From NCBI GenBank assembly GCA_003298465.1, contig QNGA01000004.1:186001-250000 (forward strand): DNA of 64,000 nt, read 5' to 3'. This document shows, one piece after another, positions 1 to 64,000 of this stretch. The notes under the pieces were generated by a model. The model searched no databases. It saw nothing but the letters and a program-made list of their open reading frames with translations, and was not told the origin of the DNA. A program made the translations under genes and the position numbers. The DNA comes from a halophilic archaeon. GTDB taxonomy: Archaea; Halobacteriota; Halobacteria; Halobacteriales; Haladaptataceae. Each line of letters begins with the position of its first letter. Positions within the stretch are counted from its first letter, which is position 1.

Positions 1-413
1 GCTACCTGGAGCGACGAGATACCCGGAACCACGCGCACCGTTCGGTCGACCGCGGCCTGGACCTTGCCGACGAACTGGTAGCCCGAGTGGTTCGGGTCGC
101 CCATCAGCACGGCAGTTCCGTCCGCACCGTCGCCGACTCGCCGGGCGAACGTCTCGAGCGCGTCGGCTTCGTCGGCGTAGCCGCAGGACAGTAGTTCGGC
201 GTCGGTCTTCCCGCGAACGAAGTCGACGACCGTCTCGAACCCGACGACGACGTCCGCCTCGCGAATCGCTCGCTCTCCCCGGGGGGTCAGGTACTCCGGG
301 TTTCCCGGACCGATTCCGACCGCGTACACCGGGTTCTCCGCGGGCGTCTCCGGTGCGGACGCCGCGACCGCCGCCGGGTCGGGGCCGGATGCCAAATCGG
401 GTGGGTCGCTCAT
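1..413 (-). CDS. cbiE: Cobalt-precorrin-7 C5-methyltransferase CbiE (3' part outside window)
   Basis: Only the N-terminal 137 or so residues lie in the window; the gene runs off the left edge. After a Pro/Ala-rich leader of about 33 residues comes the SAM-binding start of the tetrapyrrole methylase fold (VYAVGIGPGNPEYLTPRG), then a FETVVDF segment and MGDPNHSGYQ, which fit CbiE rather than the other Cbi methylases. It would methylate C5 of the corrin ring using SAM in the cytoplasm. It begins 22 bases after cbiC, so it is the third gene of a cobN-cbiC-cbiE unit. Whether a CbiT domain is fused at the missing end cannot be seen, but a separate cbiT lies at 17792-18514. Confidence 0.85.
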   Translation of the reverse strand, partial: MSDPPDLASGPDPAAVAASAPETPAENPVYAVGIGPGNPEYLTPRGERAIREADVVVGFETVVDFVRGKTDAELLSCGYADEADALETFARRVGDGADGTAVLMGDPNHSGYQFVGKVQAAVDRTVRVVPGISSLQV

Positions 414-435
414 GTCGGGTCGACGTCTCCCCCTC

Positions 436-1173
436 TCATCGGTCGCTCCGCCCTTCGTTGGGCGCTTCCGGGGTTTCCAGCGAAATCTCGCCGTCCCGCG
501 CGTCGCTCGCGACGTGGACGAGTTCGTTCGTTAGCCCGGCCGCGAGTCCGCTTCCGCCGCGGCGACCGACGTTCGTGATGGCGGGGACGTCGTGCTCGCG
601 GGCGACCTCGCGGACGCGCTCGCGGCTCTCGGCGGCCTTCACGAATCCCACGGGCGTGGCGACGACGACGGCCGGACGGGTTCCCTCTTCGATGCAGTCG
701 GCCAGGGCCAGCGCCGCGGTCGGCGCGTTCCCGACCACGGCGACCGCTCCGTCGTAGACGCCTCGACGGTCGAGTTCGAGCACGGACGCGGCGGTTCGCG
801 TCATCCCCGTCCGCTCCGCGAGGTCGGTGCCGTTGCCGATGGCCTTGCGAACCGAACAGCCGTGGCCGCGCCCGGTGATTCCCGACTTCACCATCGTGAT
901 GTCGGTGACGATGGGTCGCTCGTCGAGCACCGCCTTCGCGCCCGCCCGGACGGGGTCGCCCTCGAAGCGCATCAGATGCTGGAACTCCGGGTCGCCGGTG
1001 GCGTGGACCGACTTCTGGCGGATTCTGTCGGGGAGCGTCTCGTCGGGGACGAGTTCCCGCACGCGGTCCATGCTCGTTTCGGCGATGTGCATGGCGTTCT
1101 CGGTGGTCGCGCCGAGGTCGGCGTACGCTTCGGCTTCGTCGTCGCCTGCCGAGGTGTCGGCGTCAGTCGTCAT
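436..1173 (-). CDS. cbiC: Precorrin-8X methylmutase CbiC
   Basis: The 245-residue product matches the precorrin-8X / cobalt-precorrin-8 methylmutase family in length and motifs. It moves the C11 methyl to C12 to give (cobyrinic) hydrogenobyrinic acid. Visible family features are the RIRQKSVHATGDPEF segment carrying the conserved His (about residue 57), the VTDITMVKSGI stretch and the GNAPTAALAL segment near residue 150. A short acidic N-terminal leader (about 25 residues) is typical of haloarchaeal proteins. Its start overlaps the end of cobN by 11 bases, which implies co-transcription and coupled translation. Confidence 0.93.
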   Translation of the reverse strand: MTTDADTSAGDDEAEAYADLGATTENAMHIAETSMDRVRELVPDETLPDRIRQKSVHATGDPEFQHLMRFEGDPVRAGAKAVLDERPIVTDITMVKSGITGRGHGCSVRKAIGNGTDLAERTGMTRTAASVLELDRRGVYDGAVAVVGNAPTAALALADCIEEGTRPAVVVATPVGFVKAAESRERVREVAREHDVPAITNVGRRGGSGLAAGLTNELVHVASDARDGEISLETPEAPNEGRSDR

Positions 1174-4100
1174 CGCTCGTCACCTCCGCGACGTCCGTCC
1201 CGTCGGCGCGCGCTTCGATGTCGCCGTCGACTCGGAGATTGACGTCGCGTACGCGGTCCGCCGTCTCGTCGTCGGCGTCCCACAGTCCGCGGTCGATGGC
1301 CTCGAGGAGCGTGTCGGTGATGCTCTCCAGCGCCCACGGATTCACGTCTCGCATCCACTCCTGACGGTCCTCGTCGAACGCGTACTTCTCGGCGACGTCG
1401 TCCCAGAGCGCGTCGCTCACGACGCCGGTGGTGGCGTCCCACCCGAGGACGACATCGACCGTCGTGGAGAGGTCGCCCGCGCCCTTGTACTCGTGGTCCT
1501 CCATGCTGTCGAGCCAGTCCGGATTGAGAACCCGAGCGCGCATCGCCTTCCGGACCTTCTCCTCGTTGGTGTAGACGTCGACGTTGTCCGGGTCGGCGGA
1601 GTCGCCGACGTACGAGGCGGGCTCCTCGCCGGCGATCTCCGAGACGGCGGTGATGAAGCCGCCGTGGAACGCGTACCAGTCGGAGCTGTCGAACTCGTCC
1701 TGCTCGGCGGTGTCCTCGATCTTCACCGTGGCCTCGACGCTGCCGAGCCGGCGCTGGAAGGCGTCGCGTGCTTCGGAGACGCGACCGCGCTTGCCCAGCG
1801 CGTAGCCGCCCCACTGGACGTACACGTCCGCGAGGTCGGAGCGGTCGTCCCAGTTGCCCTCGTCGACAGCCTTGTTCGTCCCCGCGCCGTAGCCCCCCGG
1901 TCGCGTGGTGAACACGCGATGGGTCGCCGCCTTCCGCGCGTCGGACTCGTCCATCCCGTCGGACTGCAGGCGTTCGGTCTCCTCCTCGACGTGCTTCTTG
2001 ACGTAGTTCGACTCCGGCGGCTCGTCGAGGTCGACCACGGCGTCGACGGCGTCGTGGACGACGCCGGCGGCCTGCGGGAACGCGTCGCGGAACAGGCCCG
2101 AGACGCGCGTCGTCACGTCGATGCGCGGCCGCCCCAGTTCCTCAAGCGGAATCGGGGTCACGTCGTCGATTCGTCCGGCGTCGGTCCACTCCGGCTCGAC
2201 GCCCATCAGCGCCAGCACCTGCGCGACGGTCTCCCCGCGAGTACGCACCGTCGGCGTCCCCCACGCGACGACGCCGATCTCCTCCGGGTACTCGCCCTGC
2301 TCGTCGTAGTGGCGCTCGGCGACGCCGTCGCCGACTTCGCGTCCGACCTGCCAGGCGCTCTTCGCCGGCACCTTCCGCGGGTCGAGCGTGTAGAAGTTGC
2401 GGGCGGTGGGGAGGAGGTCGACGCCGCCGCGCGTCGGAGCGCCGCTTCCGCCGGGGGGAACGTACTCGCCGGCCAGCGCGTCCGCCGTCCGGGGAATCTC
2501 GTCCTCGGCACCCTGCACGCGCGGTGCCGCCTCCTCGCAGACGAACGCCAGCGCTTCCCGAAGGTCGTCGTGGGCACCCGCCTTCGCGCGGGCGTCGCCC
2601 AACGGGTCGATATCGACGACGAGCAGGTTCATGTTCACCTCCGCGTCCGAGTCGGTCTCCGCTTCGGACGCGGGGACGTCGAATCCCCGTTCGGCCAGCG
2701 TCTCCACGAGCGCGATGCTCGTCTCGTACACCTCGTCGGCGGCCTCCGCGTAGGTCATCCCGAGCGTCTCGTCGTACGTCCCCGGTTCGTCGAGCATCCG
2801 CTGGTAGTCGACCCCGAGCACGCCGGCGACGCTCTCCCGGAGGCTCGGCGCGCCAGGGTTCTCCAGTCGGGTGAGCGCGACGAGGTACTCGACGAGGCGC
2901 TCGTCGGCGGGCGGTTCGCTCATCGTGTGGAGCCCCATCCGAATCTGGGTGGTCTTCACGTCGGTGAGGTACTCGTGAATCCGCTCGACGAGTTCGTCGA
3001 TGGAGACGTCGTCGCCCTCCACGCGCCCTTCGGCGAGCGTCGTCCCGGCCTGTTCGGGACCACGTACGTCCACCTTCTCCTCGACGCTTCCTTCGATTCC
3101 GAGTTCGACGGCGAGGTCGAGTTCCTCGACCGTCTGGCGAATGAGTCGTTCGAGGTGGTCGCCGTCGTCGGTCCGGGCGTCCTCCATGCCCGCCTCGCGA
3201 TACCTGTCCGCGAGTTCCTCCAGTTCGGAGAGTTCGTCGTACGTCCCCGCGTTGCGCATCACCGGCGTGAGGTGGTCGACGATGGCCGCGTACGAACGGC
3301 GCTTGGCCTGCGTCCCTTCGCCGGGGTTGTTGATGACGTACGGGTAGACGTTCGGCAGGTCGTCGATTAGCTGGTCCGGCGCGCTCTCGCCGTTCAACCC
3401 CACCGTCTTGCCGGGAAGCCACTCCAGACTGCCGTGCGTGCCGAGGTGCACGACGGCGTCGGCCTCGAAGGCGTTCCGGAGCCACGAGTAGAACGCCACG
3501 TAGTCGTGCGGCGGCTGGAGGTCCGAGTCGTGGTACACCTTCGAGGGGTCCGCGCCGAAACCCCGCGGCGGTTGCACGGTCACGAGGACGTTCCCGAACT
3601 CGACGCCCGGGATGGCGAAGGGGCGTTCCGGTGGGTCGCCCCACTCCGCCACGACGCTCTCCCGGAAGCGCTCGTCGGTGGACTCGAACCACCGTCCGTA
3701 CTGTTCCGGCGAGACCACGTCGACGCTCAAATCGCGTACGTCTTCGGGGGCGACCCAACGGTCGTCGAGGGTGAGTTGCGCGGTCAGTCGGTCGACGAGG
3801 GTCTGCCCGCTGTTCGGTAGTTCACCGCCGAGGTCGTAGCCTCGCCCCTGCAACTCTTCGAGGAGGTTGACGGTGCTCTCGGGGCTGTCGAGTCCGAAGG
3901 CCGTCCCGATGCCGTCGTCGCTCGGCGGGTAGTTGTGCAGGACGACCGCCACGCGCTTGTCCTCGTTGGGGAGGTGTCGGAGGCGCGCCCAGTTGACGGC
4001 GAGACGGGCCGCGTGGTCGACCCGGTCGTCGATGGGGAAGTGCTGTTTCGGAGCGCTTCCGATGCCGGCGGCGTCCTCCGTGCGCTCTTTCCCGCTGATC

Positions 4101-5104
4101 GGGTGGGTGATGACGTTCCCGTCGAACTCCGGGAGCGCGACCGACAACGCGAGTTCGAAGCCCATCACGCCGGTGTCGCTGCTCTCGTACCGCGAGCGCG
4201 ACCGCATCGTGGTGATCGTCTGGAGGACCGGGACGCCTAGTCGGTCAAGAAACACGTCCTCCGCGCTCTCGCCCTCGTCGCTCGCGTCCCGCCCTCGCTC
4301 GTCCATCGACAGCGAGAACATGAACGACGAGAGGACGGCGTCCACGACCGGTTCGCCGTCCTCGTCGAGCAACCAGTTGTCGACGACCCACTCGGCGTCC
4401 TCCTGTTCGTCGGTGTCGGTGGCCGGATTGCAGAAGACGGGGAGTGCGTCCGCGCCGTTCGCTTCGAGCGCTCGCACGAGAGCGTCCACGTACCGGGTGT
4501 TCTCGTGGGTCCAGTGGGACTCGTAGAACCACACCGCGACGGTCGGCGTCTCGTCACGCTCCGCGTTACGAGGCTCGTCGGCGCTTCGCTCCGGCGACGG
4601 TTCAGGGTCGATTCTGGCGCGCAGGTCTTCGTATTCGGCGCCCGGAACGTCGGGGTGATACACCCCCTCGGTCGGGAGCGCAACCGGGCCGTCGTACTCG
4701 CGGTCCTCGTCGGCGTAGGCGTCGACGAGAAAGCGGACGCAGTTGGCGACGTTGGCGGTTCCCCCGCGGTCCAGGTACTCGTAGACCGTCTCGCGGTCCT
4801 CGGTGGCGACCGTCGTGTCTTCGAGGGCGTACGCGTCGCCGGTCGACTTCACGACCAGCGGGACCCCTTCCTCGTCGAGACGGTCGACGGCGCGTTCGTA
4901 GCCGGGCATGCTCTCCTCCGCACCGTGGAGCCAGAACACGGCCGCGTCCGCGTCGACCGCCTCCTCGAGGAACGCTTCGACGTCCGTCCGCTCGTCGAGG
5001 TCGCCCTCCGAGCGGACGACGAGGTCGACGTCGACGCGCTCGGCCGCGGCCTGGACGGCTCCGAGTTCGTTCTCCGTGGCTGTGTACAGGGCAACTGTAG
5101 GCAT
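1163..5104 (-). CDS. cobN: Cobaltochelatase large subunit CobN
   Basis: At 1313 residues this has the usual CobN/BchH length. The signatures HLGTHGSLEWLPGK and YVINNPGEGTQAKRR in the middle of the protein are diagnostic of the large, porphyrinoid-binding chelatase subunit. The enzyme inserts cobalt into the corrin ring, with ATP hydrolysis supplied by the AAA+/VWA partner encoded divergently by chlID. The ATG start at 5104 lies only 34 bases from the chlID start. The gene leads the cobN-cbiC-cbiE unit. CobN normally belongs to late cobalt insertion, yet a CbiX chelatase of the early-insertion route is encoded at 11144-12409. Confidence 0.95.
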   Translation of the reverse strand: MPTVALYTATENELGAVQAAAERVDVDLVVRSEGDLDERTDVEAFLEEAVDADAAVFWLHGAEESMPGYERAVDRLDEEGVPLVVKSTGDAYALEDTTVATEDRETVYEYLDRGGTANVANCVRFLVDAYADEDREYDGPVALPTEGVYHPDVPGAEYEDLRARIDPEPSPERSADEPRNAERDETPTVAVWFYESHWTHENTRYVDALVRALEANGADALPVFCNPATDTDEQEDAEWVVDNWLLDEDGEPVVDAVLSSFMFSLSMDERGRDASDEGESAEDVFLDRLGVPVLQTITTMRSRSRYESSDTGVMGFELALSVALPEFDGNVITHPISGKERTEDAAGIGSAPKQHFPIDDRVDHAARLAVNWARLRHLPNEDKRVAVVLHNYPPSDDGIGTAFGLDSPESTVNLLEELQGRGYDLGGELPNSGQTLVDRLTAQLTLDDRWVAPEDVRDLSVDVVSPEQYGRWFESTDERFRESVVAEWGDPPERPFAIPGVEFGNVLVTVQPPRGFGADPSKVYHDSDLQPPHDYVAFYSWLRNAFEADAVVHLGTHGSLEWLPGKTVGLNGESAPDQLIDDLPNVYPYVINNPGEGTQAKRRSYAAIVDHLTPVMRNAGTYDELSELEELADRYREAGMEDARTDDGDHLERLIRQTVEELDLAVELGIEGSVEEKVDVRGPEQAGTTLAEGRVEGDDVSIDELVERIHEYLTDVKTTQIRMGLHTMSEPPADERLVEYLVALTRLENPGAPSLRESVAGVLGVDYQRMLDEPGTYDETLGMTYAEAADEVYETSIALVETLAERGFDVPASEAETDSDAEVNMNLLVVDIDPLGDARAKAGAHDDLREALAFVCEEAAPRVQGAEDEIPRTADALAGEYVPPGGSGAPTRGGVDLLPTARNFYTLDPRKVPAKSAWQVGREVGDGVAERHYDEQGEYPEEIGVVAWGTPTVRTRGETVAQVLALMGVEPEWTDAGRIDDVTPIPLEELGRPRIDVTTRVSGLFRDAFPQAAGVVHDAVDAVVDLDEPPESNYVKKHVEEETERLQSDGMDESDARKAATHRVFTTRPGGYGAGTNKAVDEGNWDDRSDLADVYVQWGGYALGKRGRVSEARDAFQRRLGSVEATVKIEDTAEQDEFDSSDWYAFHGGFITAVSEIAGEEPASYVGDSADPDNVDVYTNEEKVRKAMRARVLNPDWLDSMEDHEYKGAGDLSTTVDVVLGWDATTGVVSDALWDDVAEKYAFDEDRQEWMRDVNPWALESITDTLLEAIDRGLWDADDETADRVRDVNLRVDGDIEARADGTDVAEVTSDDD

Positions 5105-5138
5105 AACTCTATTAAACCTCTATTGTACTATTGCAAGT
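5105..5138. promoter_or_regulatory. Divergent cobN/chlID promoter with candidate operator
   Basis: Only 34 bases separate the two divergent start codons, so both transcripts must be leaderless or nearly so. TATTAAA at 5110-5116 lies 23-29 bases before the chlID ATG, the expected position of a TATA box for a leaderless transcript. AACCTCTATTG at 5115-5125 matches the AACCTnnnTTG element seen at the cbtB and cbiT promoters. A protein bound there could control both directions at once. Confidence 0.55.
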
Positions 5139-7280
5139 ATGGTTGATTTGGGAGAGACCAAAAAGCTGTCGCAGCCCTCCCGGTCGACGGTGCCGTTCCC
5201 CGCCGTCGTGGGCCAGGAGGAGCTGAAAGAGGCGCTCCTCGTCGCCGGGGCGAACGACGAACTCGACGGGCTACTGGTACGCGGCGAGAAGGGAACGGCG
5301 AAGTCGACGGCGGCGCGCGCCCTTACGGACCTGCTGCCCGACCAGCGCGTCGTCGCCGACTGTCCGTACGGCTGTCCTCCCGGCGACGACCCCGCGCAGT
5401 GCAGCGAGTGCCGGGCGAGGGACGATCCGCCCGTCGAAACGAGGGCGGTTCCCTTCGTGACGTTGCCCCTCGGCGCGTCCCGGGAGCGCGTCGTCGGTTC
5501 CCTGTCGGTCGCGGACGCACTGGACGGGGCGACGGAGTTCGACCCGGGTTTACTCGCCCGGGCGAACCGCGGCGTCCTCTACGTCGACGAGGTGAACCTC
5601 CTCGACGACCACCTCGTCGACGTCCTGCTCGACGCCGCGGCCAGCGGCGTCAATCGCGTCGAGCGCGACGGCGTCAGCGTCACCCATCCCGCCGACTTCA
5701 CGCTCGTCGGAACGATGAACCCCGAGGAGGGCGACCTCCGCCCGCAGTTCCGCGACCGATTCGCGCTCCAGGTCGAAGTGACCGGCGTGCACGACCTCGA
5801 CCAGCGGGTCGCGGTCGTCGAACGCGCCCTCTCGGGGTTCGACGACGACTACGACGCCGAAACCGCGACCGTTCGCGAGCGCCTCCGCGAGGCGCGCGAG
5901 CGTCTCCCGGACGTGACGATTCCGGATTCGCTCGCCCGCGAGGTGGTGGAACTCTGTCGGGACGCGGGCGTCGAAGGGCATCGCGCGGACATCGCCACGG
6001 CGCGAGGTGCGCGTACCCTGGCCGCCCTCGACGCGAGGGACAGGGTCATCGAGACGGACGTTCGCCGCGCCGCCGAACTCGCCCTGCCCCACCGTCTCCA
6101 GAGCCGACCCTTCGAAGACGCCCCCGATTCCGGGGACGTCGTCGACGACCACTTCACAGACGGACGGGAGGACGCTCGAGATGGCGAGGATAGCGTCGAG
6201 GATGGCCGCGACCAGCCCGAACGCGAGCACACGGAATCGGGGGACCCCCCCGAATCCGACGAGAGCGGTTCGGACGCGGAACGAGATGGCGATTTCGGCG
6301 AATCCGAGGAGGGAGACGACGACGGCGACGAGCCGAGCGACCCGCGAGAATCGCGGTCCGGCCCTCGTGACGGGTCCGAACGGGGAAGTACCGAATACGC
6401 GCCGACCGAAAGCGGCGGAGACGACTCCTCGAACGGCGACGGGAGCGACGGCGACGAGGAAGCGACGCCGCTCGTTCCCGGTCAACCACCCGCCGAAGCG
6501 GTCGACCCCAGTGACGGGGTGGCTCCGGACGTGAGTGCGCCGACGGCGGAGCGTGCAGACGGGAGCGGACGGGCCGGGGCGCGTCCGAGCGAACGCGGTC
6601 GCGGAACGCGGGTTCGGACGGAGCGTGCCGGACTCGACGACGCCGTCGACGCGGCGGCGTCCGTTCGCGCTGCCGCGGTCCGCGGCGGCGACCGCGTCGA
6701 GTCGCGGGACCTCCGTCGCTCGGTCCGCGAGGGCGAGAGTTCGACGCTCGTCGTGTTCGCGATGGACGCCAGTGCCTCGATGCGCGGTCCGATGCGGGCC
6801 GCGAAAGGCGTCGCCCTCGACCTCCTCCGGGACGCGTACGAATGCCGGGACGAGGTGTCGGTCGTCGCGTTCGCTGGCGAGAGCGCCGACGTGATCCTCC
6901 CGCCGACCGACAGCGTCGACCTCGCGGCGCGCCACCTCAAGTCGTTACCGACGGGCGAACGCACTCCGCTCCCGGACGGTCTCCGGGCCGCTGGCGAGGT
7001 ACTCGCGCGGGCGGACCCCGGCGAGGCCGTGGTCGTCCTCGTCACGGACGGGCGGGCGAACGCCGGTAGCGACTCCCCGACGGCGGACACGCGGACGGCA
7101 GCGTCTGCCCTCGCCGAACGCGGGGCGCACGTCCTCGTCGTCGACGCCGGTGACGGCGGGCGGACCGGGTTGGTCGAACTGATAGTCGACGAAACGGGGG
7201 GCGAACGCGTCCCGCTGTCGGCGTTGTCGGCCGAACGAATCGACGCGGCCGCCGGTTGCGCTCGCGAAAGTGAAGAGTAG
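5139..7280 (+). CDS. chlID: ChlI/ChlD-type chelatase ATPase fusion (AAA+ and VWA)
   Basis: This 713-residue protein fuses the two small chelatase subunits. Residues 1-330 form an AAA+ ATPase with Walker A GEKGTAKS (49-56) and Walker B VLYVDEVNLL. A four-Cys insert (C75, C79, C88, C91) follows the Walker A region and may bind a metal. A long acidic, low-complexity linker (about 340-480) leads to a VWA domain whose MIDAS motif DASAS begins at D543. It should power cobalt insertion by CobN, which is encoded divergently 34 bases away. The ATG at 5139 was chosen because it begins the VGQEELK-containing domain; the frame stays open further upstream only over cobN. Confidence 0.9.
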   Translation: MVDLGETKKLSQPSRSTVPFPAVVGQEELKEALLVAGANDELDGLLVRGEKGTAKSTAARALTDLLPDQRVVADCPYGCPPGDDPAQCSECRARDDPPVETRAVPFVTLPLGASRERVVGSLSVADALDGATEFDPGLLARANRGVLYVDEVNLLDDHLVDVLLDAAASGVNRVERDGVSVTHPADFTLVGTMNPEEGDLRPQFRDRFALQVEVTGVHDLDQRVAVVERALSGFDDDYDAETATVRERLREARERLPDVTIPDSLAREVVELCRDAGVEGHRADIATARGARTLAALDARDRVIETDVRRAAELALPHRLQSRPFEDAPDSGDVVDDHFTDGREDARDGEDSVEDGRDQPEREHTESGDPPESDESGSDAERDGDFGESEEGDDDGDEPSDPRESRSGPRDGSERGSTEYAPTESGGDDSSNGDGSDGDEEATPLVPGQPPAEAVDPSDGVAPDVSAPTAERADGSGRAGARPSERGRGTRVRTERAGLDDAVDAAASVRAAAVRGGDRVESRDLRRSVREGESSTLVVFAMDASASMRGPMRAAKGVALDLLRDAYECRDEVSVVAFAGESADVILPPTDSVDLAARHLKSLPTGERTPLPDGLRAAGEVLARADPGEAVVVLVTDGRANAGSDSPTADTRTAASALAERGAHVLVVDAGDGGRTGLVELIVDETGGERVPLSALSAERIDAAAGCARESEE

Positions 7281-7333
7281 CGTCCTCGAAAGACTTACAA
7301 CCTAGTTTGTATTGTGTGCAAGTGTAGTTTACC
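7281..7333 (+). promoter_or_regulatory. cbtB promoter with candidate cobalamin operator
   Basis: AACCTAGTTTG at 7299-7309 overlaps the position where a TATA/BRE would sit for the cbtB ATG at 7334. It matches 10 of 11 bases of the cbiT operon element AACCTAGGTTG. A GCAAG follows at 7318-7322, as it also does at chlID (5133-5137) with almost the same spacing. Confidence 0.5.
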
Positions 7334-7522
7334 ATGGCGACTGCCAAAGACACTGTTCACGGTCGGCTCGAACGCGCGCGAATCGAACTCTCGGCGACGC
7401 AGGTAGCTGTCGGACTCGCTCTCGTCGCCGCGGTCGGATTCGCACTCCTGTTCGTTCAACAGCCGATGATGCACGATTCGCTACACAACTTCAGGCACGC
7501 GGCGGGCGTCACCTGCCACTGA
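7334..7522 (+). CDS. cbtB: Cobalt transporter small subunit CbtB
   Basis: The 62-residue product has one transmembrane segment (about residues 20-42, VAVGLALVAAVGFALLFVQQ). A His-rich C terminus (MMHDSLHNFRHAAGVTCH) follows and is the hallmark of CbtB, where the histidines are thought to bind cobalt. CbtB works with CbtA, which starts 5 bases after its stop, as a cobalt uptake system commonly linked to B12 genes. Placed directly behind chlID and opposite cobN, it would supply cobalt to the chelatases. Confidence 0.88.
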   Translation: MATAKDTVHGRLERARIELSATQVAVGLALVAAVGFALLFVQQPMMHDSLHNFRHAAGVTCH

Positions 7523-7527
7523 CACCG

Positions 7528-8265
7528 ATGTTCACGAGATACGTCGCTCGCGGAGTGAAAGCGGGACTCGTCGCGGGCGTCGCGTTCGGCGCGTTCGTCG
7601 CGCTGGTTGCGAATCCGCTCATCGGTTACGCCGAGACGTTCGAGCACAACCACGGCGGCGGGGGACCGGTCGTCTCCGGAACGGTCACCACCGTCGTTAG
7701 CATCGGGGGCGGCGTCCTGTTCGGAATACTGTTCGGTGCCGTGCTGTTCGGTGCGGTGTTCTACTTCCTCGAACCGGCCGTTCCCGGCGCGGCCGAGACG
7801 AAGAGCTACGTGCTCGGGACGGCCGGCTTCGTCACCGTCTCGGGTGCACCGTGGCTCGTGTTCCCGCCGCAACCGCCCGGCATGGAGCAGGCGCTCGCGA
7901 CCGAGGTCAGAATCGGCTGGTATCTGGTCATGATGGCTACCGGCGCACTCGCCTGTGGTCTGGCCGCGTACGCGTACACGCATCTCCGCGCTCGTCACAG
8001 CCGAACACTGGCGGTCGTCGGTGCTTGCGGTCCGCTCGGACTGATACCGATGGTGGCGTTCGTCGCCCCGGCAAATCCGGTTTCGGGCGCGGTTCCGGCC
8101 CGGCTCGCGTTCGTGTTCCGGTCGGTCACCGCCGCGGGGCAGGTCGGTCTCTGGTTCGTCCTCGCAACCGCCCACGCGTGGTTCCGTCGCCGGGACCGAG
8201 CCGTCGAATCGGACGGCGAGCGGACGACGGTCACGGACGCTCCCGACTCGGTGCTCTCCGATTGA
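7528..8265 (+). CDS. cbtA: Cobalt transporter membrane subunit CbtA
   Basis: The 245-residue polytopic membrane protein shows about five or six hydrophobic segments. The N-terminal segment is followed by ETFEHNHGGGG, the His-containing loop typical of CbtA. The ATG at 7528 was chosen because it follows the cbtB stop by 5 bases and starts the first membrane segment. The stop overlaps the start of the next gene (TGATG), so cbtB, cbtA and the [2Fe-2S] gene look like one transcript. The predicted role is cobalt import together with CbtB. Confidence 0.88.
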   Translation: MFTRYVARGVKAGLVAGVAFGAFVALVANPLIGYAETFEHNHGGGGPVVSGTVTTVVSIGGGVLFGILFGAVLFGAVFYFLEPAVPGAAETKSYVLGTAGFVTVSGAPWLVFPPQPPGMEQALATEVRIGWYLVMMATGALACGLAAYAYTHLRARHSRTLAVVGACGPLGLIPMVAFVAPANPVSGAVPARLAFVFRSVTAAGQVGLWFVLATAHAWFRRRDRAVESDGERTTVTDAPDSVLSD

Positions 8266-8642
8266 TGGAGCACCGAACCGACGACGTCCGCGAACAGGGG
8301 TTCTCGGATCACGTCCTGGTTTGCACGAACGCACGTGACTCCGAGTACGCCTGCTGTGCGGACGCCCGCGGGGAAGCCGTCTACGAGTCCGTGAAACGTT
8401 GGCTACGCGAGCGGAACGTCTTCTGGTCGCGCGTCCACGTCGCCGAAACGAGCTGTCTCGGTCTCTGTAGCGAAGACGGTACGGCGATAGCGATCCACCC
8501 TCGCGGACGGTGGTACTCCGACGTTCGACCCGACGACGTCCCCGACCTTCTTCGCGAGGAGTTCGGACGCGAGGCGTCCCGGCTCGGTGTCGGCGCGGCG
8601 ACGGACTACGCGGACGACGAGTGCGACGGGCCCGAGGACTGA
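8265..8642 (+). CDS. Thioredoxin-like [2Fe-2S] ferredoxin
   Basis: This 125-residue protein has the Cys layout of the thioredoxin-like [2Fe-2S] ferredoxins: VCTN near residue 17, ACC near 25 and CLGLC (Cx3C) near 64, followed by the AIAIHPRGRWYSDV strand pattern. The same domain is fused to the C terminus of CbiX (11144-12409), where CLGRC and VAVYPDGVWYGGV line up. The gene overlaps the end of cbtA by one base. A redox role in corrin or cobalt chemistry is inferred from context. The acidic tail (DYADDECDGPED) is variable sequence. Confidence 0.82.
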   Translation: MEHRTDDVREQGFSDHVLVCTNARDSEYACCADARGEAVYESVKRWLRERNVFWSRVHVAETSCLGLCSEDGTAIAIHPRGRWYSDVRPDDVPDLLREEFGREASRLGVGAATDYADDECDGPED

Positions 8643-8763
8643 CCCTCCGGCCTCGTTGAAACCTCAGGATGTGACAAGAACGGCGTGTTGGGGGTCTAAC
8701 CCTCGTTTGCGTGATTTGCAATCAGGCTAAATAGCAGCGGCGCGTTAGATATTACGTAAGATA
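8643..8763 (+). promoter_or_regulatory. Upstream region of the cupin gene
   Basis: CTAAATAG at 8728-8735 is a plausible TATA box for a start near 8760. AACCCTCGTTTG at 8699-8710 followed by GCAA at 8719-8722 resembles the element at cbtB and chlID, but with one substitution and one inserted base, so it is only a weak candidate site. Confidence 0.3.
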
Positions 8764-9177
8764 ATGAGCGATGCTACGGGGGTCCACGCTACTCTGGCAG
8801 ACTTCGACGAGACGGGACTCGCTCTGGACGAGGCAATCTGGAGAGAAGCAGAATGGGGGGAGATGCGAGTCGGTTACGAGACCTATCTCCAGGACTTCGA
8901 TGATGCACCGCTTCTGAAAGGGCTTCCGAACGATCGGTGCCAGTGCCCCCACTGGGGGTATCTACTGTCGGGACGGATGACCGTGCTTTACGCCGACCAC
9001 GAAGAGGTCGTCGAGGCGGGCGAGATATACTACATGGCACCAGATCACACGATAGAGATAGATGCAGGTACCGTACTGATCGAATTCAGCCCGAAAGACG
9101 AATTCCGGAAGACGGCCGAGGTTGGCGAACGGAATCTTGCGGAACTCGAGGACAAGCAGCGCGAGACCGAACGGTGA
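8764..9177 (+). CDS. Cupin-domain protein
   Basis: The 137-residue product carries one small beta-barrel: WGYLLSGRMTVLYADHEEVVEAGEIYYMAPDHTIEIDAGTV spans most of the two cupin motifs. Possible metal or ligand residues are the His of CPHWG and the His of the PDH turn, and CQC lies just before the barrel. The function is unknown. The position behind the cbt genes and a possible variant of the shared promoter element suggest, but do not show, a link to cobalamin. The base composition before the gene is locally AT-rich (TTAGATATTACGTAAGATA), which fits a leaderless start at 8764. Confidence 0.75.
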   Translation: MSDATGVHATLADFDETGLALDEAIWREAEWGEMRVGYETYLQDFDDAPLLKGLPNDRCQCPHWGYLLSGRMTVLYADHEEVVEAGEIYYMAPDHTIEIDAGTVLIEFSPKDEFRKTAEVGERNLAELEDKQRETER

Positions 9178-9526
9178 ACCGTCTGCCCGACGAACCGGAG
9201 TAACTGCGACCTTGAGAGGGATTCCATCCGGACACACCACCGTCTGAATCTGGAACCCACCGAGGATTTCAATAGAGCCGTGCTCTCGGGCAGGACTCGC
9301 GACGAGCACGGCGGTCGTCGGCGTCGTAGCCGCACTCCCTCTCCTCGCCGGGACGCGTCCGACGGAGCGTAGTCGTGTCCGTGGGCCAACGCGCGAGAAT
9401 CGGTGTCGTCGCCGACCTGCAGTCGAGGACGGCATCTGTACTCGACGGCGCGACTCTCGACGGTCGGGCGAGTCGGCCATCGCCGTGGATCAAACCCCGA
9501 CAGGCCCGTTCGACGCGACCGGTGGC
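9178..9526 (-). pseudogene. Gene-free stretch, possibly a decayed transposase fragment
   Basis: No intact gene is visible between the cupin gene and the propeller gene. On the minus strand, short pieces in different frames (for example DDTDSRALAHG, GYDADDRR and EHGSIEILGGF) vaguely recall the HDT and KGYD regions of IS5-type haloarchaeal transposases, as expected from a frameshifted relic. No terminal inverted repeats or target duplication could be seen. The reading is tentative. Confidence 0.25.
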
Positions 9527-10777
9527 TCAGCGGTGGAGCCGGTACGAGCCCCGAACGTCGTCCCCGTCGTGGTAGGCGACGGGTTCCTCCACGGCCGCGA
9601 ATCGACCGTCCTCGACTGCGGCCGCGGTGACGACGCCCGACGTCGGCCGCGTCGTCGTTCGGCCGTCGACGACGTCGAACCCGTGAAGCGCGTGCGCGTC
9701 CGGGTCCCGCTCCCGGAAGTGTTGCGCCGAAGGGACGGCGAGTCTGTCGCCGTCGGTCGCCACCCCGTGGACGAACCCGCCGACCGACGACTCCCAGCGA
9801 ACCTCGCCGCCCGGCCCGACGCCGACGGCCGCGTGTTCGGTCGGGTGGCGAGCGCTCGCCTCCCGTCCGTCCTCGGGATACGTGTTTCCGGTGACGAAGA
9901 CGACGCCGTCGCCGGTGGCGTGCACGTGGTTCGGATAGGCGTAGACCGTCTCCTCGCCCCGTTCGACGGGGCGACCCAGGTCGACCGCCCAGCGGACGCC
10001 CTCGCCGTCGAGGAGGTAGCCCCGATAGTCGGCGTGGCTGGCCACCGCGACGCCGTCCTCGACGAGCGAGACGTCGCCGACGCGCCGCTCCCCGTCGCCG
10101 GGCGGATTCCAGCGGCGACGCACCGCTCCGGTGTCGGCGTCGAGGACGACGAGGCCGTCGGAATCGGTCCCCGGACAGCGGTTGCAGCCGACGGCGACGT
10201 TCCCGTTTCGGACGTCGAGGGAGATCGGCGAGGCGTCGGTCTCGTAGCGCCACGCCACGGCGCCGTCGGCCGCGAACGCGTACACGACGCTCTCGAAGGT
10301 CCGGCCACCGTCCGGTCCTCGGTGGTAGCGGCGAGCGGCCGCGTACGCCCGCCGGTCGTCCGCGACCGCGTCCACGACGAACGGCAGGAAGAACCGAGTC
10401 TCTTTCGTCGGGTCACCGACGTCGTCCGCGGAGCGATAGCTCCACCACTCCGTCCCGGTGTCGGCGTCCAGCAGTCGGAGCGCACCGTCGGGGCCGCGCT
10501 CACCGACGAGGACCCCGTCCGCGAACGGGGTCAGCGAGACGACGCTTCCCGAGACGCCGTCGGATGGGGCCTCCGACGAGTCCCGGTTCGCTTCGCTCTC
10601 CGAGACGCCGTCGTTCCGCCAGCGTTCGTCGAGCGTATCGACGTCGAACGCGACGACCGACCCGTCGGCGAGGCCGGCGACGACGGCGTCGTCGCGGAGG
10701 CAGACGCTGGATCGGCGACCGAGTTGCCGGGACCCGACGGGGTCGACGCTCCCCAGGTCGACCGTTCGGTTAGTCAT
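9527..10777 (-). CDS. Cytoplasmic PQQ/YVTN-type beta-propeller protein
   Basis: The 416-residue product shows repeated blades with the D-x-D-T-G-x-x-x-W signature (FDVDTLDERW, LDADTGTEWW, LDADTGAVRRRW). There is no signal peptide or membrane segment, so it should be cytoplasmic, unlike the Tat-exported propeller at 28052-29686. It is the last gene of the cbi operon and overlaps DUF3209 by 8 bases. It also contains CNRCPG at about residue 200. A corrin-pathway role (ligand binding, scaffold or storage) is inferred only from operon position. Confidence 0.75.
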   Translation of the reverse strand: MTNRTVDLGSVDPVGSRQLGRRSSVCLRDDAVVAGLADGSVVAFDVDTLDERWRNDGVSESEANRDSSEAPSDGVSGSVVSLTPFADGVLVGERGPDGALRLLDADTGTEWWSYRSADDVGDPTKETRFFLPFVVDAVADDRRAYAAARRYHRGPDGGRTFESVVYAFAADGAVAWRYETDASPISLDVRNGNVAVGCNRCPGTDSDGLVVLDADTGAVRRRWNPPGDGERRVGDVSLVEDGVAVASHADYRGYLLDGEGVRWAVDLGRPVERGEETVYAYPNHVHATGDGVVFVTGNTYPEDGREASARHPTEHAAVGVGPGGEVRWESSVGGFVHGVATDGDRLAVPSAQHFRERDPDAHALHGFDVVDGRTTTRPTSGVVTAAAVEDGRFAAVEEPVAYHDGDDVRGSYRLHR

Positions 10778-11141
10778 CGACGGGGAACGCTTCGTGGAGG
10801 ACGTCGTGGGACGTCCCGAAGTCGTCCAGCAGCGAGTCGCCGTGGTCGGTCAACCGGGCGAGCGACCGCTCGGCGTCGCGGACCGCGACGAGACGCCCCC
10901 GGAGGTAGTCGTACTCGGGGTCGCTCTCGTCGGCGGTGGCGATTCGTTCCTCCAGGTCGACGAGGGCCGCGTCGAGGTGACGCCGGAGTTCCGACAGGCT
11001 CTCCGCGTTCGCCAGCCCCTCTATCGGACCCTCCAGGTGGCCCTCCAGTTCTTTCTCGGCGTGCTCCCGGACGCTCCGGTCGCTCGTGCCGAGGACGTTC
11101 ATCAATCCGAGTCGTAGCGCTTCGATTTCGTGACAGCTCAT
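10770..11141 (-). CDS. DUF3209 family protein
   Basis: The 123-residue product begins MSCHEIEALRLGLMNVLG, the recognisable start of the haloarchaeal DUF3209 family, and is mostly alpha-helical with a His/Cys pair at residues 3-4. It lies 2 bases after the cbiX stop and overlaps the downstream propeller by 8 bases, inside the cobalamin operon. The function is not known. The CH pair near the N terminus could bind a metal; this is inference. Confidence 0.75.
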   Translation of the reverse strand: MSCHEIEALRLGLMNVLGTSDRSVREHAEKELEGHLEGPIEGLANAESLSELRRHLDAALVDLEERIATADESDPEYDYLRGRLVAVRDAERSLARLTDHGDSLLDDFGTSHDVLHEAFPVDD

Positions 11142-11143
11142 GG

Positions 11144-12409
11144 TTACAGCGTTTGGTCGACGATGTCCGAAACGATTCGATCCCGGTCGAGGTGGGACGA
11201 GACGATACGCTCTGCGTCGTTTTCGTCGACGCCGCCGTACCAGACGCCGTCCGGGTAGACGGCGACCATCGGCCCGTCGCCGCACCGTCCGAGACACGAC
11301 GAGCGCGTGACGCGCGCGTCGCACTCCTCGGAGTCCCGAACCGACTGGCGCAGGCGTTCGAGGAGGGCCGGCGCGCCGTCCGCCGCGCACGTCTGGTTCG
11401 TGCAGACGGCGACGTGCTTCTCCGGCGCGTCGTGGGCGTGCGGGTCGTCGTCCACGGAGTCGCGGTCGGCGTGTGACTCCTGGTGAGTCAGCGCCCGCAG
11501 CATGGCCCGCGCACCGCCGACGTCCTCCTCGTACCCGTCGAGTTCGACCTTGTACTTGCAGGTGTCACACGACATGCGGACGCTGTCGGTTCGCGCCTCC
11601 TGCCATCTGTCGCCGAGCACGTCCAGGAGCCGCGAGTCCGTCCCGAGGGGGTCTCCGGCCGCGGCGTCCACGTACGGGTACTCCTCGTCGAACTCCGCGG
11701 TCCGGTCGCGGATGCGTCGGGTGAGCACGCCGTCGCCCAGCATGTACGGGAGCACGACGACGGCGTCCGGGCGATGCTTCGCCACGTCGTGGAGCGCGTC
11801 CCGCAAGCGGGGTTCCGTGACCCCGACGAAACAGGATTCCGTGCGGTCGAACGCGCGGCCCTCGTACAGGAGCCGAGCCAGCTTGTGCACGTCGCCGTTG
11901 GCGTCCGGGTCGCTCGACCCGCGCGCACAGAGGACGACCGCGACGTCGTCCGCCTCGCGGTCGACGCCCAGTTCCGACTCCACCGCGGCGGCGCGGTCGT
12001 CCAGCAGGTCGACGATTGCGGGGTGGACGCCGAGGTGGGACCCGCTGTGGAGCGTCAGGTCCGAACGCTCCGACCGCGCCCGCTGGACGGCCAGCGGGAC
12101 GTCGTTTTTGACGTGGCCCGCGGCGAACAGCGACAGCGGCACCACGGTTATCTCGGACACCGCGGGCGCGAGGCTGCCGATGGCCTGCGGTATCGTCGGT
12201 GGCGCGAGTTCGAGAAACCCCACGTCGACCGGGACGCCCAGTCGCTCCTCCAGGCCGGCGGCGAGTTCGCGGACCTGCTCGTTCGACTTCTCCCGGCGCG
12301 AACCGTGACCGACGAGCAACACCGCCTCGTCGTCGAACGCACCGCCCACGTCCACCGAACGGGCCGCCTCGTCGCGGCCGGACTCGTCGCCGTCGGTACT
12401 CCGACTCAT
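11144..12409 (-). CDS. cbiX: Sirohydrochlorin cobaltochelatase CbiX with C-terminal [2Fe-2S] domain
   Basis: The 421-residue product has two chelatase half-domains and a C-terminal thioredoxin-like [2Fe-2S] domain. The first half keeps the metal-site His residues in VGHGSRR (H35) and AAGHVKND (H99). The second half has CARGSSD and YMLGDGVL at the matching places, so it has lost both His and is probably structural. The last 100 or so residues carry VCTNQTC and CLGRC. It inserts cobalt into sirohydrochlorin at the start of the early-insertion route. The ATG at 12409 overlaps the upstream gene by 4 bases (ATGA); a longer reading into that gene was rejected. Confidence 0.9.
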   Translation of the reverse strand: MSRSTDGDESGRDEAARSVDVGGAFDDEAVLLVGHGSRREKSNEQVRELAAGLEERLGVPVDVGFLELAPPTIPQAIGSLAPAVSEITVVPLSLFAAGHVKNDVPLAVQRARSERSDLTLHSGSHLGVHPAIVDLLDDRAAAVESELGVDREADDVAVVLCARGSSDPDANGDVHKLARLLYEGRAFDRTESCFVGVTEPRLRDALHDVAKHRPDAVVVLPYMLGDGVLTRRIRDRTAEFDEEYPYVDAAAGDPLGTDSRLLDVLGDRWQEARTDSVRMSCDTCKYKVELDGYEEDVGGARAMLRALTHQESHADRDSVDDDPHAHDAPEKHVAVCTNQTCAADGAPALLERLRQSVRDSEECDARVTRSSCLGRCGDGPMVAVYPDGVWYGGVDENDAERIVSSHLDRDRIVSDIVDQTL

Positions 12410-13110
12410 CGCTCTCCGGCGCGTTCGAGATTCCTCAGCAACTTCCGCCTTCGCGCCGGGGCGAACAGTCCGCTCTCCTCGCAGTTCTCGTACAGCCACG
12501 GGCCGACCGTCGGGACGGCCTCGTCGCTCACGCCGAACCAGTGGCTACCCGAGGACGTCTCCTCGATGCCGCCCGTTGGTGCGTCCGGTGGAACGCTCGC
12601 GAGGAGTTCCTGGACGCGTTCGAGGAGGTGTCTGTCCTCGTGGACGAACGAGACGCCGACGGAGCCGCCGGTCGAACGGTCCGCGGAGACGTCGGCCGTC
12701 CCGGAGGAGCCCTTGAAACAGACCGTGCCGCACCCCTCGAGTAGCCCGCGGAGGAGCTGGCGCTCGTACCCGTCGAAGGCGTCCAGGCGGTACCCACCGG
12801 GGTCGCCGTTCAACGGAAGCCCGAACGCCGCGGCCGCCCGGTTCGCCACGTCCCCGAAGAGCTGTATCGCGTACTCGTCCTCCGTGCGGGTGATAGCCGT
12901 GTCGTGGGCGTACTCGCGCTCGACGATTCGGTGGTCGACCCGTTCGTCGCCCGCGATGGCCGCGAGTCGGCGGGCGGCCGTCTCGTCGTTCGCGCGGACC
13001 GTCAGACAGCCCTCGTCCAGGTCGCCGTCGCCGACGGCTCGCCCCCAGAAGTACGCCGTCTCCGGGTGGCTCGCGAGCAAGTCCGCGGGGGTGCCGGTCT
13101 CCATCGACAT
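12406..13110 (-). CDS. LAGLIDADG-like protein of the cobalamin operon
   Basis: This 234-residue protein is not one of the known corrin enzymes. It contains two LAGLIDADG-type helices: FWGRAVGDGD at 21-30, then CLTVRANDETAARRLA; and LRGLLEGCG at 120-128, then a strand and SFVHEDRHLLERVQELL. The C-terminal LYENCEESGLF...RRRKLL also fits that fold. The first motif keeps its acidic residue (D28); in the second the catalytic position is Cys127. It therefore looks like a domesticated homing-endonuclease fold, perhaps a DNA-binding regulator. It overlaps cbiX by 4 bases and the ferredoxin by 1. Confidence 0.7.
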   Translation of the reverse strand: MSMETGTPADLLASHPETAYFWGRAVGDGDLDEGCLTVRANDETAARRLAAIAGDERVDHRIVEREYAHDTAITRTEDEYAIQLFGDVANRAAAAFGLPLNGDPGGYRLDAFDGYERQLLRGLLEGCGTVCFKGSSGTADVSADRSTGGSVGVSFVHEDRHLLERVQELLASVPPDAPTGGIEETSSGSHWFGVSDEAVPTVGPWLYENCEESGLFAPARRRKLLRNLERAGER

Positions 13111-13379
13111 CAGTACTCCTCCACGGTGATCGCGCCCGGCGGACAGGCGGCGGCCGCCTGTCGCGCCTCGTCGGCGCGGTCGTCTTCGAACTCGGCGACT
13201 ATCCGCCCGTCCTCCTCGCGGACGCGACCCTCGTCGCTCCCGTTCGGCGGGACCGGGTCCGCCGCCGGGTCGACCGTGGCCAGTCCGTCCTCGCCCTCGA
13301 CGAAGCGCGGGTCGCGCGTGAGGCAGGCGAAGATGCCCTCGCAGGCGTCCTTGTCGACGATTACTCGGTAGCCTGTCAT
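13110..13379 (-). CDS. Ferredoxin with three-Cys cluster motif
   Basis: The 89-residue product reads YRVIVDKDACEGIFACLTRDP at the start and AACPPGAITVEEY at the end. The C-x5-C pair (C13, C19) and the distant CP (C79) fit the single-cluster ferredoxins that carry a [3Fe-4S] or [4Fe-4S] centre, with no second Cx2C. It sits between cbiH (3 bases after this gene's upstream neighbour) and the LAGLIDADG-like gene. In the anaerobic route electrons are needed for cobalt reduction and for ring contraction chemistry at CbiH, so an electron-donor role is a reasonable inference. Confidence 0.82.
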   Translation of the reverse strand: MTGYRVIVDKDACEGIFACLTRDPRFVEGEDGLATVDPAADPVPPNGSDEGRVREEDGRIVAEFEDDRADEARQAAAACPPGAITVEEY

Positions 13380-13382
13380 GGT

Positions 13383-14324
13383 TCAGTAGTCGTACTTGCT
13401 CTCGTAGCCGCGCGGCGTGACCATCCGGTCGTCCCAGACGTACGTGTCCTCGTTGCCGACGAGAACCGTGGTCGTCATGTCCACGAGGTCGGTCTCGCCG
13501 AGTTCTTCGAGGTCGCCGAGTTCGACGATTTCGACCCGCTCGTCCTCGCGGCCGGCGCCGTGGACGATGCCGACCGGCGTCTCGGGGTCGCGATGCTCCA
13601 GCAGAATCTCACAGCATTTCTCGTAGTTGTCCCTGCGCTTGCGACTCCACGGGTTGTAGATGGCGATGGTGAACCCCTCCTTGGCGGCGGCGTGGAGGCG
13701 CGACTCGATGGTCGGCATCGGCGTCAGGTGGTCCGACAGGGAGATGCTGACCGTGTCGTTCACGAGCGGTGCGCCGACCCGCGCCGCGCAGGACTGGGCC
13801 GCGGGCACGCCCGGAACGACCTCGAAGTCGAGCGCGCTGGCGGTCGCGCCCTTCGACTCCACGATTTCGAGCGCGAGGCCGCCGAGCGCGTACACGTTCG
13901 GGTCGCCGCTCCCGACGATGGCGACGTGGTTCCCCGCGAGCGCGCGGTCGACGGCCTCCTCGGTTCGGGAGACCTCGCCGCACATCGGGGTGTCGTACAG
14001 TTCGTCGGCGGCGTCGGTGACTTCGTCGGGCAGGAGGTCGATGTACGTCGTGTAGCCGACGATGTGTTCGGCCTCGTGCAGCGCCGCGCGGGCGCGTCGG
14101 GTCATCCCGTCCGCGTGGCCGGGACCCAACCCGACCGCGACGAGACTACCGGGGTCGGCGTCGAAGTCGTCGACGGTCGCGCCGACCTTCCCTTCGGTCG
14201 ACGCGTCCGCCGACCCGCCGCAGTCCGAACTCGACGACGAACCGCTCGACCCGCCGCAGTTCGACTCGCTCGTCTCCGTCTTCGATGCTCCGCACTTGGA
14301 TTCGGTGGTGTCGTCCGTGCTCAT
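13383..14324 (-). CDS. cbiH: Cobalt-factor III C17-methyltransferase CbiH
   Basis: The 313-residue product has a tetrapyrrole methylase domain (LVAVGLGPGHADGMTRRA at about 60, GSGDPNVYALGG at about 137, VPGVPAAQS, and IYNPWSRKR) typical of CbiH/CobJ, which methylates C17 and contracts the ring. Its N terminus is an unusual 45-residue Ser/Gly/Thr stretch with Cys-Gly at residues 11, 23 and 35, exactly 12 residues apart. The following ferredoxin gene starts 3 bases after the stop. The second, similar gene at 14327-15187 ends 2 bases before this one starts. Confidence 0.9.
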   Translation of the reverse strand: MSTDDTTESKCGASKTETSESNCGGSSGSSSSSDCGGSADASTEGKVGATVDDFDADPGSLVAVGLGPGHADGMTRRARAALHEAEHIVGYTTYIDLLPDEVTDAADELYDTPMCGEVSRTEEAVDRALAGNHVAIVGSGDPNVYALGGLALEIVESKGATASALDFEVVPGVPAAQSCAARVGAPLVNDTVSISLSDHLTPMPTIESRLHAAAKEGFTIAIYNPWSRKRRDNYEKCCEILLEHRDPETPVGIVHGAGREDERVEIVELGDLEELGETDLVDMTTTVLVGNEDTYVWDDRMVTPRGYESKYDY

Positions 14325-14326
14325 CG

Positions 14327-15187
14327 TTAGAAGTCGTCGACGTCACGCCCGCCGCGCGGGGTGACGAGATGCTTTCCGCGTTCGTTCTCCCAGACGTTCG
14401 TCTCGTGATTGCCGACGAGGATGGAGGTGCCCATCCCGCCGACCTCGTCGTCGTGGTCGTCGGCCGCTCGCAGCGTCGTGATGGTGTGGGTCTCGCCCTC
14501 CTGATTGCGACCGGTATCGCCGCGGCTGGCGTCGTTGAAGATGGCGACCGGGACGTCGTCGGCGCGCTCTTCGCGGACGACGTCTATCGCGCGCTGGTAG
14601 TCCCGCCAGCAGTTGTAGAGGACGATGACGAAGCCGCTGATCGCGGCCGCGCGCAACTTCTCTTCGATCTCGTCCCAGCCGCGCCACTTGTCCGACAGCG
14701 ATATCGTACAGAAGTCGTTCGACAGCGGCGCGCCGAGGTTCGCCGCGCCGCCGAGCGCCGCGGTCACGCCAGGCACGACCTCGATGGGAACGTCGTACGC
14801 CTCGTCTTCCTCCGCCATGAGGAACAGGAGGTCGCTCTTCCCGTACACGTTCGGATCGCCGCCCGAGACGTGGGCGACGTCCTCCCCGTCGCGGACGCGT
14901 TCGAAGGCCTCGCGGGCGAGCTCGGTCTGTCGGCCCATCGTCGACCGGACGACGTCCTGTTCCGGCCGACCGCCGGCCGAGGCGGTGGCCGTTCCGCCGT
15001 CCGTCGCGGTCTCCGGCGGAAGCGTCCCGTCGCGCCGGAGGAACTCCTGGTAGAGGTTCGAGGCGATGACGCAGTCGGCGTTGGCGATGACGTCCTTCGC
15101 CCGCTGGGTCATCGCGTGGGGGAGCCCCGGACCGATACCGACGACGTAGAGGGTACCGGTGTCGCCCCTGGTCTGGTCGTCGCTCAT
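14327..15187 (-). CDS. Second CbiH/CobJ-type precorrin methyltransferase
   Basis: The 286-residue product is a paralogue of the neighbouring CbiH. It shows YVVGIGPGLPHAMTQRA, SGGDPNVYGKSD, VPGVTAALGG and VLYNCWRDY, and both proteins end with TPRG plus a short tail. It lacks the Cys-Gly leader and has a Gly/Thr/Ala insert near residue 65. Two CbiH-like genes side by side suggest that one does C17 methylation with ring contraction while the other has a different or helper activity. Which is which cannot be told from sequence. It is tightly packed in the operon (1 base from cbiG). Confidence 0.85.
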   Translation of the reverse strand: MSDDQTRGDTGTLYVVGIGPGLPHAMTQRAKDVIANADCVIASNLYQEFLRRDGTLPPETATDGGTATASAGGRPEQDVVRSTMGRQTELAREAFERVRDGEDVAHVSGGDPNVYGKSDLLFLMAEEDEAYDVPIEVVPGVTAALGGAANLGAPLSNDFCTISLSDKWRGWDEIEEKLRAAAISGFVIVLYNCWRDYQRAIDVVREERADDVPVAIFNDASRGDTGRNQEGETHTITTLRAADDHDDEVGGMGTSILVGNHETNVWENERGKHLVTPRGGRDVDDF

Positions 15188-15188
15188 C

Positions 15189-16169
15189 TTATCGCCCCAC
15201 CGCGACCGTCACCGCGTCCTCGAACCGCTCTTTCTCCCGCGCCAGTTCGTGTTCGCGCCCGCCAGCGATGGCCGACGCCTCCGCGATGCCCGGCCACCCG
15301 ATGAGTTCCTTCGAACGCGACGGGGAGGGTCCCTCGAACCCCTCCAGGGTCTCCTTCTCGAAGAGGACCACGCCGACATCGGCCTCCCGTGCGGCCTCGT
15401 AGATGCCCTCCTCGCCCTCCTTCCTGGTGCCGGTGGCGACGAAGTCCACGTCCTCGAAGCCGAGTCCGAGGTCGTCCAGTGCAGCGTCCCACGCGTCGAG
15501 TACCCGCTCCGACTCCACGCCCGAGACGGTGCCCGTCCCGAGTACCACGCCGTCGTCCCCGTTCCGCTTGAGAACGGTCACGTCGTCGTCGACGAGCACC
15601 GCCCGCGGCCCGTCGAGTCGAGTGACGGGACCGAGTTCGTCGTTCAGGACGGCGAGGTTGGTCGCGACCGTCGAGTCGCCGTTGACGACGTGGGCGTCCA
15701 GCGCCTTCGCCTTGCTCTCGACTCCCTGCTCGCCCGCGGCTTCGCTCGCCGTGGTCATCGCCGGGACCGCACCCATCTCAGAGAGGTCGTGGGCGACCTG
15801 GTTGGCCCCGTGGTGGCCGCCGGTGATGGGGATGGCCCACGTGAGTTCCTCGTCGACGACGACGATGGCGGGGTCGTCCCACTTGTCGTCGAGCAAGGGT
15901 GCCGTCTTCCGCATCGCGATGCCCGACGCCATCAGTCCGACGAAGCAGTCGTACTCGCCCCAGTGCTCCGCGAACACGTCGCCGTGATACTCGATGATGT
16001 CCACGCGGTCGTACTCGTCGCCGATACCGTCCGCGATATCGCGAGCGGTGTCGAGCTTGCGCTCGAAGCTGACGATAGCTATCTCCTCGGCCACCTCTCC
16101 GTCCGAGTCCGGCGTGGAGCAGTGGCCTCCCGATTCGTCCGATTCCGCGTCGTTCGTTTCCGTACTCAT
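15189..16169 (-). CDS. cbiG: Cobalt-precorrin-5A hydrolase CbiG
   Basis: The 326-residue product shows the CbiG N-terminal domain (YDCFVGLMASGIAMRKTAPLLDDKWDDPAIVVVDE at about 70-105, with PITGGHHGANQVA after it) and the C-terminal domain with VATGTRKEGEEGI and a Glu/Lys-rich end. CbiG opens the delta-lactone ring and releases acetaldehyde, a step specific to the anaerobic (early-cobalt) route. The short leader contains one GHC near residue 16. Spacing to neighbours is 1-2 bases, so translation is probably coupled along the operon. Confidence 0.92.
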   Translation of the reverse strand: MSTETNDAESDESGGHCSTPDSDGEVAEEIAIVSFERKLDTARDIADGIGDEYDRVDIIEYHGDVFAEHWGEYDCFVGLMASGIAMRKTAPLLDDKWDDPAIVVVDEELTWAIPITGGHHGANQVAHDLSEMGAVPAMTTASEAAGEQGVESKAKALDAHVVNGDSTVATNLAVLNDELGPVTRLDGPRAVLVDDDVTVLKRNGDDGVVLGTGTVSGVESERVLDAWDAALDDLGLGFEDVDFVATGTRKEGEEGIYEAAREADVGVVLFEKETLEGFEGPSPSRSKELIGWPGIAEASAIAGGREHELAREKERFEDAVTVAVGR

Positions 16170-16171
16170 GG

Positions 16172-17038
16172 TCAGTCGTCCGCCTCGCTTTCGTTCGAAC
16201 TCCCGTTCGCCCAGTCGCCGTACAGGTAGGAGCGCTCGTACTCCGTCCCCTGCGCCGCGTCGCCGATGATAACGAGCGCGGAGGCCCGATAACCGGCCGC
16301 CTCAACCTGATCACCGATGGTGGCGATGGTCCCCTCGATGACGTCCTCGTCGGGCCAGGACGCGTGGTAGACCGCGGTGGCCGGCGTGTCCGGGTCGTGT
16401 CCCGCGGCCAGCAACCGGTCCATCGTCTCCCCGACCGCGTGCGTCCCGAGGTAGATACAGGTCGTCACGTCGCCCATCTCGACGAACTCGCCGATGTGGT
16501 CCTCGTCGGGGTCGAGGGTCTTGCCCTGGGGCCGGGTGAAGGCGACGTGGTTCGCCACGCCGTTCAGGGTGAGTTGCGTTCGAAGCGTGGCGCTCGCCGC
16601 GAACGCCGCGGTCACGCCCGGTACGAGGTAGGTCGGAACGCCCTCGTGTTCCAGCGCGTCCATCTGCTCCAGCGCCGCACCGTACACCGCCGGGTCACCG
16701 CTGTGGAGGCGAACGACGTCGCGCCCCTCCTCGTGGGCGTCCCGCATCAGCGGAATCAGTTCCTCCAGGTCCTTGCCGACGCTCGACACCTGCTCGGCGT
16801 TCGCGCAGTACTCATCGAGGAGTTCGCTGTTCACGAGCGACCCCGCGTGAACGACGAGGTCCGCCGCTTCGACCAGCTCGCGGCCCGTGACCGTCAGCAG
16901 GCCCGGGTCTCCGGGGCCTGCACCGATGAACGGAATCCCCTCCCGAACCTCGCCGGCGGTTCGGTCGGCGATTCGGGCGTCGCGCCGTCGGGTCCGGGCG
17001 TCCGCCTCCGCCTCGATGGCGTCCTGCGGGTCAGTCAT
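16172..17038 (-). CDS. cbiF: Cobalt-precorrin-4 C11-methyltransferase CbiF
   Basis: The 288-residue product fits CbiF/CobM: PFIGAGPGDPGLLTVTG at about 37, VVHAGSLVN, RLHSGDPAVYGA at about 110 and VPGVTAAFAASA, in the order of the tetrapyrrole methylase fold. It adds the C11 methyl to the ring using SAM. An Arg/Asp-rich leader (about 30 residues) precedes the domain. Its start overlaps the cbiL stop by 8 bases. Confidence 0.92.
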   Translation of the reverse strand: MTDPQDAIEAEADARTRRRDARIADRTAGEVREGIPFIGAGPGDPGLLTVTGRELVEAADLVVHAGSLVNSELLDEYCANAEQVSSVGKDLEELIPLMRDAHEEGRDVVRLHSGDPAVYGAALEQMDALEHEGVPTYLVPGVTAAFAASATLRTQLTLNGVANHVAFTRPQGKTLDPDEDHIGEFVEMGDVTTCIYLGTHAVGETMDRLLAAGHDPDTPATAVYHASWPDEDVIEGTIATIGDQVEAAGYRASALVIIGDAAQGTEYERSYLYGDWANGSSNESEADD

Positions 17039-17795
17039 CCGACGCCACCTCCGGGGGTTCGTCGCCGTGAGCCTCGCCTTCGGCGCGTTCCTGCATCGCC
17101 ACGTCGTCCGTCGTTTCGAACCTCGCAGTGGCCGGTTCGTGCTCGACGTCGCGCTTCTCCGCGTAGGCCAGCGTGTAGTAGTCCCGCTGGGCGACTGCCT
17201 CCGGGTCCTCGGTCACGACGGTCTCGCCCTGTTCCATGAACAGCCGGCGACCGTACAGCACGTCGTACCCGGCTTCGACGAGCTTCTCGTGCGTCGTCGG
17301 AGCGTCCGTGACCTTGAACAGGATCATCCGGTCCGGACCGGTCGGGGCCGCACCCCGGGCGGCCTCGTGGAGCGCGAGGCTCGTCCCCGACGAAATCTCG
17401 ACGCCGAGGGCGGTCGCGAACGCGGTGACCGCGCTGACGCCGGGGACGATTTCGACCTCGACGTCCGGATGGAACGCGGACATCGTGCGTCGAAGGTGGC
17501 CGAACGTCGAGTAGACGTTCGGGTCGCCCAGCGTGACGAACGCCACGGTTTCGTCACGCGCTCGCGGTGCGATTTCGTCGGCGGCTTCCCTCCAGGCCCG
17601 TCGAAGCTCGTCCTCGTCGCGCGTCATGGGGAAGTCGACGTCGCCGATGCGGTCTTCCGGCACGTGGTCGGTGGCGACCGACCGGGAGAGTCGCCCCGGC
17701 GAGTAAACGACGTCGGCCTCTTCGAGGACGCGTCGGCCCCTGACGGTGACGAGGTCGGCGTCGCCCGGACCGAGGCCGACTCCGTACAGGCTCAT
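17031..17795 (-). CDS. cbiL: Cobalt-factor II C20-methyltransferase CbiL
   Basis: The 254-residue product begins LYGVGLGPGDADLVTVRG and continues with VAFVTLGDPNVYSTFGHL and VPGVSAVTAFA, the CbiL/CobI version of the tetrapyrrole methylase motifs (the TLGDP and YST residues are typical). It methylates C20, the position later lost on ring contraction. The ATG at 17795 overlaps the cbiT stop (ATGA). The open frame continues upstream only as an Arg-rich shadow of cbiT, so the short start was chosen. The acidic tail is about 30 residues. Confidence 0.92.
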   Translation of the reverse strand: MSLYGVGLGPGDADLVTVRGRRVLEEADVVYSPGRLSRSVATDHVPEDRIGDVDFPMTRDEDELRRAWREAADEIAPRARDETVAFVTLGDPNVYSTFGHLRRTMSAFHPDVEVEIVPGVSAVTAFATALGVEISSGTSLALHEAARGAAPTGPDRMILFKVTDAPTTHEKLVEAGYDVLYGRRLFMEQGETVVTEDPEAVAQRDYYTLAYAEKRDVEHEPATARFETTDDVAMQERAEGEAHGDEPPEVASDD

Positions 17796-18514
17796 CGTCG
17801 TCTCCCGTCGGAACCGCGCTCCGACGACGTTCGTGGTTCGCTCGACTCCTCCCTCCCGTCGGAGCGGAACCCCGACGACGTTCGCGGTCCGTCGGACCGC
17901 TCGCTCCCGTCGGCGTCTCGCTCCGCGGACGTCCGCTTCACGTCGGTCGGCTCGCCGCCGTCCGCGGCAACTTCGTTCGGGCTCCCGACCAGCATGTACA
18001 CCGGGTTGTCCGAGTCGAAGCTGGTCGCACCGGCCAACTGGTAGCCGTGGCTCACCTGGAACTGGACGACTTCGTCGAGGAGGTCCCGCTCGCGGAACGC
18101 TTCGGTCGCCGCACCGGCGACTTCGAGCCTGGAGACGTTCATCACGACGCGGTCGATACCGGTATCGACTGCGTGGTCGAGCACCGACTCGTAGTTCCTG
18201 CTCCCGCCGATGAACAGCGCGTCGGCGTCCTCCGGCAGTCCGTCCGGAGCCTCCGCCTCCCGGAGCGTGACGTCCGCGGTGACGTCGTTCGCCGCCAGGT
18301 TCTTCCGACTGACCGCCAGCCGTTCCGGTTTCCGTTCGATCGCAGTGACCCGCCCGGCGCGGCGCGCAGCCTCGATAGTGACCGCGCCCGTGCAGGGACC
18401 GACCTCGGCGAAGTGGTCGGTCGGAGCCAGGTCGAGTTTGTCGCGAAGGACGGCCCGAACCTCGGGTTTGGTCGGGCCCGCCTTCGCGTCGTGAGGAAGT
18501 GCTGTACGTGCCAT
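17792..18514 (-). CDS. cbiT: Cobalt-precorrin-6B C15-methyltransferase (decarboxylating) CbiT
   Basis: The 240-residue product has a class I methyltransferase core: KPEVRAVLRDKL, then FAEVGPCTGAVTIEAAR (SAM-binding loop, about residues 35-50), TAIERKPERL and LFIGGSRN. It methylates C15 and decarboxylates C12 side chain chemistry together with CbiE. It leads the 11-gene operon. The ATG at 18514 was preferred to a TTG four codons upstream. The last 50 residues are a low-complexity Ser/Arg/Asp tail made by a 51-bp tandem repeat, absent from the usual family length of about 190 residues. Confidence 0.9.
   Translation of the reverse strand: MARTALPHDAKAGPTKPEVRAVLRDKLDLAPTDHFAEVGPCTGAVTIEAARRAGRVTAIERKPERLAVSRKNLAANDVTADVTLREAEAPDGLPEDADALFIGGSRNYESVLDHAVDTGIDRVVMNVSRLEVAGAATEAFRERDLLDEVVQFQVSHGYQLAGATSFDSDNPVYMLVGSPNEVAADGGEPTDVKRTSAERDADGSERSDGPRTSSGFRSDGREESSEPRTSSERGSDGRRR
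17796..17942. repeat. 51-bp tandem repeat encoding the CbiT tail
   Basis: CTCCCGTCGG recurs at 17802, 17853 and 17904, exactly 51 bases apart, and the sequence between is similar (for example CCGACGACGTTCG in the first two units). Read on the minus strand it gives 17-residue units with RTSS and SDG in fixed positions. About 2.7 units are present. Confidence 0.7.
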
Positions 18515-18673
18515 CACCGGACACAACTTCCGTGGGGCCTAAAACAATTTTGGTTGATTTACTCCAACCTAGGTTTTCTTACGGCGGTCGTTTCGGCTCC
18601 GAAGACAAGCTCACCGACACTAAAGCAAAGATACTTGAGTTATCGGCGCTCACAGTCGCCAACGGCAAAAGAA
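18515..18673. promoter_or_regulatory. Divergent promoter between cbiT operon and winged-helix regulator
   Basis: On the minus strand GTTTTAGG (18538-18545) lies 24-31 bases before the cbiT ATG, a good leaderless TATA position. AACCTAGGTTG (minus strand, 18575-18565) lies about 20 bases further up and contains the perfect palindrome AACCTAGGTT (18566-18575). GGTTG (18552-18556) and CAACC (18565-18569) also form an inverted repeat. The regulator gene on the other side has no strong TATA; GAGTTATCG near 18640 is the best candidate. Confidence 0.5.
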
Positions 18674-19474
18674 ATGGATACGTCCGACGATGCAGGCGTT
18701 CTGCGGAGCAAGCGGAACGCCACGAGGTACCAGATCCTGGTTCAAATTGCGGAACGGCAGCCGGCGGTGAGTCAACAGGAAATCGCGGACGTGATCGGAA
18801 TCACTTCGCAGGCCGTGAGCGACTATCTCCGGGACCTAATCGAGCACGGGTGCGTTCGGAAGCACGGCCGCGGACGCTACGAGATCACCAAGGAAGGCGT
18901 GGACTGGCTCATCTCCCAGACCGACGAACTCCGCGATTTCGTCCGGCACGTTTCAGAGGACGTCATCGGCCAGGTCGAGATCGAAACCGCGCTCGCGACG
19001 ACGGCGATCGACGAAGGACAGAGGGTGTCGCTCTCGATGCGGGACGGCGTTCTCCGAGCGACGCCAGGGGAAACCGCGAACGCAACTGCAGTTGCAGTTA
19101 CGGACGCGGAGACGGGACGGGACGTCGGCGTCACCGATTTCGAAGGCGTCCTCGATTACGAGGTGGGGAGAGTGACCGTGATCTCGGTTCCGCGGGTTCA
19201 GGACGGAGGAAGTACGGTGGTGGACTGTGCGACGGTGTCCGACTGCGCCGAAACGCACGACCTGCTCGTGACGTCCGGCACCGAAGCGCTGGCGGTGGTC
19301 GAGTCGACGGACCGCGAGCCGGACGTTCGCTTCGGAACTCCCCTCGCGGTACAGGAAGCCGCCACGAAGGGGCTGGACGTGCTGTTGCTCGCGGTCGCGA
19401 ACGAGCTTTCGACGCACACGGACGAACTCCGGGAACGGAACATCAGCTACGAGGTCGTCGACGCGGCCGAGTAG
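18674..19474 (+). CDS. Winged-helix (MarR-like) transcriptional regulator divergent from the cbi operon
   Basis: The 266-residue product has an N-terminal helix-turn-helix (RYQILVQIAERQPAVSQQEIADVIGITSQAVSDYLRDLIEHGCV, about 18-62) with a wing (GRGRYEITKEGVDWL), then a 190-residue haloarchaeal sensor or dimer domain of unknown ligand. A close paralogue is at 31910-32692. The ATG at 18674 was chosen as the first that starts the HTH domain. The divergent position beside the cbi operon and the palindrome between them make it a candidate regulator of cobalamin genes; that is inference. Confidence 0.8.
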   Translation: MDTSDDAGVLRSKRNATRYQILVQIAERQPAVSQQEIADVIGITSQAVSDYLRDLIEHGCVRKHGRGRYEITKEGVDWLISQTDELRDFVRHVSEDVIGQVEIETALATTAIDEGQRVSLSMRDGVLRATPGETANATAVAVTDAETGRDVGVTDFEGVLDYEVGRVTVISVPRVQDGGSTVVDCATVSDCAETHDLLVTSGTEALAVVESTDREPDVRFGTPLAVQEAATKGLDVLLLAVANELSTHTDELRERNISYEVVDAAE

Positions 19475-19578
19475 CCGGTCGGAGCCCCCCATCGAACGCG
19501 GTTCCACGCGTGAAGGCGAGGCCGTCCCTCGACACGACCACCGAATTCGCAGAGCGACGGCAGTCGAGGGACGACGGC

Positions 19579-20826
19579 TCAACCGCCCTCGAACCGCTCT
19601 CCGAGCACGTCGGAATCGTAGAGCGATTCGATCTCCCGCCGCTCGTACCCGCGTTCCCGGAGGATTTCGTCGGTGTGCTCGCCGAGCCGAGGCGGATACC
19701 GGCGAACGCTCGCGGGGGTCCGCGAGAGATGCATCGGGGAGCCGGGCATCTCCACTTCCCCGGCGGTAGGGTGAGCGATGGAGGCACGCATACCACGCGC
19801 CCGGACCTGGTCGCTTTCGAACACTTCCTCCATACTCTTGACGTCGCTCGCCGGGACGTCGTGGTCGCCGAACTGGGAGAGCAGTTCCGCGGTCGTCCGC
19901 TCGGCGAACTCCGGTCGGAGTTCCCCGTCGAGGGCCTCGCGGTGCTCGACGCGTCGCGGATTCGTCTCGAATCGGTCGTCGGCGACCAGGTCGGGGCGGT
20001 CGAGCGCCTCGCAGAACCGGGGCCAGACGTGCTCCGACGCCACCGCGACGACGACGTAGCCGTCGGCGGTTTCGTAGGCCTGGTACGGGGCGATGGTCGG
20101 ATGTTTGCTCCCCATCCGGCCGGGTGGGTCCCCGGTCGCGAAGTAGTTCGTCGCCATGTAGCTCATCCACGCGGCCTGGCCGTCGAGGAGGCTGACGTCG
20201 ACTTTCTGTCCGACGCCGTCGCCAAGTTCGCGCTCGAAGAGCGCCGCGAGAATCGCCTGCGTCGCGTACATGCCGGCACCGATGTCGGCGATGGCGACGC
20301 CGACGCGAACGGGACTGCCGTCCTCTTCGCCGGTGATGCTCATGAGTCCGCCCTCGGCCTGCATCATGACGTCGTAGGCGGGTCGGTCCTTGTCCGGCCC
20401 CCACTCGCCGTAGCCGGACAGCCCGCAGTAGACGAGTTCGGGATTGTCCTCTCGGAGTCGCTCGTAGCCGAGGTTCCACTCTTCCATCTTCCCGACACGG
20501 AAGTTCTCGACGAGGACGTCCGCGTCGCGGGCGAGGTCCCGGAACACCTCCCGGCCTGCTTGCGAGGCGAGGTCGAGCGTCATCGACCGCTTGTTGCGGT
20601 TGACGCTCATGTAGTAGGCGCTCTCCTCGGCGTCGCCGTACCGCGGCGGATGCCACTCGCGGGTCTGGTCTCCGGTCCCGGGCCGTTCGACTTTGAGTAC
20701 GTCCGCGCCGAGATCACCCAACTGCATGGTGCAGAACGGCCCGACGAGCACGCGGGAGGCGTCGAGCACCGTAACTCCGTCGAGCGGGCCGGTATCGGTC
20801 TCGGGATTCTGCGCTTCACCAGTCAT
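19579..20826 (-). CDS. CaiB/BaiF family III CoA-transferase
   Basis: The 415-residue product has the family layout: GVTVLDASRVLVGPFCTMQLGDLGADVLKVERPGTGDQTR at 15-55, KRSMTLDL, ADVLVENFR, SGYGEWGP and YDVMMQAEGG with the catalytic Asp, then IADIGAGM. Family III enzymes move CoA between acyl donors and carboxylic acids. Several substrates (formyl-, succinyl-, citramalyl- and others) are possible and cannot be separated here. A plus-strand gene ends at 19474 and the 104 bases between hold no visible gene. The next upstream gene on the same strand is an LhgO-type oxidase. Confidence 0.88.
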   Translation of the reverse strand: MTGEAQNPETDTGPLDGVTVLDASRVLVGPFCTMQLGDLGADVLKVERPGTGDQTREWHPPRYGDAEESAYYMSVNRNKRSMTLDLASQAGREVFRDLARDADVLVENFRVGKMEEWNLGYERLREDNPELVYCGLSGYGEWGPDKDRPAYDVMMQAEGGLMSITGEEDGSPVRVGVAIADIGAGMYATQAILAALFERELGDGVGQKVDVSLLDGQAAWMSYMATNYFATGDPPGRMGSKHPTIAPYQAYETADGYVVVAVASEHVWPRFCEALDRPDLVADDRFETNPRRVEHREALDGELRPEFAERTTAELLSQFGDHDVPASDVKSMEEVFESDQVRARGMRASIAHPTAGEVEMPGSPMHLSRTPASVRRYPPRLGEHTDEILRERGYERREIESLYDSDVLGERFEGG

Positions 20827-21144
20827 CGGTTTGCTCGTCGACGGGGAGACCAGTCAGGTCTTCGCTTGGCATCGGGGCGTAGATCCCGGTGCACTCCCGG
20901 GTGTGACGGTCTCCACGCTGGCCGCGCGGCGAGTCGGTGGAATCGGTAGCGACGTCGTCGCAGCCGGACTCGCGCGTCTCGCGGGCGACGCGGGGCCGGT
21001 CGCGAGCCGTCCGGACGTCGTCGCGTCCGGCCGTCGAGCCGCGCCGGATGCGCACGTCGCACACTCTTCCGGTTCCGCGAACCGGTGGGCGAGCGACGAA
21101 GCGGCCGAACCGTTCGGTCGGGCACGGACCGATGCCCCGGAGCG
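20827..21144. other. 318-bp gene-free spacer
   Basis: No coding frame with haloarchaeal composition is visible. An 18-codon frame ending inside the CoA-transferase start (MPSEDLTGLPVDEQTDDW, minus strand from 20872) is too short to call. The stretch may hold the CoA-transferase promoter, but no clear TATA box was seen. Confidence 0.4.
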
Positions 21145-22350
21145 TCACTCCGCGAGAGCGTCGAGCACCTCGTCGGCGAGATACTCCCCGAACGGAAGCG
21201 AGGACGTGAGTCCGGGCGAGACGGCGTTGAGCACGTGCAGCGAGTCGGGACCCCGTTCGAACACCGGCTCCTTCACGAGTCGACCGTCGTCGCGCACGAC
21301 CTGCGCACGGATGCCGGCGTAGCTCCGGCGGAAGTCCGCTCCGCGAGCCTCGGGGACGAGCCGCCGGGCTGCTTCGACGAAGGCCCTCTTCCGGTACGAC
21401 TTGCGGAGTTCCGCCCACGCCACGCGGAGCATCTTCGGACTGCCGAGCAGTTTCCAGAGGCCCTCGTACCGCAGCGTCTCGGCCAGTTCCGCGAGGTCGA
21501 ACTCGGTGTTCCGGTAGGCCTCGCGCCCGAACGCGAGCACCGCGTTCGGTCCGACGATCACCTTGTCGTCCGTTCTGCGCGTGTAGTGGACCCCGAGGAA
21601 CGGGAGACCGGGGTCCGGCGTCGGATAAATCATCGACTCGCAGAGATGGCGGCGCTCGGGCGTGAGTTCGTAGTACTCGCCGCGGAAGGGGACGACCTGG
21701 TACTCCTCGCCGACGCCGACGTCGTGGGCGATGGCGTCCGCGTAGAGACCGGCGGCGTTCACGACGTAATCGGCCTCGATTCGACCCTTGTCCGTCTCGA
21801 CGAGATAGCCGTCTCCGCTGGGACGGAGCCCCTCCACCTCGTATCCCATGTAGAAGTCGACGCCCATGTCCTCCGCGTCGGCTGCGAGCGCGTAGACGTA
21901 CTTCTGGGAGTCGACGGACGCGGCCTCCGGACAGTAGAGCGCCGCCCGTCCGTCGGCGTGCGGCTCGCGTTCGGAGAGCGCCGCGGCGCCAATCACCTCC
22001 GCCTCGACACCGTTCGCGTCGGCCTGCGCCTTCAGGTCGTCGAGACGCGCTACTTCGGCGTCGTTCCGCGCGACGACGACGACGCCCGTCTCGGCCAGCG
22101 GTACGTCGTGGTCCGCGGCGAACGCCTTCATCCGCCTCGTCCCCTCCGTGGCGAACCGCGCCTTGAGCGACCCCGGCGGGTAGTTGAACCCCGGATGGAG
22201 GACGCCCGAGTTGCGACCGCTCTGGTGGACCGCCAGGTGGTGTTCTTTCTCGAGGACGCACACGTCGAGGGCGGACCGTTCGACCAGGTGGGCCGCGACC
22301 GAACACCCGACGCATCCGCCGCCGACGACGGCGACGTCGTGGCGAACCAT
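21145..22350 (-). CDS. lhgO: L-2-hydroxyglutarate oxidase-type FAD enzyme (LhgO family)
   Basis: The 401-residue protein starts with the FAD Rossmann motif DVAVVGGGCVGCSVAAHL. HQSGRNSGVLHPGFNYPPGSLKA follows (about 45-67); this block is characteristic of LhgO/L2HGDH enzymes. ADYVVNAAGLYAD and PFLGVHYTRR are further family blocks. It would oxidise L-2-hydroxyglutarate or a similar 2-hydroxy acid. ATG 22350 was preferred over a GTG eight codons upstream. A CoA-transferase lies downstream after a 318-bp spacer, so co-transcription is uncertain. Confidence 0.85.
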   Translation of the reverse strand: MVRHDVAVVGGGCVGCSVAAHLVERSALDVCVLEKEHHLAVHQSGRNSGVLHPGFNYPPGSLKARFATEGTRRMKAFAADHDVPLAETGVVVVARNDAEVARLDDLKAQADANGVEAEVIGAAALSEREPHADGRAALYCPEAASVDSQKYVYALAADAEDMGVDFYMGYEVEGLRPSGDGYLVETDKGRIEADYVVNAAGLYADAIAHDVGVGEEYQVVPFRGEYYELTPERRHLCESMIYPTPDPGLPFLGVHYTRRTDDKVIVGPNAVLAFGREAYRNTEFDLAELAETLRYEGLWKLLGSPKMLRVAWAELRKSYRKRAFVEAARRLVPEARGADFRRSYAGIRAQVVRDDGRLVKEPVFERGPDSLHVLNAVSPGLTSSLPFGEYLADEVLDALAE

Positions 22351-22470
22351 GCCGAAGGGTAAAAACGGGTTCACAAAGAGGCTGCCGTTCGTCGAGTACC
22401 GCCGCGGCTAGAGACCGTAGCACGACGACCTGCGAAACTCACATTCGCGTTCGCCGACTAGTGTCGACCG

Positions 22471-22701
22471 ATGACGTACGAGTACGCGCGTAGCCACGAG
22501 CACGAACTGGAAGCGGAGTACCTCGCCCCGGCGGACGCCGTCGTCCTCGACCTCTACGAGCGGGACGAATCGCTGTTCATCGACGTGGTCGTCCCCTGTC
22601 CGACCTGCAGCGAACCGCTTCGACTGTCCGCTCGCGTGACCGAAGTGGCCGACTCCGACGTCGAGCTTCCGCTGGAAGACGCCGACGAACTCTACGACTG
22701 A
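22471..22701 (+). CDS. Small conserved-looking acidic protein, function unknown
   Basis: The 76-residue product is strongly acidic and has haloarchaeal codon use. It contains one VPCPTCSEPLRL segment (Cx2C at about residues 43-46), which suggests half of a zinc ribbon, and is followed by a beta-rich stretch. No family was recognised. It stands alone on the plus strand between the divergent oxidase gene and the convergent DUF302 gene. Confidence 0.6.
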   Translation: MTYEYARSHEHELEAEYLAPADAVVLDLYERDESLFIDVVVPCPTCSEPLRLSARVTEVADSDVELPLEDADELYD

Positions 22702-22790
22702 ATCGCCGTCTCGGGCGAAGCGACCGTCGAGAACGACGTACCGACTGCCTGTACTATCGAACTTGACGCCGACGGGAGGCGACCGGCCGC

Positions 22791-23177
22791 TTACAGCGCG
22801 TCGAGGACGCGCTCGAACCGTTCGGACACGTCCTCGGCGATGGGGTCGAGGTCGGCGTTGTCGGTGATGCCGACGAGCCGTTCCGGGTCGACGGCGCTCA
22901 CGGCGACTGTACCCTCGTCGGTCTCGTAGACGACGACGTTGCACGGCAGGAGCGCGCCCAGTTCGATCTCGTCTTCGAGACCCTGGTACGCGAGCCCCGG
23001 ATTACAGGCGCCGAGGATGCGGTACTGCCGGAACTCCTCGTCGAGTTTCTCCGCGAACGTCGCCCGGACGTCGATGTCACAGAGGACGCCGAACCCCTCG
23101 TCTTCGAGGGCGTTCGTCGTCTGCTCGACGACCGCGTCGAAGTCACCGTCGACGTGTGTCTGCATCGTATAGTCCAT
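22791..23177 (-). CDS. DUF302 domain protein
   Basis: The 128-residue product covers one DUF302 domain: HVDGDFDAVVEQTTNALEDEGFGVLCDIDV at the start, then YRILGACNPGLAYQGLEDEIELGALLPCNVVVYET (about 52-87), with conserved Cys and Pro residues, and a helix at the end. The biochemical role of the family is unknown; it is often near metal or thiol genes. Here it is divergent from a CopB-type copper ATPase and shares a 25-bp element with it. ATG 23177 or ATG 23165 could be the start; the element overlaps the first and abuts the second. Confidence 0.85.
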   Translation of the reverse strand: MDYTMQTHVDGDFDAVVEQTTNALEDEGFGVLCDIDVRATFAEKLDEEFRQYRILGACNPGLAYQGLEDEIELGALLPCNVVVYETDEGTVAVSAVDPERLVGITDNADLDPIAEDVSERFERVLDAL

Positions 23178-23188
23178 ATTTCACAATC
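23164..23188 (-). promoter_or_regulatory. Candidate operator at the DUF302 gene
   Basis: On the minus strand GATTGTGAAA, 8 bases, then ATACGAT. The same arrangement occurs at 23329-23353 on the plus strand before copB, with 20 of 25 bases identical. It overlaps the DUF302 start codon region, where a bound repressor would block initiation. Confidence 0.5.
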
Positions 23189-23570
23189 ACGGTCCAGCCG
23201 CTTAGTACTATCGCGTCGGAGCGACGCGAGCGCGACGGACGGCGTCGATGTCCCTCGGTAGTCGGCAACGCTCGTCGTCGTTCTCTCGGCGGCGTTCTCC
23301 GACATCCTTCCGTCAATCGTCGACACGGGATTGTGAAAAACCGGCAATACGATTCCGGCGAGGGCGGAACGAGTGAGCACCGACCGCGACGCTCGAACGC
23401 GACGTCCGGCGGACCGGGGCACGATTCGGCGGGTCGAACGTCGGTGTCGCCCGCGTCTCCTCGCCGTGGGAGCGCGTCGTCGCCGTCGCGGCGATGCGGA
23501 CGGGTGCTCGACGCGAGTCGCGGAACGCCCATCACCCTGGGTACCGTACCCCGTCCAGGAGGAGGACGCC
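23189..23570 (+). promoter_or_regulatory. copB upstream region with second candidate operator
   Basis: The plus-strand copy of the element (GATTGTGAAA-8 bases-ATACGAT) is at 23329-23353, about 218 bases before the copB ATG. GGAGGAG at 23559-23565, just before the ATG at 23571, resembles a Shine-Dalgarno site, which fits a transcript with a long leader. A GTG at 23373 is in frame with copB, but the sequence from there to 23570 reads as Arg-rich non-coding DNA. No other gene is seen in this stretch. Confidence 0.45.
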
Positions 23571-25808
23571 ATGGACGACCATCGCCACTCGACCGACGAC
23601 GACGGAACCGACGACCGCGGTCGGTCAGACGCGACGCGCGACGATGGGGCGGACGGCGCGGACGCGGAGGCGGAACCGCGAGCCGAACAGTCGCTCCTGG
23701 AGGACGAGGCCGACGCCGACGAAGCCGAGGCACGCGTCGAACGGCACGGAAGCCACGGGGGGGACGACCGCGGCCACGGCGACCACGGCGGAATGCACGA
23801 GGGACACGAGGAGATGTTCCGCCGCCGCTTCTTCGTCTCGACGCTCCTCTCGATTCCGGTGCTCCTCTACAGCGAGACGCTGCAGGGCTGGCTCGGGTTC
23901 TCGGTCCCGGCGTTCCCCGGGAGCGAGTGGATAAACCCCGTCTTCGCGGTGCTCGTCTTCGCGTACGGCGGCGTCCCGTTCCTCCGGATGGCCGTGCCCG
24001 AGGTCCGGAACCGCTCGCCGGGGATGATGACGCTCATCTCGATGGCCATCACCGTCGCGTTCGTCTACAGCCTGGCCAGCGTGGTCTTCCCGACGACGTC
24101 GGCGTTCTTCTGGGAACTCGTGACGCTCGTCGACATCATGCTCCTCGGTCACTGGATCGAGATGCGGAGCGTCCGCCGGGCGTCCAGCGCCCTCGACGAA
24201 CTCGCCGAGCTACTTCCCGACACCGCCGAACGCATCACGGACGAGGGGGGCACGGAGGAAGTACCGGTGAGCGACCTCGAAGAGGGCGACCTCGTCCTCG
24301 TTCGTCCCGGTGCCAACGTGCCCGCCGACGGCGTGGTCGAGGAGGGTGACTCGGACGTGAACGAGGCGATGATCACGGGGGAGTCCCGTCCGGTCTCGAA
24401 GGAGCCGGGCGACGAGGTCATCGGCGGCACCGTCAACGGCGACGGTAGCCTCCGGGTCCGCATCACCGCCACCGGCGACGAGACGGCCCTCGCCGGCATC
24501 GTGCGACTCGTCGAAGAGGCCCAGCAGAGCAAATCCCAGACGCAGGTGCTGGCGGACCGCGCCGCGGGCTGGCTGTTCTACGTGGCGGTCGCGTCGGCCG
24601 CCGTCACCGCCGTCGCGTGGACGGTCGCCGCCTCGTCCGGCGCCGCCGTCATCGAGCGCGCGGTCACCGTACTTGTCATCGCGTGCCCGCACGCGCTCGG
24701 ACTCGCCATCCCGCTGGTCGTCGCCATCAACACGTCGCTTGCGGCCCGGAACGGGATGCTCGTCCGGGACCGCATCGGCATGGAGCAGGCCCGCGAACTC
24801 GACACGGTGATATTCGACAAGACGGGGACGCTGACGGAAGGCGAGCAGGGCGTCGTGGACGTGGCGACCGTCGACGGCCTCGACGAGGACGACGCGTTCG
24901 CGCTGGCCGCCGCCGTCGAGGGCGACTCCGAACACATGATCGCCGAGGCCGTCCGCGAGGCGGCCGACGAGCGCGGCGTCGCGGCGCGGGACGCCGCCGA
25001 CTTCGAGGCGCTCAAGGGTCGCGGCGTGCGGGCGACCGTCGACGGGGAGACGACCTACGTCGGCGGACCGAACCTCCTCTCGCAACTCGACGGCGACGTC
25101 CCGTCGGTGCTCGCGGACTTCGCGGAGCGAGCGGGAGAGGACGCCCGGACCGTCGTCTACCTCGTCCGGGACGACGAACCGGTGGCCGCCTTCGCGCTCG
25201 CCGACGTGATACGGGACGAGAGCTATCGGGTCGTCGACGCGCTCCACGAGTTGGGGATCGAGGTAGCGATGCTGACCGGCGACTCCGAGGACGTCGCCCG
25301 CGCGGTCGCGGAGGAACTCGGCATCGACACCGTCTTCGCCGAGGTGCTCCCGGAGGACAAAGACGGGAAGGTCACCGAGCTACAGAACCAGGGAAAGCTC
25401 GTGGCGATGGTCGGTGACGGCGTCAACGACGCCCCCGCGCTCACGCGCGCGGACATCGGTATCGCCATCGGGAGCGGGACGGACGTCGCCGTGCAGTCCG
25501 CGGACATCATCCTCGTGCAGAACAACCCGCTCGACGTGGTGCGGCTCGTCAAGCTGAGCCGGGCGAGCTACCGGAAGATGCAGGAGAATCTCGTCTGGGC
25601 CGCCGGGTACAACGTCTTCGCCATCCCGCTGGCCGCGGGCGTGCTCGCGCCGTTCGGAATCCTCCTCTCGCCAGCGGTCGGCGCGCTGTTGATGTCGCTG
25701 AGCACGGTCATCGTCGCAATCAACGCCCAGTTCCTGCGGCGGATAGACCTGGAACTCCCGACGTTACCCGGCCTCCCGTCGACCGCCGAGCCCAGACCGA
25801 GCGGCTAA
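23571..25808 (+). CDS. copB: CopB-type copper-translocating P1B ATPase
   Basis: The 745-residue protein starts with an acidic, His-rich tail ([24 protein letters not shown], about residues 62-86), then has about eight membrane helices. CPH at 372-374 replaces the CPC of CopA and is typical of CopB-type exporters. MITGESRPV, phosphorylation motif DKTGT (D416) and GDGVND (D616) are intact. It should export copper (or silver) across the cell membrane. The ATG is preceded by a GGAGG-rich site. Divergent DUF302 shares its candidate operator. Confidence 0.92.
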
Positions 25809-25869
25809 TCGGTCTACGGACCCGCTCCCACGTCGAACGCTTATCCGTGACGACGCCCTACGTCGGACG

Positions 25870-26142
25870 ATGAGCGCTCCGAAACAGGACTTCCAGACCG
25901 CGGTCGACAAGACGCCGAGTCGCGACGAACGCGAAGACGCCATCGACGCGCTAGTCGACGCCGGCGAGTGCGAGAGACTCGCCATCCTCGTCCAGATGGA
26001 CGGGCTGGACGGCCCCTTCCGGCGACGGGCGCTGAACGGAATGGCCCAGGCTGGATGCTCGGACCTGCTTCGCACGATAGTCGAGAACGGCGGGCTGGAG
26101 GAGTCCCTGCAGTCCGACGCCCGGGAACTCCTCGAACGGTAG
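25870..26142 (+). CDS. Small helical protein, function unknown
   Basis: The 90-residue product is predicted to be all helix, with two HEAT-like helical hairpins (DAIDALVDAGECERLAILVQ and FRRRALNGMAQAGCSDLLRTIVENG). It has no transmembrane segment or signal. It starts 61 bases after copB on the same strand and could be co-transcribed. No known family was recognised. Two Cys (about residues 38 and 63) lie at equivalent places of the two helical repeats. Confidence 0.65.
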   Translation: MSAPKQDFQTAVDKTPSRDEREDAIDALVDAGECERLAILVQMDGLDGPFRRRALNGMAQAGCSDLLRTIVENGGLEESLQSDARELLER

Positions 26143-26323
26143 TCGGAACGCCGTCGCACGACCGTCGCGAGGTCGGCGCCGACGCGCGCGACGGCCGGGA
26201 CGGTCGACCGGCGGAGCGTTCGCGCCGGTCGACCGGTCGCTCTACGCTCCACCCTCCTCGTCGGCGGTTCGTGGCTGCCGCGGGACCGACACACCGAAGT
26301 ACCGGGCAGTACGACCACCAGCC

Positions 26324-26470
26324 ATGAGCGGACACGAACACCAACCGGGAGAGAGGGACCGCGTGACGGCACCGCAGCAGGAGTACTCGATGCGCGACGT
26401 GGGCATCGGCCTCGTCGTCTTCGTGGTCGGGCTCGTCGTCACGTTCGGCGTCCCGCTCGCACTGTCCTGA
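26324..26470 (+). CDS. 48-residue single-span membrane protein (DUF7550-like)
   Basis: The product has a charged N terminus (MSGHEHQPGERDRV) and one transmembrane helix (about 26-46, GIGLVVFVVGLVVTFGVPLAL) right at its end. Similar tiny proteins are common in haloarchaea (DUF7550 type). The spacing and composition support a gene, but no function can be given. Confidence 0.6.
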   Translation: MSGHEHQPGERDRVTAPQQEYSMRDVGIGLVVFVVGLVVTFGVPLALS

Positions 26471-26595
26471 CGCCTCGGGGCTTCCGAGAACCTCGAACCG
26501 GCCTCGTAGTTCCCCGAGAGACGCGTCTCCGCGACTCGCTCCCGAAGCGACGGGGGTGAGTGCGCGACCGAACCCGTCGTTCGATATCGGCCGAA

Positions 26596-26603
26596 CTTTT
26601 ACT
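26596..26603 (+). promoter_or_regulatory. TATA-like box of the dehydratase gene
   Basis: CTTTTACT lies 22-29 bases before the ATG at 26625, the expected place for a leaderless haloarchaeal transcript. Confidence 0.45.
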
Positions 26604-26624
26604 ACTGGCAGAGTACCCCGGAGC

Positions 26625-27866
26625 ATGGTGCGAAACTACGCGGAGTTGCACGACCCCAACGCGGAGTACACGATGCGCAATCTGTCCAGCGAGACGATGG
26701 GTCTCACCGGCGACCGCGGCGGCGGCCCGCGCGACCTGGAGATAACGGACGTCCAGACGACGATGATAGACGGCAACTTCCCGTGGACGCTCGTCCGGAT
26801 ATACACCGACGCGGGTGTCGTCGGCACCGGCGAGGCCTACTGGGGCGCGGGCGTTCCGGAGCTCATCCAGCGCATGCGGCCGTTCCTCGTCGGCGAGAAC
26901 CCGCTGGACATCGACCGCCTGTTCGAGCACCTCGTCCAGAAGATGTCCGGCGAGGGCTCCATCGAGGGCGTCACCGTCACCGCCATCTCCGGCATCGAGA
27001 TAGCGCTCCACGACCTCGCGGGGAAGGTCATGGACGTGCCGGCCTACCAGCTTCTCGGCGGCAAGTACCGCGACGAGGTTCGCGTGTACTGCGACTGCCA
27101 CGCCGGCGACGAGGCGAACCCCGAGTCGAACGCCGACGAGGCCGAGCGCGTCGTCGAGGAACTGGGGTACGACGCCCTGAAGTTCGACCTCGACGTGCCC
27201 TCGGGCCACGAGAAGGACCGCGCGAACCGCCACCTCCGCAACCCCGAAATCCAGCACAAGGTCGACATCGTCGAGGCCGTCACGGAGCGCGTCGGCGACC
27301 GCGCGGACGTCTCCTTCGACTGTCACTGGACGTTCTCCGGCGGGAGCGCGAAGCGCCTGGCGCACGCGCTCGAAGAGTACGACGTCTGGTGGCTCGAAGA
27401 CCCCGTTCCGCCGGAGAACCACGACGTGCAGCGCGAGGTCACCCAGAGCACCACGACGCCCATCGCGGCCGGCGAGAACGTCTACCGCAAGCACGGCCAC
27501 CGTCGCCTCATCGAGGAGCAGGCCGTCGACGTCATCGCGCCCGACCTGCCGAAGGTCGGCGGCATGCGCGAGACCCGGAAGATAGCGGACATGGCCGACA
27601 CCTACTACACGCCCGTCGCGATGCACAACGTCTCCTCGCCCGTGGCGACGATGGCGAGCGCCCACGTCGGCACCGCCATCCCGAACTCCCTCGCCGTCGA
27701 GTTCCACTCCTACCAGCTCGGCTGGTGGGAGGACCTCGTCGAGGAGGACGTCATCCAGGAAGGGTACATCGAGGTTCCCGAGAAGCCCGGCCTCGGCATC
27801 ACGCTCGACATGGACGTCGTCGAGGAGAAGATGGTCGCCGGCGAGACGCTGTTCGACGAGGCGTAA
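26625..27866 (+). CDS. Sugar-acid dehydratase of the enolase superfamily (gluconate/xylonate type)
   Basis: The 413-residue protein has an enolase-superfamily capping domain and barrel. Metal or catalytic residues are visible in SFDCHWTF, WWLEDPVPPEN and AAGENVY, with MHNVSSP near the end providing the His. The start (YAELHDPNAEYTMRNLSSETMG) strongly resembles haloarchaeal D-gluconate and D-xylonate dehydratases of the semi-phosphorylative and xylose pathways. The two cannot be separated by sight. No other pentose or hexose gene is adjacent, though a GntP sugar-acid permease and an SDR dehydrogenase are at 60-64 kb. ATG 26625 starts the conserved region. Confidence 0.85.
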   Translation: MVRNYAELHDPNAEYTMRNLSSETMGLTGDRGGGPRDLEITDVQTTMIDGNFPWTLVRIYTDAGVVGTGEAYWGAGVPELIQRMRPFLVGENPLDIDRLFEHLVQKMSGEGSIEGVTVTAISGIEIALHDLAGKVMDVPAYQLLGGKYRDEVRVYCDCHAGDEANPESNADEAERVVEELGYDALKFDLDVPSGHEKDRANRHLRNPEIQHKVDIVEAVTERVGDRADVSFDCHWTFSGGSAKRLAHALEEYDVWWLEDPVPPENHDVQREVTQSTTTPIAAGENVYRKHGHRRLIEEQAVDVIAPDLPKVGGMRETRKIADMADTYYTPVAMHNVSSPVATMASAHVGTAIPNSLAVEFHSYQLGWWEDLVEEDVIQEGYIEVPEKPGLGITLDMDVVEEKMVAGETLFDEA

Positions 27867-27960
27867 GCTTCGTCGAGCACGGAAATCCGAGATTTCCGCC
27901 GTTCGACGAGGCGTAGCCGACGTCGAGCCAGCGAACCTCCCGTTCGCCCCGTTCGACGGG
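27851..27960 (+). repeat. 50-bp repeats with conserved front and variable hairpin
   Basis: GTTCGACGAGGCGTA begins at 27851 (covering the dehydratase stop) and again at 27901, and GTTCGACG a third time at 27951, exactly 50 bases apart. CGTCGAGC follows in both full units. The back half differs but is a hairpin in each: CGGAAATC-CGA-GATTTCCG (27880-27898) and GCGAAC-CTCCC-GTTCGC (27931-27947). CCCGT-TCG-ACGGG (27948-27960) makes a third. They may act as transcription terminators. Confidence 0.7.
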
Positions 27961-28022
27961 CGCGGCGTCGCCGGTTTCGAACGTGTACGAACTCGGCGAT
28001 GTTTATTACGCGTACAAAATCC

Positions 28023-28030
28023 TTATTTTA
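28023..28030 (+). promoter_or_regulatory. TATA-like box of the secreted propeller gene
   Basis: TTATTTTA lies 22-29 bases before the ATG at 28052 in a locally AT-rich stretch (28000-28050) that also holds GTTTATTA at 28001. Confidence 0.5.
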
Positions 28031-28051
28031 CGTCGGCAGTCGTATTTTAGC

Positions 28052-29686
28052 ATGACTGGACTCCGTCGACGAGACTTCCTGACGGCGGCGGTCGTCGGCA
28101 CCACGGCCGCGGTCGTTCCCGGCGCTTCCCTGACGGCGAGAGGCGCGGAGAGCCGTTCGGCGAGCGACTGGACGACCTACCGCGGGAACGCGAGGCGGAC
28201 CGGCGCGACGGACGCGGACGGTCCCGGGGCCGACGTCGGGACCGAGCGGTCGATGGACCCCGGCGGCAGCGTGGCCGAACCGGCGGTCGCCGACGGCACG
28301 CTCTACCTCGGAATCACGACGGCGCACACCCCCTCGGCCAGCGAGGGGTACGTCGCCGCTTACGACCCGGCGACCGGCGAGGAGCGCTGGCGGAAGGGGG
28401 GTATCTCCCGTCCGGGGACCCTCACGGTCGGCGACGGGGCCGTCTACGTCGCCACCCACGGGACCGAGGACTCCGACGGGTCCGGATTCTTCGCGCTGGA
28501 CGCCGGAACGGGCGAGACGAGGTGGCATCGGCCGGCCTCGTTCGGACTGGAGGACGTGGTGTTCGCCGACGGCCGACTGTACGGCGAAGCGGGTAGCGAC
28601 GCCTGCGCGCTCGACGCCGGGACGGGCGAGGTTCGCTGGCGGACCGCAGGCGTCGGCGGCGGCACCTGCTACGCCGACGGCACCGTGTACTACGGTACGG
28701 GGGTCGCGCTGGACGCCGCCGACGGGAACAGCCGCTGGAACGTCTCCGGCGACGTCGGGAACCAGTGGAGCGACGACGTGGTGCAGACGGTCGGCGGCGG
28801 CACCACGTACGGTACCCTGTCCGGACAGGACCTGCCGACCGAGGTCCAGGCGCGGTCGGCGGCCGACGGGTCGCTCCGGTGGTCCCACTCGCCCGGTTCC
28901 GGGAGCTACTGGCGGTTCGACCGGCTCGCGGTCGCCGGGGGTCGGGTCGTCTGCACGTTCGACGACACGGTACACGCGCTCGACGCCGCGACGGGCGAGA
29001 CGGCGTGGACGTACGAGGCCGACGTACAGCTCACCAGCAGTCCGACGATGGCGAGCGGGACGGTCTACGTCGGCGGGCGGACCGACCCCGAGTCCGAGTC
29101 CGGCGACGCGGCCGTGGTCGCGCTGGACGCGAACTCTGGCGAGCGTACCTGGCGGCACGTCTTCGGGAGCTGGGAGTTCGAGGACTACGGCCCCGCCGCC
29201 GCGACCCCCGTCGTCGTCGGCGGGAACGTCTTCGCGGCGACGTATCCGGAGGGGTCGACAATAGATCACGAGTACACCGAACACGCCGACTTCCACGTCC
29301 TCGGCTCCGGCGGCGGGGACGGCGGGACGACCGCGACCACGTCCGAGCCCTCGACCACCACCTCCGAGGGAACCACGACCGGCTCCGAAACCACTACCTC
29401 CCGGACCGCGACGGAACCGCCGGCGACCACCTCCGAGACGGCGACCGCGACCGATGCGACGCGGACGACGTCGAAACCGACCGCGACGACCACGAACGCG
29501 AAGACGGGCGCGGCACAGTCCACGACGACCGACGGACTGCAGACGACGACCGCGGCCGGTTCGACGGGGTCCGGAACCGGAACGACCGCCACGGACGGCC
29601 AGACGGGGTTCGGCGTGCTGTCCGCGCTCGGCGGTCTGGCCGGCGTCGGTGCCTACCTCCGGTCGCGCCTCGACGCGGAGGACTGA
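28052..29686 (+). CDS. Tat-exported PQQ-type beta-propeller, cell-surface anchored
   Basis: The 544-residue protein starts with a twin-arginine signal (LRRRDFLTAAVVGTTAAVVPG). About seven propeller blades follow with the signature ALDAGTGETRW, ALDAGTGEVRW, ALDAATGETAW and ALDANSGERTW. A Thr/Ser-rich, probably glycosylated linker of about 100 residues (430-520) precedes a C-terminal hydrophobic helix (GFGVLSALGGLAGVGAYLRSR), which resembles the PGF-CTERM sorting signal used by archaeosortase. It should be displayed on the outside of the cell. The ligand is unknown; PQQ binding is not implied. Confidence 0.85.
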   Translation: MTGLRRRDFLTAAVVGTTAAVVPGASLTARGAESRSASDWTTYRGNARRTGATDADGPGADVGTERSMDPGGSVAEPAVADGTLYLGITTAHTPSASEGYVAAYDPATGEERWRKGGISRPGTLTVGDGAVYVATHGTEDSDGSGFFALDAGTGETRWHRPASFGLEDVVFADGRLYGEAGSDACALDAGTGEVRWRTAGVGGGTCYADGTVYYGTGVALDAADGNSRWNVSGDVGNQWSDDVVQTVGGGTTYGTLSGQDLPTEVQARSAADGSLRWSHSPGSGSYWRFDRLAVAGGRVVCTFDDTVHALDAATGETAWTYEADVQLTSSPTMASGTVYVGGRTDPESESGDAAVVALDANSGERTWRHVFGSWEFEDYGPAAATPVVVGGNVFAATYPEGSTIDHEYTEHADFHVLGSGGGDGGTTATTSEPSTTTSEGTTTGSETTTSRTATEPPATTSETATATDATRTTSKPTATTTNAKTGAAQSTTTDGLQTTTAAGSTGSGTGTTATDGQTGFGVLSALGGLAGVGAYLRSRLDAED

Positions 29687-29738
29687 ATCGCCCGCGCTGA
29701 CGGTCGGACCGGGCGACGTGCTCGAAGTCGGACCGCTG

Positions 29739-30356
29739 CTACACCGCTCCTGGGTCGACCTGCCGACCGACCCACAGCAGGCTTGCGACGAGGAGGACCG
29801 CGGCGAGCGGGACCAGGGCGGAGAAGGCCGTCAGCAGGACGCCGGAGGCCTGGACGCCGAGCACGATAAGTACGACGGGACCGCAGCACGCCGCACCCGA
29901 CAGCAGGGCGGGGACGGCGGCGAGCGCGCCGGACGAGGAGCGCGCTAACCCGCACGCTTTCGGCTGTCGCCAGGCGAGGAAGGTGACGGCGAGGTTCAGC
30001 CCCACCAGCACCGCGAGACCCAGGCCGACCAGGAGGTCCAGCGGCGAGACGAGCAGCGTGGCGAACGGGAGTTCGATCCGGGCGACCGGTTCCCAGGTGA
30101 GCGTCCCGGTCGGCTCGACCATCCGGGAGAGTGGGTCGCTCACGACGAGCAGTTCGACCCCGTCTCCGCCCGGCGTCAGGTGGCCGAGGGCGTAGAGGTA
30201 GGCCAGCAGGTAGCCCAGGGTCACCCCGAGGAGTACGAGGCGGGCGTCGGTCCGGGCGAGCGCGGCCCGGACCGCGAACGCCGTCCGCGAGACCGTCCTC
30301 CCGACCGACCCCAGACGTGCGCCCTCGGCGGCCGACTCGCCGTCGGTCTCACTCAT
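29739..30356 (-). CDS. Polytopic membrane protein with Cys-Cys-Gly-Pro motif
   Basis: The 205-residue product has about four or five transmembrane helices. Between the last ones lies LLSGAACCGPVVLIVLGV (CC at about residues 156-157), and a further Cys is in QPKACGLARSS. The motif resembles the SCVSCAWP segment of the membrane protein at 36742-37404, and metal handling is a possible theme. It overlaps the DUF3179 lipoprotein gene by 8 bases, so the two are probably one operon. No characterised family was recognised. Confidence 0.7.
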   Translation of the reverse strand: MSETDGESAAEGARLGSVGRTVSRTAFAVRAALARTDARLVLLGVTLGYLLAYLYALGHLTPGGDGVELLVVSDPLSRMVEPTGTLTWEPVARIELPFATLLVSPLDLLVGLGLAVLVGLNLAVTFLAWRQPKACGLARSSSGALAAVPALLSGAACCGPVVLIVLGVQASGVLLTAFSALVPLAAVLLVASLLWVGRQVDPGAV

Positions 30357-31473
30357 GGACCGACGTCTCCGGGTAGAAGCCCGCCCACGCGAACCACATC
30401 GCGTCGTAGGCGTACTGGCGCTCCAGCGGCAGGTCGGCGGGCGCGCTGGGTGTTCCGTCCGGCCCGACGACGTCGCCGTCGCTGAACGCGAACGACCGCT
30501 CGTCCGGGTTGCGATAGACGTACGCGGTGTCGAGGTCGGGGTCGTAGGCCGCCAGCAGCGGCGTGCCCGGGAGTTCGCCGTCGAGGAGCTTCTCCGTCCG
30601 GAGCGCGTCCTTCGGGAACGCGGCGGCCCCCTCGGACGACCGCGTCCCGACGACGACCGCCTTGCCGTCCAGGCGGTCGTCCGTTCGAAGCGGCGGGAAC
30701 AGCGGGTCGCCGCCGGCGTAGTAGCCGTCTCTCGGATTGTACGAGCCGTAGGGGTCGCCGTCGTAATCGCGGACGTACCCGGTCTCCTCCGAGAGCACCC
30801 GGGTGGCGGGGTGGGCGTCGCGCCAGCGCCCCCACGTCGTCCAGACGAGGCGGAACTCGCGGAGCGAGCGTTCGGAGAACCGCCCCTCTATGGCGGTGGC
30901 GAGCATCTGGGGCCACCGACTGTCGGTCGCCCGGTCGTACATCACGAGGTTGTCGTTGAGCAGATTGCCCGAGACGCCGAACGTCGTCGCGCCGCGGTCG
31001 AACCCCATCGCCGTCCCCGTCAGCGGGCAGTAGGTGACGCTGACCGGCGTGCCGTCCAGCGTATCGTTGCAGATCTCGTGCCAGACGAGCACGTTCTGCG
31101 GGTAGGCTTTCGCGTCGCTCCCGCGGACGACCCCGAACACGACGTCGCCGTCGTCGAGTCGGTCGTTCGCCGCGCTCGCGTCCGTGAACGTCGGTTCGTC
31201 GATGGACGGGATGCCGTCCTTGGGCGGGCCGCCGGAGACGACCCCGGACCGAAGTCGTTCGAACGGGTACTGGACCGTCAGCGCGGCGTCGGCGAGCGGC
31301 GGTCCCCCGTCGGACGCGGTCGCGGACGCCGAGGGTGACCCCGTGGTCGTCTCGGTCGTCGCGCCCTCGCCGTCCTGTCCCCCGCGGACGCTGCCGCCGA
31401 GACAGCCGGCCGTCGCCGTCGACGCCCCGGCGGCCGACGCCGCCAGAAACGCGCGTCGTGAACAGCGCTGCAT
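30349..31473 (-). CDS. DUF3179 domain lipoprotein
   Basis: The 374-residue product has a signal with twin Arg (SRRAFLAASAAGASTATAGC) ending in a lipobox Cys at residue 24, then a Thr/Ser-rich linker. DUF3179 follows: PQNVLVWHEICNDTLDGTPVSVTYCPLTGTAMGFDR (about 123-158), LLNDNLVMYDRATDSRWPQ and GYYAGGDPLFP. The domain occurs in exported proteins of unknown function. The conserved Cys (ICND, TYCPL) and His suggest a metal site. The protein should be anchored to the outer face of the membrane by a lipid. Its stop overlaps the start of the downstream membrane protein. Confidence 0.88.
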   Translation of the reverse strand: MQRCSRRAFLAASAAGASTATAGCLGGSVRGGQDGEGATTETTTGSPSASATASDGGPPLADAALTVQYPFERLRSGVVSGGPPKDGIPSIDEPTFTDASAANDRLDDGDVVFGVVRGSDAKAYPQNVLVWHEICNDTLDGTPVSVTYCPLTGTAMGFDRGATTFGVSGNLLNDNLVMYDRATDSRWPQMLATAIEGRFSERSLREFRLVWTTWGRWRDAHPATRVLSEETGYVRDYDGDPYGSYNPRDGYYAGGDPLFPPLRTDDRLDGKAVVVGTRSSEGAAAFPKDALRTEKLLDGELPGTPLLAAYDPDLDTAYVYRNPDERSFAFSDGDVVGPDGTPSAPADLPLERQYAYDAMWFAWAGFYPETSVHE

Positions 31474-31566
31474 ACCTCCGCTAGGTCTCCGGCGTGGATA
31501 ACGGTTCCACGGGCGTGCACGCGGGATGCACGACCGGACGGCACCGCGAGAGAATCGGACCGTCGC

Positions 31567-31773
31567 TTACGCGCTGTCGGTGTCCTCGTCGACGTCGACG
31601 TGGCGCTCGTCGACGCGCTCGGTCGACTCCTCGTCCTCGGGCAGCCCCTCGGCGTCGGACTGTTCGAGTTCCGCGGAGTCCATTTCCTCGTCGACCCGTT
31701 CGAGTTCCTCCTCGACCTCCTGTTCGCGCTCGTTCTGCATCTCCCGTTCTCGATCGCGGTTGTCCTCTGCCAT
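31567..31773 (-). CDS. Small acidic coiled-coil protein
   Basis: The 68-residue product is almost entirely charged (Glu, Asp, Arg, Gln) and starts MAEDNRDREREMQNEREQEVEEELERVDEEM written in part here as its helical first half. It is expected to be one long helix with a disordered end. It has no recognised family. It is divergent from the regulator at 31910. The call rests on composition and a clear ATG; a chance frame cannot be excluded. Confidence 0.5.
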   Translation of the reverse strand: MAEDNRDREREMQNEREQEVEEELERVDEEMDSAELEQSDAEGLPEDEESTERVDERHVDVDEDTDSA

Positions 31774-31880
31774 GGGTCGAGGTTGGTCCCGCTCGTACTT
31801 CGGGATGGTGGCCTCGCCGTCCGCGGACCGCCGACGCGTAGCCACCGCGACGTCGCGCCTCGAAGACCGCACCGCTGGAA

Positions 31881-31888
31881 TTTTTACA
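31881..31888 (+). promoter_or_regulatory. TATA-like box of the second winged-helix regulator
   Basis: TTTTTACA lies 22-29 bases before the ATG at 31910 and fits a leaderless transcript. Confidence 0.5.
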
Positions 31889-31909
31889 CCGCCCGCCGAC
31901 GGTCCCCAC

Positions 31910-32692
31910 ATGGCCGACGTGCTGGAGGACAAACGCGCCGCGACCCGCTTTCGCATCCTCGCCGAGATAGCCGACCGCCAGCCGGCGGTGAGCCAGGGCG
32001 AGATAGCGGACGCCGTCGGCGTCACGAGCCAGGCCGTCAGCGAGTACATCCGGGGGCTCGTCGACGACGGCCTCGTCGAGAAGGAGGGTCGCTCGCGCTA
32101 CAGCGTCACCAAGGAGGGCGTCGACTGGCTGCTCCGGGAGGCGACCGACGTCCGGCGGTTCGCCGACCGCATCACCGAGGACATCCTCGGAAGCGTCGGC
32201 GAGGACGCCGCGATAGCGACCGCCGACGTCGCGGAGGGAGAGGAGGTCATCCTCACCGTCCGGGACGGACTGTTGCACGCCTCGCCCGAGGGCGACGGCC
32301 CCGCGACCGGAGTCGCCACGACCGACGCGGACGAAGGCGAGGACGTCGGCGTCACCGGCTTCGAGGGCATCATCGACCTCGACCCCGGTTCGGTGACCGT
32401 CTACCAGGTACCGCCCGTCCGCTCCGGCGGGAGTCGCGCCGTCGACGTGGACGCCCTCGGTGACGCCGCACGGGACGCGGCGGTGCTCGCCGCCACGGGC
32501 GTCGAGGCGGTCGTCGCGCTCCGCTCGGCGAACGTCGAACCGGACACCACGTTCGCGACCGGCGAGGTGGCAGCCGACGCCGCGGCGCGCGGACTGGACG
32601 CGGTCGTCGTCGCCACCGCCGACAGCGTCGGTCGGGTGACCGACGCGCTGCGCGAGGCCGGCGTCGCCTACGAGGTCGCCGACGTGAGCTGA
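31910..32692 (+). CDS. Winged-helix (MarR-like) transcriptional regulator, paralogue of the 18674 gene
   Basis: The 260-residue product aligns along its whole length with the regulator at 18674-19474: RFRILAEIADRQPAVSQGEIADAVGVTSQAVSEYIRGL is the HTH, then RYSVTKEGVDWLL, DILG, and the same C-terminal domain with DVGVTGFEGIIDLDPGSVTV. The C-terminal ligand domain is not characterised. It is not next to cobalamin genes; its stop is 1 base from the convergent J-domain gene. It may recognise a site similar to that of its paralogue. Confidence 0.82.
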   Translation: MADVLEDKRAATRFRILAEIADRQPAVSQGEIADAVGVTSQAVSEYIRGLVDDGLVEKEGRSRYSVTKEGVDWLLREATDVRRFADRITEDILGSVGEDAAIATADVAEGEEVILTVRDGLLHASPEGDGPATGVATTDADEGEDVGVTGFEGIIDLDPGSVTVYQVPPVRSGGSRAVDVDALGDAARDAAVLAATGVEAVVALRSANVEPDTTFATGEVAADAAARGLDAVVVATADSVGRVTDALREAGVAYEVADVS

Positions 32693-32693
32693 A

Positions 32694-33260
32694 CTAGCTC
32701 GCGTGCTTTTTCGCCGTGGTGTAGGCCTCGCGGACCCGCTGGAACTCCTCACGGCTCCCGCCGTGGTCCGGATGGACCTCCTTGACCCGGTCGCGGTACG
32801 CCGATTTCACGTCCGAGAGGGTCGCGCCCGTCGACAGTCCGAGGATGGCGAACGCGGCCTGGGTCGTGTCGACGTCCTCGTCGTCGGCGAGTTCCGGCGT
32901 CTCGAACGGGAGGCGGTCGCCGAGGTGGATGCCCGGCATCTCGTGTTCGACGAGGACGCCGTACGTCGGCGACTTCTCGATGCGGAAGTACGCCCTCGCG
33001 TCGAAGGTTATCGCCACGTCGCGCTCGGGCAGGTAGAAGGCGACGTGTTGCCCCTCGACGAAGTGGTCCTCGGCGAACTCCTCGCCGATGCTCCGGAGGT
33101 ACTGGCGAATCTCGACGCGCCGCTTGCTCTCGCCGAGGACGTAGGACGCCTTGCTCGCCTCCGGGGTCGGAAACAGGCGAGCGCCGACGAGGAAGATGCC
33201 GGCGATGACGACCGCCGTCGCGACCGACAGCAAGAGGCCGAGGACCAGCCAGTCGGCCAT
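32694..33260 (-). CDS. Membrane-anchored J-domain protein
   Basis: The 188-residue product has an N-terminal transmembrane helix (LVLGLLLSVATAVVIAGIFLVG), a central beta-rich domain and a C-terminal J-domain (FAILGLSTGATLSDVKSAYRDRVKEVHPDHGGSREEFQRVREAY) with the essential HPD tripeptide. It would recruit and stimulate DnaK at the membrane. ATG 33260 starts just before the helix and was preferred to one ten codons upstream. The next gene downstream on the other strand ends 1 base away, so this is a convergent pair. Confidence 0.85.
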   Translation of the reverse strand: MADWLVLGLLLSVATAVVIAGIFLVGARLFPTPEASKASYVLGESKRRVEIRQYLRSIGEEFAEDHFVEGQHVAFYLPERDVAITFDARAYFRIEKSPTYGVLVEHEMPGIHLGDRLPFETPELADDEDVDTTQAAFAILGLSTGATLSDVKSAYRDRVKEVHPDHGGSREEFQRVREAYTTAKKHAS

Positions 33261-33405
33261 GATGTGCCGTAAGTGTCCCACGATTATCAAACTCCCGCCG
33301 GGACGGCGAGCGGGCGCTCAGCGCCTCTCGGCCACGTCCGACGCCGCTGGCCGTGTCGGCGCGCGGGGAGGTGTCCCGGGGCGGCCCCGGAGGCTTTTGG
33401 GTGCA

Positions 33406-33412
33406 TTTTTAG
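33406..33412 (+). promoter_or_regulatory. TATA-like box of oxidase subunit III
   Basis: TTTTTAG lies 24-30 bases before the ATG at 33436. CGGAC-AGTAAC-GTCCG at 33417-33432, between box and start codon, is a small inverted repeat. Confidence 0.45.
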
Positions 33413-33435
33413 TGGTCGGACAGTAACGTCCGGGT

Positions 33436-34326
33436 ATGACAGTAGCGGACGACTCGAACGAGGAGCACGGCCATCACCTGCCGGCCGTCGAAGACTGGCC
33501 GAGGGGTTTCGGCGAGGCGTCGTGGTGGCCGTTCATCACCGCGTTCGGCGCAGCCGGATTCTACGTCGGTGCCGCGCTGTACGTGCTCGCCCAGGGCGAC
33601 CAGCCGATCGTCGGACCGATGATCGGGCCGTCGGTGTTCATCGCCAGCGCCCTCGTCTTCCTCGTCGGGCTATACGGCTGGGTGTACCACGCCTTCGTCA
33701 AACACTTCTGGTCGCGCGACCCCAACGAGAGTAGTGCGACCGCGCTTCGGTGGGGGATGGTCACGTTCCTCGGGTCCGAGATAGCGACGTTCGGTGCGGG
33801 GTTCGTCTACTACTTCTTCATCCGGACGAGTACGTGGCCCCCGACGGGTGACGAACTGCCCGAACTGCTGCCGATGGGCGGCATCTCGGAGATGCTGGGG
33901 TCGCTCGTGCTCATCAACACCATCATCCTGGTCATCAGCAGTGGGACGCTCCACTGGGCGCACGTCGAACTCCGGAAGAACAACCACCAGCGCTTCATCG
34001 CCGGGGTCGCAGCGACTCTCCTGCTCGGCCTGATATTCATCGGGGGGCAGGTGCTCGAGTACTACGAGTTCATCGTCCACCACGGCTTCACGTTCACCGG
34101 CGGCGTGTACAACAGCGCCTTCTTCGGGCTGACCGGCCTGCACGGTCTGCACGTCAGTCTCGGCGCGGTCCTCATCGGCATCGTCTTCATCCGCGCGTTG
34201 TACGGACAGTACTCCGCCGACCGGCACGTCTCGGTGACGACCGTCTCGATGTACTGGCACTTCGTGGACGCCGTCTGGATATTCCTCGTCGTCGTGCTGT
34301 ACGCCGGCGCGGAACTGCACGCCTGA
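33436..34326 (+). CDS. coxC: Haem-copper oxidase subunit III
   Basis: The 296-residue membrane protein shows seven hydrophobic segments and the subunit III blocks: WPFITAFGAAGFYVG, FVKHFWSRDP, RWGMVTFLGSEIATFGAGFVYYF, HWAHVELRKNNH, GGQVLEYYEF, FFGLTGLHGLHVSLGAVLIG and MYWHFVDAVWIFLVVVLY. Subunit III supports oxygen and proton delivery to the catalytic subunit of the terminal oxidase. Subunit II follows at 34484 with its own TATA box. Subunit I is not in this window. Confidence 0.92.
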   Translation: MTVADDSNEEHGHHLPAVEDWPRGFGEASWWPFITAFGAAGFYVGAALYVLAQGDQPIVGPMIGPSVFIASALVFLVGLYGWVYHAFVKHFWSRDPNESSATALRWGMVTFLGSEIATFGAGFVYYFFIRTSTWPPTGDELPELLPMGGISEMLGSLVLINTIILVISSGTLHWAHVELRKNNHQRFIAGVAATLLLGLIFIGGQVLEYYEFIVHHGFTFTGGVYNSAFFGLTGLHGLHVSLGAVLIGIVFIRALYGQYSADRHVSVTTVSMYWHFVDAVWIFLVVVLYAGAELHA

Positions 34327-34448
34327 CTCGCCGTCTCCTTTCTCGCGCTCTCGCCGTCGACCAGCCTCGCGCTCGCCCACCTCTTCGATAGCGGTTCGCT
34401 CGACGCCGTTTTCGGCTTCCGGGACGGGGTTCGCGGGACAAGACAGCA

Positions 34449-34458
34449 CATATTTATG
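34449..34458 (+). promoter_or_regulatory. TATA box of oxidase subunit II
   Basis: CATATTTATG lies 26-35 bases before the ATG at 34484, so subunit II probably has its own leaderless transcript. Confidence 0.5.
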
Positions 34459-34483
34459 GGCTACTTCCTAACGACTAGGCAGC

Positions 34484-35248
34484 ATGGATTCCAAGCGGCC
34501 AGCGTTCGTCGCGCTACTGGGTGCAGCGCTGCTCGCGCTCGCCGTCGACCCCGCGCTCGCGCAGGGGTACGACTCGGCGACCGAGGAGTTGATTCAGACG
34601 CTGAACACCCAGCTTCTGTACGCGGCGATTCCCATCACGGTGCTCGTCGAGGGTATCCTCATCTACACGGTGTGGAAGTACCGTAACAACGAGGACCCGC
34701 TCCCGACGAAGGAGAACCGGCGGCTCGAGATCACCTGGACCGTGGCCACGGCTATCGTCCTGCTGTTCGTCGGCTACGCGTCGTACGGCGTGATGGCCGA
34801 CCCGTACGTCACGACGACGCAGCAGGACGTGGAGAGCATGTCCGACGACGCGGTCGAGATCGAGGTCGTCGGCCAGCGATACAGTTGGCGGTACACCTAC
34901 ACCGAGCAGAACATCACGAACCGCACCACGAACGTCGTCGTGCCGACGAACAGGAACATATACTTCAACGTCACGTCGACCGACTGGCTACACTCGTTCC
35001 ACGTCCCCGAACTCGGGCTGAAACAGGACGCCCTCCCGAACCAGCACAACGTCATCAAGACGAAGATAAACGAGGAGGGGACCTACCAGGTCTACTGTGC
35101 GGAGTACTGCGGCTCCGGCCACTCCGCGATGCTGAGCGAGATCAAGGTCGTCTCACCCCAGGAGTACCAGCAGTTCCTGAAAGAGAACGGCGGCGGCGGT
35201 AACGCCGGCGGCAACAGCACATCGAACAACTCGACGGCGTCCGCCTGA
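34484..35248 (+). CDS. coxB: Haem-copper oxidase subunit II (CuA)
   Basis: The 254-residue protein has a cleavable signal (ALLALAVDPALAQG), two membrane helices and a C-terminal cupredoxin domain. The binuclear CuA site is complete: HSFHVPELG supplies one His, and CAEYCGSGHSAM supplies both Cys, Glu, His and Met. It accepts electrons from a donor such as halocyanin and passes them to subunit I. The end is Gly/Asn-rich with NST sites, compatible with an external, glycosylated tail. Haem O synthase follows 90 bases later. Confidence 0.94.
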   Translation: MDSKRPAFVALLGAALLALAVDPALAQGYDSATEELIQTLNTQLLYAAIPITVLVEGILIYTVWKYRNNEDPLPTKENRRLEITWTVATAIVLLFVGYASYGVMADPYVTTTQQDVESMSDDAVEIEVVGQRYSWRYTYTEQNITNRTTNVVVPTNRNIYFNVTSTDWLHSFHVPELGLKQDALPNQHNVIKTKINEEGTYQVYCAEYCGSGHSAMLSEIKVVSPQEYQQFLKENGGGGNAGGNSTSNNSTASA

Positions 35249-35338
35249 CGCGGTCGCCTCTTCTCGACCTCCGTTTCGGACCGACGCTCGCCCGGAAGCG
35301 GTTGGTCTAAGTGCCGCGGGTCGAAAGTATCGATAACG

Positions 35339-36739
35339 GTGCCATCCGACAGTTCATCGACCGGTTTCGAGCGCGCGCTCGCGGCGACAGCGGTCGGCGT
35401 CTACCTGCTGGTGGTCGTCGGTGCGACGACGGCGCTGACGAACGCCGCGACTGCGTGTCCGACGTGGCCGGCGTGCAACGGGCAGTGGGTCGTCCCCTTC
35501 GACGACCCGCAACTGGCGGTCGCGTGGGGTCACCGCGTCGTCGCGCTCGCGGTGGGACTGTTGCTCGCCGGGACCGCGGTTCTCTCGCTGCGGCGCGACG
35601 TCCGGCGTCGCGTGCGGGAGGCGCTCGCGTTCGCCGCGGTCCTCTACCCGGCGCAGGTCGTCCTCGGCGCGCTCGCGGCGACGACGACGACGCCCTCGTG
35701 GTTCGCTGCGGTCCACCTCGCCGCGGGGATGGCCATCTTCGTCGGCGTCGTGCTCGCGCTCGCGTGGACGCTCGAACCGGAGACCAAGGACGGCCCGGTC
35801 GAGATGGGCGTCGTCGACCCGGACGGGCCGTCCGACTCGCCGACCGTCCGCCCCGCGCCCGACGGCCTCGCCGAGCGCGCGAAACGGACCGGCTTCGCCT
35901 ACTTCCGTCTGATGAAACCGCGGCTGATGTGGCTGCTCTGTCTCGTCGCCTCCGCCGGTATGGCGCTGGCGGCGGGCCCGAACCTGCGCGTCGGAACGGT
36001 CGTCGCCACGCTGACCGGCGGCGTCCTCTCCATCGGGGCGAGCGGGACGTTCAACCACGTCCTCGAACGCGACAAGGACAAGAAGATGAACCGGACCGCC
36101 GACCGCCCCGCCGCCACCGACCGGATTCCGATTCGGAACGCGGTGGCGTTCGGCCTCCTGCTGGCCGCGCTCTCGCTCGCGGTCTTCCTCTCGGTGAACC
36201 TGCTCGTCGCCGCGCTCGGACTGACCGCCATCGTCTTCTACAGCGTGGTCTACACGCTGCTGTTGAAGCCGAACACGGTCCAGAACACGGTCATCGGCGG
36301 GTTCGCCGGGTCGCTGCCCGCGCTCATCGGCTGGGCCGCGGTCACGGACGGCCTTGGACTGCCGGCGCTGGTGCTCGCCGGCGTCATCTTCCTCTGGACG
36401 CCCGCCCACTTCTACAACCTCGCGCTGGCGTACAAGGACGACTACGCCCGCGGGGGCTTCCCGATGATGCCCGTCGTGCGCGGCGAGGCCGAAACCCGGA
36501 AGCACGTCCTGCTGTACCTGGGTGCGACGCTGCTAGCGTCGAGCGTGCTCGTCGCCGTGACGAACCTCGGCTGGCTGTACGCGGCGACGAGCGTCGCGTT
36601 CGGCGCGGTCTTCCTCTGGACGGTCGTCCGCCTCCACCGAGAACGCGACCGGACGGCTGCGTTCCGCTCGTTCCACGCCTCCAACGCCTATCTCGGGGCG
36701 CTCCTGCTCGCCGTCGTCGTCGACGCCATCGCACTGTGA
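35339..36739 (+). CDS. ctaB: Haem O synthase CtaB with N-terminal CtaA-like half
   Basis: The 466-residue protein is longer than a normal CtaB (about 300). Residues 1-150 form four helices with VVVGATTALTNAATACPTWPACNGQW, WGHRVVALAVG and VHLAAGMA, which resemble half of haem A synthase CtaA. Residues 175-466 are a UbiA-type prenyltransferase with NHVLERDKDKKMNRT (Asp-rich) and TPAHFYNLAL, YKDDYARGG and MPVV. It farnesylates haem B to haem O. The start is GTG at 35339. The gene follows oxidase subunits III and II and is 2 bases from the next gene. Confidence 0.9.
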   Translation: MPSDSSSTGFERALAATAVGVYLLVVVGATTALTNAATACPTWPACNGQWVVPFDDPQLAVAWGHRVVALAVGLLLAGTAVLSLRRDVRRRVREALAFAAVLYPAQVVLGALAATTTTPSWFAAVHLAAGMAIFVGVVLALAWTLEPETKDGPVEMGVVDPDGPSDSPTVRPAPDGLAERAKRTGFAYFRLMKPRLMWLLCLVASAGMALAAGPNLRVGTVVATLTGGVLSIGASGTFNHVLERDKDKKMNRTADRPAATDRIPIRNAVAFGLLLAALSLAVFLSVNLLVAALGLTAIVFYSVVYTLLLKPNTVQNTVIGGFAGSLPALIGWAAVTDGLGLPALVLAGVIFLWTPAHFYNLALAYKDDYARGGFPMMPVVRGEAETRKHVLLYLGATLLASSVLVAVTNLGWLYAATSVAFGAVFLWTVVRLHRERDRTAAFRSFHASNAYLGALLLAVVVDAIAL

Positions 36740-36741
36740 CC

Positions 36742-37404
36742 ATGAGCACGAAGATAGCTCGCTTCAGACCGAACGGCACGTCGCTTGCGGTGGGAGTGGC
36801 GGTGTTGAACGCCGAGTTCCTGCTGCTCGCGCTCTACCTGGTCGCGTCGAACCACACCGGCGGCGAGATACGCTACCTGCTCTATCCGTTCGTCTGGATG
36901 AACGTCGCCGGCTACGCCGTCCTGAAGACGAAGCCGGTCGCCGAGACCGACCGCCAGCGCTACCTGGCGGCGGCGGTCGGCGTCGCCTACTTCCTCGTCG
37001 TCGGGTACTTCGGCGGGCTGTACGGTCCCGACATGGACATGGCCGGGATGCCGGCCGGCGGCGCGAGCGTCGCGTGGCTACCCCCGGGCTGGGGGCCGGC
37101 GCTGCTGTACCACGGCGAGTGGCTCCGCCTCTCGCTGCTCCCGTTCAAGGTCGTCGGCTACCTCGGGCTGGCGTATCTCGTCTACGCGACCGTACTCGAC
37201 GCCGCGAGTTCGGCCCTCTCGGGCGTCCTCGGACTGTTCTCCTGCGTGAGCTGTGCGTGGCCGGTCGTCGCCACCCTGATGACCGGCGTCGCCGGCGCGG
37301 GGTCGGGGCTGGCGGCGACCGTCGCGTCCGGGTCCTACGACATCTCGACCGCCGTGTTCGTCGTCACCGTCGCCCTCCTGTACTGGCGGCCGACGGTGCG
37401 GTGA
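36742..37404 (+). CDS. Membrane protein of DUF7546 type
   Basis: The 220-residue protein has about six membrane helices. Notable parts are a Met-rich loop (PDMDMAGMPAG, about residues 95-105), a WLPPGWGPALLYHGEW block, and FSCVSCAWPVVATLMTG. Met and Cys rich sites are common in copper handling, and the gene starts 2 bases after ctaB at the end of the oxidase cluster. A role in assembling the oxidase metal centre is plausible but inferred. Similar proteins lie beside ctaB in other haloarchaea to my knowledge. Confidence 0.75.
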   Translation: MSTKIARFRPNGTSLAVGVAVLNAEFLLLALYLVASNHTGGEIRYLLYPFVWMNVAGYAVLKTKPVAETDRQRYLAAAVGVAYFLVVGYFGGLYGPDMDMAGMPAGGASVAWLPPGWGPALLYHGEWLRLSLLPFKVVGYLGLAYLVYATVLDAASSALSGVLGLFSCVSCAWPVVATLMTGVAGAGSGLAATVASGSYDISTAVFVVTVALLYWRPTVR

Positions 37405-37428
37405 CGCCAGCGGGACGACCGACGCCGA

Positions 37429-38562
37429 CTACGTCACGCCGACGTCGTCCAGGAAGGACCGGTGCTCGTCGGCGCGCGCGTCCACCGCCCTTTCGGGCCG
37501 GCCGGCCATCTCCTCGCGGAGGTTCCGCATCAACCGCACCCGGGCGAGTACGCGGTACGCCCGGCGTCGCTCCTCGAACCCCTCGTCGCGGGCGAGCGCG
37601 TTCGTCGTCTCGTAACCGGCGTACAGCCGGTCGCGACATCTCGCCCGCTCGTCGCCGTCCAGTTCGGGCCAGTCGACGAGGAGGGCCTCGGTGACAGCGA
37701 GTTCGTACCGGGCGGTGGTCGCCACCGGCGACTCCCAGTCGAGGACGGCGGCGGTCACGTCCCCGCTTTCGCTCACCGTCGCCTCTCCGTCTCCGCTCGC
37801 GTCCGTCGTCACGTCCCGTCGGTCGTCCCGCTCCTCGCCCTCGGTCGCTGCGGGGTCGAGCAGGAGGTTCCCGAGCCGGTAGTCGTTGTGCGCGACGACC
37901 GGTTCGAAGGAGTGCGGCGACGCGGCGAGGCGGTCGGCGGCGTCCTCGAAGTACGACGCCAGCGACGGAACCAGGTCCGCGAACCGGCCGTCTTCGAGTC
38001 GCTCGACCTGCATCGCCGCCGACTCGCCGAACATCGACGGCCAGTCCTCGAACGCGCGGGCGACCGCTAGTCCGTCGTCGCCGAACCGGAGCGCCCCGAA
38101 CTCCTCGACGGCTACCGCCCCGTGGAGGTCGCCGAGGTTCCGACCGGCCTCGAAGCAGACCCGTTCGAACGCGCCCGGCGCGAGTCGGGCGGGCGACGCC
38201 TCGACGTTGCGGCCGTCGACGGCCTCGGTGACGAAGAAGGGGTCGCCGACCGTCTCGCCCGGATCGCTGCCGAGCACGGCCGGAACCGGAATCTCCGTCC
38301 GCTCGGCGACCAGCGAGAGCAGGTGCGGCTCGGCGCGGAAACCGTCGTCGCCGAACCGCGTGCCGACCTTCAGCACGACCGTCCGCGTCTCTCTTCCCGG
38401 CTCCGCGACGGTGACGAACCGGACAGCGTTCTTGCCGTGGTCGGCCGGTTCGACGGCGCGAACCGTCGCCTCCGGGAGTACCGCCTCGACCGCGCGTCGA
38501 GCGTCGTCCTCCGACAGAGAGTCGTCCGTGGCGGCGTCGTCGGCGCGAGATTCGTCGGTCAC
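37429..38562 (-). CDS. Phosphotransferase of the aminoglycoside phosphotransferase (APH) family
   Basis: The 377-residue product has a protein-kinase-like APH fold. TVVLKVGT provides the nucleotide Lys, VAHNDYRLGNLLLD is the Brenner motif with the catalytic Asp and Asn, and VLDWESPV carries the metal-binding Asp. A weakly conserved acidic insert (about 30 residues) separates the last two. Family members phosphorylate antibiotics, sugars or choline-like substrates; the substrate here is unknown. GTG 38562 was chosen because upstream codons read as an Arg-rich shadow. The gene is divergent from the ABC exporter. Confidence 0.8.
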   Translation of the reverse strand: MTDESRADDAATDDSLSEDDARRAVEAVLPEATVRAVEPADHGKNAVRFVTVAEPGRETRTVVLKVGTRFGDDGFRAEPHLLSLVAERTEIPVPAVLGSDPGETVGDPFFVTEAVDGRNVEASPARLAPGAFERVCFEAGRNLGDLHGAVAVEEFGALRFGDDGLAVARAFEDWPSMFGESAAMQVERLEDGRFADLVPSLASYFEDAADRLAASPHSFEPVVAHNDYRLGNLLLDPAATEGEERDDRRDVTTDASGDGEATVSESGDVTAAVLDWESPVATTARYELAVTEALLVDWPELDGDERARCRDRLYAGYETTNALARDEGFEERRRAYRVLARVRLMRNLREEMAGRPERAVDARADEHRSFLDDVGVT

Positions 38563-38707
38563 GTCCTCGTCGTGGACGGCCGCCGTGAAAGGCGTTCGGC
38601 GAACCGGATTTCTGTTAGATACCCAACTGTTCCCCTCCGCCGGGCGTCCTCGACCGGCCCCTCGCCGAATCGAACCCCTTACCTGCCGACGACGGCAACC
38701 GTCCGGT

Positions 38708-39646
38708 ATGGCAGACGCACTCGTCGCCGAGGAGGTCCGCAAGACCTACGGCGACGTCACGGCGCTCGACGGCGTCTCCGTCTCGGTCGGCGCGGGCGAG
38801 GTGTTCTCGCTCATCGGGCCGAACGGCGCGGGAAAGACCACGCTCGTCCGGGCGCTCACGGGGACGACGACGCCCGACGGCGGTCGCGTCCGGATTCACG
38901 GCGAAACGCCCGCCGAGGCGGACCGCTCGCGGGTCGGCCTGCTCCCGCAGTCGTTCGACCCGCCGGGCAGGCTGACGGCGCGCGAACTGCTCTCCTACTA
39001 CGCCGGACTGTACGACGACGCCCGCGACGTGGACGCCGTGCTGGGGGAGGTCGGCCTCGCCGACGCCGCCGACACGTGGTACGAGAAGCTCTCCGGCGGC
39101 CAGCAGCGCCGGGTCTGCGTCGGCGCGACGCTCGTCAACGACCCCGACGTGCTCTTCCTCGACGAACCGACGACCGGCATCGACCCGGCCGGGCGGCGCT
39201 CGCTCTGGTCGCTCGTCGACGAACTGGCAGAGGGCGGGACGACCGTCTTCCTGACCACCCACTCCATGGCTGAGGCCGAACGCCTCGCCGACCGCGTGGG
39301 CCTGCTCGCCGACGGCGACCTCGTGGCCGTCGGCTCGCCCGAGGCGCTGGTCGCCGAACACGGCGGTCGGAGCCGCCTCGTCGTCGAGACCGACGCCGAC
39401 CCGTCCGCGGTCGACGACCGGTTCGCCGTCGAGGTGACCGACGCCGGCCTCGTCTTCGACGGCGTCGGCCCCGCCGAGATCGGCGACGTGGTCGGACTGC
39501 TGAACGACCGCGAGGTGACCTACGAGACGCTGACGTGGACCGAACCGGACCTCGAAGACGTCTACCTGCGGCTGACGGGCGAGTCGCTGGGGCCGGACGC
39601 GACGCCGACGGCCGGTCGACCGGTTCCGGCGGGAGGTGACCGATGA
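38708..39646 (+). CDS. ABC-2 type exporter ATP-binding protein
   Basis: The 312-residue protein has the full ATPase domain: Walker A GPNGAGKTT (about 37-45), signature LSGGQQRRV, Walker B VLFLDEPTTGIDP and the H-loop TTHSM. The last 90 residues are a C-terminal domain seen in drug and polysaccharide ABC-2 exporters. Its stop overlaps the permease start (ATGA), so the two make one transporter. The substrate is unknown. Confidence 0.92.
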   Translation: MADALVAEEVRKTYGDVTALDGVSVSVGAGEVFSLIGPNGAGKTTLVRALTGTTTPDGGRVRIHGETPAEADRSRVGLLPQSFDPPGRLTARELLSYYAGLYDDARDVDAVLGEVGLADAADTWYEKLSGGQQRRVCVGATLVNDPDVLFLDEPTTGIDPAGRRSLWSLVDELAEGGTTVFLTTHSMAEAERLADRVGLLADGDLVAVGSPEALVAEHGGRSRLVVETDADPSAVDDRFAVEVTDAGLVFDGVGPAEIGDVVGLLNDREVTYETLTWTEPDLEDVYLRLTGESLGPDATPTAGRPVPAGGDR

Positions 39647-40395
39647 CGACCGTCGGGCGCGTCGTCGCCGAGGGCGGCGCGGCGTGGCGGTCGTTCGTCC
39701 GCCGCCGGACGGCCGTCTTCTTCACGTTCTTCTTCCCCGTCATCCTCATCCTCATCTTCGGCGTGCTCGTCCGGACGGGCGGCGGAGGCGGCGGCCTCTT
39801 CTCGAAGCCGGCGGGCTACTACGTCCCGGGCTATCTCGCCGTCGTCGTGCTGTTCACGCCGCTGTCGCGCGTCGGCCACACCGTCGCCCGTCACCGCGAG
39901 TCCAACCGATTCGAGAAGCTGGCGACGACGCCGCTGAGCCGCGCGGAGTGGCTGCTCGCGCACGCGCTCGTCAACGTGGTCATCATCGGTCTCGCGGGAC
40001 TCATCATCCTCGGACTGGTCGCGGTGCTCACCCCCGCGGACGTCGCCCTCGCCGCGCTCCCGACGGTCGCCGTCTTCGTCGCCGTGGCCGTGGCGCTGTT
40101 CTGCGGCTTCGGCGCGCTGCTCGGCAGTCTCGCCGACTCGCAGGACGGCGTCGTCGCCGCGAGCAACGGCGTCGCGCTCCCCCTGCTCTTCCTCTCGGAG
40201 ACGTTCGTCCCGCCGTCGATGCTGCCGGCGTGGTTCCGGCCCGCGATGAACCTCTCGCCGCTGACCTACTTCGCGCGCGGCGTCCGGGACGTGACGTACG
40301 CCGGCGCGGGAGCGGGCACGGACCTGCTCGTGCTCGCGGTGCTCGCGGTGGCCTTCTTCGCCGCCGGCGCGTACGCCATCCCCCGCACCGACTAG
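39643..40395 (+). CDS. ABC-2 type exporter permease
   Basis: The 250-residue membrane protein has six predicted helices and the ABC-2 family pattern (FFTFFFPVILILIFGVLV at the start, SNRFEKLATTPLSRAEWLLAH, and LFLSETFVPPSMLPAWFRPAMNLSPLTYFARGVRDV near the end). It pairs with the ATPase with which it overlaps by 4 bases. The plus-strand unit ends here, and 119 bases of spacer separate it from the convergent nucleoside transporter operon. Confidence 0.9.
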   Translation: MTTVGRVVAEGGAAWRSFVRRRTAVFFTFFFPVILILIFGVLVRTGGGGGGLFSKPAGYYVPGYLAVVVLFTPLSRVGHTVARHRESNRFEKLATTPLSRAEWLLAHALVNVVIIGLAGLIILGLVAVLTPADVALAALPTVAVFVAVAVALFCGFGALLGSLADSQDGVVAASNGVALPLLFLSETFVPPSMLPAWFRPAMNLSPLTYFARGVRDVTYAGAGAGTDLLVLAVLAVAFFAAGAYAIPRTD

Positions 40396-40514
40396 TCGTC
40401 CGAACGCCGTCGCCCGTCCTCCACCGGTCGGAGGGACCTGGGACGGCAGGAGTTCGACCGGACGGACGTCGAAGACGAAGAAGCGGTGACGTCGACGCTC
40501 GGTCGCTATCTCGA

Positions 40515-41564
40515 CTACTCCTCGCCGGACTCGTAGTGGTCGCCGGCCGCGTCCGGAGTGCGGGTGCGGCCGACCAGCGCGAGGACGACGATGACGATGA
40601 CGTACGGCACGAGGCGAATCAGGGTCTGGGAGACCGAGAATCCGAGCGTCTGGAGTCGTATCTCCAGCGCCGAGAGCGCCGCGAACAGCAGCGACGCGCC
40701 GAACGCGCCCACCGGGTTGTAGTTCCCGAACAGGTACGCAGTGATGCCGATCCACCCGCGTCCGTCGACCATCGTCGCGCCGCTACCGATGAACTGGCCG
40801 AGCGACAGCGACAGTCCGGCGCCGCCGATGCCGGCGAGGACGCCCGACAGCAGGACGCTCGCGTAGCGCACCTTGCGCACGTCCACCCCGGCGGTGTCGA
40901 GCGCCCGCGGGTTCTCGCCGCTGGCGCGGACCCACCGGCCGAACGGGGTGTTCCGGAGGACGTACCACGAGAGCGGGACGGCCGTCAGGAGCATGTACAC
41001 CGTCGGATTGGCGTTGAAGAACACGGGGCCGACCACCGGAATCGCGGCGAGTCCGGGGACGACCCAGTTCGACAGCGTCGGCACCGTGCTGCTGGTGGTG
41101 CTCCCCCAGACGACCCGGCTGGCGAACGGCGCGAACCCGAGTGCGATGAGCCACACCGCCAGCCCCGCGATGACCTGGTCGGCCTTCAGGTCGATGGTGA
41201 CGACCGCGAACAGGAGCGCGAGTAGCGTGCTCGCGGCGACCGCCGCCAGGAAGCCGAGCCAGGCGGCCGTCGCCGGCGAGGCGAGCGAGGACGACCAGCC
41301 GCTGACGGCGACGCCGGTGAACGCGGAGATGATGAGCAGCCCCTCCAGACCGATGTTGATGACGCCGCTGCGCTCGGCGAAGATACCGCCCAGCGCCGCG
41401 AAGGCTATCGGGACGGTGACCCGGAGCGACGCCTGGAGGTAGCCGACGTCGACGACGCCGATGACGGCCGCGGTCGGACTCGCCGGGAAGAACACCTCGA
41501 CGACGAGCGCGCCGGCGACGGCCAGCGCGGCGAACGCGGCGATCAGGAAGTGTTTCCTACGCAT
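40515..41564 (-). CDS. nupQ: BMP/NupQ-type ABC importer permease
   Basis: The 349-residue membrane protein belongs to the branched-chain-amino-acid/ribose permease group, with GIFAERSGVINIGLEGLLIISAFTG, LALLFAVVTIDLKADQVIAGLAVWLIALG and GRGWIGITAYLFGNYNPVGAFGASLLFAALSALEIRLQ. These match nucleoside permeases of the NupQ kind. ATG 41564 overlaps the preceding gene by 8 bases; a GTG three codons upstream is possible. It is the last gene of the four-gene importer unit. Confidence 0.88.
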   Translation of the reverse strand: MRRKHFLIAAFAALAVAGALVVEVFFPASPTAAVIGVVDVGYLQASLRVTVPIAFAALGGIFAERSGVINIGLEGLLIISAFTGVAVSGWSSSLASPATAAWLGFLAAVAASTLLALLFAVVTIDLKADQVIAGLAVWLIALGFAPFASRVVWGSTTSSTVPTLSNWVVPGLAAIPVVGPVFFNANPTVYMLLTAVPLSWYVLRNTPFGRWVRASGENPRALDTAGVDVRKVRYASVLLSGVLAGIGGAGLSLSLGQFIGSGATMVDGRGWIGITAYLFGNYNPVGAFGASLLFAALSALEIRLQTLGFSVSQTLIRLVPYVIVIVVLALVGRTRTPDAAGDHYESGEE

Positions 41565-42729
41565 CGTCACCACCTCCCGAGCCGGCCTCGGCGTCGTCGG
41601 GTTCGCCGCCGTCGGTGGCGACGGGGTCGCGGTCCGCGACGCCCGCCCAGCCGCCGAGCATGCGGAAGAACTCCGGCATGGCGACGAACAGGATGATGAG
41701 ACCGCGGAGCACGCCGATGAGTTCCGGCGGGACGTCCGTCTGGAAGCCGACCGTGAGCCCCCCGCTCTTCAGCACGCCGAAAAGCAGCGCCGCCGGGACG
41801 ACGCCGAGCGGGTTGTTGCCGGCGAGGATGGAGACGGTGATGCCGTCGAAGCCGAGCGACGGCGGGGCGATGTACCGCCCCTCGACCATCAGCACGTAGA
41901 TGCCGCCGGCCAGTCCGCCGATGGCACCCGAGAGCGTCATGCTCGCCACCGTCATCCGCTCGGCGTCGACGCCGGCGTAGGACGCCGCCGCCGGCTGGAG
42001 ACCGCTGGTCCGCAGTTCGTAGCCGAAGGACGTGTTCTTGAACATGTAGTAGACGCCGAGCGCGAGCGCGAGCGTCGCGACGAACACGAGCGACGAGAAG
42101 CTCGAACTCGGGTGGAACAGAATCGGCTGCAGCTTCGCGTACCCGGGCACGTTCTCGGTGGCGACCGTCGAACTCACCCGGAAGTAGTTGTTGACCAGGT
42201 AGAACGCTATCCCGGTGGCGATGAAGTTGAGCATGATGGTGGTGATGACCTCGTTGGCGTCGGCGTACGCCTTCAGCGCGCCGGGAATTGCCCCGTACGC
42301 CCCGCCGACGACCGCACCGACCAGCAGGCCGAGCGGAACCAGGACGAGACCGCCGACGAGACCGCCCGGGACCAGCGGCGCGACGGCGAGCACGGTCAGC
42401 GCGGTCGCCAGCGCGCCGAGCACGAGTTGGCCCTGCGTTCCGATGTTGAAGAGGCCAGCCCGGAACGACACCGCGACGGCCAAGCCGGTGAGCAACAGCA
42501 GCGTCATCTGCTGGAGCGTGAGCGCGACGTTGAACGGCGTGCCGACCGCGCCGTAGAACAGGTAGTAGTACACGAACATCGGGTCGTACCCGGACGCCAG
42601 GAGCAGGAGTGCGCCGACCAGCAGCGACGCGAACAGCGCCGTCACGCTCAGCGCGAGTCGCTCCAGGACCGACGCGCCGACCAGGCGTTCCAGCCCGGCC
42701 GTCGCCCGCGCCCGCAACCCGTCGCTCAT
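41557..42729 (-). CDS. nupP: BMP/NupP-type ABC importer permease
   Basis: The 390-residue protein has about ten helices and blocks such as GTPFNVALTLQQMTLLLLTGLAVAVSFRAGLFNIGTQGQLVLGALA, ANEVITTIMLNFIA and FGYELRTSGLQPAAASYAGV. They fit the NupP partner of NupQ. It overlaps both neighbours (4 and 8 bases), so translation is coupled. It ends with an acidic, Gly-rich tail. The pair forms the channel for purine nucleosides or related compounds. Confidence 0.88.
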   Translation of the reverse strand: MSDGLRARATAGLERLVGASVLERLALSVTALFASLLVGALLLLASGYDPMFVYYYLFYGAVGTPFNVALTLQQMTLLLLTGLAVAVSFRAGLFNIGTQGQLVLGALATALTVLAVAPLVPGGLVGGLVLVPLGLLVGAVVGGAYGAIPGALKAYADANEVITTIMLNFIATGIAFYLVNNYFRVSSTVATENVPGYAKLQPILFHPSSSFSSLVFVATLALALGVYYMFKNTSFGYELRTSGLQPAAASYAGVDAERMTVASMTLSGAIGGLAGGIYVLMVEGRYIAPPSLGFDGITVSILAGNNPLGVVPAALLFGVLKSGGLTVGFQTDVPPELIGVLRGLIILFVAMPEFFRMLGGWAGVADRDPVATDGGEPDDAEAGSGGGDDA

Positions 42730-44309
42730 CGGCGCTCACCTCCGGCGGGCGCGCCGCCGTCGGCGGCGCGCGCGGCCATCCGGGGGACCGACGCGGGTTC
42801 CTCGCCGGCCATCAGCATCCCCAGTTGCTCCTCCGTGACCGACTCGGGGTCGACCACGTCGGCGACCTCCCCGCCGTGGAGGACGCCCAGGCGGTCCGAG
42901 AGCGTCCGGACCTCGTCGAGCTTCGACGAGACGAGGAGGACCGCCTTGCCCTGCTGGCGGAGTTCCAGCAGGCGGTCGTGGATGAACTCGATGCTACCGA
43001 TGTCCACGCCGCGAGTCGGATGGGAGGCGACGACCAGCGAGGGGTCGCGGCGGAACTCCCGGCCGACGACGAACTTCTGCTGGTTCCCGCCGGACAGCGA
43101 GTGCGCCTCGGCGTCCACGTTCCGCGGGCGCACGTCGTACTCCTCGACGAGGTCGTCGACGTGGTCGCGGGTCGTCTCCCAGTCGATGCGGTCGTTTTCG
43201 GCGTACGGTTCGGTGTGCTGGTTGCCGAGCAGGCTGTTCTCCACGAGGTCGAACTCCATGACCAGCCCCTCCTCCTGCCGGTCCTCCGGGACGTACGCCA
43301 TCCCGCGCTCGATGTGCTCGCGGCGCGAGCGGGCGGTTACGTCCTCCCCGTCGAAGACGACGCGCCCCCCGTCCGGCGTCTGCATCCCGGTGACGGCCTC
43401 GACCAGTTCGGTCTGGCCGTTGCCGTCCACGCCCGCGATGCCGAACACTTCGCCCTCGCGAACGTCGAAGCTCACGTCCGAGACGCGTTCGTGTCCCGTC
43501 TCGTCGGTGACCGTGAGGTCGTCGACGGAGAGGACGACGTCGCCGGGGACGCGCTCCTCTTTGTCCGCTTCGAGGATGACCTCGCGACCGACCATCAGTT
43601 CGGCGAGGTCCTCACGGGTCGCCTCGGCGGCGGCCACGCTGCCGACGTTCTCGCCGTCCCGGAGGACGGTTATCTCGTCGGCCGCGTGCATCGCCTCGCC
43701 GAGCTTGTGGGTGATGAAGATTATCGTCTTGCCCTGGTCGGTCAGTTCCTCGAGGACGGCGAACAGGTCCTCGACCTCCTGGGGCGTGAGCACCGCCGTC
43801 GGTTCGTCGAGAATCAGCACGTCCGCGCCGCGGTACAGCGCCTTCAGTATCTCGACGCGCTGCTGGACGCCGACGCCGACGTCCTCGACCCTGGCGTCGG
43901 GAGACACGTCGAAGCCGTAGCGCTCGCTCAGTTCGACGACCTGCTCGCGGGCGCGGCCGTGGTCGACCGCCAGCCCACCCCACTTCCGTGGCTCGTTTCC
44001 GAGGACGATGTTCTCCGCGACGGTCATCGTGTCCACGAGCATGAAGTGCTGGTGAATCATCCCGATACCGGCGTCGATGGCGTCCCGGGGCGACTCGAAC
44101 GTGCGGGGTTCGCCGTCGACCCGGACCGTCCCCTCGGTGGGCTGGTAGAGCCCGTAGAGGACGTTCATCAGGGTGGTCTTCCCCGCGCCGTTCTCGCCGA
44201 GCAGCGCGTGGACGGTACCGCGTTCGACGACGAGGTCGACGTCGTCGTTGGCGACGACTCCGGGGAACCGCTTCGTGATTCCGTCTAGATGTACGGTAGG
44301 AGTGTTCAT
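42726..44309 (-). CDS. nupO: BMP/NupO-type ABC importer ATPase, two nucleotide-binding domains
   Basis: The 527-residue protein holds two ABC domains in one chain. The first has LGENGAGKTTLMNVLYGLYQP (about 33-53), a GVGVQQRVEILKALYRGADVLILDEPTAVLTP block and THKL. The second has GIAGVDGNGQTELVEAVTG, LSGGNQQKFVVGRE and ASHPTRGVDIG. The degenerate Walker A in the second domain (GVDGNGQ) is normal for this family. It powers import through NupP and NupQ; the binding protein is encoded upstream at 44455. Confidence 0.9.
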   Translation of the reverse strand: MNTPTVHLDGITKRFPGVVANDDVDLVVERGTVHALLGENGAGKTTLMNVLYGLYQPTEGTVRVDGEPRTFESPRDAIDAGIGMIHQHFMLVDTMTVAENIVLGNEPRKWGGLAVDHGRAREQVVELSERYGFDVSPDARVEDVGVGVQQRVEILKALYRGADVLILDEPTAVLTPQEVEDLFAVLEELTDQGKTIIFITHKLGEAMHAADEITVLRDGENVGSVAAAEATREDLAELMVGREVILEADKEERVPGDVVLSVDDLTVTDETGHERVSDVSFDVREGEVFGIAGVDGNGQTELVEAVTGMQTPDGGRVVFDGEDVTARSRREHIERGMAYVPEDRQEEGLVMEFDLVENSLLGNQHTEPYAENDRIDWETTRDHVDDLVEEYDVRPRNVDAEAHSLSGGNQQKFVVGREFRRDPSLVVASHPTRGVDIGSIEFIHDRLLELRQQGKAVLLVSSKLDEVRTLSDRLGVLHGGEVADVVDPESVTEEQLGMLMAGEEPASVPRMAARAADGGAPAGGERR

Positions 44310-44454
44310 TGGATCAGGACGACGCGGCCCTCGCCGGTCGGCGCAGCGCGCCCGACTCGGCCGCCGTCTCCCGGCGTCGGCGAGTCAGTGGCAGGGGCGA
44401 CGCGTGCCGACGATGGTCGCACTGCCGACCGCGAGTCCGCGTCGGAATCGCTTG

Positions 44455-45540
44455 TCAGACGTTCTTCGGGTCCGTCGGGACCGAGATGTCGCCGTCGATG
44501 ATGGCCTGCTTCGACTTCTTCAGTTTCGAGCTAATCTGTTTCGGAATCTCGCCGGTGTACTTCTGTCCGATGACGGCCTCGACGCCGTTCTTCTCCAGAC
44601 CGAGCGCGTGCGTCGTCCCGCCATCGAAGTTGTCGTTGGCGACCCGCTTGACCGATTTGTACACGGCCGTGTCCACGTGTTTGACCATGCTGGCGACGAT
44701 CCAGTTCGCGTAGGAACTGGCGCTCTTGGACTGGTCGGAGTCGACGCCGATGGCGTAGCGGTTCTCCTGCTTGGCCGCCTTGAACACGCCGTTGCCGGTC
44801 CCGCCGGCGGCGTGGTAGACGATGTCCGCGCCCTCGTTGTACATCGAGAGCGCGATCTCCTTCCCGCGCTGGACGTCGCTCCAGGAACCGGCGTACGCCG
44901 ACTTGACCGAGATGCCGTCGTCGGCGTGCTTCGCGCCGGCCTTGAAACCGGCCTCGAACTTCTTGATGAGCGGGTTCTTCTTCCCGCCGACGAAGCCGAC
45001 CATCTTGTCGCCGTTCGTCGACCCGCCGCCCTTGCTGAAGTCGCTGGTCGTGAGCAGTCCGGCCAGGTGACCGACCTGGAACGACCCCTCGTGTTCCTTG
45101 AACACGTAACTGGAGACGTTGTCCCGCTTGACCTCGCCGTCGACCAGCATGAAGTTCTGCTTCGAGAAGTTCTTCGACGTCTTCTTCAGCGCGTCCGTCT
45201 GTACGAACCCGATGCAGCAGACGAGGTCGTACTCGGGGTCCTTCGACGACGCGAACTTCCGCTGGAGCGCCTGGAACTCGCTCGCTCCGCTCGGTTCGAC
45301 CTCGTCGTAGGCGACGCTCATCTTCTCTTTGGCCTTCTTGACGCCGTTGAACGCCATCTCGTTGAACGAGTCGTCGCCCTTGCCGCCGAGGGCGTACACC
45401 ATCCCGACGTTCGTCTTGTCGCTACCGCCGCCGTTCCCGCCGCCTCCGCCGGGGCTGCTGAGACAGCCCGCGAGACCGCCGATGCCCAGTGCGCCACCCG
45501 TTTTCACCAGTCGCCGCCTCTGTTTGTCAACGTCCGTCAT
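44455..45540 (-). CDS. BMP family nucleoside-binding lipoprotein
   Basis: The 361-residue protein starts with RRRLVKTGGALGIGGLAGC, a Tat-like signal with lipobox Cys at residue 26, and a Gly-rich linker. The BMP domain then shows VGMVYALGGKGDDSFNEMAFNGVKKA, VGFVGGKKNPLIKKFEAGFKAGAKH and GADIVYHAAGGTGNGVFKAA, typical of BmpA/NupN-type nucleoside receptors. It is the first gene of the importer unit, with 145 bases before the ATPase gene. It is anchored to the outer membrane face and delivers nucleosides to the permease. Confidence 0.9.
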   Translation of the reverse strand: MTDVDKQRRRLVKTGGALGIGGLAGCLSSPGGGGGNGGGSDKTNVGMVYALGGKGDDSFNEMAFNGVKKAKEKMSVAYDEVEPSGASEFQALQRKFASSKDPEYDLVCCIGFVQTDALKKTSKNFSKQNFMLVDGEVKRDNVSSYVFKEHEGSFQVGHLAGLLTTSDFSKGGGSTNGDKMVGFVGGKKNPLIKKFEAGFKAGAKHADDGISVKSAYAGSWSDVQRGKEIALSMYNEGADIVYHAAGGTGNGVFKAAKQENRYAIGVDSDQSKSASSYANWIVASMVKHVDTAVYKSVKRVANDNFDGGTTHALGLEKNGVEAVIGQKYTGEIPKQISSKLKKSKQAIIDGDISVPTDPKNV

Positions 45541-45632
45541 CTGTTCGTTATTCAGTTCGATTGTTCCTGATAAACGCTCCGCTTCGCGTCCAGAACATCG
45601 AAAACGTGGACATTCGAGTCCGCGAGTCGCAT

Positions 45633-46991
45633 CTATCGAACCTCCGATATCGCGGCGTCGACGGCGTCCCTCGTTTTCGCGACGAGGGCGTCCACGTCGT
45701 CGCTCTCGGCGTAGATGCGAACGTAGGGTTCGGTCCCGCTCGGTCGGACGAGCACCCACGAACCGTCCGGCCGTTCCGCCCGGACGCCGTACTCGGTGTC
45801 GACCGACGCGTCCGGGAACGTCTCCGGAATCGCCGTCTCCAGTCGCGCCATCGCCGCCGCCTTCGCGTCGTCCGGACAGGGCGCGCTCACCTTCCGGTAG
45901 GGGCGTTCGGTCACCGGGTCCCGGAGCGACGCGACGCCGTCGGCCGCCGCGACCAGGCGCGCGAGCACCGCCGCGCTCGCGACGCCGTCTATCCAGCCGC
46001 CGAACTGCGTGTGGACGTGCTTCCACGGTTCCGCCGCGAAGACGACGTCCGTGTCCTCGCCGCCCGCGTCCCGCGCCGAGGCGATACCCTCGTGGAGCGC
46101 GCCGAGGCGCACTCGCTCGACTCGCCCGCCGGCCGCGCGGACGCGCTCGTCGATGCGCGCGGAGGCGTTCGGCGTGGTCACCACCACGGGGTCGTCCGCG
46201 TCGCTGGCCGCCACGTAGTGTTCCGAGAGCATCGCGACGACCGTGTCCTCGTGGACGATAGCGCCGTCGCCGTCCACCAGTACGATGCGGTCGGCGTCGC
46301 CGTCGTGCGCGAGTCCGAACGCGAAGTCGCCGCTCCGGGTGAACTCCTGCAGGTCGGTCAGCGTCTCTGGGGTCGGTTTGCTCTCCCGGCCGGGGAAGTG
46401 GCCGTCGACGTTGGCGTTCAGCGTGACCACCTTCGCGCCGAGCGCCCGGAGCACCTGCGGCGTGGCGACGCTCGCCATCCCGTTACCGCAGTCGACCGCG
46501 ACGCGAGCGCCGTCCAGCGGCGCGCCGTGTCGGCGGGCGTACGCGACGACGGCATCGAGGTAGTCGTCGAGCACGCTCTCGCGGTCGGAGTCGCCCCACT
46601 CGTCCCACGCGACCGGACCGGGGTCGTCCGCGACCCGGTCCTCGACCGAGCGCTCCGCCTCGCGGTCGTACTCCTCGCCGTCGACGAACAGTTTGATGCC
46701 GTTGTCGGTCGGCGGGTTGTGACTCGCGGTCAGCATCACGCCCCGTCGCCCCTGCGAGGCGAACGCGAGCGCCGGCGTCGGGAGTTGTCCGGCGCGACGG
46801 ACGTCCGCCCCCGCGCTCTCCAGGCCCGCCTCCATCGCGGCGGCGAGCGCCGCTCCCGTCTCGCGCCCGTCCCGGGCCAGCACGAACTCCGCGCCCGACT
46901 CCCCCGCGGCGCGTCCGACCGCGAGCGCGAGTTCGGGCGTCACTCGCTCGACGACGTCTCCGCGGATACCCGCGGTTCCGAAGAGGTCCAT
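45633..46991 (-). CDS. glmM: Phosphohexomutase (GlmM / phosphomannomutase family)
   Basis: The 452-residue protein shows the four-domain alpha-D-phosphohexomutase layout: FGTAGIRGD, the phospho-Ser loop TASHNPP (Ser90), the metal site DGDADRIVLVD and the C-terminal phosphate loop VRPSGTEPYVRIYAE. It interconverts hexose 1- and 6-phosphates; glucosamine-1-P, mannose-1-P or glucose-1-P are all possible for archaeal members. ATG 46991 was chosen over a GTG eight codons upstream because it sits directly before the FGTAGIRGD block. It stands alone on the minus strand, with the importer operon downstream and a 43-residue membrane protein divergent at 47084. Confidence 0.88.
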   Translation of the reverse strand: MDLFGTAGIRGDVVERVTPELALAVGRAAGESGAEFVLARDGRETGAALAAAMEAGLESAGADVRRAGQLPTPALAFASQGRRGVMLTASHNPPTDNGIKLFVDGEEYDREAERSVEDRVADDPGPVAWDEWGDSDRESVLDDYLDAVVAYARRHGAPLDGARVAVDCGNGMASVATPQVLRALGAKVVTLNANVDGHFPGRESKPTPETLTDLQEFTRSGDFAFGLAHDGDADRIVLVDGDGAIVHEDTVVAMLSEHYVAASDADDPVVVTTPNASARIDERVRAAGGRVERVRLGALHEGIASARDAGGEDTDVVFAAEPWKHVHTQFGGWIDGVASAAVLARLVAAADGVASLRDPVTERPYRKVSAPCPDDAKAAAMARLETAIPETFPDASVDTEYGVRAERPDGSWVLVRPSGTEPYVRIYAESDDVDALVAKTRDAVDAAISEVR

Positions 46992-47083
46992 GTTCGAGAG
47001 TTCTACCCGGGACACTTAGGTCCCCTCGATTCTTCGCCGACCATCTCACAAAAGATAAGCCCCGGTCCTGCGTAGGCGGGGAT

Positions 47084-47215
47084 ATGAGCCTACCAAGCCT
47101 GACGACACCGCAAGGCGTGTTCGACTACCTGATCGGCATCATCATCTTCCTCGCCGGAGTCGGGACGCTGTACATGGTCGCCGTCGCGTTCGACATCATC
47201 AATCCGCTGTTCTGA
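47084..47215 (+). CDS. 43-residue single-span membrane protein
   Basis: The product reads [18 protein letters not shown] followed by one clean transmembrane helix (about 16-40) and a short end (IINPLF). Codon use fits the rest of the genome, and ATG and stop are clear. It is divergent from glmM. Function unknown; such tiny membrane proteins are common in haloarchaea. Confidence 0.55.
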
Positions 47216-47367
47216 GGGCGACGGCGACCGGTCTGCCGGCCGAGTCGCTCCGTCGTCGGAACCGCCGCTCGACGGTGCGTTCCTCGGAGAGACGACGTCG
47301 ACTCGCGAACCGTTCCGCGCCGATGCCCCGAAGTGAGAAGAGAGAGCGATGGGAGTCTGCTGTCCGC

Positions 47368-47841
47368 TTACAGTTCGACGCCGCTCGGGATGAGACTGTG
47401 CTGGCGGAGGAGGTTTCCTTCGTCGTTGTAGACGAGGAACGTGCTCTTGTCGTACTCGACCTCGTCGTCGCCGTTGATGGCGATTTCGACGTGGTAGCGA
47501 CCGTCCGTGTCGCTCGTCTTCTGTCCGTAGGTGCGGGCGGCACGGATGAACTTGAGGACGTCCTCGGCCTCCTCGTTCAGTTCGAGGATGAAATCGCCCG
47601 TCGTCCGGTTCGTGACGCTGACCACTCCGGTCGCGTCCGGTTCGTCCACGCTCTCCTGGAGACGAAAGGTGACGTCGGTCTCGTCAGCAGTGAGCAAGTC
47701 GCCGTCGGGACCGGAGAGGCGCTCGCGAAGGGTGGAGGACGGCCCCTCGAAATCGATGATTACCGTCGGCTTGCTGGGGGAACCGTCCTCGTCGACCCAA
47801 TCGATGTTTTCGACGTCCAGTGTGAAGTAGTCGCGCCTCAT
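47368..47841 (-). CDS. DUF5793 family protein
   Basis: The 157-residue product starts [16 protein letters not shown] and is a soluble beta-rich protein with alternating acidic stretches ([39 protein letters not shown]). The start and block pattern fit the haloarchaeal DUF5793 family. The function is unknown. It stands alone with about 150 bases of spacer downstream and 273 bases before hisF on the other strand. Confidence 0.7.
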
Positions 47842-48114
47842 TCCGTGCTACCGTCTACGTTCTCGCGTGTCATGAACGTAACGCCACGCTACGAGACGAG
47901 AGACTTTTCCGACCGGGTCCTCCGGGCCGACGACGTGTCACCGAACTGTCTTCTCGCGGTTCCGGCGATTCCCGTCGCGTGGGCCCAGGAACCACCGCCG
48001 GGCTCACCGCGGAACGGACCATCCTCGCGTCGAGCCGACACGTCCGGGCGTCGCGGCAAGCGTCCGTCCAATCAGACGGCTTTTGGCGACAGGTCACCAA
48101 CGTTCGGTCACCGA
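47842..48114. other. Spacer between DUF5793 and hisF
   Basis: Divergent spacer of 273 bases without a recognisable gene. TTTTGGCG at 48081-48088 lies 27-34 bases before the hisF ATG and is a weak TATA candidate. Confidence 0.35.
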
Positions 48115-48930
48115 ATGACCCTCACGAAGCGCATCATCCCGTGCATCGACGTGGACGTGGACGAGAACGGCGACGCGGCGGTGTACACGGGCGTCAACTT
48201 CGAAAACCTCCGGCACACGGGCGACCCCGTGGAGATGGCCCGCGAGTACAACGAGGCGGGCGCAGACGAGTTCGTCTTCCTCGACATCACGGCCAGCGCC
48301 GAGGGTCGGGAGACGATGCTCGACACCGTCTCGGCGGTCGCGGACGAGGTGTTCATCCCCCTGACGGTCGGCGGCGGCATCCGAACGCGAGAGGACATCA
48401 AGGAGACGCTGCGGGCCGGCGCGGACAAGGTCTCCATCAACACCGGCGCGCTGGAGCGCCCCGAACTCATCACGGAAGGGGCGGCGGCGTTCGGCAGCCA
48501 GTGCATCGTCATCAGCATCGACGCGAAACGCCGCTTCGACGAGGGCGGCGAACACTACGTCCAGGTCGACGGCGAGTCCTGCTGGTTCGAGTGCACCGTC
48601 AAGGGCGGCCGCGAGGGGACCGGCGTCGACGTGGTCGAGTGGGCCCAGGAGGCCGAGCGCCGCGGTGCGGGGGAGCTGTTCGTCAACTCCATCGACGCCG
48701 ACGGCACCGAGGAGGGCTACGACGTCCCGCTGACGAAGGCGGTCTGCGACGCCGTCTCGACGCCGGTCATCGCCTCCTCCGGCTGTGGCGGCCCCGAGGA
48801 CATGCACGAGGTGTTCACCGACGCGGGCGCGGACGCCGCGCTCGCGGCCTCCATCTTCCACTTCGACGAGTACTCCATCCGCGAGGTCAAGGAGTACCTC
48901 GACGAGCAGGGGCTGCCCATCCGGCTGTGA
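48115..48930 (+). CDS. hisF: Imidazole glycerol phosphate synthase cyclase subunit HisF
   Basis: The 271-residue beta-alpha barrel shows [10 protein letters not shown] with the catalytic Asp (about D12), [29 protein letters not shown], the second catalytic Asp in ISIDAKR and [13 protein letters not shown], all diagnostic for HisF. It makes imidazole glycerol phosphate and AICAR from PRFAR and ammonia with HisH, which is not in the window. It is a single gene with no neighbour of the histidine pathway here. Confidence 0.95.
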
Positions 48931-49033
48931 CCCTTCGACCGGTAACTGAAGCCAAAATTTCAAACGACTCTTGATTTTTCGCACGTCTGATGTAGACGAG
49001 CGGTGACGTTCCGTCGAAACCGGGCGTTCGCTC

Positions 49034-50071
49034 TCACGCGCGGTACGTCTCGTACAGCGCCGCGAGTCCGCCGGCGGCCAGCACGAACCAGTAGCTCGCG
49101 ACGCGGTAGACGAGCGCGATGACGCCCGCAGTGCCCCAGGAGACGGCGGTTCCGCCGGCGGTCAGGGCGACGATCAGCGCCACGATGGCGAACTCGACGC
49201 CACCGAGACCGCCCGGGGTCGGGGTGAGGCCGGCGACGGTGCTCGCGGGAACGACGAAGAAGACGACGAAGGGGTCCAGGTGAACCCCGAACGTGAGGCC
49301 GGCGAAGTACAGCGGGAGCGCGAAGAAGAGCCAGCCGAGGAACGCGTACGGGAGCGTCCGCTTGACGGCGTCCGGATGGGTCGCTATCTCCTCGACGCCC
49401 TGGAAGAACTCCCGGACGCGGCCGCGAATCGAGGTCACCTCGACGCGGGAGGTGCGGTCCGCGACGGGCGAGACGACCCTGACGACGAGCGTCTCGACGA
49501 ACCCCTGGTTGCGCCAGCCGGCGTACACGAGCGCCGGGACGAGGATGGCCATCCCGGCCAGCCCCCAGACGAGATACCGCGCCTGGCCGGTGATGTCGCT
49601 CCGGAACGCGAGCGCGAGGCCGCCGATGGCGGCGAACGCGAAGAAGGGGACGAGGTTCAGGAGTTCGGCCATCAGCACGCCCGCCAGACTCTCCTCGTAG
49701 GTCGCCCGGTCGTCCGTCGAGAGCACGAACGCGACGAACGGACTGCCGCCCGCCTTCCCGAACGGCGTCACGTAGTCGCCGAACGTCGCCGCGAAGTAGG
49801 TGACGACGAGCGACCGCAGCGGGATGTCGATGCCGAACACCGAGAGGATGACGTCCCAGGCCTTCGACCAGAAGACGAGGCTGACGACAGTCGAGGCACA
49901 GGCGACGACGACCCACTTCGGGTCCGCGTCGGCCAGCGCGGCCCGGAGTTCGCTCCAGCCGATGACGCGCCCGAACAGGTACAGTATAGCGCCGGCGACG
50001 GCGAACCCGACGAGTACCTTCGCGACTGTGCTACGGTCGACCCCCTCGCTACGTTTCTCGGTCGTTGACAT
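49034..50071 (-). CDS. Flippase-like membrane protein (UPF0104 / LPG-synthase transmembrane family)
   Basis: The 345-residue protein has about eight helices and the family blocks YFAATFGDYVTPFGKAGGSPFVAFVL, VFFVVPASTVAGLTPTPGGLGGVEFAIVAL and VIALVYRVASYWFVLAAGG. These integral membrane domains are related to the lysylphosphatidylglycerol synthase transmembrane part and to dolichol-linked flippases. Lipid or glycolipid movement is likely; the substrate is not known. ATG 50071 was preferred to an earlier start. Confidence 0.82.
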   Translation of the reverse strand: MSTTEKRSEGVDRSTVAKVLVGFAVAGAILYLFGRVIGWSELRAALADADPKWVVVACASTVVSLVFWSKAWDVILSVFGIDIPLRSLVVTYFAATFGDYVTPFGKAGGSPFVAFVLSTDDRATYEESLAGVLMAELLNLVPFFAFAAIGGLALAFRSDITGQARYLVWGLAGMAILVPALVYAGWRNQGFVETLVVRVVSPVADRTSRVEVTSIRGRVREFFQGVEEIATHPDAVKRTLPYAFLGWLFFALPLYFAGLTFGVHLDPFVVFFVVPASTVAGLTPTPGGLGGVEFAIVALIVALTAGGTAVSWGTAGVIALVYRVASYWFVLAAGGLAALYETYRA

Positions 50072-50227
50072 GGCTCGTTCGCGCGAAACGGCAGTGGTAG
50101 TTCGTAGTTGCAGACCTCGGTAGTCGACGACCGGTGGCAGGTCGCCGGTTCGGCACACCGACCGTTCGCCTCGCGGGGGCTACGTCCCGCTGACTGTTGT
50201 GTCTGCTGGCGGGCGTCGGCGAGAGAA

Positions 50228-50509
50228 TCAGGCCGCGGTCGCGAACGCGTCGCGGAAGTTGGACGTCTTCTCCTTGACGCGACCGACGGCGGCTTCGAGC
50301 GCGTCGAGGGGGTCGTCGCCGTCCGTCTTGACCGTGAGGATGGGGTCGGTCTGGCCGCCCGACTGCTCGGGGTTCACGTCGTAGGTCGCGGCCGCGACGC
50401 TCTCGGTCTCCAGGAGCGCGCCCTTCAGCACGTTCATGAACGTGTGGTCCTCGCCCCCGATCTCTATCTCGAGTTCGGTGTCGGTCTTGTCGATGACCCG
50501 CAGTTCCAT
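50228..50509 (-). CDS. rpo11: RNA polymerase subunit Rpo11 (RpoL)
   Basis: The 93-residue product is the archaeal Rpo11/Rpo[58 protein letters not shown] and a C-terminal helix. It forms the assembly platform with Rpo3 that corresponds to the alpha dimer of bacteria. ATG 50509 was chosen because upstream codons extend past the conserved start. It is a single gene between the flippase and pilus genes. Confidence 0.93.
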
Positions 50510-50575
50510 GCTCCCGGATTCGCCACTCTCGCGTTTCAATCTTGCGAAGCGGACGCTTTCGAACGCACCGGCGAG

Positions 50576-52690
50576 TCACGGCAGCGCCAGGAAGACGACG
50601 TAGGCGACGGTCACGAGAACGGCGGCGTGTTTCGCGCCGTCGCGGACGCTCCCCTCGCCCATCTTCCCGGCGACCACGCCCGAGAACAGCCCCTGTATCA
50701 GCGCGGTGTGGAAGAAGACGAGGGTGTAAGCGTCGACGGGCACCGACGAGACGCCGCCGGTGCCGGGGACGGCGGCCGGCACGCTCCCCCCGGTTTCGGT
50801 CCGCGGGACCTGCTCCAGCGCCGGGATGAGGATGCTGTTCAGCGCCGCGACGATTATCAGGAAGACGAGGAAGGCGAGGTAGACGATGACGAGGTAGGTC
50901 AGCATCTCCTGGCGGCGCTGTCGGCGCAGTCGCCGGGTCGCCTGGGCGTCGTCGGCGGCGATGCGGAGCACGCGGCCGATGTCGTCGCTGGCGTGCATCG
51001 CGTTCGTCACGAGCGTGACGATTCGCGTGACGGTGGGGCTGTCGATGCGGTCCTCGAAGCGGTAGAGCGCGGTCGCGGCGTCCGTCCCCCACTCGATGTC
51101 GCGCCACGTTCGCCGTATCTCCGCGTCGAGCACGCCGAGGTCGCTGTCGGCCACCTGCTCTATGCTCTCGACGACCGTCATCCCGGCCTCGTTGACGCTG
51201 GCGAGGCGGTCGAGCAGGTCCGGGGCCGCCGCCTCGATGGCCATCAGTCGCCGTCGCCGCAGTTCCCGCACGACGGCGAACGTCGCGAGCACGAACAGCG
51301 CCGCCTGGACGACGGCGTCGTCCACGGCGCGCGGGGTGGCGGTGCCGGCCGCGACGGCGGGGCCGACGCGCACGACCAGCGAGACGACCGCCAGCGGCAC
51401 CGTCGCGTACAGGACGACGAACGGGTCGGCGAGCACGGTCCGGACGGGGTTCTCCAGTCCCGACCGGAGGTCCCGGAAGCGGTCGTACAGCGCCAGTCGT
51501 TCGGCGTCGGCGAGTCGGTCGTCCCGGGACGCGCTCGCCGCGACGCCGCCGTCGCCGAGCACGGACCGGGCCGCGTCGGGGTCGTCGGCCCGCCGGACGT
51601 CGGCGATGGTCGGTTCGTCGACGTCGCGGTCCCGTCCCCCGGCGGTGAGAGATTCGGTGATGCTGTCGAGGTAGACGACGAAGCCGACGTTGCCCAGCGG
51701 GACGAGCAGGTACGTCATTAGGTGCAGGAACTCCAGCGTCTCGGCGATGCCCATCAGGCCGACGATGACCAGCAGGGTGACGAGTAACAGGGGACCGACG
51801 ACGAACAGCGAGACGTACCCCTCCGCCAGCGTCGCGAGCAGTTCGAGGAACGCCTCCTGTTCCGCCTCCGCGTCCTCCTGGTACCGTTCGTACTGGTCGT
51901 GGAGGTACGAGGGGAGGCTCTGGCCGCTCTGGAGAACGCTCGTGAGGTTCTCGGCGAAGTCCTCGAACTTCTCGCTCGGCGACTGCTGGGCCATCTGCTG
52001 GATGGCGGTCAGCATGTCCAGTCCGAACAGGTCCATCGCCTTCACCGCCACTTCGACCTCCTCGGCCGCCTCGCCGTACACCGCCCGGTTTCGCGCAAGC
52101 GTCCGCAGTATCTCCGGAAACGCCATGCCGCTCCGGGAGAGGGCGTAGACGAACGCGACCGTCCGCGCGAGGCTCGCGTCTATCCGGCGCTCCCGGACGT
52201 CCGCGCGGTGGGACAGCGTCGCCCACCGCAGCTAGTAGGTTAGCCCGCCGGCGGCGAGGCCGAGCGTCGCGCTGCTGAACAGGAGGGTGACGAACAGCTC
52301 CGACATCGACAGCGTCGGCACGGCGTGGAGGTTCGCGAGGAAGCCGAGTCGCGAGGGCAGGGTCTCCCGGAGCGTCGCCGACGAGACGGAGAGGACCGCG
52401 AGCACGAGTCCGACGAGGTAGACCCCGAAGACGCTGCCGGCGACGGCGGCCAGCCCGGCGTACACCCACGTCTTCGAAGCGTACAGCCGGTAGGTCTCGC
52501 CGACGTGCGCGGCCCGGAGGAGGCGCCGCCGACGGGCCCGCCGCCGGCCGCTCTCGCGGACGTACCGGCCGAACACCGACAGGGAGACGCGCGTGACGAC
52601 GCGGTTCGCCCTCGTGCTGACCGGCGACAGCGCGACCGGCGCGAGCAGCGCCAGCGCACACAGGAGCGGCAGGAAGTTCAGCAGGGACAT
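50576..52690 (-). pseudogene. pilC: Pilus/archaellum-type membrane platform PilC (TadC-like), split by an in-frame TAG
   Basis: The reading frame from ATG 52690 to the stop at 50576 would give a protein of about 704 residues, the usual size of haloarchaeal PilC. At codon 153 (52232-52234, minus strand) it is interrupted by TAG in a helix that reads LTY-stop-LRW, where Tyr fits. Upstream is MSLLNFLPLLCALALLAP; downstream are the conserved SLARTVAFVYALSRSGMAFPEILRTLARN and LLVTLLVIVGLMGI blocks. No other stop or frameshift is visible. The upper piece is 152 residues; the lower could restart at ATG 52126. A recent mutation, sequence error or readthrough are the options. Confidence 0.75.
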
Positions 52691-54336
52691 CAGTCGAACT
52701 CCGAGACGGTCGACTCGATGTCGTCGGACACCCGCTCGACGACGCGCTCGGGGTCGGCGTAGTACTCGTTGACCATCGCGGTGAACCGGCGGTAGTCGGT
52801 GACGTCGTTCTCCCGGAGATACTGGAGGACGAGCTTGCGGTCCCGCAGCTCTTCGAGCAGTTCCGACCGCGACCAGCCGTGGCTCTCCCGAATCTCGTCG
52901 AGCACCTCGCTGTCGCGCTTGCGGAACGCGTCGTCGCCGGGGTTCCACGAGAACGTCGTCGAGTAGTCCAGGTCGCCCGTCCGCTGGTCGATGCCCTCTA
53001 TCTCGGCGATCACCTTGTTCCGGCGCACCCGCTCGTCGCCGACGTGGGTGAGCGTCTGGATGGAGAGGATGTCGAGGCTCTGTATCATCGCCCGCGGCAC
53101 GTTGATGGGGTCGTTCTCCAGGCGGTTGATGACCGTCTGCACGCTGTCAGCGTGCATGGTCGAGTACGTCGTGTGACCGGTGTTCATCGCCTGGAACAGC
53201 GTCATCGCCTCCTCGCCGCGCACCTCGCCGACGGCGATGTACTCGGGGCGGTGGCGCAGCGCCGACCGCAGCAGGTCGTACATCGTGATGTCCGCGCCCT
53301 CGTCGAGGCGGTCCCGGGTGACCGACGAGAGCCAGTTGTCGTGATAGAGGGTCAGCTCGCGGGTGTCCTCGATGGTGAGTATCTTCGAGCGCGGCGGGAC
53401 GAACATCGAGATGGCGTTCAGGGACGTGGTCTTGCCGGACGCCGTCCCGCCGGCGAAGATGAGCGACTTGTTGTTCTCGATGGCGAGCCAGAGGTACGCC
53501 ATCTGGTCGAGCGAGAAGGTGCCGTAGTCGACGAGGTCGACCGGCGTGAACGGTTCGTCGGCGTACTTCCGGATGGTGAACGCCGACCCGCGCGGCGTGA
53601 CCTCCCGGCCGAGCGCGAGTTCCGCCCGGGAGCCGTCGGGCAGCGTCGCCTCGACGACGGGTTCGCCGACGCTGACGTGCTGGCCGGACCGCTGGGCGAG
53701 CCGCACGACGAGGTTGTCGAGTTCGTCCTCGCCGTAGACGACGTTCGTCTCCACGTCGTCGTACTCGTCGTGGTAGACGAAGATGGGCAGGTCGTACCCG
53801 TCGCAGGAGACGTCCTCGATGCGCGGGTCGCACATCAGCGGGTCGAGTTTCCCGTACCCGCGGAAGGCCCGGTAGAGGTAGTAGAACAGCCGGTAGAACG
53901 TCGCCATGTCGACCTCCACGCCGTACACCTCGAGCAGTTCGCGCAACTCGTCTTTCAGCACTCCCTCGGGCGGTTCGTCGCCCATCTCGCGGCGGTAGAT
54001 GAGCGACTGGCGGACGTCGGCGAACAGCCTGTCGAGCAGTTCGCTCTCCAGTTCGTCGAGTTCCGGCTCGACGACGTAGTAGAGGTGTTCGTTCGCCGAC
54101 GGGTCGTAGTTGACCGAGACGAAGGCGAAGGGGGCGTTCACCCAGTAGCGGTCCACCTCGCGGTAGTCCGACAGGCCCGTGAAGCTGATGAGCGAGCCGT
54201 GCTCGTCGGGGTCGTAGTTCTCGACCGATATCGTCGACCCCCGGAGCATCTCGGCGGCGCGGCTGAGCGTCCGCCGGAACTCCCGGATGCGGACGGAGAC
54301 GTCGTCGGCTAGCTCGTCTATCTGGAGACTCGACAT
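52690..54336 (-). CDS. pilB: Type IV pilus / archaellum-type assembly ATPase PilB
   Basis: The 548-residue protein is a secretion ATPase (GspE/TadA family). Residues 1-200 are the N-terminal domain with GYGKLDPLMCDPRIEDVSCDG, then Walker A GGTASGKTT (296-304), Asp box TIEDTREL, Walker B-like EYIAVGEVRGEEA and the His box MNTGHTTYSTMHADS. It powers pilin assembly with PilC, whose start overlaps this stop (TGATG). No pilin gene is adjacent. The gene itself is intact although its partner is interrupted. Confidence 0.92.
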   Translation of the reverse strand: MSSLQIDELADDVSVRIREFRRTLSRAAEMLRGSTISVENYDPDEHGSLISFTGLSDYREVDRYWVNAPFAFVSVNYDPSANEHLYYVVEPELDELESELLDRLFADVRQSLIYRREMGDEPPEGVLKDELRELLEVYGVEVDMATFYRLFYYLYRAFRGYGKLDPLMCDPRIEDVSCDGYDLPIFVYHDEYDDVETNVVYGEDELDNLVVRLAQRSGQHVSVGEPVVEATLPDGSRAELALGREVTPRGSAFTIRKYADEPFTPVDLVDYGTFSLDQMAYLWLAIENNKSLIFAGGTASGKTTSLNAISMFVPPRSKILTIEDTRELTLYHDNWLSSVTRDRLDEGADITMYDLLRSALRHRPEYIAVGEVRGEEAMTLFQAMNTGHTTYSTMHADSVQTVINRLENDPINVPRAMIQSLDILSIQTLTHVGDERVRRNKVIAEIEGIDQRTGDLDYSTTFSWNPGDDAFRKRDSEVLDEIRESHGWSRSELLEELRDRKLVLQYLRENDVTDYRRFTAMVNEYYADPERVVERVSDDIESTVSEFD

Positions 54337-54509
54337 GGGTCGTGTCGTCGTGCCGCCGCGGTGGCCCGGCCGTCGGTCCTCCGGCCGCGACGGCGTTCCT
54401 CGTCCCGGCAATTGCAGTCAGGATACTTAAATCAACGGCTGGACAGTTTCGCTGACGGGGCAGTTCCGACCGGCACGGTTTAGTTCGGCCCGGCCGTCGA
54501 TTTTCGCAG

Positions 54510-55769
54510 ATGCTCTCCGGTCTCGACGTCTCCCGCAGGTCCCTCGGAGCGGCGCTGATGGCCGGCTCCGTCCTCGTCGTCGCGGTCGCGCTCGCCGCCA
54601 GCGCGGCCCTGGCCCCTCCCATCGCGTCCACGCCCGCGTCGAACGGGTCGGCGACGACGCTGGTCGGCGTCCAGTCCACGACGACCGACGGCCGACTCGC
54701 CGCGCTCGGCCCCCGGGGCGGGGAACGCTGGTCGTACGCCGACGCCGCGAGCTACCACGACGTGACGCCGCTCCCGAACGGCACCGTGCTGGCGACGTTC
54801 GTCGCCCACGACGCCCGGCCCTGCGGCCCCTACGAGTCGCCCTGCTCGCGGACCGGCGTTCGCATCGTCGACCCGAAGCCGGAACCGCACGTCGTCTTCG
54901 AGTGGGCGTTCCCCGTCCGGACCAGCAAGAACAGCGAGGTCCACGACGCCGAACTGCTGCCGTCCGGCGAACTGCTCGTCGCGGACATGGACCGCGAGCG
55001 CGTGTTCACGGTCGCGCCGAACGGCACCGTCACGTGGCAGTGGTCCGCGAGTTCGTTCTACGACGCGCCGCCCGACCCCACGAGGTCCGACTGGCTCCAC
55101 ATCAACGACGTGGACCGCCTGGCGGAGGGCCGATACCTCGTCAGCGTCAGGAACGCGAACCAGCTGGTCGTCGTCGAACGCGGTGAGGGCGTCGTCGACG
55201 TCATCAACGAGGACGGCGACCCGCGCGTGCTGAACAAGCAGCACAACCCCCAGATGCTCGGACCGGACGCCGTCCTGGTCGCGGACAGCGAGAACGACCG
55301 CGTGGTCGAACTGCACGAGCGGAACGGCGAGTGGGAGGTCGCCTGGCAGGTCGACTCGGCGGGCGGCGTCCGGTTCGACTGGCCGCGGGACGCCGACCGC
55401 CTGCCGAACGGCAACACGCTCGTCACCGACAGCCGGAACAACCGGGTCGTGGAGCTGAACGCCTCCGGCGACGTGGTCTGGAGTGCGCGCGTGCCGACGG
55501 TCCCCTACGAGGCCGACCGACCGCCCGGCGAGTACCCCGCGGGCGACCCCTACGAGAGCGACGGCGCGACCGGCGTCGGCGCGGAGGGCGCCGGCTCCGC
55601 CGGAGGCCCGCTCGGAAGCGGCGACCTCCCCGTGTTCTCCTACCTCGTCGACAGCGCGCGCCACGTCGTCGCGCTCCCGTACTGGCTCTCGGGGTGGCAC
55701 CTCGCGCTCGGGTCGGGAGCCTCCGTGGCGTTTCTCGCGGGACTGGTGCTGTTCGTCCAGAGCGAGTGA
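54510..55769 (+). CDS. Membrane-anchored propeller of arylsulfotransferase (ASST) type
   Basis: The 419-residue protein has an N-terminal signal or anchor helix (GSVLVVAVALAASAALAPP) and a C-terminal helix (about 396-416). Between lie NHL/ASST-like blades: HDVTPLPNGTVLATF, HDAELLPSGELLVADMDRERVF, LHINDVDRLAEGRYLVSVRNANQLVV and DADRLPNGNTLVTDSRNNRVVELN. The blade pattern with repeated LPNGxxLV matches haloarchaeal arylsulfotransferase-family proteins. Enzymatic activity is not shown. It should face the outside. A 173-bp spacer separates it from the divergent pilB. Confidence 0.7.
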   Translation: MLSGLDVSRRSLGAALMAGSVLVVAVALAASAALAPPIASTPASNGSATTLVGVQSTTTDGRLAALGPRGGERWSYADAASYHDVTPLPNGTVLATFVAHDARPCGPYESPCSRTGVRIVDPKPEPHVVFEWAFPVRTSKNSEVHDAELLPSGELLVADMDRERVFTVAPNGTVTWQWSASSFYDAPPDPTRSDWLHINDVDRLAEGRYLVSVRNANQLVVVERGEGVVDVINEDGDPRVLNKQHNPQMLGPDAVLVADSENDRVVELHERNGEWEVAWQVDSAGGVRFDWPRDADRLPNGNTLVTDSRNNRVVELNASGDVVWSARVPTVPYEADRPPGEYPAGDPYESDGATGVGAEGAGSAGGPLGSGDLPVFSYLVDSARHVVALPYWLSGWHLALGSGASVAFLAGLVLFVQSE

Positions 55770-55823
55770 CCGGGGCCGCCCGGTCCCGGTAGCCTGATGG
55801 TCCCGCGGTTTCCTGTCCGAACC

Positions 55824-56393
55824 ATGACTGGCGGCAGCGACGCGGGTGCCGGAGACGCCCCCGACGGAGAGGGCGAGAGGGACGCTCGCGACGGCGCTGA
55901 CTGCGGGGAGGGCGACCACGCCGAGGAGGACGGCCACGACGACGAGGACGCCGGAGGCCACGGCGCGCTCCCGCCGGAGGACCTCCGGTATCCGGAGTTC
56001 GTCTTCGAGTCGGGCGACGTCGCCTCGGACGGGGCGTTCGACCTCCGGCGGGACCTCGACCGGGAGGAGATGGCGGACTGGCTCGAGGACCTCGCGGGCG
56101 GACTGGCCAGCCACGACGTGGCGGTCGAGTCGCCGGACGGGTACGTCACGTTCGGCGTCGGTGCCGGGGACGTGGCGATGTCGTTCGACCCGGGCGAGGA
56201 CGTCGGCGAACTGTCGGTGACGTTCTCCCTGCGCGCGAAGCCGATGTTCGTGGCGGACGACCCCGACGGTCGGAAGGTCGGCGCGCGCGGCGGTCGGGGG
56301 TTCGTCCCGGTCGAGATGCTGACGGGCGAGCGCGAGACGTTCCGCTGTTACAACTGGATAGACGACCCCGACGCCGAGGGTGAGGGGGGCTGA
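55824..56393 (+). CDS. Acidic protein with amphi-Trp-type domain
   Basis: The 189-residue product has a disordered acidic N terminus of about 55 residues and a C-terminal domain (DLDREEMADWLEDLAGGLASHDVAVESPDGYVTFGV, then VGELSVTFSLRAK). Such a helix plus amphipathic strand resembles the haloarchaeal amphi-Trp domain. The function of the family is unknown. ATG 55824 was preferred to ATG 55797, which would add nine residues. Confidence 0.55.
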   Translation: MTGGSDAGAGDAPDGEGERDARDGADCGEGDHAEEDGHDDEDAGGHGALPPEDLRYPEFVFESGDVASDGAFDLRRDLDREEMADWLEDLAGGLASHDVAVESPDGYVTFGVGAGDVAMSFDPGEDVGELSVTFSLRAKPMFVADDPDGRKVGARGGRGFVPVEMLTGERETFRCYNWIDDPDAEGEGG

Positions 56394-56420
56394 CCGGGGA
56401 GCCGGCGTCGAAGGCGCGAC

Positions 56421-57476
56421 CTACTCCAGGCAGGCGGCGACGACGCGCAGCATGGCTTCGCCGCGGACCTCCTCGGCGAAGAGGGGAACGCGCTTGATGT
56501 CGTGGCCGCGGAACACGTCCTGAGCCTCCCGGAGGGCGGACTGCTGGACCTCCCAGCGCTGCTGGCAGAACTCGCAGGCGTCGAGGTTCGGGGTGACGAA
56601 CTGGTCGGAGTCGACGGCCGGCGTCACGTCCGCGAGGTCCTCCATCACCTTGTTGACGACGACCGTACCGACCGGGATGTCGAACTCCGAGAGCTGTGCG
56701 AGGAGACGCTTCGACTCGAAGACGCTCATCTCCTCGGGGACCATCACGACCCGGAAGTCGGTCTTGCCGGGGTCGCGCAGGGTGGCTCGCAGGCGTTCGA
56801 TGCGCTCGCGGAGCACGTCGAGGTCGTCGACGCCCCCCTCGGCCCCGTCGTCGTCGCCGCCGAACACGCCCTTCACGCCGTCCATCATGCCCTGGAAGCG
56901 CTGGCGGAGCGTGGCGATGCGACCGACCATCGTGTCCATGATCTCGGGAAGTTCGAGCAGCCGGAGGGTGTGGCCCGTCGGCGCGGTGTCGACGACGACG
57001 CGGTCGAAGCGGTCGTCGTCCAGGAACTCGAGCAGCTTCTGCATCGCCGCGGCCTCGTCGGCGCCCGGCATCGCGCCGCCGAGCAGCGACGACATCGGCC
57101 CCTCTCCGTCCTCGCCGAGCATGGCTCCGAGGCCGCCCAGCGGGTTCTCGCCGCCCTGGCCGAAGACGCCCGCCTGCGCCTCCAGTTCGGCGTCGGGGTC
57201 TATCTCGGACCCGAACAGCGGGACGTCCTCGCGGATGCGGGTCGGCTCCGCCGGCACGTCGGTCTCGAAGGTGTCGGACAGCGAGTGCGCGGGGTCGGTC
57301 GAGACGACCAGCGTCGCCGTGCCGTCCCGGGCGCTCGCCAGCGCCGTCGCGGCCGCCATCGTCGTCTTCCCCACGCCGCCTTTGCCGCCGTAGAGTACGT
57401 ACTCCGGCGCGTCGACGCCCGTCGGAACCGCCGCCTCGTCGATACTCTCGACGGTCTCCACGTCCAGTTCGGTCAT
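56421..57476 (-). CDS. ArsA/Get3-type ATPase
   Basis: The 351-residue protein has the deviant Walker A LYGGKGGVGKTT (about 28-39), STDPAHSLSD (switch I), VVDTAPTGHTLRLL (switch II), a Met/Gly-rich region near 110-150 and CEFCQQRW (Cx2C, zinc dimer site) near residue 301. Single-domain proteins of this kind in Archaea are Get3/TRC40-like and may insert tail-anchored membrane proteins; arsenite export is less likely because no ars genes are near. It is alone on its strand. Confidence 0.88.
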   Translation of the reverse strand: MTELDVETVESIDEAAVPTGVDAPEYVLYGGKGGVGKTTMAAATALASARDGTATLVVSTDPAHSLSDTFETDVPAEPTRIREDVPLFGSEIDPDAELEAQAGVFGQGGENPLGGLGAMLGEDGEGPMSSLLGGAMPGADEAAAMQKLLEFLDDDRFDRVVVDTAPTGHTLRLLELPEIMDTMVGRIATLRQRFQGMMDGVKGVFGGDDDGAEGGVDDLDVLRERIERLRATLRDPGKTDFRVVMVPEEMSVFESKRLLAQLSEFDIPVGTVVVNKVMEDLADVTPAVDSDQFVTPNLDACEFCQQRWEVQQSALREAQDVFRGHDIKRVPLFAEEVRGEAMLRVVAACLE

Positions 57477-57591
57477 GTCCCTGGGTTGCCGGCGGGCGCT
57501 TGTGTACCCGTCGGTCCCGCGTTACGCGGTCACCGTCGATGGCGGGGTCCACCGTCGCCGACGGCGAGCGGCCGTCTCGTGCCGGGAGCCG

Positions 57592-58956
57592 TCACCGTTC
57601 GAGCGCGTCCAGCACCGCGAACGTCCGCTCCCGCAGCGTTTCGGCGTCCGCGGCGAGCAGCTTCACGATGGCCTCCTTGCCGACCTCCCCCCGGTCGACG
57701 ACGGCGGCGGGCGTCTCGCCCGCGGACTCGAACGCCCGCCTCGCACCCCACTGCATCGTACTGCCCTCCTCCGCTTTCACGGTCTCGGGTTCGGCCGCCC
57801 GGTCGAACTCCGCCACCGGACCGTCGAGCGCCGCGAGGGCGTCCTCCACGCTCCCGTCGAACCGGCAGTTCACCGCGAACCGGAGGGCCGGGTCGAACTC
57901 GCGTGCGGCGAGCAGGAAGCGCGCGACGTGGCTCGACGCGCCGAAGCGCACGCCCCGGTTCGGCTGGACGCCCGACATCGTGCGGGTGATGCGTCCCTCG
58001 ACGGCGGCCGTCTCGCCGACGTTCTCCGCGTAGGGGGTCGCACCGACGACGTTCGTCCCGACCTCGGGGACGAGGGGGCTCACGTCGCGCTCGACGAACG
58101 ACCGGACGACGGACTCGACGGCCTCCTGGGTCGGCTGGCGGTCCGCCCGCTCGCGGAGCGCGACCAGGTGGTGGACCGCGCCCGGCCCCTCACCCACGTC
58201 CAGCGGGTAGCGCACCGCCCGCTCCATGAACGCCGTGCTCGCGCCCACCGCGTCCCGGAGGTCGTCGCCCCGGGCGAGTCGGGCCGCGACGGCGCTGGCG
58301 AGCGTGCACCCCGACCCGTGAGTCGCCTCGGTGTCGATCCGGGGATGCTCGAAGGTCACCGCGTCGTCCCCGGCCACGAGCACGTCCCGGACCGCCTCGC
58401 TGCCGACGTGGCCGCCCTTCACGAGCGCGGCGGCCGCACCCATCTCGACCAGTTTCTCGCCGGCCTCGCGGGCGCTCTCATCGTCGGTGGGTTCGACTCC
58501 CGTCAGTACCTCGGCCTCGTCGGCGTTCGGCGTCACGAGCGCGGCGCGTGCGACCAGGTCCTCGTAGGCGTCCTCGCCGTCGGGGCTGAGCAGGCGGTCC
58601 CCGGACGCCGCGACCATCACGGGGTCGACGACGACCGGCGCGTCCAGTTCGGCGACCCACTCTGCCACCGCCTCGACGACCGGCGCTTCAGCGAGCATCC
58701 CCGTCTTCGCAGCGCGCACGTCGAAGTCGTCGGTGACCGCGTCGTACTGCGCCTCGATCTCCTCGACGGGGAGCGTGAACGCGCGCTCGACGCCCCGGGT
58801 GTTCTGGGCGGTGACGCTGGTGACGACGCTGGTCCCGAACGCGCCGTGGGCCTCCATCGTCTTCAGGTCGGCCTGGATGCCCGCACCCCCGCCGGAATCG
58901 CTACCGGCGACGGTCAGCGCGACCGGGCGTTCGACCGGGGCGGCCTCGCGGGTCAT
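57592..58956 (-). CDS. thiDN: ThiD-ThiN fusion: HMP(-P) kinase and thiamine phosphate synthase
   Basis: The 454-residue protein has ThiD at 1-265 ([47 protein letters not shown], and [18 protein letters not shown] with the catalytic Cys) and ThiN at about 285-454 ([49 protein letters not shown]). ThiD phosphorylates the pyrimidine; ThiN joins it to the thiazole phosphate in place of ThiE. The stop of the AIRS-like gene upstream overlaps this start by 4 bases, so the two are coupled. Confidence 0.9.
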
Positions 58957-60011
58957 GCGTCCTGCCTCCCCATGTACTCCTCGAACGTCCCCCAGAACGG
59001 GTCCTCCTCGGGGTGTTCGACGCGGTCGCCGTCGACGTAGACCCCCTCGCCCTCGCCGACCTCGCCCACGTCGGCGGCTGGAATCCCGGCGTCCGACAGC
59101 GCCGCCAGCACGTCGGCCGCGTCCTCCGGCGCGACCGTGGCGAGGAGGGTTCCTTCGCTGATGGCCGACCACGGGTCCACGTCGAAGAACTCGCAGGCTT
59201 CGCGCACCCCCGGCTGCACCGGAATCGCGTCGCGGTCGACGTCGAGGCGCACGCCCGCGGCGCGGGCCAGCTCGACGAGCGCGCCGTGGACGCCGCCCTC
59301 CGTCGCGTCGTGCATCGCCGACACCTCGCCCGCCCGGGCCGCCACGAGCGCGTCCTCGACCGGACTCATGTCGTAGAACCGCTCCTGGGCCGCCTCGACG
59401 GTCTCCGCGGGGAGGTCGAGCAGTTCCTCGAACTGGATGGAGAGCAGTCCGGTCGTCTCGATGGCCGGTCCCTTCGTGATAAGGAGGCGGTCGCCGGGAC
59501 GAGCGCCGTCCGGCCGCACGATATCGTCGTGGTCTCCCACGGCCATCGCGGTCGCGCCGCCGACCATCGGGTACGTACAGCCGGCGTAGCGGGCGGTGTG
59601 ACCCGTCACGACGCTCACGCCGAGGTCGCGGGCCTCCGCGTCGAAGGTCTCCCAGACGGTGGCGAACTCCTCGTCGGTCATCTCCGGCGGCAGGTTGAGG
59701 TCCACCGCGAGATGGGTGGGCGCCAGGCCGCTGACCGCCACGTCGCTCATCAGTATGTGGAACGCGAACCACGCCGCACGCTCGAACCCCAGCGACGGCA
59801 TGACGAACACGGGGTCGGACGCCAGCACGAGCGCCCGCCGGTCCGCGTCGGCACCGTCGGACTCGGTCCGACGAGCCATCGTCCCGAGGTCGATGACGCC
59901 GAAGTCGACGCCGTGTTGGGGCCCCAGCGCCACGTCCGCGCGCTCGGCTCCGAGGTTCGGGTAGATGTACTCATCGAAGAACTCACGGTCTACTTTGCCG
60001 AGGTCACTCAT
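58953..60011 (-). CDS. AIR synthase/ThiL/HypE-superfamily protein, copy 1
   Basis: The 352-residue product has the superfamily two-domain layout: [63 protein letters not shown] (about 66-108), [25 protein letters not shown], and the C-terminal [21 protein letters not shown]. Family members bind ATP (ThiL, PurM, HypE). It sits upstream of thiDN, with which it overlaps, so a thiamine phosphate kinase-like activity is possible but not shown. A close paralogue is at 61864-62922. Confidence 0.82.
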
Positions 60012-60158
60012 ACCCGGGGGTACAATCGAGTGGTATTTGTCGATGTTGGTCGCGTGACGGCGAGACGCGACTCGGCCGTCGGCAGACCGACGAACCGTCC
60101 TCCCGAAAAGGGACCGCTCTTCGCCCCCTCGAACGGGGGCTCGTTCTTCCCGAATGCT

Positions 60159-61553
60159 TCAGATGGTGTTCATTATCGTCGCGAGGATCATCGTAACGGT
60201 GATGCCCGTGACGGAGATGATGGTCGTCAGGGCGGTCCACGTCATCAGCGTCTCCTCCTGGGTCAGACCACCGATCTCCTTGACCAGCCAGAAACCGCTG
60301 TCGTTGTACCACGAGAAGATGTTACCGCCCGCGCCGATCGCCATCACCATGAACGCCGGGTGGACGGACAGTTCCGGCACCTGCGGTGCCATGATGCCCG
60401 CGGTGGTGAGCATGGCGGCCGTCGCCGACCCCTGGGCGATGCGGACGATGGCGGCGATCAACCACGCGCTGAGCAGGAGCGGGATACCGACCTCCGCCAG
60501 CGCGCCGGTGATGTAGTCGCCGATACCGGAGGCGGCGAGCAGCGCACCGAACGCGCCGCCGGCCGCGGTGATCGCCGCGATGTTTCCGCCGCTCTTCAGG
60601 GCCTCGGTCATCTCCTCGGTCCACTCTTCCTGCGTCATGTCGTTGTGCTGGTAGAACGTCCACGCGGCCGCCAGTGCGGCGATGGTCAGCGCGACGTTCT
60701 TGTCGCCGATGAAGGCGACGTACGGCCTGAGAGCCGACAGCGCCGGGACGACTTCCTGGAAGGTGTCGACGATGGTGAAGGAGGCGACCAGCACGACGGC
60801 GAGGATGACCGGTGCCGCGGATTCGAGGACGCCGGGCAGGTTGCTCGTGTCGCGGTCCGCGAGCTCCTCCAGTTCCTCGGTGGACGTGGCCATCGCGTCA
60901 CGAAGTGGAATGTCCAACCGACGGTTCAGCCAGCGTCCGTACACGATACCGGCTACGAGCGCTGCCGGGATAGCCGTCGTGATACCGAGCAGGATGGTCA
61001 TGCCGAGGTTGACGCCGATCTCGTCGGCGACGGCGAGCGGCCCGGGCGTCGGTGGCACGAACACGTGCGTCGTCGCCGCACCCGCGCCGACGACGACGAT
61101 GAAGAGCGTGTAGTCGCGACCGACGCGCGCCCGCATCGAGCGCGCCAGCGGCGCCATCAGGTAGAAGACGCTGTCGAAGAACACCGGGATCGACAGCACG
61201 GAACTGCTCCCCCACAACGCGTAATCGGAGTTGCCCTTGCCGAGGATATTCTGGAACCAGCGGACGATCCGTTGCGCCGCGCCGCTCTCGAGCATTCCCT
61301 TCCCGATGACCGCGGCCATCAGAATCGGTATCCCGATGCCGGCCATCCCTTCGCCGAACGCCGTCGCGACCGCATCTGCGGCCTGCGACGCGCTGAAGTC
61401 CGGCACGAACACCGTATTTATCGCTCCGACGAAGAACGCCGAGATTATCAGTCCGACGAACGCCGGCAGGTCCAACACGACCAGCAGTAGTACCACTGCC
61501 GCCAGTGCGAGTACGAACGTCACCAGCGGACTGTGTGCGAATTCGATTGCCAT
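60159..61553 (-). CDS. GntP family gluconate/sugar-acid permease
   Basis: The 464-residue protein has about twelve helices and GntP blocks such as GFGEGMAGIG written here as AFGEGMAGIGIPILMAAVIGKGMLESGAA, FFDSVFYLMAPLARSM, THVFVPPTPGPLAVADEIGVNLG and FSWYNDSGFWLVKEIGG. It should be a proton symporter for gluconate or related acids. It lies between the two AIRS-like paralogues. A TATA-like TTAAATATTTAA is at 61594-61605. Confidence 0.9.
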   Translation of the reverse strand: MAIEFAHSPLVTFVLALAAVVLLLVVLDLPAFVGLIISAFFVGAINTVFVPDFSASQAADAVATAFGEGMAGIGIPILMAAVIGKGMLESGAAQRIVRWFQNILGKGNSDYALWGSSSVLSIPVFFDSVFYLMAPLARSMRARVGRDYTLFIVVVGAGAATTHVFVPPTPGPLAVADEIGVNLGMTILLGITTAIPAALVAGIVYGRWLNRRLDIPLRDAMATSTEELEELADRDTSNLPGVLESAAPVILAVVLVASFTIVDTFQEVVPALSALRPYVAFIGDKNVALTIAALAAAWTFYQHNDMTQEEWTEEMTEALKSGGNIAAITAAGGAFGALLAASGIGDYITGALAEVGIPLLLSAWLIAAIVRIAQGSATAAMLTTAGIMAPQVPELSVHPAFMVMAIGAGGNIFSWYNDSGFWLVKEIGGLTQEETLMTWTALTTIISVTGITVTMILATIMNTI

Positions 61554-61863
61554 TGTTTTGCAAACGCCTACCCCAGGCTTACCGAGATCGAGCTTAAATA
61601 TTTAATGTTTATTCGTAGTTTCTACTATTATTATCCGATATAGTACAGTGAAAGACGATGATGTAAATCTCCGCTAAAGTATTTTGCCTATGATACTTCA
61701 CCACTCGCGAACCTTCAACGCAGGCTGTATACTGTGGATCCGCCAGTTCGTACGGAGGTCGGTGAAAGAAGTGTTCGTGCGGAGTTCGGTGAGAAGAGAC
61801 GGGACACGGTCGAGTGTCGAACGCTCCAAGGGACGGCGACGGTCGGAGCGACCGCCGTGCGTC
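61554..61863. promoter_or_regulatory. GntP upstream region and spacer
   Basis: Unusually AT-rich between 61590 and 61690. The palindrome TTAAATATTTAA (61594-61605) is the likely TATA region for GntP, about 45 bases before its ATG. Further right an imperfect 27-bp tandem repeat (61745-61771 and 61772-61798; 21 of 27 identical) is present. No gene is seen. Confidence 0.45.
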
Positions 61864-62922
61864 TCACTCCCGGCGCGACATGAACTCGGCGAAGACTTCC
61901 CAGGAGGGGTCGACTTCGGGGTGTTCGACGCGGTCGCCGTCGACGTAGACCCCCTCGCCCTCGCCGACCTCGCCCACGTCGGCAGCCGGAATCCCGGCGT
62001 CCGACAGCGCCGCCAGCACGTCGGCCGCGTCCTCCGGCGCGACCGTCGCCAGCAGCGTCCCCTCGCTCGTCGACGCCCAGGGGTCGATGTCGAAGAACTC
62101 GCAGGCTTCGCGTACTCCGGGGAGGACGGGAACCGCGTCGCGGTCGACGTCGAGGCGCACGCCCGCGGCGCGGGCCAGCTCGACGAGCGCGCCGTGGACG
62201 CCGCCCTCCGTCGCGTCGTGCATCGCCGACACCTCGCCCGCCGCGGCGGCGACCAGGGCGTCCTCGACCGGACTCATGTCGTAGAACCGCCCCTTCGCGG
62301 TCTCGACGGTCTCCGCGGGGAGGTCGACCTGGTCCTCGAACAGGGTGACCATGAACCCCGCCGCCTCGACCGCCGGTCCCTTCGTGACCAGGACGCGGTC
62401 GCCGGGGCGAGCGCCGTCCGGCCGCACGAGGTCGTCCGCGTCGCCGACCGCGAGCGTCGTCGCCCCGCCGACCCAGGGGTACCGACAGTCGGCGTAGCGG
62501 GCGGTGTGACCCGTCACGACGCTCACGTCGAACCGCCGGAGTTCCCGGTCGAAGGTCTCCCAGACGGTGGCGAACTCCTCGTCGGTTATCTCTGGCGGCA
62601 GGTTGAAGTCCACCGCGAGATGGGTGGGCGCCAGGCCGCTGACCGCCACGTCGCTCAGGACGACGTGGACCGCGAACCAGGCCGCGCGCTCGAAGCCGAG
62701 GCCGGGGGTCAGCGAGAGCGGGTCGGTCGCCAGCGCGACGACCGGTCCGCCCTGGTCGGTGGAGTCGTCAGACTCGGTCTGACGAGCCATCGTCCCGAGG
62801 TCGACGACGCCGAAGTCGACGCCGTGTTGCGGGCCCAGCGCCACGTCCGCGCGCCCGGCTCCGAGGTTCGGGTAGATGTACTCCTCGAAGAACTCGCGGT
62901 CCACCTTGCCCAGGTCGGCCAT
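61864..62922 (-). CDS. AIR synthase/ThiL/HypE-superfamily protein, copy 2
   Basis: The 352-residue product has the same length and layout as copy 1, with [57 protein letters not shown] and [24 protein letters not shown] of the C-terminal half is nearly identical in places (for example 109 bases without change), while the middle differs more. ATG 62922 was chosen by match to copy 1. It is not followed by thi genes but by GntP in the same orientation after 310 bases. The function is unknown. Confidence 0.8.
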   Translation of the reverse strand: MADLGKVDREFFEEYIYPNLGAGRADVALGPQHGVDFGVVDLGTMARQTESDDSTDQGGPVVALATDPLSLTPGLGFERAAWFAVHVVLSDVAVSGLAPTHLAVDFNLPPEITDEEFATVWETFDRELRRFDVSVVTGHTARYADCRYPWVGGATTLAVGDADDLVRPDGARPGDRVLVTKGPAVEAAGFMVTLFEDQVDLPAETVETAKGRFYDMSPVEDALVAAAAGEVSAMHDATEGGVHGALVELARAAGVRLDVDRDAVPVLPGVREACEFFDIDPWASTSEGTLLATVAPEDAADVLAALSDAGIPAADVGEVGEGEGVYVDGDRVEHPEVDPSWEVFAEFMSRRE

Positions 62923-63044
62923 ACTCGGGGTATCTCCGGGGCGTACTAAGCGGTGGTGGTTCCTCCCGGACCTGGGAGGTATCGACCCCTCGTCGCACGG
63001 GCCCGGCCACGAACTATACGGCCGGAGAGCGTCCACACCCACCC

Positions 63045-63818
63045 ATGACGAGGATAGCAGTCACCGGCGCGGCGGGCAACGTCGGACGGCAGGCGCTCCG
63101 GGCGCTCGACGACCACGAGGTGACGCCACTGGTCCACCACGAACAGGAGGACATCGACGGCGTCGTCACCGACGTGACCGACTACGAGTCGCTCGCGGAC
63201 GCGTTCGCCGGCCACGACGTGGTCGTCCACCTCGCGGCGAACCCGTCGCCGGAGGCCGACTGGAGCAGCGTCGTCGACGTGAACATCGAGGGCACGCACA
63301 ACGTCTACGAGGCGGCCCGGGAGCAGGACGTCGACCGCGTGGTCTTCGCCTCACCGAACCACGCTGTCGGGATGTACAACGCCGACGACCCGATGGAGAC
63401 CGAGTCGATGACCACCGAAGTCGCCGCCCCCGTCGACCCCGACGACCCGCCGCGCGCCGACTCCTTCTACGGCGTGAGCAAGGTGACCGGCGAGGCCGTC
63501 GGCAACCTGTACGCCGACCGTCACGGCATCGAGGTCGTGAACCTCCGCATCGGCTGGCTGTTGGACGAGGACGAACTCGCCGAGGAGCAGGACGCCGACC
63601 CCGGCCACGCCCGGTTCGCGCGGGCGATGTGGCTCAGCCCCAGGGACTGCCGGAACGTCGTCGAGGCCGCCGCGACCGCCGACCTCCCCGAGACGAGCGT
63701 CACCGCCCACGCCATCTCGCGCAACCACGACCGGTTCCTCGCCCTGTCGTGGACCGAGCAGGCGCTGGGCTACCGACCGCGCGACGACGCCAGCGAAGTG
63801 CTCGCCGACGACGCCTGA
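63045..63818 (+). CDS. NAD-dependent sugar dehydrogenase/epimerase-type SDR
   Basis: The 257-residue protein is an extended SDR: VTGAAGNVGRQAL (about 6-18), VVHLAANPSPEADW, NIEGTHNVYEAA, FASPNHAVGMY, the catalytic YGVSKVTGE and RIGWLL, FARAMWLSPRDC. The NHAVG and MWLSPRDC blocks are like haloarchaeal Azf (NAD-dependent glucose-6-phosphate dehydrogenase) and uronate dehydrogenase. The substrate is probably a sugar or sugar acid. The gene is divergent from AIRS-like copy 2. Confidence 0.82.
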   Translation: MTRIAVTGAAGNVGRQALRALDDHEVTPLVHHEQEDIDGVVTDVTDYESLADAFAGHDVVVHLAANPSPEADWSSVVDVNIEGTHNVYEAAREQDVDRVVFASPNHAVGMYNADDPMETESMTTEVAAPVDPDDPPRADSFYGVSKVTGEAVGNLYADRHGIEVVNLRIGWLLDEDELAEEQDADPGHARFARAMWLSPRDCRNVVEAAATADLPETSVTAHAISRNHDRFLALSWTEQALGYRPRDDASEVLADDA

Positions 63819-63876
63819 GCGCCGGGGACGCTGCCGCCGGCGAAACAACGATGTGGTACGAATACGCAGGGAAAGC

Positions 63877-64000
63877 ATGGACACTGAAGTCGTCGCCGAG
63901 TTCGAGTCGTCGCTCCGTCGACTCGACGTCGGTCGGACGAAGACCACGACCGACGGGTTCGACGACGCGCTGGCGGACGTCGTCTCCCGACCGGCGGTCG
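63877..64000 (+). CDS. Start of a probable LUD-domain (lactate utilisation) protein, truncated by window edge
   Basis: Only about 41 residues are seen (MDTEVVAEFESSLRRLDVGR at the start). They fit the beginning of haloarchaeal LUD-domain proteins of the LldG type, but the defining domain is beyond the window. It lies 58 bases after the SDR gene on the same strand. Confidence 0.4.
   Translation, partial: MDTEVVAEFESSLRRLDVGRTKTTTDGFDDALADVVSRPAV

What the first reader, a model, noticed from the sequence alone, without database searches (positions are those of the whole stretch)
12406..13110. LAGLIDADG-like protein built into the cbi operon
Two LAGLIDADG-type helices (FWGRAVGDGD at 21-30, LRGLLEGCG at 120-128) and a LYE...RRRKLL end are visible. 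The gene is not within an intron or intein but overlaps both neighbours, as a normal operon member does. The second catalytic acid is Cys127 while the first (D28) is kept. It could be a domesticated homing-endonuclease fold acting as a DNA-binding regulator (compare the WhiA family) or as an unrecognised corrin-pathway protein.
Basis: partly seen in the sequence, partly recalled or inferred. Interest (0 to 1): 0.75.

Follow-up and report, generated by a model that had tools for sequence, protein, structure and literature searches.

The report
Nuclease-fold protein in vitamin B12 operon
Salt-loving archaea carry, inside their vitamin B12 operon, a protein predicted to be shaped like a DNA-cutting enzyme but with cysteines at its cutting site, so it probably no longer cuts DNA and may instead help handle cobalt or redox chemistry, or control the operon.

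The parts
12406..13110 (-). LAGLIDADG-fold protein (234 aa, Pfam PF26411 family); probable orthologue of HVO_B0055 by synteny (inference)
13110..13379 (-). small ferredoxin (Pfam Fer4_15, 89 aa), overlaps the gene by one base; a relative is fused to it in P0094 and P0123
11144..12409 (-). cbiX cobaltochelatase with MSCDTC motif and C-terminal 2Fe-2S thioredoxin-like domain; overlaps the gene by four bases
10770..11141 (-). DUF3209 protein (start at the MSCHEIEAL methionine inferred from the ORF; the piece scanned was 10770-11117)
9527..10777 (-). PQQ-type beta-propeller protein, end of the cluster
13383..14324 (-). cbiH2 (precorrin-3B C17-methyltransferase type, over NCBIfam cut-off) with N-terminal Cys-rich extension
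14327..15187 (-). cbiH1 (second CbiH-type methyltransferase; best NCBIfam match below cut-off)
15189..16169 (-). cbiG (cobalt-precorrin 5A hydrolase, over NCBIfam cut-off)
16172..17038 (-). cbiF (precorrin-4 C11-methyltransferase type; best NCBIfam match slightly below cut-off)
17031..17765 (-). cbiL (cobalt-factor II C20-methyltransferase, over NCBIfam cut-off); piece scanned, the true start may lie a little upstream
17792..18514 (-). cbiT, first gene of the cluster (ATG start taken from the conserved spacing to the element)
18540..18558 (-). conserved operator-like element CAACCAAAATTGTTTTA, its ATTGTTTT starting 34 bp before the cbiT ATG

Best explanation
A homing-endonuclease fold of the monomeric LAGLIDADG type was domesticated in haloarchaea and became a fixed member of the cobalt-early B12 operon. 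It has lost the paired acids that bind the catalytic metal. The centre of the saddle, where the nuclease site would be, is among the most conserved parts: Cys127 replaces the second catalytic acid, Cys131 follows on what should be the same strand face, and Glu125 and His69 are invariant. I infer that this centre binds a metal (cobalt first, or an iron-sulphur species) or works as a redox thiol pair, and that the protein works with the ferredoxin and CbiX to supply, hold or redox-condition cobalt or the cobalt-sirohydrochlorin intermediate, probably as part of a module that lets these archaea run the 'anaerobic' cobalt-early route in air. SHOWN by calls: predicted fold, conservation, operon position, co-occurrence, fusions, exceptions. 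INFERRED: metal or thiol function, geometry of the centre, partner contacts, aerobic role.
For: Fold. Invariant in 63 sequences, including the forms P0122 (34% identical to the window protein) and L095 (40%): A19 W22 A46 H69 R121 G122 E125 C127 G128 C131 S154 Y207 P218 R220 K223. The outer domain-1 hairpin, which in nucleases contacts distal DNA (recalled), is variable and on average acidic (positions 30-37). Order Fdx-gene-cbiX in 80 of 80 loci; four-base overlap of the ferredoxin and gene in 62 of 80, with starts chosen by a nearest-start rule. Present in 146 of 151 CbiG-positive and 0 of 141 CbiG-negative genomes of a class sample. Two ferredoxin-gene fusions. Absences: in L088, L089, L091 and L092 no gene, ferredoxin, DUF3209 or beta-propeller was found in the 20-kb stretch (nothing better than E 0.1), and their CbiX ends in a tail with 12-40 His and no 2Fe-2S domain; L090 lost only the gene and carries a His-tailed CbiX copy in its place. 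PMC7689651 (passages): a His-rich CbiX region was proposed for metal storage and delivery. A Halorutilales-type copy lies between two cation-efflux genes. COX1 is missing in 3 of the 5 gene-negative CbiG genomes and in 0 of 146 gene-positive ones (Fisher 1.8e-5, not corrected for kinship).
Against: No coordinates were available, so it is not tested whether H69, E125, C127 and C131 meet in space. L023 has both the gene and a His-tailed CbiX. G270 has COX1 but lacks the gene and its neighbours. The four module-free loci lie on one side of a split with support 0.93 in a midpoint-rooted tree, so the correlations rest on few independent events, and the whole module covaries, not this gene alone. 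The same review says that deleting the His-rich region did not affect cobalt insertion. G006 and G012 have a bd oxidase, so absence of COX1 is not proof of strict anaerobiosis. The gene in genome G026 lies apart from cbiX and the cbi cluster. Conserved Arg/Lys (R65, R75, K133, R220-K223) would also suit nucleic-acid binding, and as haloarchaeal proteins are acidic overall (net charge -17 here), an acidic hairpin is weak evidence against DNA binding.
Confidence: 0.42

Rival explanations
1. DNA-binding transcription regulator of the cob/cbi genes (WhiA-like use of the fold), perhaps sensing cobalt, corrinoid or redox state through the Cys site or the partner ferredoxin.
For: WhiA is among the structural matches, and WhiA acts with the Fe-S protein WhiB at a promoter (titles of 8dy7/8dy9; PMC4850268 in a search listing), a parallel to gene plus ferredoxin. 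In Halobacterium salinarum cob/cbi genes respond to TrmB and, by modelling, to an unidentified second TrmB-dependent activator (PMC3794607, passages and Discussion). A very conserved element lies before cbiT: ATTGTTTT in 73 of 75. G056, which lost the gene, is the only one of 14 genomes without a match to the wider pattern. The WhiA LAGLIDADG domain seems to add to DNA affinity (PMC3781837).
Against: No HTH domain; in WhiA the HTH binds DNA and the LAGLIDADG domain alone did not footprint (PMC3781837, passages). The element is present in the gene-free genomes G006, G012, G132 and G270. The outer saddle hairpin is variable and acidic. A conventional HTH gene (MarR-type HTH plus DUF7839) lies divergently beside cbiT in the window, and its relative does so in 19 of 74 loci with a CbiT hit. 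The paper's own candidates for the second activator are other genes, or metabolite feedback.
Confidence: 0.27
2. An enzyme of the corrin ring pathway that fills one of the two haloarchaeal gaps (C1 methylation, CbiD, EC 2.1.1.195, or precorrin-6A-type reduction, CbiJ, EC 1.3.1.106), possibly with the ferredoxin as electron donor.
For: CbiD 0 of 292 and CbiJ 0 of 292 over cut-off in the class sample (one CbiJ match below it). PMC8305020 (section 3.3) names HVO_B0052, B0053, B0055 and B0056 as candidates for the gaps; B0055 matches this gene by synteny (inference).
Against: Four genomes with cbiT-L-F-G-H1-H2-X and no CbiD/CbiJ also lack this gene, though they could use another solution. The fold is not one known for either enzyme (recalled). 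No Pfam match to a SAM-, NAD(P)H- or flavin-binding domain at E <= 1.
Confidence: 0.13
3. An RNA-binding or purely structural scaffold protein derived from a LAGLIDADG maturase-like ancestor.
For: A LAGLIDADG maturase (2ab5) is among the structural matches.
Against: The gene overlaps both neighbours, leaving no room for an intron at its ends; the invariant Cys and His are not explained. RNA binding was not tested.
Confidence: 0.1
4. An active homing endonuclease or a recent selfish insertion.
For: Fold only.
Against: Catalytic position 8 is variable in motif 1 and Cys in motif 2; stable synteny and co-occurrence with the pathway across a class.
Confidence: 0.02

Closest known systems
Monomeric LAGLIDADG homing endonucleases (I-Tsp061I 2dch, I-DmoI, PI-PfuI)
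   Different: Not in an intron or intein, lacks the paired catalytic acids, has invariant Cys127/Cys131, fixed in an operon
WhiA / DUF199 (domesticated LAGLIDADG fold)
   Different: No HTH domain, archaeal, in a cofactor operon, Cys centre
HVO_B0055 and the unassigned genes of the Haloferax cobalamin cluster (PMC8305020)
   Same: Same position between cbiX1 (B0054) and cbiH2 (B0057); the paper already calls these genes conserved in synteny, unassigned, and candidates for the pathway gaps
   Different: The parts read (section 3.3 and passages; not the supplement) give no fold, residues or phylogenetic profile for it
His-rich tail of CbiX-L (Bacillus megaterium)
   Same: A proposed cobalt store/delivery element of the early cobaltochelatase (PMC7689651 passages); a His-tailed CbiX occurs in all five gene-negative CbiG genomes
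   Different: A tail on the chelatase itself, not a separate folded protein; its deletion did not affect insertion

Membership tests
LAGLIDADG fold superfamily | alpha-beta-beta-alpha-beta-beta-alpha repeats with LAGLIDADG helices | tested here: met
   two models, Foldseek and VIA matches; 20 of 63 members hit PF14528 at E <= 0.01
LAGLIDADG homing endonuclease | acidic residue at position 8 of both motifs | tested here: not met
   D28 in 34 of 63; position 127 Cys in 63 of 63
LAGLIDADG homing endonuclease | carried by an intron, intein or mobile ORF | tested here: not met
   overlapping operon gene, same order in 80 of 80 loci
LAGLIDADG homing endonuclease | site-specific DNA cleavage | not testable with these tools
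   needs a biochemical assay
WhiA | C-terminal HTH domain | tested here: not met
   the chain ends after the second repeat and its C-terminal helix; no WhiA or HTH Pfam match at E <= 1 for the window protein, nor at E <= 0.01 among 63 members
WhiA | promoter binding | not testable with these tools
   needs ChIP or gel shift
CbiD / CbiJ | Pfam PF01888 / PF02571 similarity | tested here: not met
   no such match at E <= 1
Pfam PF26411 | family label | tested here: met
   precomputed label on P0001 (100% identical, full length) and on all 120 homologues listed of 533; the model did not appear in the local Pfam scan
Metalloprotein with Cys/His site | bound metal | not testable with these tools
   only invariance of H69, E125, C127, C131 was shown

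The most novel reading that the evidence does not exclude
The first LAGLIDADG-fold protein that does not act on nucleic acid: the nuclease metal centre was rebuilt from acids into a Cys/His soft-metal or thiol site, and the protein, paired with a ferredoxin, conditions cobalt for CbiX so that haloarchaea can run the oxygen-sensitive cobalt-early B12 pathway in air.
Probability: 0.28. Interest if true: 0.88.

Novelty: new variant of a known kind. Interest (0 to 1): 0.64.

Why it matters
To my knowledge (recalled, not searched exhaustively) it would be a second case, after WhiA, of a LAGLIDADG fold fixed as a cellular gene in prokaryotes, and possibly the first outside nucleic-acid biology. It also gives a handle on an open question: haloarchaea use the 'anaerobic' cobalt-early B12 route although Halobacterium was reported to make B12 aerobically (PMC3403918 passage). 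The phylogenetic profile points to a testable module that tracks COX1 with one clear exception (G270) besides the single-gene loss in G056.

Tried and rejected
Sequence search of solved structures with the protein and with the 63-row profile found no credible relative; the link to LAGLIDADG rests on predicted structure and on weak Pfam matches. CbiD and CbiJ families were sought in 292 genomes: 0 and 0 over cut-off. A phylum sample gave 24 of 294 matches, all in genomes already in the class sample, so no wider family was found; in these surveys at most 10 first-look candidates a genome were scored with the profile. Six apparently split copies were inspected (G019, G121, G135, G176, G186, G272): five read in one frame, G186 shows a frame change. 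The Rfam scan of the window was empty, so no known B12 riboswitch was found. The idea that the gene alone reads the cbiT element was weakened because gene-free genomes keep the element. A first tail classifier was wrong and was replaced. An active selfish nuclease was rejected. A published LAGLIDADG link was sought: 0 held papers contain both 'LAGLIDADG' and 'cobalamin biosynthesis', and of the terms HVO_B0055, HVO_B0056, HVO_B0053 and PF26411 only PMC8305020 holds any; a search on domesticated LAGLIDADG metal-binding proteins listed nothing on this case (12 of 16 listed). Subscription papers are not covered, and supplements could not be read. Papers: PMC8305020 passages and section 3.3; PMC3403918, PMC7689651 and PMC3781837 passages only; PMC3794607 passages and Discussion; others as search listings only.

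Full report
CHECK OF THE OBSERVATION. The gene at 12406-13110 (-) is as described. It sits in a haloarchaeal cluster in the order cbiT, cbiL, cbiF, cbiG, cbiH1, cbiH2, ferredoxin, this gene, cbiX, DUF3209, beta-propeller (cbiH1 and cbiF fall below the curated NCBIfam cut-off, cbiT, cbiL, cbiG and cbiH2 exceed one). It shares one base with the ferredoxin stop and four with the cbiX start. In 62 of 80 fetched loci the ferredoxin and the gene overlap by four bases, with starts chosen by a nearest-start rule.

CONSERVATION. In 63 sequences the invariant positions are A19, W22, A46, H69, R121, G122, E125, C127, G128, C131, S154, Y207, P218, R220 and K223. Position 28, the first catalytic acid, is Asp in 34, Ser in 19, Asn in 7, Gly in 2 and Ala in 1. 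The loci were fetched with DNA patterns that include C127 and C131 or HPETAYFW, so their invariance is partly selected; the 35 homologues in alignment A1 were not chosen that way and keep H69, E125, C127 and C131 in 35 of 35, as do the divergent copies found by profile. The alternation V130/F132 versus C127/T129/C131/K133 on the first strand of repeat two suggests that both cysteines face the saddle; this is inference from the pattern and from recalled I-CreI geometry, not a measured distance. The domain-1 outer hairpin is variable and acidic on average, but so is the whole protein (net -17).

CONTEXT. In 80 of 80 loci the gene lies between the ferredoxin and cbiX; cbiH2 and cbiH1 are found in 79 each, cbiG in 78, DUF3209 in 76, the propeller in 71 (several loci end at contig ends). 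In 292 genomes drawn from the class, the gene occurs in 146, all of which have CbiG; CbiG occurs in 151. CbiD was found in 0 of 292 and CbiJ in 0 of 292 over cut-off, with one CbiJ match below it. PMC8305020 (section 3.3) lists four unassigned genes of this cluster as candidates for those gaps; by synteny this gene is HVO_B0055.

EXCEPTIONS. The five CbiG-positive genomes without the gene are G006, G012, G056, G132 and G270. In four of them (L088, L089, L091, L092) the ferredoxin, DUF3209 and propeller are also missing from the 20-kb stretch (no match better than E 0.1; the rest of those genomes was not searched for them), and CbiX has a His-rich tail in place of the 2Fe-2S domain. CbiH2 has no N-terminal cysteines in L088, L089 and L092, nor in L091 (read by eye), while 76 of 76 other loci that the script could read, L090 included, have one to five; L094 of genome G026 has two. 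The fifth, G056 (L090), keeps the rest but has a second, His-tailed CbiX exactly where this gene should be. Among 82 gene-positive cases (80 loci plus L095 and the cbiX locus L105 of G026), CbiX has the 2Fe-2S tail in 78 (75 by the strict rule, plus L035, L063 and L068), a His tail in one (L023), and is unreadable in three (L018, L074, L076). In G026, whose copy is 85% identical to P0122, the gene is away from the cbi cluster and flanked by a cation-efflux gene on one side and a rhodanese and a second cation-efflux gene on the other. A CbiG+CbiF tree of 45 tips (44 of the 78 loci with both proteins, plus the window) separates the four module-free loci from the rest with support 0.93 at a midpoint root, and places L090 and L023 inside the rest, so there are few independent events.

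OXYGEN. COX1 is present in 288 of 292 genomes. It is missing only in G006, G012, G096 and G132; three of these are gene-negative CbiG genomes and G096 has no CbiG. G270 and G056 have COX1 and no gene. Of 12 genomes tested, bd oxidase is found in 11, G006 and G012 included, and not in G132. Fisher p is 1.8e-5 on 151 genomes without correction for kinship. This is a suggestive association of the module with oxygen-respiring life, not proof.

FUSIONS. P0094 (318 aa) and P0123 (295 aa) join an N-terminal Fer4_15 ferredoxin to the gene through a short linker; these are the 2 fusions among the 120 rows listed of 638. Their longest contigs are 1106 and 2377 bases.

REGULATION. Upstream of cbiT an element CAAnCAnAATTGTTTTA lies about 34 bp before the ATG. 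ATTGTTTT is exact in 73 of 75 upstream regions, window included, and the other two (L002, L090) hold near variants. In 14 genomes the wider pattern occurs once or twice in 13, with no control matches; extra copies precede cbiM in G006, G012 and G026 (Pfam CbiM confirmed for G012 and G026; G006 by likeness) and a cbiH1-like ORF in G005; one in G132 was not assigned. Gene-free genomes G006, G012, G132 and G270 have it; G056 does not match. So some factor other than this gene must read it in those genomes, or it is a core promoter element.

MECHANISM AND NOVELTY. The best-supported reading is a domesticated LAGLIDADG fold with a Cys/His centre working with ferredoxin and CbiX; confidence 0.42 for the mechanism, much higher for the fold and for operon membership. 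The regulator reading stays open at 0.27. It is a new variant of a known kind (domesticated LAGLIDADG folds). No held paper contains both LAGLIDADG and cobalamin biosynthesis.

Noticed in passing
window 18540-18558 (-); cbiT upstream regions of the fetched loci: Very conserved operator-like element CAAnCAnAATTGTTTTA about 34 bp before cbiT, in many loci flanked by an ATACAAC/GTTGTAT inverted repeat (seen by eye); 73 of 75 exact for ATTGTTTT; extra copies before cbiM and a cbiH1-like ORF in some genomes.
   Followed up: partly
window 13383-14324 (-), N-terminus of cbiH2: Cys-rich low-complexity extension with repeated CGAS/CGGS units (1-5 Cys) in 76 of 76 loci readable by the script outside the module-free clade; no Cys in L088, L089, L092 and, by eye, L091.
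   Followed up: partly
window 18674-19474 (+): MarR-type HTH regulator with DUF7839, weak (sub-threshold) likeness to ArsR/SmtB metalloregulators, divergent from cbiT; a relative is in the same place in 19 of 74 loci with a CbiT hit.
   Followed up: partly
L090:12402-13343: Second, His-tailed CbiX exactly at the slot of the lost gene in genome G056.
   Followed up: yes
L093:8544-11553: Divergent copy of the family (genome G026, 85% identical to a Halorutilales protein) flanked by two cation diffusion facilitator genes and a rhodanese, away from its cbi cluster.
   Followed up: partly
class sample G001-G292: CbiD and CbiJ absent in the sample (0 of 292 over cut-off each), so the C1-methylation and reductase gaps look class-wide.
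   Followed up: partly
L011:7819, L015:7604, L019:7682, L022:7571, L025:7634, L030:7636, L031:7636: A second copy of the element inside the cbi cluster (the only copy held in L030 and L031); in G005, the genome of L011, it precedes a cbiH1-like ORF.
   Followed up: no
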